Shown here in pieces: positions 1 through 38,936 of a stretch of 38,936 bases of DNA. Source of the stretch: Desulfobacterales bacterium CG2_30_60_27 (GTDB taxonomy: Bacteria; Desulfobacterota; Desulfobulbia; Desulfobulbales; CG2-30-60-27). A model generated the notes under the pieces. The model did not search any database. It was not told the origin of the DNA and saw only the letters and a list, made by a program, of their open reading frames with translations. Position 1 is the stretch's first letter, and the number at the start of each line of letters is the position of its first letter. The stretch is taken from contig MNYK01000098.1 of NCBI GenBank assembly GCA_001873115.1, forward strand, positions 1-38,936. Direction: 5' to 3'. The position numbers and the translations under genes are program-made.

Positions 1-52
1 ATGCTTTTCGCGGGTTCGTCCGCGACCGGGCGCAGGATGCGCGGGAGGTCGC

Positions 53-149
53 GGACGCCTCGGAGGCGGGCAGGACGCCCGCCCCCGCATGAGCGAAAAG
101 TATTTTCAGGCCGGGAACGCTTGACTGCCGACACAAGCTGGATAGTTAC
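53..149. repeat. dispersed repeat, copy A (MITE-like, right end)
   Basis: This segment matches 25674-25769 almost throughout and ends in the same 13-mer GCTGGATAGTTAC (137-149). It includes a GC-rich hairpin core around GGCGGGC/GCCCGCC. The matching left terminus GTAACTATCCAGC seen in copy B is not found in positions 1-52, so copy A either starts before the window or has a different left part. It lies just upstream of the zinc-ribbon gene. Confidence 0.75.
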
Positions 150-181
150 CTCTAACTTTTAGATTTTTTTGGGGGGTTTTC

Positions 182-703
182 ATGATTGATCCCGAGCTGC
201 GCTACTGCCCGCAATGCGGCGATGAATATCGCGCCGATATCAGCCATTGCGCTGTCTGCCGCGTGGCCCTCATAAGTGGTCGGCAGCGCCTGCAACAAGA
301 GGAAGAGCATCGGGCCATACTGGAAAATCGCTCGGTTGACATCCGGGAGGGCGAAGAGCTCGTGGTCGTCTATCGCGGCCCCCTGGCGGACATCAAGACG
401 CTCCAGGAGGTGCTTGCCGCTCGGCGGATCGGCTTCCAGGTATCCGGCGACGAGAACTCCTGCGCCAAGAAGGGGTGTAGCCCGGCAATGCTCTATCTCC
501 AAGTGCGGCGGCAGGAGGCGGCCGAGGCCATGCAACTGCTCGATGCGGCCTACCGGAAGGCCACCGGTCTCGATGGCTCGGCCCTGGAGCATACGGACGC
601 GGTCTTTGACCAGAGCCGACAGGAGGCGACCTGTCCAGCCTGCGGTCACTGCTTCTCGACCAATCTCACGACCTGCCCGGACTGCGGCCTCTGTTTCGGC
701 TGA
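182..703 (+). CDS. zinc-ribbon protein with DUF2007-like core, function unknown
   Basis: This 173-aa soluble protein starts at an ATG preceded by a G6 tract at a suitable ribosome-binding distance. The N-terminus carries paired cysteines (CPQC, then CAVC) and the C-terminus two more CxxC pairs (CPAC, CPDC), both typical of zinc ribbons. Between them, residues ~60-130 resemble the DUF2007 'signal transducing' fold: a hydrophobic strand (ELVVVYRG), a helix (LADIKTLQEVL) and a second strand region. No catalytic motif is visible. The gene stands alone, followed by a strong hairpin, and is probably not in an operon with the kinase downstream. A regulatory or adaptor role is only a guess; the metal-binding ends are the well supported part. 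Confidence 0.8.
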   Translation: MIDPELRYCPQCGDEYRADISHCAVCRVALISGRQRLQQEEEHRAILENRSVDIREGEELVVVYRGPLADIKTLQEVLAARRIGFQVSGDENSCAKKGCSPAMLYLQVRRQEAAEAMQLLDAAYRKATGLDGSALEHTDAVFDQSRQEATCPACGHCFSTNLTTCPDCGLCFG

Positions 704-728
704 ACCGGCCGTTCGTGGCCGGTTCAGC
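699..728 (+). terminator. 12-bp perfect hairpin after zinc-ribbon gene
   Basis: GCTGAACCGGCC (699-710) and GGCCGGTTCAGC (717-728) form a perfect 12-bp stem with a 6-nt loop. The stem includes the stop codon of the zinc-ribbon gene (701-703). The nearest T-run (740-745) is about 12 nt beyond the stem, so this is not a textbook intrinsic terminator, but the location fits transcription termination or 3'-end protection. Confidence 0.6.
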
Positions 729-898
729 CTGGTATGCCATTTTTTCGGGCCTGGGGACATTTTAAAGTGGCGGGCGTGGGGCAGGAAAAGTATATTTGCC
801 TGCCTTGACGGCGTTTTATCAATGGCCACGGCTCAATAAAATCTGCCCGGCGACCTTGCGCTGGCCGGGGATGTTGTCTTGCAGCACCATGGAGGAGT

Positions 899-4489
<3,591 letters not shown>

Positions 4490-4495
4490 AAGAGA

Positions 4496-4530
4496 GGTGA
4501 AAGCTGAAAGGTGAAAGCTCAAGGCTGAAC
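4496..4530. repeat. AAAGCTG/AAAGGTG-type heptanucleotide repeat
   Basis: Just after the hybrid kinase stop lies a short run of ~7-nt units (GTGAAAGCTGAAAGGTGAAAG and on). Positions 4502-4528 match 22761-22787 apart from one A/G change. The same family is found at 22744-22790 and, in the opposite sense, at 22861-22900. Confidence 0.8.
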
Positions 4531-4579
4531 GATAGAAAGCGAGACAGGAATATATGCACGGACTAGGTGGGCGCACTGC

Positions 4580-5431
4580 ATGGATGACCTGGAGAACCAG
4601 AACCTGGAGATCAAGTTGCTGCTGGAGGCCATTTTCCAGAAGTACGGCTATGACTTCAGAAATTATTCCATGGCCCACCTGAAGCGCCGGATCAGCCGGC
4701 GGCAACTGCTCGACGGCTTTGCCTCGATCTCCGAGATGACCAACCGGGTCATCTGCGATGCTGATTTTTTCGACCGCCTGCTGCTCGACCTGTCGATCAA
4801 TGTCACGGAGATGTTTCGGGACCCCACCTTTTTCAAGGCCATTCGCCATCAGGTCGTAACCTTTCTCAAGACCTATCCCTTTATCAAGGTGTGGGTGGCG
4901 GGTTGTGCCAGTGGCGAGGAGGTTTACTCCCTGGCTATCCTCTTGCAGGAGGAGGGGATCTATGACCGGGCCCAGATTTATGCCACTGATTTCAACCAGG
5001 TCGTGTTGGAAAAGGCCAGGAAAGGGATTTACGCCATTGACCGGATCAAGGCCTACACGGAAAATTATCAGAAGTCCGGGGGGCAGCGGTCGTTTGCCGA
5101 TTATTACAGCGCCAGGTATGATGCCGTGCTCATGGCCGCAGCCTTGCGGGAACGGGTGGTGTTCGCGGACCACAATTTGGTGACCGACGGGGTCTTCGGG
5201 CAGATGCACATGATTGTCTGCCGTAATGTTATCATCTATTTCGACCGACAATTGCAGAAAAAGGTGGTATGCCTTTTCATGGAAAGCCTCATCGACGGCG
5301 GCTTCCTCTGCATGGGCCAGAAGGAAAGCCTGTCTTTTTCCGAATATTTTGACCAGCTCGTGCTCATTAATGAAAAGGAAAAGATATTTCAGAAAAGATA
5401 TCCGCCGGGCGACCGGAGTCAGAACGAGTGA
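4580..5431 (+). CDS. cheR: CheR-type SAM-dependent protein-glutamate methyltransferase
   Basis: This 283-aa protein has the usual CheR layout: an all-helical N-terminal domain (~res 1-85) with the basic stretch HLKRRISRRQ, then a Rossmann SAM-binding domain. Visible motifs are the SAM loop VAGCASGEEVYS, IYATDFN, and the conserved CRNVIIYF near the C-terminus. CheR transfers methyl groups from SAM to receptor glutamates. The gene sits 90 bp after the hybrid kinase, and its TGA overlaps the GTG start of cheB by 4 nt (GTGA), pointing to translational coupling. With no MCP gene nearby, the substrate is uncertain. The ribosome-binding site upstream of 4580 is weak. Confidence 0.93.
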   Translation: MDDLENQNLEIKLLLEAIFQKYGYDFRNYSMAHLKRRISRRQLLDGFASISEMTNRVICDADFFDRLLLDLSINVTEMFRDPTFFKAIRHQVVTFLKTYPFIKVWVAGCASGEEVYSLAILLQEEGIYDRAQIYATDFNQVVLEKARKGIYAIDRIKAYTENYQKSGGQRSFADYYSARYDAVLMAAALRERVVFADHNLVTDGVFGQMHMIVCRNVIIYFDRQLQKKVVCLFMESLIDGGFLCMGQKESLSFSEYFDQLVLINEKEKIFQKRYPPGDRSQNE

Positions 5432-6057
5432 GCGACAGCGTGCCGTCGGCAGGCCCGCTGCCGCGGCATGGTGCGGGTACCATGCGCTATGAAGCTATGG
5501 TAATGGGGGCTTCGGCCGGCGGCCTGGAGGCCTTGCAGACTATTCTCTCGGCCCTGCCGGCGCATTTCGCCATCCCGGTGCTGATTGTGCAGCACCTGAG
5601 CCCGCAGTCCGAGAATCTTCTGGCCGAGGTGCTCAACCGGCAGTGCCGCATCGTGGTGCAGGAGGCCGAGGAAAAGGAGACGCCCCGGGCCGGCATGGCC
5701 TATATCGCCCCGCCTGATTACCATCTCATGGTGGAGGCGGATCGCACCCTGTCGCTCTCCCGTGAGGAACGGGTGAATTTTTCGCGGCCCTCGATCGATG
5801 TGCTGTTCGAGACCGCGGCCGAGGCCTACGGCGACAAGCTCATCGGCGTCGTGCTGACCGGCGCCAATGCCGACGGCAGCCAGGGGCTGCGGGTCATCAA
5901 GAAATTCGGCGGCACCTGTGTGGTTCAGGATCCTCGTACCGCCGTGGCGGCCCGCATGCCGCAGGCCGCCATCGAGAGTACCAGAGTCGATTACGTCGTG
6001 CCGCTTGTGGAAATCGCCCCCCTGATTGTGGGGCTGCTGGAGGGAAAACATGGTTGA
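5428..6057 (+). CDS. cheB: CheB-type protein-glutamate methylesterase, catalytic domain only
   Basis: This 209-aa protein corresponds only to the C-terminal esterase/deamidase half of CheB (PF01339 type). The catalytic triad is visible: Ser29 in GASAGG, His56 in VQHLSP and Asp149 in GANADG. The N-terminal receiver domain that normally controls CheB is absent. Control may instead come from the receivers of the adjacent kinase or from the response regulator encoded next. The start is the GTG inside the cheR stop (GTGA); an in-frame ATG at 5482 (MRYEAMV) would also leave the fold intact. The 3' end overlaps the next gene by 8 nt. Confidence 0.92.
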   Translation: MSDSVPSAGPLPRHGAGTMRYEAMVMGASAGGLEALQTILSALPAHFAIPVLIVQHLSPQSENLLAEVLNRQCRIVVQEAEEKETPRAGMAYIAPPDYHLMVEADRTLSLSREERVNFSRPSIDVLFETAAEAYGDKLIGVVLTGANADGSQGLRVIKKFGGTCVVQDPRTAVAARMPQAAIESTRVDYVVPLVEIAPLIVGLLEGKHG

Positions 6058-6679
6058 ATCAATCAAGATTCTCGTGGTGGACGATCGGCCGGAAAATCTG
6101 CTCGCCATGGAGGCCCTGCTGGAACAACCAGGCATCGGCATCATCACCGCGGCCTCTGGCCAGGAAGCCTTGCGGCTTATGCTGGAGCACGATTTCGCCC
6201 TGGTGCTGCTCGATGTGCAGATGCCGGAGATGGACGGTTTTGAAACCGCCGCCTTCATGCGGGGCAGTGAGCGGACCAGACGGGTGCCCATTATCTTCGT
6301 CACCGCCATCAGCACGGAGCAGCGGCATGTGTTCAAGGGGTATGAGGCTGGCGCGGTGGATTATCTCACCAAGCCCATTGAGTCGGAGATTCTGCAGAGC
6401 AAGGTCAAAGTCTTCTGCGAGTTGCACCGGCAGGACCAGGTTATCCGGCGGCAACTGCTGGAAATTGAGGAAAAGAACCGGCTCCTGGAGAAACAGCTAG
6501 GCGAGATCAAGACTTTGAGGGGTTTTATCCCCATCTGCAGCGCCTGCAAGAAGATTCGCAACGACCAGGGCTACTGGGAGGCCATCGAGGTCTATATCCG
6601 CAATCATTCCGAGGCCGAGTTCAGCCACGGTCTCTGCCCGGAATGTATCGAGACGCTTTACAAGAAGTATGATAAGTAG
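6050..6679 (+). CDS. response regulator with C-terminal cysteine (CxxC/CxxC) module
   Basis: This is a 209-aa single-receiver protein. The acidic pair is Asp11/Asp12, the phospho-acceptor is Asp55 (LLDVQMPEMDG), the switch Thr lies in FVTAIS and the Lys in LTKPIE. After a coiled-coil linker (~res 125-155) comes a C-terminal module beginning PICSACKKIR, with a YWEAIE segment and a closing CPEC. This module recurs at the ends of many response regulators and sensor proteins and is probably metal-binding. It has no HTH or enzyme output, so signalling is probably by protein contact. The ATG at 6050 overlaps cheB by 8 nt, which favours it over an in-frame upstream TTG/GTG-type start. Confidence 0.92.
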   Translation: MVESIKILVVDDRPENLLAMEALLEQPGIGIITAASGQEALRLMLEHDFALVLLDVQMPEMDGFETAAFMRGSERTRRVPIIFVTAISTEQRHVFKGYEAGAVDYLTKPIESEILQSKVKVFCELHRQDQVIRRQLLEIEEKNRLLEKQLGEIKTLRGFIPICSACKKIRNDQGYWEAIEVYIRNHSEAEFSHGLCPECIETLYKKYDK

Positions 6680-6685
6680 AAACAA

Positions 6686-6736
6686 AGTGGCAAAGGGGCA
6701 AAGGGATTGCCGGAATAACTTTGCCCCTTTGCCACT
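6686..6736. terminator. 18-bp perfect inverted repeat between convergent genes
   Basis: AGTGGCAAAGGGGCAAAG (6686-6703) and its exact complement (6719-6736) flank a 15-nt loop. The hairpin lies between the ends of the response regulator gene (+) and cooC (-), so it probably serves as a bidirectional terminator. Each arm is itself made of repeated GGCAAAG-like units. Confidence 0.7.
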
Positions 6737-6752
6737 CTGTCCCTCTGCCCAT

Positions 6753-7505
6753 TCACTCCAGCAACCGTTTAAGCAGCGTATCGGTCGCCTCCGCCATGAG
6801 GTCGGCCACCCGGTCGATGGCCTGGCCGTCCCTCTCGTTCTTGCGCAGGGCCGGGTTGTCCGGGAAGAAGGCCAAGGGCTCCTCGCCCAGTCCCTCGGTG
6901 AGAAAACGCCGGTCCTCGTCGTCCACCACCAGGTTGCCGACAAAGGACACCTTCTTCAGCCGCACATCCTGGGCAAGTTTTTTGATCCTGAGGGCGGTGC
7001 GCAGGCTGGATTTTGAGGGGATCACCACCACCAGCAGTTGGTCCACGCCGGCCACCGTGCCTCGTCCCAGGTGTTCGACGCCGGCCTCCATGTCGAGGAG
7101 CACGAACTGACTGGGCGCGAGCAACAGTTTGGTAAGCAGCCTTTTAAGCACCGTGTTCTCGGCGCAGGCACAGCCGCCTTCCCCTTCTTGAATGGCGCCC
7201 AGTACCATGAGCCGGATACCGTCCTTTTCCACCATGTAGCGGGCCAGCAGGTCGTCGACCCGGGGATTGATGTTGTAAAAGGGCGAGCCGGGCGTCTTGC
7301 CGGAACGCTCGACCAGCATATTCTTCATCTCCGCGATGGGGACGATGGCGCCCACATCATGCACGCCGATGGTCTGGGCCATGTGCGGGCTGGGGTCGGC
7401 ATCAACGATCAGCACCTCCTTGCCGGCCTCCTTGAGTTTGTGGGCCAGCAGGGCCATGATGGTGGTCTTGCCGACGCCGCCTTTGCCGCTGATCGCAATC
7501 TTCAT
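6753..7505 (-). CDS. cooC: CooC-type nickel-insertion ATPase (CO dehydrogenase maturation factor)
   Basis: This 250-aa SIMIBI-class P-loop ATPase begins with the deviant Walker A motif SGKGGVGKTT (res 6-15), followed by VDADPS and a switch/Walker B-like LLDMEAG. Cys112 and Cys114 (CAC) match the CxC pair that binds metal at the dimer interface in CooC1. The family couples ATP hydrolysis to nickel loading of the C-cluster of carbon monoxide dehydrogenase or CODH/acetyl-CoA synthase. No CODH gene lies in the window, so the client enzyme must be elsewhere. A related CooC-like ATPase for another nickel enzyme is possible. Confidence 0.88.
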   Translation of the reverse strand: MKIAISGKGGVGKTTIMALLAHKLKEAGKEVLIVDADPSPHMAQTIGVHDVGAIVPIAEMKNMLVERSGKTPGSPFYNINPRVDDLLARYMVEKDGIRLMVLGAIQEGEGGCACAENTVLKRLLTKLLLAPSQFVLLDMEAGVEHLGRGTVAGVDQLLVVVIPSKSSLRTALRIKKLAQDVRLKKVSFVGNLVVDDEDRRFLTEGLGEEPLAFFPDNPALRKNERDGQAIDRVADLMAEATDTLLKRLLE

Positions 7506-7836
7506 GGTCTGCTTCCCGTGGTGTGTTTTTAATTTTGATGCAACTTCGCCGGGATTCTGGTAGAAAAATGCCTTTCGATCCCAAGTGTTGTCGGAATCGT
7601 AGGGTGCGCCGTGCTTAGCTATACCTTTTGGGTTGTCATGCGACTATCAAATGTTGCAGTAACTCTAAACACGATTGGCGGAACTGGAAAGCGAAATATG
7701 CTTAGGCAGACAGGCTGTAGTCTTTTAGACTGTTGGAAAGCAGGATGAGTGCTCTTGCGAGGCCCAGCGTCCCTGCATTTTCCGGGTATGACCCAGAGAA
7801 CTAACAGCCTGCGGCCTAAACTCCTGATGTGTCATC
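7506..7836. other. 331-bp intergenic region between divergent cooC and hisH
   Basis: No convincing ORF or RNA gene is seen. It should contain the promoters of cooC (-) and hisH (+). Positions 7601-7614 (AGGGTGCGCCGTGC) are a half copy of the palindromic repeat found complete at 18620-18670; the second arm is missing here. No clear sigma70 box with good spacing was identified. Confidence 0.6.
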
Positions 7837-8475
7837 ATGATCGCCATCATCGACTATAAGGCCGGTAACCTCACCAGCGTGGCGCGGGCCGTGGCCCATC
7901 TGGGCCATGCGGTAGAGATCACCCACGACCTGGCCAGTATCGACCAGGCGGAGAGGATTATTTTTCCCGGGGTCGGCGCCGCCGGTACCGCCATGGCCAA
8001 CCTGCGTGAACTTGGTCTTGACCAGGCCTTGGGACAGGCCTTGCGCCAGGGCAAACCCATCCTGGGTATCTGCCTGGGCACCCAGATCATCTTCTCAGCC
8101 AGCGAGGAGGATGGCGGCACGCCCTGCCTGGGGCTCTTGCCCGGCCGGGTGCGGAAGTTTCCCTCCCCGTTGCTGGCCGACGGCCAGCGCCTGAAGATCC
8201 CTCACATGGGCTGGAACCGCGTCGATTTTCGCGGCGCGCACCCGGTGTTCGCTGGCCTGGACCCGGCCTTTGCATACTACTTTGTGCACTCCTACTATCC
8301 GGAGGTGGAGGCGGGCGCCGAGGAGATCATCGTCGGCACCACGGTGTATGGTTTTCCATTTACCTCGGCGGTGGCCCGGGACAACTTGGTCGCCGTGCAG
8401 TTTCATCCGGAGAAGAGCGGCCCCGGGGGCCTCAGGATTCTGGAGAACTTCTGCGCCTGGAGGCCCTCATGCTGA
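7837..8475 (+). CDS. hisH: imidazole glycerol phosphate synthase, glutaminase subunit
   Basis: This 212-aa class I glutamine amidotransferase hydrolyses glutamine and channels ammonia to HisF for the fifth step of histidine synthesis. The nucleophile is Cys79 in GICLGTQ, and the His/Glu pair lies in VQFHPEKS near the C-terminus. The N-terminal [11 protein letters not shown] and the oxyanion-region PGVG are typical. The gene overlaps hisF by 7 nt, as expected for two subunits of one enzyme. hisA and the other his genes are not adjacent. There is no strong ribosome-binding site before the ATG. Confidence 0.96.
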
Positions 8476-9248
8476 GCAAGCGCATCATCCCCTGTCTTGA
8501 CGTGCGGGAGGGCAAAACCACCAAGGGGGTGAAATTCAAGAACAACGTTGACATCGGTGATCCGGTGGCCATGGCGCGTTTTTATTACGAGCAGGGCGCC
8601 GACGAGCTGGTGTTCTATGATATCACCGCCTCCAGTGACAAGCGCGCCATCATGATCGATGTGGTGCGCCGCACCGCTGAGGCGATCTTCATCCCTTTTT
8701 CCGTGGGCGGCGGTATCCGCACCGTGGACGACATGCGGGCCGTGCTGCTGGCCGGGGCCGAGAAGGTGAGCGTCAACAGCGCGGCGGTGAAAAATCCGGA
8801 GATCATCCGGCAGGGGGCCGAGGCCTTCGGCGGCCAATGCATCGTCCTGGGCATGGACGTCAAACAGGTCGAGGTCTCCGAGCGCATTCCCTCGGGGTAT
8901 GAGGTCGTCATCAACGGCGGTCGCACCTTCATGGGGATCGACGCCCTGTGGTGGGCCCAGGAGGGCCAGCGGCTGGGCGCTGGCGAGATCTGCCTGAACT
9001 CCATTGACGCCGACGGCACCAAGCAGGGCTATGAGATGCGGCTCACCTCCCTGATCTCGGCCAATGTCTCCATCCCGGTGATCGCCTCGGGCGGGGCCGG
9101 CACCCCGGAACATATCCGCGCCGTGCTTGCCGAGGCCAGCGCCGATGCGGCGCTCATCGCCTCCATGACCCATTTCGGCGAATACACGGTCGGTGGCATC
9201 AAGGACTATCTCCACGAGCACGGCATCCCTGCCAGGATGGCCTGGTGA
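8469..9248 (+). CDS. hisF: imidazole glycerol phosphate synthase, cyclase subunit
   Basis: This 259-aa (beta/alpha)8-barrel enzyme uses ammonia from HisH to convert PRFAR into imidazole glycerol phosphate and AICAR. The first catalytic Asp is in IPCLDV and the second in VLGMDV. Phosphate-binding motifs include [15 protein letters not shown] and [11 protein letters not shown]. The length is normal for the family. It overlaps hisH at the 5' end, and its TGA shares one base with the ATG of the next gene (TGATG), so the three genes are probably translationally coupled. Confidence 0.97.
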
Positions 9249-10414
9249 TGGTCACCCTGGGTATCGAGAGGCTGGTGAGCGCGCCGCCGGCCTGGCTTAG
9301 GGGACAGAGGCTGGGGCTTCTGTGCAGCCAGGCCTCCACCGACCGGCAATTCCGGCACAGCCGTGACTTGATCCAGCAGGCCTTTCCCGGCCAGCTCACC
9401 TGTCTGCTGGCGCCGCAGCACGGTTTTTTTGCCGAAAAGCAGGACAACATGGTGGAGTCGGCGCACGGGGTTGACCCGGTCACCGGCCTGCCGGTCTTCA
9501 GTCTTTACGGCGTCACCCGCCGGCCCGACCGCGCCATGCTGGACCTTTTCGACGTGCTCCTGGTGGATCTGGTGGATGTCGGCACCCGGGTGTACACCTT
9601 CTTCTCAACCCTGGGCTACTGTCTGGAAGAGGCGGCCAGGCTGGGCAAGCAGGTGGTGGTGTTGGACCGCCCCAACCCCATTGGTGGCGTCGCGGTGGAG
9701 GGCAATATGCTGGTTGGGGCATGCGCCTCCTTTGTCGGGTTGTACCCTTTGCCCATGCGCCATGGCCTGACCTTTGGCGAACTGGCCCGCTTTGCCAACG
9801 AGGAGTTCGCCCTGGGCGCCGATCTCACCGTGGTGCCGATGGCCGGCTGGCAGCGGCCCATGTTGTTTGCCGATACCGGTCTGCCCTGGATCTTCCCATC
9901 GCCCAATATGCCCACTCCCGGCACCGCCCTGGTCTACCCCGGCCAGGTGGTCTGGGAGGGCACCAACCTCTCGGAAGGCCGCGGTACCACCTTGCCATTC
10001 GAGCTGTTCGGCGCCCCCTTTGTGGAGCCGGCGGCACTGCTCGCCGCCCTGGCCGATCTACCCTTGCCCGGTTGTGTGCTCAGGCCCCTGACCTTCGAGC
10101 CCTTGGCCCAGAAATGGGCGGGACAAGCCTGCCGGGGCTTCCAACTGCATGTGACCGACCCGGCCAGCTTCCTGCCCTACCGCACCACCCTCGCCCTGCT
10201 CCAGGCGATCATGCGGCTCTATCCCGAGGATTTTCAGTATAAACCGCCACCCTACGAGTATGAGTACCAGCGCTTACCGCTGGATCTGCTCATCGGCGAC
10301 AGCCAACTGCGCCAGTCCCTGGCAGCCGGCGATGACCTTCTCCAACTGGAACGGCGGTGGCAGCCGGGCCTGGCCGCGTTCGCCGAATTACGGCGTCAAT
10401 ATTTCCTGTACTAG
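9248..10414 (+). CDS. DUF1343 / NamZ-family exo-beta-N-acetylmuramidase
   Basis: This 388-aa protein belongs to the DUF1343 family, whose characterised member NamZ releases terminal N-acetylmuramic acid during peptidoglycan recycling. Recognisable segments include LAPQHGFFAEKQD, VDLVDVGTRVYTF, VLDRPNPIGG, FPSPNMPTP and the conserved WEGTNLSEGRGT. No signal peptide is obvious, so the protein may be cytoplasmic, or its export signal is not visible. The ATG at 9248 overlaps the hisF stop; an overlapping GTG one codon earlier is also possible. The 3' end overlaps the convergent pabB-pabC gene by 4 nt at CTAG. Confidence 0.9.
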   Translation: MVTLGIERLVSAPPAWLRGQRLGLLCSQASTDRQFRHSRDLIQQAFPGQLTCLLAPQHGFFAEKQDNMVESAHGVDPVTGLPVFSLYGVTRRPDRAMLDLFDVLLVDLVDVGTRVYTFFSTLGYCLEEAARLGKQVVVLDRPNPIGGVAVEGNMLVGACASFVGLYPLPMRHGLTFGELARFANEEFALGADLTVVPMAGWQRPMLFADTGLPWIFPSPNMPTPGTALVYPGQVVWEGTNLSEGRGTTLPFELFGAPFVEPAALLAALADLPLPGCVLRPLTFEPLAQKWAGQACRGFQLHVTDPASFLPYRTTLALLQAIMRLYPEDFQYKPPPYEYEYQRLPLDLLIGDSQLRQSLAAGDDLLQLERRWQPGLAAFAELRRQYFLY

Positions 10415-12381
10415 TCCTGACCCCGGCCCTGCCTTTTGGGTACTTCCAGGTCATTGCCTGAGGTTATAGGCCGTACCGGCACCAAACCGCGTACCGAGTT
10501 CCCCACGTAGAGGCCGTCTGCCGTCGTCAGGTCGGCCGGGGTGAGAACCGCCTCCCGCACCAGATCGGGGAAGGTGGTGAGCAGGTGGTGGCGGAAGACG
10601 CCATTCAAGAGGCCGCAGGCCACCGGCGGGGTCAGCAGGGTATCGCCTCTTTGCACAAAGACGTTGGTGAAACTGCCCTCGGTGAGCTCACCCTGCCGGT
10701 TGGTGAACAGGACCTCGAAAAAGCCCTGGCCCGCCGCCATCTTTTTTTCCTCGTCATAGAGCTGCCGCTGGGTGGTTTTGTGAAACAGGTAAAGCGATCC
10801 GCGGTCGGTCGGGGTGGCCGCCAACCTTACCGGCAGCGGTTCGCCGGTCGGTCCCGGGAAGGGCGGCGGGCCGGTCATGGTCGGCAGGGCACAGGGCGAC
10901 GAGGTGATTTCCAGGCTGCCGTCCTTGGCCAGGAGCAGGCGCACCCGGCGGGCCGGCTTGGTGGACCTGGCGGACCGGTCTGACTTGTCCGCACTGTCCG
11001 ACAGGTCGGACAGTGCGGACAGCACCTGGTCACGATGCATGGCAAAACCGAGCAGGCGGGCCGAGGCCGTCAGCCTTGCCAGATGCGCGTCCAGCAACCA
11101 GTAACCCGCCGCGGGCCGCCAAAGCATGGTCTCGATGAGCTGGAACTCCGGGCGCGGCGAGGTCAGGAATTTGCCCTTGAGCAGGCATTCCTCCCACTCC
11201 GCCATAGGGTCGGAATCGGCGACCACCCCGGAGCCGATGCCCATTTCGCCCTGCCCGTTCTTAAGCACCACGGTGCGGATGGGCACGCTGAAGACGCCAT
11301 CGCCGGCCGGGGTAAAAAAGCCGATGCCGCCGGTGTAGACGCCGCGCGGGGCGCTCTCCAGCTCCCGAATGATCTCCATGGTGCGGATCTTCGGGGCGCC
11401 GGTCACCGAGCCGCAGGGGAAGAGGGCGCGGGAAAATTCCTCCAGACCCAGCATGGGGCGCAGGCGGCTTTGGATGGTTGAGGTCATCTGGTGTACGGTC
11501 TCGTAAGTTTCCACGGTGAACAGGTCGGTGACCGCTATCGAGCCGCTGCGGCTTAGGCGCCCCAGATCGTTGCGCAGCAGGTCGACAATCATGATATTCT
11601 CACTGCGGTTCTTGGGGTCGTTCCGGAGTCGGCTGGCCAGGGCGGTGTCCTCGGACGTGGTCCGGCCCCGCACCATGGTGCCCTTCATCGGCCGCACCGT
11701 GCAGCGGTCGCCCTGGCGTCGGAAGAAGAGTTCAGGTGAGCAGGAAAGGATGCGCTGTCCGTTGCCGCTCAGCAAGGCGCCGTAGGACACCGACTGGCTG
11801 CGGCGTAACGCTGTGTAAAGGGCCGTGGCGGCGCCGTGAAAATCAAAGAGATACTTCAGGGTGTAGTTGACCTGGTAGGTATCGCCATTTTCGATGTAGG
11901 CCTTGATGCGGGCGATGCTGGCCAGATAACGTTCGCGGGTTTCGTTAAGCCGCGGGTTGGTCACGGCATAATCGCTCGCCTCCCTGGCCGGGGCCAGGGG
12001 CCAGGGACCGGCGCCGGTGAATGTCCCGGTGGCGTGGTCGAAGATGTGGGGGGTGGGAAAGACGCCGAAATCGGCCAGCACCGTGTCCGGGGCCATGGCG
12101 GAGCGCCGGGCCAGGGAGGGCTCCAGCATCTCGCCAAACTCGTAGGCAAACCAGCCGGCCAGATAATGGCCTTGGTCGAGGGCGGACCGGGCCTTGCTGA
12201 AAAACTCGGCAGGCTTATCGGCCGCGGTGCAGAGCAGGCGGTCCACCGGCTGCCGGAAGAGCCAGGAACGATGTTCATCGGCCGTGATCCGGGTGGTCTC
12301 TAGAAAGACAAAGTCGTCCTCATGGGCCAGGTAGGCCAGCAGGCGGTCGAGTTCATTCTTGGGCAATGGGGCGGAGGTCAT
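10411..12381 (-). CDS. pabBC: fused aminodeoxychorismate synthase component I / aminodeoxychorismate lyase
   Basis: This 656-aa protein has two parts. Residues ~1-395 are a PabB/chorismate-binding enzyme: GDTYQVNYT, VRPMKGTMVRGRT, IVDLLRNDLGR, the signature PCGSVTGAPKI, and GIGSGVVADSDP. Residues ~410-650 are a PabC-like PLP lyase: HKTT bearing the likely Schiff-base Lys, LTEGSFTNVF, LNGVFRH and VGNSVRGL. Together they would convert chorismate plus ammonia to 4-aminobenzoate for folate synthesis. The glutaminase subunit PabA is not in the window. The linker between domains contains a low-complexity Ser/Asp-rich stretch encoded by a 17-bp palindrome at 10986-11021. The gene is convergent with namZ, sharing stop-codon bases. 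Confidence 0.94.
   Translation of the reverse strand: MTSAPLPKNELDRLLAYLAHEDDFVFLETTRITADEHRSWLFRQPVDRLLCTAADKPAEFFSKARSALDQGHYLAGWFAYEFGEMLEPSLARRSAMAPDTVLADFGVFPTPHIFDHATGTFTGAGPWPLAPAREASDYAVTNPRLNETRERYLASIARIKAYIENGDTYQVNYTLKYLFDFHGAATALYTALRRSQSVSYGALLSGNGQRILSCSPELFFRRQGDRCTVRPMKGTMVRGRTTSEDTALASRLRNDPKNRSENIMIVDLLRNDLGRLSRSGSIAVTDLFTVETYETVHQMTSTIQSRLRPMLGLEEFSRALFPCGSVTGAPKIRTMEIIRELESAPRGVYTGGIGFFTPAGDGVFSVPIRTVVLKNGQGEMGIGSGVVADSDPMAEWEECLLKGKFLTSPRPEFQLIETMLWRPAAGYWLLDAHLARLTASARLLGFAMHRDQVLSALSDLSDSADKSDRSARSTKPARRVRLLLAKDGSLEITSSPCALPTMTGPPPFPGPTGEPLPVRLAATPTDRGSLYLFHKTTQRQLYDEEKKMAAGQGFFEVLFTNRQGELTEGSFTNVFVQRGDTLLTPPVACGLLNGVFRHHLLTTFPDLVREAVLTPADLTTADGLYVGNSVRGLVPVRPITSGNDLEVPKRQGRGQD
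10986..11021. repeat. 17-bp palindrome inside pabBC interdomain linker
   Basis: TGTCCGCACTGTCCGAC (10986-11002) and its exact reverse complement (11005-11021) are separated by 2 nt. On the coding strand this gives a Ser/Asp/Lys/Arg-rich linker between the PabB and PabC domains, consistent with a repeat element tolerated in-frame. Confidence 0.85.
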
Positions 12382-12447
12382 GGCGGTTGAGCATGGAATC
12401 TATCCTGAAGGCTGGTCGTGTCAATCTATTTCAATGCCCCACCCTCC

Positions 12448-12476
12448 TTGCATGAGCCGGCGGAATCGGCTATAAG
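12448..12476 (+). promoter_or_regulatory. sigma70-type promoter for the CBS-ACT gene
   Basis: TTGCAT (12448-12453) and TATAAG (12471-12476) are separated by exactly 17 nt, 44 nt upstream of the ATG at 12521. The gene has no upstream partner on the same strand (pabBC is divergent), so it needs its own promoter. Confidence 0.6.
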
Positions 12477-12520
12477 GATTCGACTTCGCTTATCCCTGTG
12501 CAACTGGAGAACACAAGTCC

Positions 12521-13210
12521 ATGCTGATCGCTGATTGGATGGCCAAGGATATACAGACCGTGGATGAAGACGCTTCCCTTATGCGGGTCACCAGGATCAT
12601 GAAGGAAAAACACATCCGCCGGCTGCCGGTGATGGCCCGGGGGCAGGTGACCGGCATTATCACCGACCGGGACGTCAAGGATGCCTCGCCGTCCAAGACT
12701 ACCTCCCAGGATATCCACGAACTTTACTATTTCCTCTCGGAGATGCGGGTGAAGGACGTCATGACCCCGGATCCCCTGTTTCTCTACGGCGATGATTCCT
12801 TGGAAAAGGCGGCCCTGGTCATGCTGGAAAACACCATCTCCGGCGTGGTGGTCAAGGACCGGCAGGGCGGGCTGATTGGGCTTTTGAGTGAAACCGACGT
12901 GCTGCGTGGCTTCATTCACGCCACCGGCATCCGGGACAACACCATCCAGTATGTCTTTGACCTGCCCGACCAGCCGGGCTCGGTGACCGCGGTGACCGGC
13001 CTGCTGCGGGACTTTCACATGCGGATCATCAGCATCCTGACCTCTTTTCTGGACGCGCCGACCGGCATGAAGCGGGTGGCCATCCGGGTGACCGGCCCGG
13101 AGGGCCAGTCACCAGACGCGTTGTCCTCGGCCTTGGCCGCCCGGTTTACCTTGGTGCACAAGGCCCAGGACGAGCTGGCCAATCTGCCGAAAAAAACTGC
13201 CAAGGCCTGA
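12521..13210 (+). CDS. CBS-pair plus ACT domain regulatory protein (AcuB-like)
   Basis: This 229-aa cytoplasmic protein has two CBS motifs: residues ~1-57, including MRVTRIMKEKHIRRLPVM and ITDRDVK, and ~80-140, including KDVMTPDP and GLLSETDVLRGF. A C-terminal ACT-like domain (~145-215) follows, beginning near DLPDQPGSVTAV. CBS pairs usually bind adenine nucleotides and ACT domains small ligands such as amino acids, so this is a ligand-sensing protein. The AcuB name comes from similar architecture in Bacillus and does not prove an acetoin role. A promoter lies at 12448-12476 and GGAG sits 10 nt before the ATG. The stop lies only 3 bp from the end of convergent PBP1A. Confidence 0.88.
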   Translation: MLIADWMAKDIQTVDEDASLMRVTRIMKEKHIRRLPVMARGQVTGIITDRDVKDASPSKTTSQDIHELYYFLSEMRVKDVMTPDPLFLYGDDSLEKAALVMLENTISGVVVKDRQGGLIGLLSETDVLRGFIHATGIRDNTIQYVFDLPDQPGSVTAVTGLLRDFHMRIISILTSFLDAPTGMKRVAIRVTGPEGQSPDALSSALAARFTLVHKAQDELANLPKKTAKA

Positions 13211-13213
13211 TCA

Positions 13214-15247
13214 CTATTGGTCCGCCTCCCCGTTCTTATCCTCGGGGACGGTCTGACGGAAGGCCTCCAGGGAGACATTGCCAGTCGTCTCCTCGGTCGG
13301 TTCGCCGGTTTCCAGATTCATGGGCTGGATGCTAATGCCTGCCGGTGCCACGAACTCCTCTTTTGGCAGGGCCGTTTCCGCCTGCCCCATGAAATATCGC
13401 CAGACCGGCGCCGCGGCCCGGCCGCCGGTTTCCAGGCGGCCCAGGGATTTTTTCCGGTCAAACCCCATCCACACGCCGGTCACCAGGTTGGGCGTGTAGC
13501 CCACGAACCAGGCATCCATGTTGCTGTCGGTGGTGCCGGTCTTGCCGGCGGCCGCGCTTTGCAGGCCCTGGGCCTGGCGGCCGGTGCCCTCCAGGATGAC
13601 CTTTTCCATGAGATGGGTGACTTGGAAGGCGGCCTGGGGTGAGAGGGCCTGGGTCTGGTTTGGCTGGTTTTCTTCCAGGACATGGTCCTGGGCATCGGTG
13701 ATGGAGTCGATGAACATTGGGGCGATGGCCTTGCCGCCATTGGCGAAACCGGCGTATGCCCCGGTCAGTTCAAGCAGGGAGACCTCGGAGGTGCCCAGGG
13801 CCAGGGAAAGGGTCGGGGTCAGCGGTGACGCGATCCCCAGGCGGCGGGCCAGGGCCACCACCGGCTTGATTCCGACCTGTTGCAACATTTTGATGGTGAC
13901 GATGTTGCGAGAGTGGATCAGCCCGTCACGCAGGGTGGTGGGGCCGTAATGCTCGCCGCTGTAATTTTCCGGCTGCCAGACCTCGCCGGCCTTGGCGCCA
14001 GGCAGGGTCAGTGGTTCGTCCAGGAGGATGGTGCCCGGCGTCATGCCTTGCTCCAAGGCGATTGCGTAAATGAAGGGCTTAAAGGCCGAGCCGGGCTGGC
14101 GCCTGGCCTGCACGGCCCGGTCGAACTGGCTTCCGGAAAAATCAACGCCACCCATGAGGGCGCGGATCTTGCCGCTCCGCGGTTCCAGGGCCACCAGGGC
14201 GGCCTGGGGCAAACCGGTTGACTGGTCGTCCTGGTGCCTTGCCTGCCAGGCCGCAATCCCGTAGCGCATGGCCTGCACGGCCACGGCCTGCATCTCCTGG
14301 TCCAGGGAGGTACGGATGACGAGGCCGCCGGTGGCCAGGAGATCGGCGCCATACTTGTTCTGTACCAGGTTACGTATCTGCTGTAGAAAGTACTGGTGTT
14401 CCGGTTTCCTCGCCAGGGGAGGGCCCCAGAGCAGGGGCTGATTGAAGGCCTTGCGGGCCGCGGTCGGGGTGATATAACCGTCTTCCGCCATGCGGTTTAA
14501 GACATAGGCCTGCCGTTTTTTGGCCAGGTCGAAATGCCTGAAGGGTGCGTATCGGCTGGGTGCCTGCGGCAGGCCGGCCAGCATGGCCATCTCGCCCAGG
14601 GAAAGTTCCCGGGCCGATCGGCCGAAATAGGTGCGGGCCGCGGCCTCGACCCCGTATGCCCCTTCGCCGAAATAGATCTGATTCAGGTAGATGGCCAGGA
14701 TCTCTTTCTTGTCGAAGGCCCGGTCGATGCGATAGGCGAGAATGGCCTCCTTGACCTTGCGGGAATAGGTCTTTTCCGGGGTGAGCAGAAGCGAACGAGC
14801 CACCTGCTGAGTGATGGTGCTGCCGCCTTGGTGGGTATGGTTGCCAGAGGTAAGGTTGTTGACCAGGGCCCGCAGCACCGACCAGGCATCCACGCCGCCG
14901 TGCTGGAAGAAGCGGGCGTCCTCCGCCGCCAGAAAGGCCTTGGGCAGCAGCTCGGGCAGGTCGGCCAGGGTAACCAGATAGCGATTTTCCTGAAAGATCC
15001 GGTCCACCACCGCGCCTTTGCGGTCCAGGACCAGGGTGGTCAGGGGCGGCCGGTAGTCGGACAGGGTGCGAATGCTGGGGATCTGCAGGGAGATGAAGAG
15101 GGCGAGGACCGCGGCGATGCTGGAGGTGAGCAGCCCGCCTATGACCAGGATCAGCACGATAAGCTGGTTCTGGCTCCATATTCTGGGGGGACGGCTGGGC
15201 CGTCTGGCCGGGGTGTCACCGGCCTGGTTATGAGTTTGGCGCGTCAC
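13214..15247 (-). CDS. mrcA: penicillin-binding protein 1A (bifunctional transglycosylase/transpeptidase)
   Basis: This is a class A PBP of about 677 aa. After a short cytoplasmic tail comes one transmembrane helix (LIVLILVIGGLLTSSIAAVL). The GT51 transglycosylase domain shows AAEDARFFQHGGVD, GGSTITQQ and the KVKEAILAYRID region. The transpeptidase domain shows SxxK in PGSAFKP, SxN in HSRNIV and KTGTT. It would polymerise and cross-link peptidoglycan at the cytoplasmic membrane. The start is uncertain: a GTG at 15247 is used here, and an in-frame TTG at 15277 is possible, but neither has a clear ribosome-binding site. The gene lies directly downstream of the cytochrome c3 terminator, so it may depend on read-through or on a promoter not identified. 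Confidence 0.93.
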   Translation of the reverse strand: MTRQTHNQAGDTPARRPSRPPRIWSQNQLIVLILVIGGLLTSSIAAVLALFISLQIPSIRTLSDYRPPLTTLVLDRKGAVVDRIFQENRYLVTLADLPELLPKAFLAAEDARFFQHGGVDAWSVLRALVNNLTSGNHTHQGGSTITQQVARSLLLTPEKTYSRKVKEAILAYRIDRAFDKKEILAIYLNQIYFGEGAYGVEAAARTYFGRSARELSLGEMAMLAGLPQAPSRYAPFRHFDLAKKRQAYVLNRMAEDGYITPTAARKAFNQPLLWGPPLARKPEHQYFLQQIRNLVQNKYGADLLATGGLVIRTSLDQEMQAVAVQAMRYGIAAWQARHQDDQSTGLPQAALVALEPRSGKIRALMGGVDFSGSQFDRAVQARRQPGSAFKPFIYAIALEQGMTPGTILLDEPLTLPGAKAGEVWQPENYSGEHYGPTTLRDGLIHSRNIVTIKMLQQVGIKPVVALARRLGIASPLTPTLSLALGTSEVSLLELTGAYAGFANGGKAIAPMFIDSITDAQDHVLEENQPNQTQALSPQAAFQVTHLMEKVILEGTGRQAQGLQSAAAGKTGTTDSNMDAWFVGYTPNLVTGVWMGFDRKKSLGRLETGGRAAAPVWRYFMGQAETALPKEEFVAPAGISIQPMNLETGEPTEETTGNVSLEAFRQTVPEDKNGEADQ

Positions 15248-15280
15248 CGTGCAGTGCTGGTCGATAAGTAAGGACAAAAA

Positions 15281-15312
15281 CGAAAGGGCTGCTCAGGAGA
15301 GCAGCCCTTTCG
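15281..15312 (-). terminator. intrinsic terminator of the cytochrome c3 gene
   Basis: CGAAAGGGCTGCTC (15281-15294) and its complement (15299-15312) form a perfect 14-bp stem with a 4-nt loop. On the minus strand the stem is followed at once by TTTTTG. It lies 37 bp beyond the stop of the leftward cytochrome gene, so it is a classic rho-independent terminator. Confidence 0.9.
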
Positions 15313-15349
15313 TAGTTTATCCAGTAATCGCCGGACAAGTCTGGCGTGC

Positions 15350-15751
15350 TTACTTCTTGGGATGGCAGCCATCACACTTGGTGGTCGGGCCATTCTTGCC
15401 GTTGAAACCGGCTTTATGGCAGCCCTTGCAACGCTCGTGGCCGATCAGCATGAAACTGTTGAGCTTGGCGTTGGCCATCTTGTCGTTGTGGCAGGTTTCG
15501 CACTTGGCCGGGGCCTGGCCCTCGGGCAGAGGGGCTTGCTTGCCATCGGCGCCCGCAATGTGATGGCACTGGGCGCACTTGATCCCCATGTCTTGATGCT
15601 TTTTGTGCGGGAAGACCGCAGGCTTCTTGGCCGCGGCCGTTTGGAGGGTGATCGTCTCGGGACCATTGCCAGCGGCCATGGCGGCGCCGGTAAAGGCAAA
15701 GGTCATCATGCAGGACAGTGCAGCAGCGAAAAACACAGATTTTTTCAACAT
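15350..15751 (-). CDS. periplasmic tetraheme cytochrome c3 (class III)
   Basis: This 133-aa exported protein starts at the ATG after GGGAGAAAGG. A Sec signal peptide (MLKKSVFFAAALSCM..., cleavage after AMA, ~res 25) is followed by a mature domain with four CxxCH heme sites: CAQCH, CETCH, CKGCH and CDGCH. Extra histidines (FPHKKH, GHERC) can provide the second axial ligands. Small tetraheme c3 proteins are typical periplasmic electron carriers of sulfate- and sulfur-reducing Desulfobacterota, linking hydrogenases or formate dehydrogenases to membrane complexes. The cytochrome maturation genes ccsA and resB lie just upstream on the same strand. It has its own terminator. Confidence 0.93.
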   Translation of the reverse strand: MLKKSVFFAAALSCMMTFAFTGAAMAAGNGPETITLQTAAAKKPAVFPHKKHQDMGIKCAQCHHIAGADGKQAPLPEGQAPAKCETCHNDKMANAKLNSFMLIGHERCKGCHKAGFNGKNGPTTKCDGCHPKK

Positions 15752-15874
15752 ACCTTTCTCCCTTTTGCAGATTACGAAATAAACACGATCAGTCCCAGGA
15801 AGGGACATTCCACAAATTGATGCTTTTATAGCCCCCCTGCCAGCCAATGTCAAGCAGGAAGAACAGGCTGAAAA

Positions 15875-16732
15875 TCATCTGCCGCCGTAACTGTGCAGGC
15901 CGGAGAGCAGAAAGTTTACCCCATAGTAAGTGAAGACCACCGACAGCAGACCGATGATCGCCAGCCAGGCGATGCGTTTACCGCCCCAGCCTTTGGTAAA
16001 GCGGGCGTGCAGGGTGGCGCCGTAGATGAACCAGGTGATGATGCTCCAGGTCTCCTTGGGATCCCAGCTCCAGTAAGTGCCCCAGGCCGAATTGGCCCAG
16101 ATGGCGCCGGTGATGATGCCGGCCGACAGCCAGAGGAAACCGAAGAGGATGGTCTTGTGGGTGAGGTCGTCGATCTGTCTGAGAGCGGGCAGAGACTCCA
16201 GCAGCCCGCCGGTTGCCCGGCCGCCGACTTTTTCCTGGGAGCGTGCTTTCATCAGATACATGATGCCCAGGCCACAGGCCACGGCAAAGGCGGCGTAGCC
16301 GATGAAGCAGGCGATGACATGGGCGATGAGCCAGTTGGACTGCAGGGCCGGGATCAGCGGGGTGATCTCCCGGCTGAACTCCGTGGCATAGGAGCCGTAA
16401 GCCATGCCCAGGAAGGCGAAGGGCATTACAAAGGCACCAATCATCCGGTTTTTGAATCTGAATTCGATGAACAGGTAAAGGACGATGATGCTCCAGGCGA
16501 AAAAAATCAAAGATTCGTACATGTTGGAGAGCGGCGCATGGCCGATGCCCATGCGGTAGGACTCCATCCAGCGCAGGATGATGCCGGCGGTCTCGGTCAG
16601 CAGTCCGACGATGGTCAGCGCCGTGGCCGCCACCCCCAGGCCTTGTACCCGAAAGATGAACAGCCCGATATAGAGGGCCGAGGCGGCCAGGAGGATGAAG
16701 GTGGTTATGCCAAGGAGTTGTGAGCTGTCCAT
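15875..16732 (-). CDS. ccsA: system II cytochrome c maturation protein CcsA/ResC
   Basis: This is a 285-aa integral membrane protein with about eight predicted helices. The tryptophan-rich heme-handling motif WGTYWSWDPKETWS, diagnostic of CcsA/CcmC/CcmF proteins, lies in the C-terminal half. Conserved histidines sit near HVIACF and LHARF. With ResB it carries heme across the membrane and attaches it to CxxCH motifs of exported cytochromes. The start chosen (MDSSQLLG) lies 4 nt after the resB stop, which argues for co-transcription and against a longer N-terminus. The neighbouring tetraheme cytochrome is an obvious client. Confidence 0.93.
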   Translation of the reverse strand: MDSSQLLGITTFILLAASALYIGLFIFRVQGLGVAATALTIVGLLTETAGIILRWMESYRMGIGHAPLSNMYESLIFFAWSIIVLYLFIEFRFKNRMIGAFVMPFAFLGMAYGSYATEFSREITPLIPALQSNWLIAHVIACFIGYAAFAVACGLGIMYLMKARSQEKVGGRATGGLLESLPALRQIDDLTHKTILFGFLWLSAGIITGAIWANSAWGTYWSWDPKETWSIITWFIYGATLHARFTKGWGGKRIAWLAIIGLLSVVFTYYGVNFLLSGLHSYGGR

Positions 16733-16736
16733 GATA

Positions 16737-18083
16737 TCACCCTTGTGACGTGAACTGTGCGTGGTTGGCGAAACGGGCGATGAGGGCGTTGAAGTCCTTT
16801 TCAAAGCCGAGTTTGTTCTTGTTGGCGCCGCCGCAGACCAGCACTTTGGTCCGGTCGTGCTCCGTGGTCACCAGTATCCAAATGCGGCGGTGGGAAAGAA
16901 AGAAGGCCACCGTGATGCCGGTAAGCATGAGGCCGCAACCGATATAGACCCACCAGACGCCAGGGTCCTTGGCCACCTGGAGGCCGGTGGCGAAATGCTG
17001 GGTAAGGGTGAAGTCGTAGGTCGCGCCGGGTCGTTCGATCTTGGCGGTGGCCCCTAAATCCATCCAGAACTCCGAGGGCGTTTCAGGGCCGTCGGTGAAC
17101 CAGATCTTAAAACGGTAGCCGGTTTTGTTGGCGGTCTCTTCAAAATAGACCACACCGAAGCGCACCCCCTCGCCGGGCCATGAAACCTCGGTGCGTGGTT
17201 TCATGGGCAGGCCGGTGGAAACTCCGGTACGGGTGTTTTTGAGTTGGGCGAAGAGCTGGCCTTCAATGGGCTGGTAACTGGCCTGATAAAAGGTCAGCCC
17301 TTGGAAGGACAGGGGATCGTTGACCACGATGGATTTCCTGAGCAGCTCGGTTTTGTCCTTCAGGATGGTAAGCTCGGAGCGGAATTCCTTGGGTGATCCG
17401 GTGTCGTAGAGGGTCAGGGTGAACTGCTCGCAGCGCAGGTCGAAGCCCAGGGGAATTGTCCGGTTGCCGCCGGTTTCATAGACGTGGTCGGTGGTCGCGC
17501 CGGCCGGCAGCATGACAAAGGCCTTGAAGCCGTAAAGCGTGCCGATGATGGCGCCGATAAAGATAATCAGGATGCTGGTGTGCACGGCGTAGACGCCGAA
17601 TCTGGTCCACGCCCCCTTCTGGGTGAAAAGCAGGGTCTCGGTGTTGGTGGACTTTTCCCGAATCCGACGGCTGGTCTTGGCGAGCAAGGCGCGGGCCGCG
17701 GCCGCCGCCTCGCCGACCGGACCGTTGAAGACAAAGGTGCGGCCGGGAGTCATCTTGTTAAGCCTGGTGGCAGGGGTCTCCAGGTTGTCCTGCATCACGG
17801 TCTGCCAGACGTGGGGCAGGCGTTTCAGGGTGCAGACCACGAGGTTGATCGAGAGCAAAGCGAGCAGGCTCAGGAACCACCAGGAGTGATACATGTCGGT
17901 GATGTTCAGGGCATGGAAGATCGTACTCCATTTCTCGCCATAAAATTGGATGTATTTGTCTGGCGTCTCGTTCTGGGGGATTACCGTGCCAATGATGGAG
18001 GTGACGGCCAGGATGAACAGGACAAAGAGGGCCAGGCTCACCGAGGCAAAAAAGGCGATGATGGGGTTGTCTTTCTGTTTCAT
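16737..18083 (-). CDS. resB: cytochrome c biogenesis protein ResB (Ccs1)
   Basis: This is a 448-aa membrane protein. Two N-terminal helices (IIAFFASVSLALFVLFILAV and a helix near WWFLSLLALLSINLVVC) precede a helix around res 155-180 (YAVHTSILIIFIGAIIG). A large periplasmic beta domain follows, including the conserved NDPLSFQGLTFYQASY, and then a C-terminal helix (VYIGCGLMLTGITVAFF) with the family's HRRIW-type tail. It works with CcsA in system II cytochrome c assembly. The gene is first of the resB-ccsA pair and divergent from rpmB. Confidence 0.93.
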   Translation of the reverse strand: MKQKDNPIIAFFASVSLALFVLFILAVTSIIGTVIPQNETPDKYIQFYGEKWSTIFHALNITDMYHSWWFLSLLALLSINLVVCTLKRLPHVWQTVMQDNLETPATRLNKMTPGRTFVFNGPVGEAAAAARALLAKTSRRIREKSTNTETLLFTQKGAWTRFGVYAVHTSILIIFIGAIIGTLYGFKAFVMLPAGATTDHVYETGGNRTIPLGFDLRCEQFTLTLYDTGSPKEFRSELTILKDKTELLRKSIVVNDPLSFQGLTFYQASYQPIEGQLFAQLKNTRTGVSTGLPMKPRTEVSWPGEGVRFGVVYFEETANKTGYRFKIWFTDGPETPSEFWMDLGATAKIERPGATYDFTLTQHFATGLQVAKDPGVWWVYIGCGLMLTGITVAFFLSHRRIWILVTTEHDRTKVLVCGGANKNKLGFEKDFNALIARFANHAQFTSQG

Positions 18084-18244
18084 GCCAATGGGTACGTTCG
18101 GGTGATGGGAAACCTTGGAAAAGCGGGGCGACCCAGGGAAAATACGAATGCAAGCGATACCATCCTTTGTGGTACAAAGTCAATTAAAAATGGTGATCCG
18201 GCGCGGGTCACGGCCTGGACCAGGAGATTTCGGTAATAAAATGC

Positions 18245-18273
18245 TTGCCCCGGGCCAAGAGAAAAGGTATAAA
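18245..18273 (+). promoter_or_regulatory. sigma70-type promoter for rpmB
   Basis: TTGCCC (18245-18250) and TATAAA (18268-18273) have a 17-nt spacer, 45 nt upstream of the rpmB ATG. A good AAAGGAG ribosome-binding site (18300-18306) lies between. Confidence 0.7.
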
Positions 18274-18317
18274 AGCGGATTCTTTTAGTTTCGCAGCCAG
18301 AAAGGAGAACTGTCATC

Positions 18318-18527
18318 ATGGCCAAAGTGTGCGATATATGTGGCAAGGGGCCGGTAACCGGCAATAACGTCAGCCATGCCCACAATAAGAACCGCCGCCG
18401 GTGGTTGCCTAATCTGCAGAAGGTGAGAATGGCCGGGTCTGGCGGCAATGGCATGTCGGTGCGGGTTTGCACCCGCTGCATTCGCTCCGGCGCCGTGATC
18501 AAGCCTGCGGTCAAGGGTGTTTCCTGA
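18318..18527 (+). CDS. rpmB: 50S ribosomal protein L28 (zinc-binding form)
   Basis: This 69-aa basic protein begins [12 protein letters not shown], with the typical L28 segment [17 protein letters not shown]. It carries two CxxC pairs (Cys5/Cys8 and CTRC near the C-terminus), which marks the zinc-containing C+ paralogue type. It belongs to the large ribosomal subunit. It is a single-gene unit with its own promoter and a clear AAGGAG site. Confidence 0.97.
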
Positions 18528-18619
18528 GCGGGTGCCGTCTAGTAGCATGGAAGATTATGCGCTTCGCATTGATATGGCCGGGTCAGGTGGTTTTGTGCCG
18601 TAACTCGACGTGATATTGC

Positions 18620-18670
18620 AGGGTGCGCCGTGCGCCCCAATTATGCTTGCTGGTGCGCACGGCGCACCCT
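18620..18670. repeat. palindromic GC-rich intergenic repeat
   Basis: AGGGTGCGCCGTGCGC (18620-18635) and its exact complement (18655-18670) flank a 19-nt loop. It lies in the gap between rpmB and the end of relA (18528-18810), which otherwise holds nothing recognisable. A half copy lies at 7601-7614. The form suggests a REP-type element, and it could also act as a terminator hairpin. Confidence 0.75.
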
Positions 18671-18810
18671 ACTGAGTGGCAAACACATGAGCCGGGGATG
18701 AGGGCACACATCGAGATAAGCCGCTCCTTCCTGAAACGACTTTATCCGCTACTATAAGCGTTATAAGGCACTACGGGGGGTGGCTCCGCCCCATCCCGTC
18801 CGGACCTCCG

Positions 18811-20991
18811 TTACTTCCTCTCTACCGTAATCACCTCTTCCAACTGCCGCAGTTGTTGCAGAAGGCTGTTGAGGTGTTTCAGATCCTCCACCTCCACGTC
18901 CATGGTCAGCTTGGCCAGATGTTCTTCCGTGGAGGTGGCCTCCAAGTGAATGATATTGGCGTCGTTGGTGCTGATCGCCTTGGAAACCGAGGCGATCAAC
19001 CCCTTCTTGTCGTTGGCGGTGATGTGGATCTGCGACCGGTGCACGGCACGCGTCGCGCTGGTCCAGTTGACCTCGACATGGCGCCGGGGGTCGGTGGCCA
19101 GGAAGTTGGGGCAATTAACCTTGTGGATGGAGATGCCCCGGCCGGCGGTGATGAACCCCATGATGTCATCGCCTGGTACCGGCATGCAACACCGGCTGAT
19201 CTTCACCAGGATATCGCCGATGCCGTCGATGGTGATGCCCCCGTCCTTCGCCGGTTTTTGGGGTGCGGCCGGTTTTGCCGGCTCCCCCGTCAGCTTCTCT
19301 TCCTCCCTGGGCTCCTCGGGGCGCAGGGCCTCGATTATGGCCTGGGTGGTGATCTTGCCGTAGGCCGCCTTCCTTAAGAGTTCCTCCAGCGTGCTGCAAC
19401 CAAGCGTCTTCAAAGTTTCCTGAAAATGCCCGGACCGGCTCTCCTTTTTCAGGCTGATGCCGTGCTTGCGAAGTTCGCGCTCGACCAGTTCGCGGCCCAG
19501 TTCCAGGCTGCGTTCCTTTTCCTCGCGGTTCAGCCAGTTACGGATGTGGCTGCGGGCCCGGCTGGTTTTGATGATGGAAAGCCAGGCGCGGCTTGGTTGC
19601 TGCTTGGCCGAGGTGATGATTTCCACCAGGTCGCCATTCTGGAGCGCATGACGCAGGGGGACGATGCGGCCGTTGACCTTGGCGCCGACGCAGTGGTCTC
19701 CCACCTTGCTGTGAATGCTGTAAGCGAAATCCAGGGGCGTGGCGTCCAGGGGCAGTTCCTTTACCTCGCCGCCCGGGGTGAGCACATACACCTGGGCGCT
19801 GCGCACCTCGGTCTTGACCGCCTCGAGAAATTCCCGCGGATCCTTTAGATCCTTGAGTTCCTGGATGAGCTGCTTTAGCCACTGGAAGAGGTGGGCGTCC
19901 TTCTGGCTAACGGCCCGGCCTTCCTTGTAGGCCCAATGAGCGGCGATGCCCTCCTTGGCCACCTGGTCCATCTCCTCGGTACGGATCTGGATCTCCATGA
20001 ATTCGCCGTCCGGCCCCACCACCGAGGTGTGGAGCGACTGGTACATGTTGGACTTGGGCGTGCTGATAAAATCCTTGAACCGGCCGCTCACCGGCGCCCA
20101 CAGGGAGTGGACCAGGCCCAGCACCTCGTAGCACTCGCCCATGGTTTGAACGATGATGCGGAAGGCCACCTTGTCGTAGACCTTTTCCAGGGGGATCTTC
20201 TGGGCGAGGAGTTTTCGGTGGATGGAGTAAAGATGCTTGGGCCGGCCGAGAATATGAAAATCATGCAGCCCGTGGGCCGTGAGCTTTTCGGAGAGCAGCT
20301 TTTTGATCCGGTCCACATAGATCTGGCGCTCGGCCACCGAGGTCTTGATTTTGGTGGCCAGTTCCCGGTATTCCGTCGGGTTGATGAAGGAAAAGGCCAG
20401 ATCCTCCAGCTCCCGCTTGAGCCAGTCGATACCCAGGCGGCTGGCCAGGGGGGCATAGAGGTCCATGGTTTCCCGGGAAACCTCGGCCTGGCGGTGGGCG
20501 GGCAGATACTGCAGGGTCTGCATGTCGTGCCGCCGGTCGGCCAGTTTTACCAGCAGCACCCGGATATCGGCGCTCATGGCCAGAAACATCTTGCGGACGT
20601 TTTCCGCCTGCAGGGCCATGCGACTGTTGAAGGTGACGTTGGTGATCTTGGTGTTGCCGTTGATAATGGCGACCACGTCGGCGCCGAAGAGCTCCTCCAT
20701 TTCCTCCTTGGAGGAGGAGCCGGCCGAATGTTCCTTCAGGGTGCCGTGCAGCAGGCCGGCGGTGATGGTGGGCAGGTCGAGCCGCATGGTGGCCAGGGTG
20801 AGCCCCACGGCCAGCAGATGCGACATATAGGAGTGGCCGGAGATGCGCTTCTTGTCGGCATGCACCTTTTTGGCATAGGCATACGCCTTGTCAAGCACGG
20901 TGAGGTCCTCGCCGGGCATATACTCATGCACCCGGTCGATGATCTGCTGCAAGGTGACGTGGTGGGCGTCCGGCAAGGTGTCGGGGAGCAT
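18811..20991 (-). CDS. relA: RelA/SpoT (RSH) (p)ppGpp synthetase, hydrolase motif degenerate
   Basis: This is a 726-aa long RSH protein with an HD domain (~res 35-180), synthetase (~225-345), TGS (~395-455), a cysteine-bearing CC/zinc-finger region (RCCMPVPGD) and a C-terminal ACT domain (~650-726). The synthetase keeps GRPKHLYSI, the RFKD loop (304-307) typical of bifunctional Rel/SpoT, and YQSLHT. The hydrolase site is damaged: the usual HDxxED is replaced by HGTLKE at res 82-87, although His58 and Asp152 remain. Synthesis of (p)ppGpp is expected, but hydrolysis is doubtful. The start at 20991 is chosen because it lies 10 bp after the proS stop; a longer frame would run into proS. Likely co-transcribed with proS. 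Confidence 0.94.
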   Translation of the reverse strand: MLPDTLPDAHHVTLQQIIDRVHEYMPGEDLTVLDKAYAYAKKVHADKKRISGHSYMSHLLAVGLTLATMRLDLPTITAGLLHGTLKEHSAGSSSKEEMEELFGADVVAIINGNTKITNVTFNSRMALQAENVRKMFLAMSADIRVLLVKLADRRHDMQTLQYLPAHRQAEVSRETMDLYAPLASRLGIDWLKRELEDLAFSFINPTEYRELATKIKTSVAERQIYVDRIKKLLSEKLTAHGLHDFHILGRPKHLYSIHRKLLAQKIPLEKVYDKVAFRIIVQTMGECYEVLGLVHSLWAPVSGRFKDFISTPKSNMYQSLHTSVVGPDGEFMEIQIRTEEMDQVAKEGIAAHWAYKEGRAVSQKDAHLFQWLKQLIQELKDLKDPREFLEAVKTEVRSAQVYVLTPGGEVKELPLDATPLDFAYSIHSKVGDHCVGAKVNGRIVPLRHALQNGDLVEIITSAKQQPSRAWLSIIKTSRARSHIRNWLNREEKERSLELGRELVERELRKHGISLKKESRSGHFQETLKTLGCSTLEELLRKAAYGKITTQAIIEALRPEEPREEEKLTGEPAKPAAPQKPAKDGGITIDGIGDILVKISRCCMPVPGDDIMGFITAGRGISIHKVNCPNFLATDPRRHVEVNWTSATRAVHRSQIHITANDKKGLIASVSKAISTNDANIIHLEATSTEEHLAKLTMDVEVEDLKHLNSLLQQLRQLEEVITVERK

Positions 20992-21001
20992 GGGCCAGTC
21001 C

Positions 21002-22729
21002 TTAGCCCTTGGTGGCGCCGGCCATGAGACGGTCGAGCATGGCCGCCAGGGCGTCGGCTGCCCCGGCCATGGGCAGGGCCTCGGTCGCGCCGCTGCCGCG
21101 GTGTTTGATTTCCACCTCGCCCGCCTCAATAAAGCGCTTGCCCACCATGACCCGCAGGGGGATGCCGATGAGGTCCGCGTCCTTGAACTTTATGCCGGGC
21201 CGTTCGTTGCGGTCGTCGTAGAGGGTCTCGATGCCGCGCTTCATTAATTCCTCGTAAAGGGTATCCGCTGCCTTGGTCACTTCGGCATCCTTCACCGAGA
21301 GGGAGAGCAGGATCACCTGGAAGGGCGCGATCGGCAGCGGGAAGATGATGCCGTTGTCGTCGTGGTTTTGTTCGATGGCCGCCGCTATGCAGCGGGACAC
21401 GCCAATCCCGTAGCAGCCCATGACAAATGGTTGCCTTTTGCCCTGGTCGTCCAAAAAGGTGGCCTGCAGGGCCTCGCTGTAACTGGTGCCCAGCTTGAAG
21501 ATGTGACCTACCTCGATGCCGCGGGGCAGTTCGAGCCGGCCGTGGCAATGCGGGCAAGGGTCGGCGGCGGTGGCCATGCGGAGGTCGCCCGCAAGGGCGA
21601 CAGGGAAATCCCGCCCCTGGTTCACATTTTTAAGATGAACGCCATCCTGGTTGGCGCCGGTCACCATGTTCGCCATGGCCATGACTTGGTGGTCGGCCAC
21701 CACCGGCATGGTGAGACCCATGGGCCCAAGTGAGCCGGGGGCCAGGCCGCAGACCTTGCGTACCGTATCCTCGCTGGCCAGCTCGACATCCACGGCGCCC
21801 ATAAGGTTCTTGAGCTTCACGGGCTGCACCTCGTGATCGCCGCGCACCAAGGCGGCCACCGGTTTGCCGTCGGCCAGGTAGATCATGGTCTTAACGAGTT
21901 GGTCCGGGGTGATGCCCAGAAAGGTGGTGACCTCGTCAACCGTCTTTTTACCCGGGGTGGCGATCCTCTCCAGTTCCAGCGGCGCCGGCTTTGCAGCGGT
22001 AAGTGCAGGGGCCGGGCAGGCGGCCTTTTCCATGTTGGCGGCATAGTCGCAGGCCGTGCAGACCACAATGGTGTCCTCGCCGGTGGCGGCCAGCACCATG
22101 AATTCGTGGGAAAAGTTGCCGCCGATGGTGCCGGTGTCGGCCTCCACGGCCCGGCAGGAGAGGCCGCAGCGGGCAAAGATGCGGCTGTAGGTCTCCTTCA
22201 TTTTATTATAGGTGACCCCGGCCGCCGCCTCGCTGGCGTCAAAGGAGTAGCCGTCCTTCATGACGAACTCGCGGCCCCGCATGAGGCCGAAGCGCGGTCT
22301 GATCTCATCCCTGAACTTGGTCTGGATCTGGTAGAGGTTCAGGGGCAGATCCTTGTAGGAGTGGACGTTCATGCGCACCAGGTCGGTAATCACCTCTTCG
22401 TGGGTGGGCCCCAGGCAACTCTCGCGCTGGTGGCGGTCCACGAAGCGCAGCAGTTCGGGTCCGTACTTTTCCCAGCGCCCCGATTCCTTCCACAGGTCGG
22501 CGGGCTGCACCATGGGCAGCAGCAACTCTTGGGCGCCGGCCCGGTTCATCTCCTGGCGGACAATTGCTTCGATCTTGCGCAGGGTCCGAAGCCCCAGCGG
22601 CAGGTAAGCGTAGACCCCGGCGGTGAGCTTGCGGATAAAGCCGGCCCGCAGCAGGAGTTGGTGGCTGGCGATTTCGGCCTCGGCCGGCGTCTCCTTCAGG
22701 GTGGGGAGAAGCAGTTGTGAGTAGCGCAT
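21002..22729 (-). CDS. proS: prolyl-tRNA synthetase (bacterial type, with editing domain)
   Basis: This 575-aa class II aminoacyl-tRNA synthetase charges tRNA-Pro. Class II motifs visible are the motif 2 region (FRDEIRPRFGLMRGREFVMKDGYSF, split across two strands) and motif 3 (GCYGIGVSRCIAAAIEQ). Between them lies the YbaK-like editing insertion (~res 255-385, including FLGITPDQLVKT and ALVRGDHEV) that clears mischarged Ala-tRNA-Pro. A C-terminal anticodon-binding domain follows. The start ATG has AAAAAGGAA upstream. The stop is 10 bp before relA; upstream lies a repeat-rich gap and then ispG. Confidence 0.97.
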   Translation of the reverse strand: MRYSQLLLPTLKETPAEAEIASHQLLLRAGFIRKLTAGVYAYLPLGLRTLRKIEAIVRQEMNRAGAQELLLPMVQPADLWKESGRWEKYGPELLRFVDRHQRESCLGPTHEEVITDLVRMNVHSYKDLPLNLYQIQTKFRDEIRPRFGLMRGREFVMKDGYSFDASEAAAGVTYNKMKETYSRIFARCGLSCRAVEADTGTIGGNFSHEFMVLAATGEDTIVVCTACDYAANMEKAACPAPALTAAKPAPLELERIATPGKKTVDEVTTFLGITPDQLVKTMIYLADGKPVAALVRGDHEVQPVKLKNLMGAVDVELASEDTVRKVCGLAPGSLGPMGLTMPVVADHQVMAMANMVTGANQDGVHLKNVNQGRDFPVALAGDLRMATAADPCPHCHGRLELPRGIEVGHIFKLGTSYSEALQATFLDDQGKRQPFVMGCYGIGVSRCIAAAIEQNHDDNGIIFPLPIAPFQVILLSLSVKDAEVTKAADTLYEELMKRGIETLYDDRNERPGIKFKDADLIGIPLRVMVGKRFIEAGEVEIKHRGSGATEALPMAGAADALAAMLDRLMAGATKG

Positions 22730-22743
22730 GGTGAGTTCCTTTT

Positions 22744-22790
22744 TAGCTGAAAGCGGATTGAGCTGAAAGGTGAAAGCTCAAAGCTGAAAG
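22744..22790. repeat. heptanucleotide repeat array upstream of proS
   Basis: Tandem degenerate units of AGCTGAA / AAAGGTG / AAAGCTC fill the gap between ispG and proS. Positions 22761-22787 are nearly identical to 4502-4528. Confidence 0.8.
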
Positions 22791-22856
22791 TCTATGGTAC
22801 TTGGACGTTTAGGTTTACGGGCAAAATATACGCAAGAACCGTAAAATGGTCTTTTT

Positions 22857-23942
22857 TTACCTTGAGCTTTGAGCTTTCAGCTTTGAGCTTTCAGCTTTGT
22901 CTAACTCCTCCAAAAAAACTTCCATCAGCTCCGCTTCCGGCACCTTCTTGAACACCTTGCCGTGCTTGAAGATGATGCCCACCCCGTGGCCGCCGGCCAC
23001 GCCTATGTCGGCCTCGCGGGCCTCGCCCGGGCCGTTCACCACGCAGCCCATCACCGCCACCTTGAGCTGGGTGGTCATGGTCTGGATGTGGCGTTCCACG
23101 GCCTCGGCCAGGGGGAAGAGGTTGATCTGGCAGCGGCCGCAGGTGGGGCAGGAGATGAGTTCCGGACCACGTTCGCGGATGTGCAGGGCGCGCAGGAGTT
23201 CGTAGGCCACCCGGATCTCCTCGACAGGGTCGCGGGTGAGCGAGATGCGCAGGGTGTCGCCGATGCCGTCGGCCAGAAGGAGGCCAAGGGCCACGGATGA
23301 CTTCACCGTGCCGGCGATGAGCCCCCCGGCCTCAGTGACCCCGAGATGCAGCGGGTAGTCGCATTGCCCGGCCAGCAGCCGGTAGGCCGCCACGGTGGTC
23401 ATGGCGTCGGAGCTTTTAATGGAGACCTTGATCTGGTCAAAGCCCATCTCCTCCAGCAGCCGGACGTTGCGCAGGCCGCTCTCCACCAGGGCGGCCGGGG
23501 TGGGGTGGCCATGTTTTTTGAGAATGTCCTTTTCCACCGACCCGGAGTTTACCCCCACCCGGATGGGCACGTGGTGGAGTTTTGCCGCGTTCACCACCCG
23601 GGAAAGCTTTTCCGGGCCGCCGATATTGCCGGGGTTGATGCGGATGGCCCTGGCGCCGTGCTCGATACAGGCTACGGCCAGTCGGTGATCAAAATGGATG
23701 TCGGCAATGAGCGGGATACTGATGCGCTCCTGAATGGCCGGCAGGGCCGCGGCCGCCTCCAGGTCCAGAACCGCGACCCGGATGATCTCGCAGCCCGCCG
23801 CCTCCAGCCTTTTGATCTGGGCCACGGTGGCCGCGACATCCCGGGTGTCGGTATTGGTCATGGACTGCACCGCCACCGGCGCGTCGCCGCCCACCGGCAC
23901 GTTGCCAACCATGATCTGCCGCGTCTTTTTCCTTATAATCAT
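22857..23942 (-). CDS. ispG: 4-hydroxy-3-methylbut-2-enyl diphosphate synthase (flavodoxin/ferredoxin)
   Basis: This 361-aa enzyme of the MEP isoprenoid pathway reduces MEcPP to HMBPP using a [4Fe-4S] cluster. The cluster cysteines are visible in SCPTCGRCQ and VMGCVVNGPGE. The N-terminal TIM-barrel segments VAVQSMTNTDTRD, LIADIHFDH and RINPGNIG are characteristic. The start MIIRKKTRQI is used, since the open frame upstream has no family similarity. The last ~12 residues (KAESSKLKAQSSR) are not part of the normal fold; they are encoded by a heptanucleotide repeat array that also holds the stop codon. Gene order ispG-proS-relA suggests possible co-expression. Confidence 0.96.
   Translation of the reverse strand: MIIRKKTRQIMVGNVPVGGDAPVAVQSMTNTDTRDVAATVAQIKRLEAAGCEIIRVAVLDLEAAAALPAIQERISIPLIADIHFDHRLAVACIEHGARAIRINPGNIGGPEKLSRVVNAAKLHHVPIRVGVNSGSVEKDILKKHGHPTPAALVESGLRNVRLLEEMGFDQIKVSIKSSDAMTTVAAYRLLAGQCDYPLHLGVTEAGGLIAGTVKSSVALGLLLADGIGDTLRISLTRDPVEEIRVAYELLRALHIRERGPELISCPTCGRCQINLFPLAEAVERHIQTMTTQLKVAVMGCVVNGPGEAREADIGVAGGHGVGIIFKHGKVFKKVPEAELMEVFLEELDKAESSKLKAQSSR
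22861..22900. repeat. heptanucleotide repeat array forming the 3' end of ispG
   Basis: Read on the minus strand this is AAAGCTG AAAGCTC AAAGCTG AAAGCTC AAAGCTC, five near-perfect 7-nt units. It supplies the last codons before the ispG stop. The same family occurs at 22744-22790 and 4496-4530. Confidence 0.9.
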
Positions 23943-24167
23943 GGGGCCAGAGTATACCCGCTCAAGGGCTTTGCCGCACCCCCATTTTTGGCGAGTATGT
24001 TGATGGATCTGTTCGCGTCGGTTCGGTTGGAGATAGCGCCAAGGTTGGTTAAGGTACTGGACAGAGCTGTGGGGAAGCAAGTCAGTCAGAGCAGGATTGC
24101 TGTTCGAAAATATATTAAGCTGCTACTTTTAGTTAAGCATGGATGTTCCCTCAACTGGCATGCCGGT

Positions 24168-25625
24168 TCAATGTTTTTGGCGACGGGTGATATGGTCCAG
24201 GATCAGGCTGGTCTGGAGGGCAAAATACTCAAAATTTTCGAAGCTCTGCTGATCGAGGGGCCGGCCGCTGGGCATCCGGTCGGCATAGAAGAGGCCGAAG
24301 CTCTTGTCGCCCAACATGACCGGCATGACGAAAAAGGCGGATCTGCCCAATTTTCTGACAATTTCGCGATCGATGTCCAGGAAGGGCTGACCGGGCTTGC
24401 CAACCCAGATCCCCTGTTTGGTGTTCAACGCCTCTTGAAGAATGTTTGGTTTTTTTGCGGTAAGCGGGAAACAGAACACCTCCAGCATATGCTGGGATTG
24501 GACCCCAAGCGCGAATTTAGCCCGGATCTCCCGGTGGCCGTCGCCCACCAGGGCGAAAAGTGCCCGGTCCATGCCGATCCCGCGGTAAATGCCTTCCAGG
24601 GCCATTTGCAGAAGGAGGTTGAAGTCCGGTCGCTCATGACCAATGGCCGTCATGTCGCGCAGGATATTGAGTTGGAGGGTCGGGTCGTAGCGGGGGATTG
24701 CCGCTTCGGCTTCGGCGACAGCGGGTTCGGGTTCCCCGCCCAGTTCAATGGTCTCCTCGGGTGGTCTGATGAGGCCGTGTCCGGCCCCGAAGTGTCGGCA
24801 GATACGGCGGGCGGCGTGGGCGTTTGCCTGGGTGGCCTCCACCACCTCTACACCTTCCATCCCGGTCAGCGTGGCCAGTTTTTTTTGCACCGCCCGCACT
24901 GCGTCATGTTGCCAGCCGTTTTCCGTGACCTCGGCGAGTTCATGGCAGAGGGAGATGAGTCGGCCGCGGGGATTTTTCGCCGTGTCATTCTCCAGGCTGT
25001 CCAGCAGGGTTTCCCCAAGACGCCATTCCTGCGCCAGCCCGCGGGTGAGTTGCTTGAGCTGGAACCCGAGCACCGCCACTTCGGCCTTCGCCTTCGGCAT
25101 GCCGCGCCGCAATGCCTCGGCAAGTTTTCGGCCCTCCTCCTCTGCCAGGCTCCAGAAGGCCAGTTCGCCCACATGAAAAAGCAGGGCCGCCACGAAAATT
25201 TCCTCCTGGCCGTCCTCTGCGGTCTGCCTGGCAAAATTTCTTGCCTGGGTGGCGGCGTGGATGGACCGGGCCAATTCCAGGTTGAGTCGCTCGCGGTTGG
25301 CCCCCTTGACCATGGCGTCCACCAGGGCAACGGTCAGGCTGAGGTTCCGCACCTGCTCGAAGCCCATGAGGGCGATAGACCGGCTGATAGTACTGATGGC
25401 ATACCCGTGGGGATTATAATGTACGGCGTTGGCCAGTTTGAGCACCCGGACGGTCATGGAGGCATCCTGCAGGATGACCTTGGCCAGTTCGGAGAAGGAA
25501 CTGTCCAGTTTATCGGACACATTCATGATTCCTTGCACCGTCCTGCCGAATACCGGCAGGTCATGGCCTTTCAGTTTTTCGATCCAGCCGTTCAGGCTGA
25601 TGGCCGGCTTTTCCTGATCTTTCAT
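24168..25625 (-). CDS. HDOD domain signalling protein with C-terminal GAF-like domain
   Basis: The product is 485 aa, soluble, starting at MKDQEKPAIS. Residues ~15-215 are an HDOD domain: LPVFGRTVQGIMN, DASMTVRVLKLANA, STISRSIALMGFEQVRNL and HVGELAFW. HDOD proteins are HD-related but usually lack hydrolase activity and act as regulatory scaffolds. The C-terminal ~170 residues (from about NILRDMTAIGHERPD) resemble a GAF domain, with GIGMDRALFALV and FGLFYADR, and may bind a small ligand. Upstream lies the MITE-like element (25636-25769). A second HDOD protein is encoded at 29480-32227. The 225 bp between this stop and ispG (23943-24167) hold nothing recognisable. Confidence 0.88.
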   Translation of the reverse strand: MKDQEKPAISLNGWIEKLKGHDLPVFGRTVQGIMNVSDKLDSSFSELAKVILQDASMTVRVLKLANAVHYNPHGYAISTISRSIALMGFEQVRNLSLTVALVDAMVKGANRERLNLELARSIHAATQARNFARQTAEDGQEEIFVAALLFHVGELAFWSLAEEEGRKLAEALRRGMPKAKAEVAVLGFQLKQLTRGLAQEWRLGETLLDSLENDTAKNPRGRLISLCHELAEVTENGWQHDAVRAVQKKLATLTGMEGVEVVEATQANAHAARRICRHFGAGHGLIRPPEETIELGGEPEPAVAEAEAAIPRYDPTLQLNILRDMTAIGHERPDFNLLLQMALEGIYRGIGMDRALFALVGDGHREIRAKFALGVQSQHMLEVFCFPLTAKKPNILQEALNTKQGIWVGKPGQPFLDIDREIVRKLGRSAFFVMPVMLGDKSFGLFYADRMPSGRPLDQQSFENFEYFALQTSLILDHITRRQKH

Positions 25626-25635
25626 GTGATTCCTT

Positions 25636-25769
25636 GTAACTATCCAGCGGAACCGCGGCACAGGTGAGTTCCCGGACGCCTCGGAGGCGGGCAGGACGCC
25701 CGCCGAGCATGAGCGCAAGACATTGCCAGCCCGGGAACGCTTGACTGCCGACACAAGCTGGATAGTTAC
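25636..25769. mobile_element. 134-bp MITE-like element, copy B, with 13-bp terminal inverted repeats
   Basis: GTAACTATCCAGC (25636-25648) and GCTGGATAGTTAC (25757-25769) are perfect inverted termini. The interior is non-coding and GC-rich, with an inner hairpin (GGCGGGC/GCCCGCC). The right ~96 bp match 53-149. It begins 11 bp upstream of the HDOD gene's start codon and may affect that gene's promoter. Confidence 0.8.
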
Positions 25770-26040
25770 AATTCCTTTTATATGGTGAACCCACGATAAC
25801 GCCCTGATACTGCACGGACAATAGCATAAGTTGACCAACTCGGAATCTGTTTTCAGCGGAATCGCTGGGAAAACGGCGGCGGTATGGGGCAGGGTCGGCC
25901 AGTCAGCATGGTCATAACTTCCAGAAATTATTACATATCATCGCAGGCCTGCTTGAACAACTGTCATAATGCAGGGGATAGCCAAACGCTCTTCCCCCGT
26001 TAGCTGAATATGACCCCGCAACGTCCCCTTTTACGAGGAC
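25770..26040. other. intergenic region without a recognised gene
   Basis: This region lies between the MITE-like element and the htrA terminator and contains no ORF with family resemblance. It presumably carries the promoter of the HDOD gene, unless that is supplied by the element. No further repeat was noted. Confidence 0.5.
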
Positions 26041-26043
26041 AAA

Positions 26044-26078
26044 AAAAACCGGGCAGCCTTGCGGCATACCCGGTTTTT
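26044..26078 (-). terminator. intrinsic terminator of the HtrA protease gene
   Basis: AAAAACCGGG (26044-26053) pairs with CCCGGTTTTT (26069-26078) around a 15-nt loop. On the minus strand the stem runs out into eight T residues, 20 bp after the protease stop codon. Confidence 0.88.
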
Positions 26079-26097
26079 GCTTCCTGGGCAGGGCCCT

Positions 26098-27555
26098 TTA
26101 TTCCTGCCGTTTCACCACCACGAACGAGGTGTGATCGCCGCGCTTGATGAGGAGCAGCATCTGCTTTTCATTTTTAGTTTTTTTGAGAATGGCCTGGAAG
26201 TCATTAAGATTGACCACCTTGACGCGATTCATCTCCAGCAGCAGGTCACCCTGGCGCAGGCCGGCCGTGGCCGCCGCGGAATCGGGGTCCACGTTGGCGA
26301 TGATCAGCCCCGCGGCGCCTTTGATGTTCATGGACTGGGCCAGTTCCGGGGTCAATTCCTGCACCGTGAGTCCCATATCCTTCTCCGTGGAGCTTCCCGG
26401 TGTGTCACCGGTCGCGGTCTGCTCCTCTTCCAGTTTGGCAATCACCACGGTAACGGTTTTTTTCTTGCCCTGGCGTATGAGTCCGACCTCCGCCTTGGTG
26501 CCGATCGTGGTCTGAGCGACCATGGACGGCAGGGCGTTCATCTGGGAGATTTCCATGCCCTGGAAGGTAACGATGATGTCACCCGCCTTGATGCCGGCCT
26601 TGTCCGCCGGGCTGCCCGGGCTCACCTCGCCGACCAGGCCGCCCATGGGCCGCTCCAGCCCGAACTGGTCGGCCAGTTCCTGGGTCACCTGCTGGATCAT
26701 GACGCCTAGCCAGCCGCGTTCCACCTTGCCGTGTTCCTTGAGCTGGTCGATGACGTTTTTGGCCATGCTGATCGGGATGGCGAAGCCGATGCCGATGTTG
26801 CCGCCGCCGCGGCTGTAGATGGCGGTATTGATGCCGACCATTTTGCCGTTTACGTCGAAGAGCGGCCCGCCGGAATTGCCCGGGTTGATCGAGGCGTCGG
26901 TCTGGATGAAGTTTTCATAGGGCGTACCCCCCAGGTGCCGGCCCTTGCCGCTGACGATGCCGGCGGTCACGGTCTGCTCGAAGCCGAAGGGGTTGCCGAT
27001 GGCGAGCACCCAGTCACCCACCCGCAGTTTATCCGAGTCGCCGAAGACCACGGGGGGCAGTGTCGCCGTTGGTGTGATCTTCAACAGGGCCAGATCGGTC
27101 TTTGGGTCGCGGCCGATAATGGTGGCCACGTACTCCTTCTGATTCGTGAGGCGGATATTGATCTCCGTGGCGTTCTCCACCATATGGTTGTTGGTGACGA
27201 TGTAACCGTCGGCCGTGATGATAACCCCGGAGCCCAGGCTGGTCCGCTTCATCTCACGCGGCGGCTTCTGCCCCTGATGCCCCGGGATGTCAAAGAAGTG
27301 CCGGAAGGGCTCGGGGATGTTCCGGTTCTGGTCGGAGAAGAATTCCTCGAGCGGGCTGCCGGCCTTCACCGTCTGGGTGGTGTAGATGTTCACCACCGCT
27401 GGTCCCAGTTGTTCGGCCAGGTCGGCGAAGGAGGCGGGCGTGCTGGTCGCGGCCAGGGCCGGCATGGCGACAACTAGGCCGGTCACCATGGTCATCAGGA
27501 GAGAGAGGGTAAAGAGGATGTTTGGCACAAATCGGTGCCGTAAGCTGCAATGCAT
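26098..27555 (-). CDS. periplasmic Do-type serine protease (HtrA/DegQ family)
   Basis: This 485-aa exported protease has a signal peptide (~res 1-35, cleavage near PALA). The trypsin-like domain has catalytic His124 (TNNHMVENA), Asp154 (DPKTDLALL) and Ser228 (GNSGGPLF). Two PDZ domains follow (~res 280-370, including GWLGVMIQ and GSPADKAGI, and ~395-480, including GLIIANVDPDSAA and GDLLLEMN). DegP/DegQ enzymes degrade or refold damaged envelope proteins. The sequence does not decide between DegP and DegQ, so no symbol is given. AAAGGAG lies 7 nt upstream of the ATG and an intrinsic terminator follows the stop. Confidence 0.95.
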   Translation of the reverse strand: MHCSLRHRFVPNILFTLSLLMTMVTGLVVAMPALAATSTPASFADLAEQLGPAVVNIYTTQTVKAGSPLEEFFSDQNRNIPEPFRHFFDIPGHQGQKPPREMKRTSLGSGVIITADGYIVTNNHMVENATEINIRLTNQKEYVATIIGRDPKTDLALLKITPTATLPPVVFGDSDKLRVGDWVLAIGNPFGFEQTVTAGIVSGKGRHLGGTPYENFIQTDASINPGNSGGPLFDVNGKMVGINTAIYSRGGGNIGIGFAIPISMAKNVIDQLKEHGKVERGWLGVMIQQVTQELADQFGLERPMGGLVGEVSPGSPADKAGIKAGDIIVTFQGMEISQMNALPSMVAQTTIGTKAEVGLIRQGKKKTVTVVIAKLEEEQTATGDTPGSSTEKDMGLTVQELTPELAQSMNIKGAAGLIIANVDPDSAAATAGLRQGDLLLEMNRVKVVNLNDFQAILKKTKNEKQMLLLIKRGDHTSFVVVKRQE

Positions 27556-27787
27556 GGCGTGCTCCTTTAGTTTTTGGGGCCGTGATCAAGTAACGTCGTT
27601 TGTTCGTCTTCGGTTTCGATAGAATAGGGGTTGCCCGGTGTTTGTCAAGACTCATTTGTCGGGCCGGTTCTCTCCTCGCTTAACGTTGAAAGAGGTTGCC
27701 AGCCTGTGGTATGCTTTAACGACGTGGCCCGGGAAAAGGTTCCCCGGGATGAAATGTTTCGTAAGACGTGGAGCAGGGGGCAGGGCG

Positions 27788-28159
27788 ATGCAGGATCTGG
27801 AAGCAGTGGTGCGGGAGCTCGGGCAGACCTTCCGGCTGAAGGGAACCACCGCGGTTGGCGACGTGGTCCTGATTATGGTGGATAATCCCCTCACCATGCT
27901 CTATGGCCTGGTGACCGGGATCGAGCGCGACGCCTCCCGCCTGGACGAATGGTGGCACCTGGCCATGCAGCTCCTTTCCTTCCCGCCGCAGCACGCGGTT
28001 TGGACCTTGCGGACTCCGCAGTTTACCGGCCGGGAGATCTTCACCATGGGCGGTGAGAAACGGTTCGTGAAGGCGTTGGATTTCGGCGGCCAGGATGGGG
28101 TGACGGGCAATACGATTCCGACCGTCGTAAAGAAGCCGACGCTCCGGCGGATAAAATGA
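27788..28159 (+). CDS. hypothetical protein, 123 aa
   Basis: No family is recognised. The likely start is the ATG at 27788 (MQDLEAVVRELG), preceded by GGGGGCAGGGCG; the frame is open further upstream (ATG at 27749), but that part looks non-coding. The sequence is a mixed alpha/beta pattern with VGDVVLIMVDNPLTMLYG and EWWHLAMQLLSFPP, no signal peptide and no metal motif. It is divergent from htrA and 46 bp upstream of thiL, so it may share a transcript with thiL. Confidence 0.6.
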   Translation: MQDLEAVVRELGQTFRLKGTTAVGDVVLIMVDNPLTMLYGLVTGIERDASRLDEWWHLAMQLLSFPPQHAVWTLRTPQFTGREIFTMGGEKRFVKALDFGGQDGVTGNTIPTVVKKPTLRRIK

Positions 28160-28205
28160 ACTGTTTGTGGATTCAGGCGGCGGCTGCCAGGTATTCTTTG
28201 CCGCC

Positions 28206-29237
28206 ATGGTTAATATCATGAAATCCCTGCCAAGTGAGCGCAGCATTATTGACGACATCCGTTCCCGCCTGCCCGATGGCGGCGCTGCCGGGCTGGTGCG
28301 GGGCATTGGCGACGACTGCGCGGTGCTGGCGAGAGCCGGGGGCCTGCTGGAGTTGGCGACTACCGACACCCTGGTGGAAGGCGTGCATTTTGATCTGGCC
28401 TGGCACCCGGCCCATCTACTGGGCCGGAAGGCGGTCGCGGTGAACGTCAGCGACATCGCCGCCATGGGCGGCATCCCCCGCTTTGCCTTGCTGGCCCTTG
28501 GGCTGCCCGCCACCCTGGCAAAGGCCTGGTTGGACGATTTGCTGGCCGGTTTTATCGCCGCCCTGGCGGAGTACGGGGTCGTACTGGTGGGTGGCGACAC
28601 GGTGCGGAGCCCGGCCGGCCTTGTACTTTCCGTTACCGTGCTGGGCGAGGTGGCGGCGGACGAGGTGCTCTATCGGCATGGCGCCAGCCCGGGTGACGGG
28701 GTGTGGGTCAGCGGTTGCCTCGGAGCGGCGGCTGCCGGCCTGGAACTCTGCCGCGGCGGGCGAGCGTTGCCGGCCGGCCATCCCTGGGCGCCGTTGGGCC
28801 GCGCCCATCTCGATCCCGTGGCCCAGGTGCGGCTGGGGCGGCTGCTGGCCACCAGCGGGATGGTGCGGGCCATGATGGACCTTTCCGACGGCCTGGCCAC
28901 CGATCTGGCCCATCTCTGCAAGGAGAGCGGCGTCGGCGCGGAGGTGGACGCCGCCTGCCTGCCGCTTGCCGACGAGCTGCGGCAGGCGGCCCGGGAGCTG
29001 GGGCGCGACCCGCTGGACTGGGCCTTGGCTGGCGGCGAGGATTACGGTTTGCTCTTCGCGGCCCCGGCCGATGCGGCCGAGAAGCTGGTCCGTCTGGTGG
29101 CCGAGGCCGGCGGTCCCGTCATCTCCCGGGTCGGTTACTGCACGGCCGGCAGCGGCGTGGTGCTCGTGCATCAGGGCCGCGAGCGGCATATCGCCTATCA
29201 GGGCTATGATCATTTTACCGGCCCGGCCCGGCCCTGA
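28206..29237 (+). CDS. thiL: thiamine-monophosphate kinase
   Basis: This 343-aa enzyme phosphorylates thiamine monophosphate to thiamine diphosphate with ATP. PurM/ThiL-fold motifs are visible: GIGDDCAVL, TTDTLVEGVHFD, GRKAVAVNVSDIAAMGG, LVGGDTVRS, MMDLSDGLATDL and AGGEDYGLLF. The ATG at 28206 is used; ATG 28218 (MKSLPSERS) fits family length equally well, and neither has a strong ribosome-binding site. No TPP-riboswitch-like sequence was recognised upstream. The 242 bp downstream (29238-29479) hold no gene. Confidence 0.95.
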   Translation: MVNIMKSLPSERSIIDDIRSRLPDGGAAGLVRGIGDDCAVLARAGGLLELATTDTLVEGVHFDLAWHPAHLLGRKAVAVNVSDIAAMGGIPRFALLALGLPATLAKAWLDDLLAGFIAALAEYGVVLVGGDTVRSPAGLVLSVTVLGEVAADEVLYRHGASPGDGVWVSGCLGAAAAGLELCRGGRALPAGHPWAPLGRAHLDPVAQVRLGRLLATSGMVRAMMDLSDGLATDLAHLCKESGVGAEVDAACLPLADELRQAARELGRDPLDWALAGGEDYGLLFAAPADAAEKLVRLVAEAGGPVISRVGYCTAGSGVVLVHQGRERHIAYQGYDHFTGPARP

Positions 29238-29479
29238 GCCATTTCTTCATGCCCTGCACCGGAAATGGGGCGACAGCGCATTTCTCCTTGTAATTCGTGG
29301 GAATTTCTGTAAATTTACCAGGACAGAGGTGCGCTGGCCATGACCGGCGGGGATAACCCGCGGCAAAACCAGCGGGGCCAACATGCCAAAACGCCTGGGG
29401 GGCGCGGTATGCTGGTCTGAAGCCATACCACATCGGGGACCGACTTGGATAGCCTTTTGCAAGGACGGACGGGGGGACC

Positions 29480-32227
29480 ATGCGAGAAGCAGCCGTGGAT
29501 CAGGTGATCGCCATCGACCACCTGCCTACTTTGCCGGCGGTAGCGATCGAGGCTATCCGCCTCATGGAGGGCGAGCCGGCCAATTTCGACTCCATCGCCG
29601 ATCTTCTCAAGAACGATCAGGTCCTCACCGGGCGGATTCTGCATTACGCCAACTCGGCCTTTGTCGGGATCCAGCGCAAGGTGGCATCTATTAGTCAGGC
29701 CATCGCCCTGCTGGGGTTCAGTACCGTCCGTTCCATCGTCCTGTCCATTTCCATCTTTGATTTTTTTGCCGAGCGCTTCGCGCGGCAGCGGGCCGGGGTG
29801 GTCAATTTCTGGCTGCACTCCATCGGCGTGGCGGTCGCGGCCGAGATTCTGGCCAAGAAACTGGGCTTTGCCGAGCCAGATGAGGCATACGTGGCCGGGC
29901 TTCTCCATGATATGGGCAAGTTCGTCGCCTTTCTTCAGCAGCCCGAGAAATTCGAGCGAGTCTGCCAGGAACTGGAGCTGCAGGCCGGCGTCGGCAGCGA
30001 ACAGAGCCTGCCCTTGGACCTGGAGCGGGGCATCCTTGGCACCACCCACGTCGAACTCGGCAAGCGTGTTGCCGAGCAGTGGGGCTTTCCAGAGTCCTTG
30101 GCCCGTGTCCTCTGGCTCCACCATCAGCCGACGGTGGAGGCCATCCTGCCCGGCAATGAACACCTGCCGGCGCTTATCCGCTTCGCCGATCTGCTCTGCG
30201 TCACTCACAACGTCGGCACCAGTTACTTCCTGGCCGCCACCCCGCACTCCCAGGACCACTTCCATTTTGCCCTGGAGAACATGGTCCTCCTCAACCGGTT
30301 TTCGGCCGCCGACATCGAGGCGGTCATGGACGAGGTGCATGGCCGCGTCCAGGAGGTGGCCAGCGTACTGGGTATCTGGGACGAGGAGACCTATCGGAAA
30401 CTGGTGGGGGCGGCTAACATTACCCTGGGCAGCATGAGCATGAAGGCCGAGGCGAGCATGGTCGAACTGGTCGGGACCAACCGTGCCCTGGCCGCCACCT
30501 GCGACATGGTCCGGCAGCTCCACGCCGGCCTGCCGCTTGCCGAAGCGGCCCGCATCGTCATCACCGCCGCCCGCCGCGCCTTCAATGTCAACCGCTGCCT
30601 GTGCATGTTCCGCCATGAGGCGGTCCAGGCCTTTGTGGGACAGCTCGCCGAGGACGACGGCTTTCATGAAATCCAGGTGCCCCTCCATCTGGCGGAGTTG
30701 CGGCGCTACGCCCGGCAGGCCGAGGTGTCCGATATCGAGTCCGAGGCCATGCAGTGCCTGGAACGTACCGCCGGCGGGCTGGGTAAGGGGGCCGACCTGG
30801 AGGCCGGGGTGCGCACCATGGTTTCCGGGTCCAAGTTCCTCGCCGCCTTCTTCATGGCCGACACTAGCGGCAGGCGAGGCAGGGATCCCATTCTTGGCGA
30901 GTTGATTCTCGATTTCCAGGATGCCGTAGACTTGCGATCAGAGGGGATGGCCGTGCTGTCCAGGAATTTTGAATCCCTGGTCCTGGCGGCCGGCAACGCC
31001 ATCGAGCGCCTCCTCCTGTTCGAGGATTTGACTGGCCAGGCCGCCGAAATGGCCGAGAACTCGCGCAAGATGGAGGAGAATCAGCGCCAGCTTTTTCATG
31101 CCCACCGGCTGGCCACGGTGGGCCGTCTGGCCGCCGGCGCGGCCCATGAGATCAACAACCCGCTCACCATCATTTCCCTTAATACCCAGATCCTGTCCCG
31201 CACCCTGCGGAAGATGGAGAATGTCGACGACCTCAACAGCCGGCTGAAGGTCATTACCGACCAGGAGGAGCGCATCTCCAAGATCATCCAGGAACTTATG
31301 GGCTTCGCACGGCCGGCGGAACCGAAGTTCTGTCAGGTTGGCTTGGCGGAGATCGTCGGCAAGGTTGTCAAGGTCATCGGCGACCGGGTTCCCATGGCCA
31401 GGATTCGCCTGGACAACCGCATCGCCGTTGACCTGCCGCTGGTCATGGTCGACCCGCTGCAGATGGAGCAGGTCTTCATGAACCTCCTGATCAACGCCAA
31501 CCATGCCATGCCGGACGGTGGCACCATCACCCTGGAGGCGGCGCCGCGTAACGGCTTTCTGGAGGTGCGGGTCGCCGACACCGGCCAGGGCATCGACCCC
31601 AGGAACCTGCCCAAGATCTTCGACCCTTTTTTCACCACCAAGAAAGAGGGCGAGGGCACCGGGCTCGGCCTGGCGGTCTGCCATTCCATTGTCGAGCACA
31701 ATGGCGGCGCCATGCGGGTGACCAGCGAACTCGGCAAGGGCACGACCTTTTATGTCGTTCTGCCGGTGGACAAGGGCAGCCGTCTGCGGGCCATGAAGGA
31801 GGACCTCAAGCAGCAGGACGTGGTTGAGGTGCCTGAGCGCCGGAGCAAGGAGAGATACCGCATCCTGGTCATCGACGACGAGCGTATCCTGAATGACATG
31901 CTGCAGGACGGTCTGCGGGGTGCCGGCTTCGAGGTGGATGGCGCCTACGACGGTGTTGAGGGCATCGGGCAGTTGCGCTTCAAGCAGTATCATGTTGTGC
32001 TGCTCGACATCCGCATGCCGCGCAAGGACGGCCTTGAGGTGCTGCGTTTCATCAAGGAGGAGTTTCCCGACATCCAGGTGATTATCGTCACCGGGTTGGC
32101 CTCCAAGCAGGAGATCAAGGACACGGTCAAGAAGGGGGCCTTTGCCTGCCTTAAGAAACCCTTTATGTTCGAGAAGGTGCTGGAAACTATCAACAACGCC
32201 CTTGCAGCTCGGCACGGCGACCAATGA
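29480..32227 (+). CDS. HDOD - sensor histidine kinase - receiver multidomain protein
   Basis: The product is 915 aa and soluble. Domains in order are HDOD (~res 8-210: HLPTLPAVAIEAIRLM, LLKNDQVLTGRILHYANSA, LHDMGKFVAF), a GAF-like region (~310-520), and a HisKA with phospho-acceptor His in AAGAAHEINNPLT. The HATPase shows NLLINANHAMPDGG, ADTGQGID, and GEGTGLGLAV, and a C-terminal receiver shows LVIDDE, LLDIRMPRKDG and LKKPF. It is a cytoplasmic hybrid kinase whose HDOD part may sense or scaffold another signal. Its stop overlaps the start of the next gene (ATGA), so it is probably coupled to the FlhG-like ATPase. Start ATG follows GGACGGGGGGACC. Confidence 0.93.
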   Translation: MREAAVDQVIAIDHLPTLPAVAIEAIRLMEGEPANFDSIADLLKNDQVLTGRILHYANSAFVGIQRKVASISQAIALLGFSTVRSIVLSISIFDFFAERFARQRAGVVNFWLHSIGVAVAAEILAKKLGFAEPDEAYVAGLLHDMGKFVAFLQQPEKFERVCQELELQAGVGSEQSLPLDLERGILGTTHVELGKRVAEQWGFPESLARVLWLHHQPTVEAILPGNEHLPALIRFADLLCVTHNVGTSYFLAATPHSQDHFHFALENMVLLNRFSAADIEAVMDEVHGRVQEVASVLGIWDEETYRKLVGAANITLGSMSMKAEASMVELVGTNRALAATCDMVRQLHAGLPLAEAARIVITAARRAFNVNRCLCMFRHEAVQAFVGQLAEDDGFHEIQVPLHLAELRRYARQAEVSDIESEAMQCLERTAGGLGKGADLEAGVRTMVSGSKFLAAFFMADTSGRRGRDPILGELILDFQDAVDLRSEGMAVLSRNFESLVLAAGNAIERLLLFEDLTGQAAEMAENSRKMEENQRQLFHAHRLATVGRLAAGAAHEINNPLTIISLNTQILSRTLRKMENVDDLNSRLKVITDQEERISKIIQELMGFARPAEPKFCQVGLAEIVGKVVKVIGDRVPMARIRLDNRIAVDLPLVMVDPLQMEQVFMNLLINANHAMPDGGTITLEAAPRNGFLEVRVADTGQGIDPRNLPKIFDPFFTTKKEGEGTGLGLAVCHSIVEHNGGAMRVTSELGKGTTFYVVLPVDKGSRLRAMKEDLKQQDVVEVPERRSKERYRILVIDDERILNDMLQDGLRGAGFEVDGAYDGVEGIGQLRFKQYHVVLLDIRMPRKDGLEVLRFIKEEFPDIQVIIVTGLASKQEIKDTVKKGAFACLKKPFMFEKVLETINNALAARHGDQ

Positions 32228-33294
32228 GCAGGGAGAAGAACGGCATGGCCATGGCCGGGGAGCACGACAGGCTGCTGTCCATCGAGGAAATTTCCCGGGA
32301 GACCGGTTTGGAGGAGAGCGTCTTGCGCTTCTACGAGTCGGAATATGGCGCCGAACTGCCCGACAAGATCCTGCGCGGCGATGTCCTCTCCTTTCCGGCG
32401 GTCGCAGTGGATGCCTTTCGGCAGCTTCACGCCCGGCGGACGGCGGCCAGCGGTGCCACGCCCAAGGTGGCGGCCGCTGGTTCCTTTGCCCGGGTCATCG
32501 CCGTTACCTCGGGCAAGGGCGGGGTCGGCAAGACCAACCTGGCCTTGAATCTGGCCATTGAACTGCAGCGGCTCGGCAAGCTGTGCCTGGTGCTGGACGC
32601 CGACATGGGCATGGCCAACGTCCACCTGCTGGCCGGCGTTAATCCCAGCTTAAGTCTCATGGCCGTGCTCAATGACCAGGTGGCCATGGCCGATATCATC
32701 GTCGAGGGGCCGGCGGGCATCGGCCTCATTCCGGGCGGCAGCGGTCTCGTCGCCCTGGCCGACTCCAGCCGGTCCGAGCGGTTGAAGCTGGTCCGCGCCC
32801 TGCAGCAGGTGGAACTGGCGGCCGAGATCATTCTGGTGGATACCGGCGCCGGCATGGGCGCCGGGGTGCGCGACTTTCTGGTGGCGGCCGATGACGTCCT
32901 CTTCGTGCTCACGCCGGACATCACCTCCCTGGCCGATTCCTACGGGCTGCTCAAGGCGCTCCACCAGGAGCGCGATTTTGCCGGTCGGCCCGTCTACTCG
33001 GTGATCAACATGGTCCACAGTCTGACCGAGGCGGCTGACGTGGCTCAGCGTTTCGCCGACTGCGCCCGACGGTTTCTAGGCCAGGAGGTCGAGAACCTCG
33101 GCTATATTATGAAAGACGCCACCGTGGGAGGCGCCACGGTGCGGCGCACACCGTACTGCATATTCCGGCCCCAGGCGCGGGTGAGCGTCAACACCCGCAA
33201 CGTGGCCAGGGCCATTCTCAAACGCGAGCAGCCCGAGATCCGTCTCTCCTCATCCTTTGGCAGGTTTTTGGAGCGGTTGCAGGGCAAATTATAA
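32224..33294 (+). CDS. MinD/FlhG-like ATPase with N-terminal MerR-like helix-turn-helix
   Basis: This is a 356-aa protein. Residues ~17-72 resemble a MerR-type winged helix (LLSIEEISRETGLEESVLRFYE). From residue ~91 a ParA/MinD P-loop ATPase follows, with deviant Walker A SGKGGVGKT (97-104), LDADMGMANVHLL (a FlhG/MinD-like signature), ILVDTGAG and LTPDITSLADSYGLLK. FlhG/MinD proteins place polar structures such as flagella or pili, and the DNA-binding front end could couple this to transcription. The ATG overlaps the preceding stop (ATGA); an alternative ATG lies at 32245. The neighbours, HDOD kinase and ExeA-like ATPase, hint at a surface-structure or secretion context, but no structural pilus or flagellar gene is seen here. 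Confidence 0.88.
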   Translation: MSREKNGMAMAGEHDRLLSIEEISRETGLEESVLRFYESEYGAELPDKILRGDVLSFPAVAVDAFRQLHARRTAASGATPKVAAAGSFARVIAVTSGKGGVGKTNLALNLAIELQRLGKLCLVLDADMGMANVHLLAGVNPSLSLMAVLNDQVAMADIIVEGPAGIGLIPGGSGLVALADSSRSERLKLVRALQQVELAAEIILVDTGAGMGAGVRDFLVAADDVLFVLTPDITSLADSYGLLKALHQERDFAGRPVYSVINMVHSLTEAADVAQRFADCARRFLGQEVENLGYIMKDATVGGATVRRTPYCIFRPQARVSVNTRNVARAILKREQPEIRLSSSFGRFLERLQGKL

Positions 33295-33315
33295 ATCTAA
33301 GGAGGGTACGAGTAT

Positions 33316-34143
33316 ATGACAGCGAATACCTGGATTGAGCGCTTCGGGTTGCGGCAGAACCCGTTCAAGGACACCCTGGACACCTCGCTTTTTTTCAGAA
33401 CCAGGCAGCACGAAGAGGCCCTTATCCGCTTGCGCATCGGCCTGGAGGATGGCCACGCCATTATTCTGCTGACCGGGCCCTCGGGCACCGGTAAGACCAT
33501 CGCCACCCAGGTGGTGCTTCGGGCCATGGACCGCAGCCGCTATGCGCCGGTCTTTGTCTTCGCTTACCCGGGCATGACCAGGGGCACCATGCTGGGCGCG
33601 ATTCTTAAGGAGTTGGGGGTGGTGGACATCCCGCCCTTCGCCGCCCAGCGTTTGACCATGCTGCAGGAAAAGGCCATGACCCTGCATGCCGGCGGCTGGC
33701 GGCTGGTGATTTTTTTGGACGAGGCCCATTTTCTCAAGGCCGACGTTCTGCACGTGCTGCGCACCCTGTCCAATTTTGAGACTGAACAGGAGAAACTGGT
33801 CACCGTGCTCCTGGTGGCCGAAGATTCGTTGCTGCGGCGGCTCAAGGCCCCACCGTACGCCTCGTTGCTCAGCCGCATCACCTTTGCCGTTACCCTGGAA
33901 GCGCTTTCCCGAGCCGAGACCGAACAGTACATCAAGTACCGGTTGCTAAAAAGCGGCGCCCAGCCCAACCTGCTGACCCCGGATGCCTATGCCGCGGCCC
34001 ACGACCACAGCGGCGGCGTGCCCCGCGCGGTCAACCGCCTGCTCTACAACAGCTTTATCGAGGCCATGGGCCAGGACACCACGGTCATCACCTCCGAGGT
34101 GCTGACGCGCGCCGAACAACGCATGGCGGTGCTGCGTGGGTAA
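33316..34143 (+). CDS. ExeA/GspA-like AAA ATPase
   Basis: This 275-aa protein opens with the family's WIERFGLRQNPFKDT..FF segment. It has Walker A GPSGTGKT (res 54-61), Walker B LVIFLDEAHFL (~130-140), a sensor-type LLVAEDSLL and a C-terminal helical lid (HSGGVPRAVNRLLYNS). The ExeA family includes the ATPase that helps assemble the type II secretin, MSHA-pilus ATPases and IS21/Tn7-like helpers. The position behind a FlhG-like ATPase fits the secretion/pilus branch better. TAAGGAGGGTACG is an excellent ribosome-binding site. The genes that would normally follow are missing, and the accessory island begins right after it, suggesting that the operon was cut. Confidence 0.87.
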   Translation: MTANTWIERFGLRQNPFKDTLDTSLFFRTRQHEEALIRLRIGLEDGHAIILLTGPSGTGKTIATQVVLRAMDRSRYAPVFVFAYPGMTRGTMLGAILKELGVVDIPPFAAQRLTMLQEKAMTLHAGGWRLVIFLDEAHFLKADVLHVLRTLSNFETEQEKLVTVLLVAEDSLLRRLKAPPYASLLSRITFAVTLEALSRAETEQYIKYRLLKSGAQPNLLTPDAYAAAHDHSGGVPRAVNRLLYNSFIEAMGQDTTVITSEVLTRAEQRMAVLRG

Positions 34144-34324
34144 GATCAGCCGGCTGCGTCTGCATGTGGCGCCAGCACCGCGGGACTGGCGGACTGAAGG
34201 CATCCGGCCCGAGGAGTTGGACTTGTTGTGCTGCGGCGCAGGTTCGCGGCAAGAGTTGTTAGGCGTTGCGCAAGGAAGGTCCAACCCCAGGCCCGCCAAG
34301 CGGGGGAAGCGACGCGTAGGCTGA
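34136..34324 (+). CDS. small ORF or truncated operon gene after the ExeA-like gene
   Basis: A GTG-initiated 62-codon frame overlaps the ExeA-like stop by 8 nt (VGKISRLRLHVAP...). Overlap and GC-rich codon use fit the host operon, but no family is recognised and the end (RPAKRGKRRVG) is low-complexity basic. It may be the 5' remnant of the next operon gene, cut off when the accessory island arrived. It may equally be non-coding. Confidence 0.3.
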   Translation: MGKISRLRLHVAPAPRDWRTEGIRPEELDLLCCGAGSRQELLGVAQGRSNPRPAKRGKRRVG

Positions 34325-34458
34325 ATCAGGTGGTCACTTCAGCAAATCAAACGGCGATAACCTTGAGATGCGCCTGCCTGCTGAGGGGTAAAAACTTTGA
34401 AACTCAAGAGCGATATATGCTCGCAAACGTCCTGCCGCGTTATTGAATCAGTTAATAG
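34144..34458. other. junction region between core operon and accessory island
   Basis: About 315 bp without a convincing complete gene. GC falls visibly from ~34380 onward. It contains the small ORF above, the 40-bp antitoxin relic (34338-34377), and then sequence leading into a transposase frame that has lost its 5' end. No inverted partner of the IS right end was found here. Confidence 0.6.
34338..34377 (-). pseudogene. relic of the 3' end of a HigA-type antitoxin gene
   Basis: These 40 nt are identical to 37881-37920, which hold the last codons and stop of the intact antitoxin gene. On the minus strand they read RQAHLKVIAV and stop. Outside the 40 nt the two sites diverge. It marks either an older toxin-antitoxin copy or a duplicated boundary. 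Confidence 0.75.
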
Positions 34459-35634
34459 TTAAGGTTTGACCCTCTTTCCCTGCTCTATGCGGCATCTGAG
34501 GCTAAAGTTCTTGGACATGGCGGCATATCGATCGTTCAGAAGGCCACTGGAGTGGCACGAGGCTCAATCAAGCAAGGGTTGAAGGAGCTCTTCCCTTCAC
34601 AGCGAACGGAAGCAGCAGGAGATGATGCCAGCCGGAGGATACGCCGCAAAGGAGGGGGCAGAAAGGCATCCGTTAAAGACAATGCGGAATTGCTCGCCGC
34701 ATTGGAAAGCCTGGTCGAGCCGGTCACGCGCGGCGACCCCGAATCTCCGTTGCGTTGGACCTGCAAGAGTTTACGACATCTGGAAGCCGAGTTGCGGTCG
34801 GAGGGGTATGTCGTCAGCCATACTTCGATAGGCGATCTGCTGAAGAAGTTGGGCTATAGCCTTCAGGGTAACCGCAAGACACTGGAGGGAGGTGATCACC
34901 CTGATCGTAATGCCCAGTTTGAGTTTATTAATACCCGAGCGGAAAATGCCATGCGTAATGGGCAGCCGGTAATTTCAGTTGACACCAAGAAAAAAGAGTT
35001 GGTCGGGCAATACAAAAACGGTGGAAAAGAGTTACGGCCAAAGGGGGAACCTGAACAAGTCAACGTGTATGACTTTGTTGATAAGGATTTGGGTCGAGCA
35101 AACCCTTATGGTGTTTACGATATAAGCAATAATTTTGGCTGGGTCAGCGTCGGCACCGATCACGACACGGCAAGTTTTGCGGTAGCCACAATACGCCGCT
35201 GGTGGTTTGGAATGGGCAAGGAACTCTATTCTGACGCCAAAGAGTTGTTAATCACGGCTGATGGCGGTGGTAGCAATGGTTCCTGTGTACGATTGTGGAA
35301 ACTTGAATTGCAAAAATTGGCCAATGAACTTGACATTCCTATTCGAGTCAGTCATTTCCCCCCGGGAACAAGCAAGTGGAACAAGATTGAACATCGACTG
35401 TTTTCTTACATCAGCATGAACTGGCGAGGGAAACCACTGGTTAGACATGAAGCGATTGTCAATTTGATTGCGGCCACCACAACCAGAAAAGGCTTGAAAG
35501 TGAAAGCAGAGCTTGACTCCAGTCATTATCCTACGGGCATCAAAGTCACAGATAAAGAACTCAAAACAATACGTATTTTACGTGAAGATTTTCATGGCGA
35601 ATGGAATTATTCAATCGTTCCAATCGAAAGCTAA
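34459..35634 (+). pseudogene. ISAzo13-family transposase, 5'-truncated
   Basis: The frame is open from 34459, after a TAG at 34456, to 35634 (391 codons). The first canonical start in frame is a GTG at 34552, well inside the conserved N-terminal region: codons before it read LLYAASEAKVLGHGGISIVQKATG, split here as LLYAASEAKVLG and GHGGISIVQKATG. Family members normally have about 25-30 more residues ahead of this. The DDE catalytic core looks intact: Asp in VISVDTKKKE, Asp in LLITADGGGSNG and Glu in KWNKIEHRLFSYI. No left terminal repeat was found, so the element has probably lost its left end. A start at 34552 would give a 360-aa product lacking part of the DNA-binding domain. Confidence 0.82.
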
Positions 35635-35637
35635 GTG

Positions 35638-35655
35638 TCCATGTTATTATTTTAC
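35638..35655. repeat. probable right-end sequence of the ISAzo13-type element
   Basis: TCCATGTTATTATTTTAC lies directly after the transposase stop and matches 38795-38812 (GCCATGTTATTTTTTTAC) at 16 of 18 positions. The second site abuts a truncated Y1 transposase gene, which suggests that both are ends of related insertion sequences. The exact IS boundary is not determined. Confidence 0.5.
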
Positions 35656-35666
35656 GGATCCTAAGC

Positions 35667-35673
35667 GTTGGGC
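35667..35673 (+). other. integron core site (GTTRRRY) at the 5' boundary of the R-M cassette
   Basis: GTTGGGC fits GTTRRRY. Integron recombination joins cassettes between G and TT, so the cassette would begin TTGGGCC at 35668. The left part of the site (an attC or attI) is not visible because IS sequence lies immediately upstream. Confidence 0.7.
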
Positions 35674-35688
35674 CGCTAGAAAATAAAC

Positions 35689-35716
35689 TTCACAATATCG
35701 CCCAATAGGGTATATT
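35689..35716 (+). promoter_or_regulatory. cassette-borne promoter, apparently giving a leaderless mRNA
   Basis: TTCACA (35689-35694) and TATATT (35711-35716) have a 16-nt spacer. The methyltransferase ATG follows only 7 nt after the -10 box, so transcription would start at or next to the initiation codon. No ribosome-binding site is visible. Confidence 0.55.
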
Positions 35717-35723
35717 CCTGCCT

Positions 35724-36596
35724 ATGAAACGAGAAAAAATCATACGGCCAAAGCCATTCAAGATCGACAGCCCTGTTATTTTTGAAGGGGATTCCTTGCA
35801 TATTTTAACAAGGATTCCATCTGAATCCGTTCAGTGCGTCGTGACATCTCCGCCATACTGGGGGTTGCGCGATTATGGCGTAGTTGGCCAGATTGGTCTT
35901 GAGACATCTCTGCACCAATTTATCAACAAATTGGTTGCGATTTTTTCTGAAGTTAAACGTGTATTAAAGCCGGATGGTATCTTGTGGTTAAACATCGGGG
36001 ACGGATACACGAGTGGCAACAGGGGATACCGCGCACCTGATAAAAAAAATCCTGCCAGAGCCATGTCAATTCGCCCTGATACACCAGAAGGATTAAAGCC
36101 AAAAGATTTACTTGGTATCCCATGGCGTCTGGCTTTTGCGCTACAAGATGACGGCTGGTATCTTCGCAGCGATATAGTATGGAATAAACCAAATGCTATG
36201 CCGGAAAGTGTAAAAGATCGTCCCATAAGATCACATGAATATTTGTTTATGCTAACCAAATCAGAAAAATATTATTACAATCACGAAGTTGTTAAAGAAC
36301 AAGGTGCCAATGGGAAATTGAGAAGTCGGCGCAGTGTGTGGGACATCAATACACAAGCATTCCCAGGGGCTCACTTCGCCACCTTCCCCCCCAGCCTCAT
36401 TGAGCCATGCGTCCTTGCGTCAACGCGCCAAGGAGATTTTGTGTTAGACCCATTTTTTGGTTCTGGTACTGTAGGCGTTGTTTGCCAAATTCACGACAGG
36501 CCATATGTCGGCATAGAATTACATTCAGAGTACGTTGCCATGGCAGCGGAGCGTCTCAGAGTGCTACACGACAACATCATACGGATAGCCATATAA
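35724..36596 (+). CDS. type II DNA N4-cytosine methyltransferase (Cfr9I/XcyI-like R-M system)
   Basis: This is a 290-aa beta-class amino methyltransferase. Catalytic motif IV is SPPY at res 42-45 (TSPPYWGLRDYG) and precedes the SAM-binding motif I DPFFGSGT at 242-249. SPPY is the usual form for N4-cytosine enzymes. It should protect the host against the endonuclease encoded next. The endonuclease resembles Cfr9I/XcyI, so the inferred target is CCCGGG; specificity cannot be read from this protein. Its stop lies 9 nt before the apparent start of the endonuclease frame, in the same reading frame. Codon use is AT-richer than the core genes, consistent with horizontal origin. Confidence 0.92.
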   Translation: MKREKIIRPKPFKIDSPVIFEGDSLHILTRIPSESVQCVVTSPPYWGLRDYGVVGQIGLETSLHQFINKLVAIFSEVKRVLKPDGILWLNIGDGYTSGNRGYRAPDKKNPARAMSIRPDTPEGLKPKDLLGIPWRLAFALQDDGWYLRSDIVWNKPNAMPESVKDRPIRSHEYLFMLTKSEKYYYNHEVVKEQGANGKLRSRRSVWDINTQAFPGAHFATFPPSLIEPCVLASTRQGDFVLDPFFGSGTVGVVCQIHDRPYVGIELHSEYVAMAAERLRVLHDNIIRIAI

Positions 36597-36605
36597 ACGA
36601 CATTC

Positions 36606-37568
36606 ATAAAAATTCCTCCTCCTGAACTTCAAATCGATTTTTCCTACGCTCTCGGTCAAATACGAAACACCTACCTCCAAGAAGCCTTAAGCAAAGCTGT
36701 TGACGCAATTGACATTTCTATCCTTGACCATCAACTTTCCGAACTTGTCCCGGCAGCAAGCTTAAAGGCATTGGCACGGCATGGACTTCGAGGCGAGCTT
36801 GTTTTTTCTGTCCCACATCTTCTTGAAAATTCTCCAAAATTAATTGCGTATTACCGTCTATTGTTGGGGTTTAGCCAAAAAGCATTTTATTCTTCTGACT
36901 TTGGTTTGTCTGGTTTCAAATCAATGGAGGGAAAAGGCTTTTTGTCTGCAAACACAAGGAAGCTATTGCCAGAGTTGTGTAACTCTTTAATTAAAAGTTC
37001 ATGCTTGCTTTTAGATGGTATCGGGACGGATAGAGTTAGCAAACAATTACTTGATGACCTCACATTACTTACGGTTGGCCCACAACTTAGAGGTGGCGCC
37101 AATGTTAGAAAAGGAGTTGTAGGAATAGTTAAAGTATTTGAAGCAATTCATAAAATTGTTAAGCGCGGGGCTACTCTTTCGTCTGAAAGTAAAATAGAGA
37201 CATTAAACGCTGCCGGACGAAAAGTTGTCATAGAATTCGCCCCCGATCCAGATATAGTAATTCGAGAGGAAATATCACCTCAGACATACAGAAATATCAT
37301 TGCAATAGAAGTAAAAGGCGGCACTGATTTCTCTAATATCCATAATAGAATTGGTGAAGCAGAAAAAAGCCATCAAAAAGCCAAGGCAAGAGGCTATGTA
37401 GAATGCTGGACCGTCGTTAACGTTGACCGAATTGATTTGCCAATGGCCCACCAAGAGTCGCCTTCAACCAATCGATTTTATCTTTTAAGCGATTTATCCT
37501 CTGAAAGCGCTGAGTACCAAGATTTCCGAGCAAGGATTATTTCTCTTACGGGAACAAAAGGGAAATAA
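36606..37568 (+). CDS. Cfr9I/XcyI-type restriction endonuclease lacking a normal start codon
   Basis: The frame encodes about 320 aa resembling the RE_XcyI family (CCCGGG cutters). Family-like segments are LQIDFSYALGQIRNTYLQEAL, given here as LQIDFSYAL and YLQEALSK, then GLRGELVFSVP, YYRLLLGFSQKAFY and LLTVGPQLRGGANV. The PD-(D/E)XK site is APDPDIVI followed by IAIEVKGG. The conserved N-terminus begins right after the methyltransferase stop, but its first codon is ATA (36606, ATA AAA ATT CCT), with no ATG or GTG in frame. The first TTG (36771) would remove ~55 conserved residues. Either a start codon mutated (ATG to ATA), a rare AUA/AUU start is used, or a shortened protein is made. The stop abuts the attC site. 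Confidence 0.87.
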   Translation: MKIPPPELQIDFSYALGQIRNTYLQEALSKAVDAIDISILDHQLSELVPAASLKALARHGLRGELVFSVPHLLENSPKLIAYYRLLLGFSQKAFYSSDFGLSGFKSMEGKGFLSANTRKLLPELCNSLIKSSCLLLDGIGTDRVSKQLLDDLTLLTVGPQLRGGANVRKGVVGIVKVFEAIHKIVKRGATLSSESKIETLNAAGRKVVIEFAPDPDIVIREEISPQTYRNIIAIEVKGGTDFSNIHNRIGEAEKSHQKAKARGYVECWTVVNVDRIDLPMAHQESPSTNRFYLLSDLSSESAEYQDFRARIISLTGTKGK

Positions 37569-37569
37569 G

Positions 37570-37624
37570 GCCCAACGAATAAGGTTAGATCACGCGAAGC
37601 CGTGATCTGAACCGTTTGTTGGAC
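37570..37624 (+). other. attC recombination site (59-base-element type, 55 nt)
   Basis: R'' is GCCCAAC (37570-37576, fits RYYYAAC) and R' is GTTGGAC (37618-37624, fits GTTRRRY). Between them, AGATCACG (37587-37594) pairs perfectly with CGTGATCT (37601-37608), and GGTT (37583-37586) pairs with AACC (37610-37613), leaving a single extrahelical G at 37609. The loop is CGAAGC. Paired R boxes, an imperfect inner stem and an unpaired base are the structural hallmarks of attC. No integrase or attI is in the window. Confidence 0.82.
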
Positions 37625-37803
37625 AAGCCCGGTGGTCATATTATAGAAAAGAGCTTTTGAGTCTGAGGTTGCCGAATCAGGTATGTGACCCGTTGCGAGG
37701 CGGGGAGAGGTGGCGGGATGCTCTTTGCTGAAGATTTTGTCTATTCATCGTTCTTTTGTGGCTGTTTTGAGGCGTTTTTCAGGCGCAACTGAGTTGGAAG
37801 TTG
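37625..37803. other. non-coding sequence between attC and the repeat-flanked toxin-antitoxin module
   Basis: No gene is recognised. The stretch follows a cassette-type start (TTGGAC at 37619), but no second attC with a GTCCAAC R'' box was found before the window end, so whether it is a further cassette is unclear. Confidence 0.5.
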
Positions 37804-37837
37804 TTGGAAGTTGGGGACGGTTGGAAGTTGGGGACGT
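37804..37837. repeat. two 17-nt tandem units
   Basis: TTGGAAGTTGGGGACGG (37804-37820) is followed directly by TTGGAAGTTGGGGACGT (37821-37837). A further partial unit lies at 37794-37803. The second unit begins the 61-bp direct repeat described next. Confidence 0.9.
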
Positions 37838-37882
37838 TCTTAACATTTAAAGTTTTACGCTCATGCCCAACCACTTTCATTT
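37822..37882. repeat. 61-bp direct repeat, left copy, flanking higBA
   Basis: Matches 38657-38717 with a single mismatch (T/C near the end). Both copies contain GGGGACGTTCTTAACATTT and GCTCATGCCCAACCAC. The pair exactly brackets the toxin-antitoxin genes, 835 bp apart. Confidence 0.95.
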
Positions 37883-37889
37883 CAGCAAA

Positions 37890-38219
37890 TCAAACGGCGA
37901 TAACCTTGAGATGCGCCTGCTGCCGTGAGCGGGGCATGGGTTTAATGGTGATCTGCACATCACGGCCAAGCGCATTCAGGAATTGGAGCAGCCGTTCCAT
38001 GGAAAAGCCTGACAGTTTGCCCCGGGTCAAGGCGGATACCTTGGGCTGGTCGATGCCGAGGAGTTCAGCGGCCTGGGTCTGGGTCAGACGGCGGCTGCCG
38101 ATAATGGCGAGGATCTGGCGGGCCAGTTCCGCCTTGGCGAGGCGTTCTTCGGCATCGGGCAGGCCAAGGTCGGCGAAAACATTGCCGCTGCCGTTATATA
38201 CTTCGATCTTTTCTTTCAT
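37890..38219 (-). CDS. higA: HigA-type XRE-family antitoxin
   Basis: This is a 109-aa protein starting at ATG 38219 with GAGGGG upstream; an in-frame GTG at 38225 overlaps the toxin stop. The XRE helix-turn-helix is clear at ~res 45-75: RRLTQTQAAELLGIDQPKVSAL. HigA-type antitoxins bind the HigB toxin and repress their own operon. The toxin gene precedes the antitoxin with a 5-bp gap, which is the order usual for HigBA rather than most other type II systems. The last 40 nt of the gene region recur at 34338-34377. Confidence 0.88.
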   Translation of the reverse strand: MKEKIEVYNGSGNVFADLGLPDAEERLAKAELARQILAIIGSRRLTQTQAAELLGIDQPKVSALTRGKLSGFSMERLLQFLNALGRDVQITIKPMPRSRQQAHLKVIAV

Positions 38220-38224
38220 GCTCA

Positions 38225-38590
38225 CTAGCCCCTCTTGCCGTGGTGCAGGCCTTCCGCTATTTTCAGGCGGGTTTTGATTTTCTCTATCTCTTCCTTCGGA
38301 GTGGTGATGCCCTGTTTCGATTTTTTCTGGAAAACGTGCAGGACGTAGACGGCATCGCTGAATCTGACGGTATAGACAGCCCGGTACGTATCCGCGCGGT
38401 AATCCTCGACGATTTCCAGTACTCCGGCGCCGGTGAATCCCTTCAGCGGTTTTGCGTCGGGGTGTTTGTCGCCAAGCTGGGCAAGATAGAGGGCAAAGCC
38501 GTAAGTATCCCGTACCTCTTCCGGCATGGACTTCATGTCCTTATGGCTGCTGCCTACCCATGCAAGGGGCTTTAAGGACTTGGCTGGCAA
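38225..38590 (-). CDS. higB: HigB-type (RelE superfamily, Gp49-like) mRNA-interferase toxin
   Basis: The product is about 121 aa. Signature segments of the Gp49-like/HigB2 branch are WVGSSHKDMKSMPEEVRD, HPDAKPLKGFTGAGVLEI, DTYRAVYTVRF and YVLHVFQKKSK. These toxins cut mRNA in a ribosome-dependent manner. The start is uncertain: the frame extends to a TTG at 38653, but a good promoter lies inside that extension (38597-38625), so the TTG at 38590 is preferred. It would lie close to the transcription start. No ATG occurs before the conserved domain. The module sits between two 61-bp direct repeats. Confidence 0.85.
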   Translation of the reverse strand: MPAKSLKPLAWVGSSHKDMKSMPEEVRDTYGFALYLAQLGDKHPDAKPLKGFTGAGVLEIVEDYRADTYRAVYTVRFSDAVYVLHVFQKKSKQGITTPKEEIEKIKTRLKIAEGLHHGKRG

Positions 38591-38596
38591 ATTTTT

Positions 38597-38625
38597 ATTA
38601 TGACAATTCTGGCATAATTGCGCAA
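38597..38625 (-). promoter_or_regulatory. promoter and likely autorepression operator of higBA
   Basis: On the minus strand TTGCGC (38625-38620) and CATAAT (38602-38597) are separated by exactly 17 nt. The -10 box is also one arm of an inverted repeat ATTATG/CATAAT (38613-38618 and 38597-38602), a plausible binding site for the HigA repressor. Confidence 0.6.
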
Positions 38626-38656
38626 GGTTTTTCTTCAACAGTGTCGGGAGCAAGGG

Positions 38657-38717
38657 TGGAAGTTGGGGACGTTCTTAACATTTAAAGTTTTACGCTCATG
38701 CCCAACCACTTCCATTT
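38657..38717. repeat. 61-bp direct repeat, right copy, flanking higBA
   Basis: This is the right-hand copy of the repeat at 37822-37882, same orientation, one mismatch. It begins just outside the toxin frame and is followed at once by a 17-bp inverted repeat. Confidence 0.95.
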
Positions 38718-38770
38718 AGGAGCCGTTACGAAATAACTTGGCCATTTATATTGATTTCGTTACGGCTCCT
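38718..38770. repeat. 17-bp perfect inverted repeat
   Basis: AGGAGCCGTTACGAAAT (38718-38734) and its exact complement (38754-38770) flank a 19-nt loop. It lies between the 61-bp repeat and the IS-end-like sequence at 38795-38812. It could be a small inverted-repeat element, an IS terminus or a hairpin terminator; the sequence does not decide. Confidence 0.85.
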
Positions 38771-38818
38771 TATGCCGCTCCAGTCAACTCGTTGGCCATG
38801 TTATTTTTTTACAGCGGC

Positions 38819-38936
38819 TTACTCCTCAAGAGCGCCGCCGTTCCCATTGCCACCCTCATGAGCCGGTTGCTGACCGGTTACGCGGTTTCGTGCAACCACC
38901 GCCATGGCCGACACGGCCACGTCTTTCAGAATCGCT
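38819..38936 (+). pseudogene. REP-associated (Y1/IS200-like) transposase, 5'-truncated and cut by the window end
   Basis: The frame reads LLLKSAAVPIATLMSRLLTG, YAVSCNHRHGRHGHVFQNR and runs off the window. This is the middle part of a RAYT/Y1 transposase, matching the usual HLLL..PIATLMRRLLTGYAVSFNRRH region. The expected upstream His-x-His motif and N-terminal domain are missing. Immediately before 38813 lies a sequence resembling the IS right end at 35638-35655, so an insertion probably removed the front of the gene. Confidence 0.75.

Follow-up and report, generated by a model that had tools for sequence, protein, structure and literature searches.

The window, by which we mean the whole stretch of 38,936 nucleotides analysed here (contig C36 of G000, a 2.5-Mb genome in 157 contigs), carries towards its right end an intact toxin-antitoxin (TA) unit. 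A 40-bp relic of the end of an antitoxin gene lies to the left of this unit, on the far side of an insertion sequence (IS) and a pair of restriction-modification (R-M) genes, which is where the sequence-only reading had placed it. The features of the region are, from left to right:

34329-34341, no strand: left-flank GGTGGTCACTTCA, which agrees at 12/13 positions with the start of the right backbone and overlaps the first 4 bases of the relic
34338-34377, minus strand: relic, with the final 28 coding bases of the antitoxin, its stop (34347-34349) and 9 bp beyond, identical to 37881-37920
34371-34377, no strand: microhomology junction CGCCTGC, which occurs in the antitoxin gene as well as in the adjoining element
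34371-34472, plus strand: mobile-element scrap of IS200/REP type
34473-35664, plus strand: ISAzo13-family IS, with a transposase reading frame at 34552-35634 and a right end reading ...TTTTACGGATCC(TAAG)
35667-37624, plus strand: type II R-M pair, with an N6/N4 methyltransferase at 35724-36596 and an XcyI-family endonuclease ending at 37568
37577-37791, no strand: truncated IS91-family end, including an attC-like hairpin
37819-37882, no strand: D1, a 64-bp direct repeat that represents the terminus of an IS200-like (Y1) element and directly adjoins the left side of the TA unit
37883-38653, minus strand: TA2, the intact HigBA-like TA unit, with the antitoxin at 37890-38225 and the toxin at 38225-38590
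38654-38717, no strand: D1', the second 64-bp copy, 62/64 identical to D1, abutting the TA unit on the right

In the intact unit, the toxin gene lies upstream of the antitoxin gene and overlaps it (38225-38590, then 37890-38225, minus strand). The toxin belongs to the Gp49 family (PF05973, E=1.5e-23 here and 3e-24 in the sister species) and has no solved relative by sequence. The antitoxin is an HTH_37 protein (PF13744, E=1.8e-29), which among solved structures matches 2o38 (E=2e-30) and, weakly, HigA2 of M. tuberculosis (7ewc, E=3e-4). The earlier label of HigA is thus a sensible one, and it is reasonable, from gene order and domains, to regard the pair as a HigBA-like type II TA system. Known HigBA modules are alike in their toxin-first order, gene overlap, Gp49 toxin and XRE/HTH_37 antitoxin, and they have the scattered distribution of horizontally moving genes that we also find here, with relatives of the antitoxin dispersed across deltaproteobacterial and cyanobacterial genomes. 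They differ from the relic, which keeps the last 40 bp alone. At the DNA level, sequences close to the TA unit were found in the sister species only, among 243 genomes of the order compared, and past the antitoxin stop only about TGATTT is common to the nearest relatives. The toxin gene starts at 38590 with TTG here and with ATG in the sister species.

The relic (34338-34377) and the end of the intact antitoxin gene (37881-37920) form an exact direct repeat of 40 bp, in the same orientation and at a spacing of 3543 bp, which confirms the base-for-base identity reported by the sequence-only reading, as well as the divergence on either side of it. Agreement is 43/44 when the repeat is extended leftward from 34334. 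In 20 first-order Markov simulations as long as the window, exact repeats reached at most 18 bp, against the 40 bp seen, and the repeat ranks second in length among the exact direct repeats of the window. Others, of 32 and 39 bp, lie at 52/25673 and 111/25731 (within 52-149 and 25673-25769). The repeat comprises the antitoxin stop codon (TCA at 37890-37892, equivalent to 34347-34349 in the relic), as had been noted, preceded by 28 coding bases and followed by 9 further bases. Past the stop, the relic agrees with the TA of the window (TTTGCTGAA) and not with that of the sister species (TTTTCTGAT), so that it is a copy that arose within this lineage. We rejected the possibility that the 40-mer is a widespread independent repeat, which would have cut its tie to the antitoxin gene: the genome contains two copies only, even with up to 3 mismatches allowed, its 31-bp core has no exact match in the viral contigs searched, and the matches in the order are to TA genes alone. 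Searches for an RNA family in the region gave none (best E=3). The relic is most likely functionless, and activity is not to be expected of it.

The edges of the relic are informative. Two independent comparisons place the left edge of the TA unit at 37882: D1, as delimited against D1', ends there, and the similarity with the copy of the sister species starts there. The start of the relic corresponds to 37881, within two bases of this edge; a random 40-bp patch of the TA unit would start there in well under 1% of cases. A start so improbable for a random patch makes the relic look like the end of another TA copy. On its other side, CGCCTG(C) is present in both parents of the junction; the relative of the neighbouring element in the sister species reads CGCCTGGCTGCTGAGGGG. 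Left of the relic, GGTGGTCACTTCA has a counterpart, GGTGGTCAGTTCA, in the right backbone (contig C103, reverse complement 1033-1045); the match of 12/13 was chosen after the fact, and is equalled by 1 in 1500 random pairs of positions. The two sequences, noticed in hindsight, are possibly a target duplication at the edges of an island. No significant match to the bases between the backbone and the relic (34302-34328) was found in the compared loci.

That the relic belongs to an island became apparent by comparison with the sister species (G001, a Desulfocapsa sp. MAG), the one other genome on which the comparison within the genus rests. It retains the AAA-ATPase gene and the following sequence up to the equivalent of 34301, where it diverges, and on the right side of the site a lipoprotein-like gene resumes at position 559 of locus L042. 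In G000, the lipoprotein-like gene is located on contig C103, the end of which overlaps the right end of the window (38624-38936) over 311/313 bp, with 2 differences, so that the contigs can be joined. Since C103 closes the right end of the window, the relic comes to lie at the left edge of an island of ~5.3 kb, from ~34302 to position 1028 of the reverse complement of C103, between the AAA-ATPase and lipoprotein genes, and is its leftmost recognisable piece. The equivalent site of the sister species has 188 bp only, and lacks the relic, the IS and the R-M genes; this is the comparison with a relative devoid of the R-M genes that had been suggested. Within these 188 bp (L042 371-558) lies what is left of a ParE toxin gene, its C-terminal part (E=3e-4, slightly short of Pfam's cut-off). 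A ParE remnant in the same intergenic site suggests that TA genes land and decay here. The full-length gene from which the relic would derive, also proposed as a search, was found at 37890-38225 in the window and at L043 4364-4699 in the sister species, where the TA unit is complete (96.6% identity over 762 bp) and lies elsewhere, behind a different gene. None of the genomes was found to have a complete TA at the exact spot of the relic.

The space between the relic and the intact TA unit is filled with pieces of mobile elements around the R-M genes. The scrap next to the relic is composite: 34371-34412 has a 91% similar counterpart in the sister species, where it lies downstream of a BrnT toxin operon (G001 C491), and the 25 bp at 34448-34472 are identical to a repeat found at the end of an IS200-like (Y1) element in G041. 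D1 corresponds, in inverted orientation, to the end of a Y1 transposase gene at the right side of the island. The ISAzo13 transposase is well above the curated threshold (NF033519, 537 bits for a cut-off of 200), and the element retains its right end, but its left terminal repeat and ~28 N-terminal codons are missing relative to the copies in G004 and G061; by this alignment it is a truncated member of its family. We considered insertion of this IS as the cause of the truncation of the relic and rejected it: the end of the IS is not at the relic, the IS is itself truncated in 5', and ~90 bp of scrap separate them. A MITE-like piece of ~115 bp at 38716-38830 has both terminal repeats of ISAzo13 type (TTAGGAGCCGTTACGAAATAACTTGGCCATTTA ... 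TTGGCCATGTTATTTTTTTACAGCGGCTTA) and an internal palindrome. Within the R-M pair, the frame of the XcyI-family endonuclease directly follows the TAA stop of the methyltransferase (36590-36615), without ATG, GTG or TTG at the expected start, and its next common start, TTG at 36771, would cost ~50 residues. In plasmid homologues of the pair, the genes overlap as ATGA; compared by eye, these homologues were of no help on the 3' flank.

Our results suggest that the HigBA-like unit probably had a second copy (TA1), of which the relic is the remaining 3' tail, the body having been lost at a microhomology join in the island. A mobile-element island would have entered between the AAA-ATPase and lipoprotein genes, with TA1 as its leftmost piece, either arriving with the island or duplicated within it. 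As elements piled up, TA1 would have been lost, except for its last 40 bp, by illegitimate joining at CGCCTGC to the IS200/REP-type scrap, and the truncated ISAzo13 element, the R-M genes, the IS91 end and D1 would have come to fill the space up to TA2. Tandem duplication of TA plus D1 may be at the origin of TA1 and TA2, as it would account for the arrangement D1-TA2-D1' and for D1 ending exactly where the TA begins; no TA copy has its right end directly to the left of D1, and this step therefore needs a further replacement. We directly observe that the repeats are identical and share a left edge, that a microhomology lies at the junction, that the site is empty in the sister species and that C103 closes the island; from this we infer a TA1 that was formerly complete here. 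The idea that an ancestral TA gene was destroyed by the island thus survives in part: a TA copy was probably lost, but what remains of it is the island's own leftmost piece rather than a part of the host backbone. A stretch of 40 bp is too short to be dated.

The perfect 40-bp repeats that flank 34378-37880 could also be thought of as a recombination boundary, as the sequence-only reading had offered. The present TA would then be the sole copy ever, and a 3.5-kb molecule with a 40-bp TA tail, made of the scrap, the IS, the R-M genes, the IS91 end and D1, would have recombined into it by homology, leaving the tail on both sides. A swap of partners at the repeat would indeed yield an intact TA and a circle of 3543 bp, and XcyI-type R-M genes do exist on small plasmids. 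Yet, the segment is devoid of replication or transfer genes, and the TA tail of the circle must have been joined to the scrap beforehand, at this very microhomology, which again calls for a second TA copy. The pre-fused tail is what the model leaves to be supplied, and we regard the model as unlikely, less likely than the survival of a TA tail. Another alternative is a templated insertion, in which a break-repair polymerase used the nearby TA tail as template for 40 bp and then switched templates, with never a second TA at this place. The small size of the relic fits such a patch, as do the short microhomologies at both its ends (CGCCTGC on the right and a weaker TCA-TTCAG on the left), but the patch must then start by chance within two bases of the outer edge of the TA, which makes this explanation quite improbable.

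The sequences are contigs of MAGs, without reads, and an assembly artefact of the metagenome bin might be invoked, given that neighbouring contigs end in 64-bp repeats and that C103 and the window differ at 2 positions of their 313-bp overlap. This is very hard to reconcile with a backbone that continues undisturbed to the left and right and agrees with that of the sister species, and with the length of the repeat, because the k-mers in final assembly steps are usually longer than 40 bp.

The survival of a TA tail makes 34338-34377 a real but ordinary TA remnant, a genomic scar, and the relic carries no novel reading beyond this. It resembles the degraded or solitary TA remnants of genomic islands in being a truncated gene end amid mobile-element debris, and the sister species has such a remnant, of ParE, at this site too; the relic differs from them by the intact parent-like copy 3.5 kb away and by a left edge that falls on that of the unit. 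It documents one decayed TA copy and allows the events in a small defence island to be put in order, which is little by itself. The TA units have here moved with sharp edges, and TA genes have gathered in the same intergenic site in both sister species.

The hairpin 3' of the R-M genes (GCCCAAC GAATAAGGTTAGATCACGCGAAGCCGTGATCTGAACCGTTT GTTGGAC, 37570-37624) has the form of an integron attC, folds with z=-4.6, and is the only candidate in the window. A candidate 5' core, GTTGGGC at 35667, is complementary to R'', and the R-M pair is possibly an integron-type cassette (35668-37618), as far as these motifs indicate. A second GTTGGGC occurs by chance inside the transposase gene (0.18 expected per 3 kb). 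No integron integrase was over the cut-off in G000 or G001, and 21 of the 38 genomes searched have one. The hairpin belongs to the IS91-family end: the same 67 bp are found, with 100% identity, in G035 behind a different upstream sequence, and the copies in G003 adjoin an IS91 transposase (342 bits for a cut-off of 125), the sequence left of AAC being unrelated between copies. The R-M pair remains a candidate cassette, because the hairpin is part of the IS91 end and the 5' core could be due to chance.

Hairpin-like matches are dispersed in the order (64 of 258 genomes, none with a reversed control pattern). RYYYAAC stands at the left of 15 of the 46 distinct copies (~3 expected), a count that is only indicative since copies are not independent. 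With the same dependence between copies, an exactly complementary GTTRRRY lies within 1.5 kb upstream in 8/15 of the RYYYAAC copies (1.3 expected) and in 5/26 of the others (2.2 expected). These loci are 37570-37791 of the window and L170-L176, L183, L184, L191, L199, L200 and L210-L239. Some copies adjoin integron integrases (G019 C162). The formation of gene cassettes was still an open question in a 2021 review (PMC8618304), and group IIC introns have been proposed as their makers (as cited in PMC7923331). A further route, which we put forward tentatively and hold to be rather doubtful, is that an IS91-family element whose end hairpin is attC-like inserts behind genes of an ordinary kind, here the R-M pair, and supplies their attC. 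The literature searched gave no paper on an IS91-derived attC, which does not disprove that one exists. The resemblance of IS91 ends to attC could make the origin of new gene cassettes testable. The hairpin sometimes closes apparent gene cassettes, with an exactly complementary 5' core near the start of the gene, and elsewhere adjoins an IS91 transposase without a cassette. In G003, a gene encoding a Xer/IntI-like tyrosine recombinase (L209 4367-5128) adjoins the IS91-family transposase.
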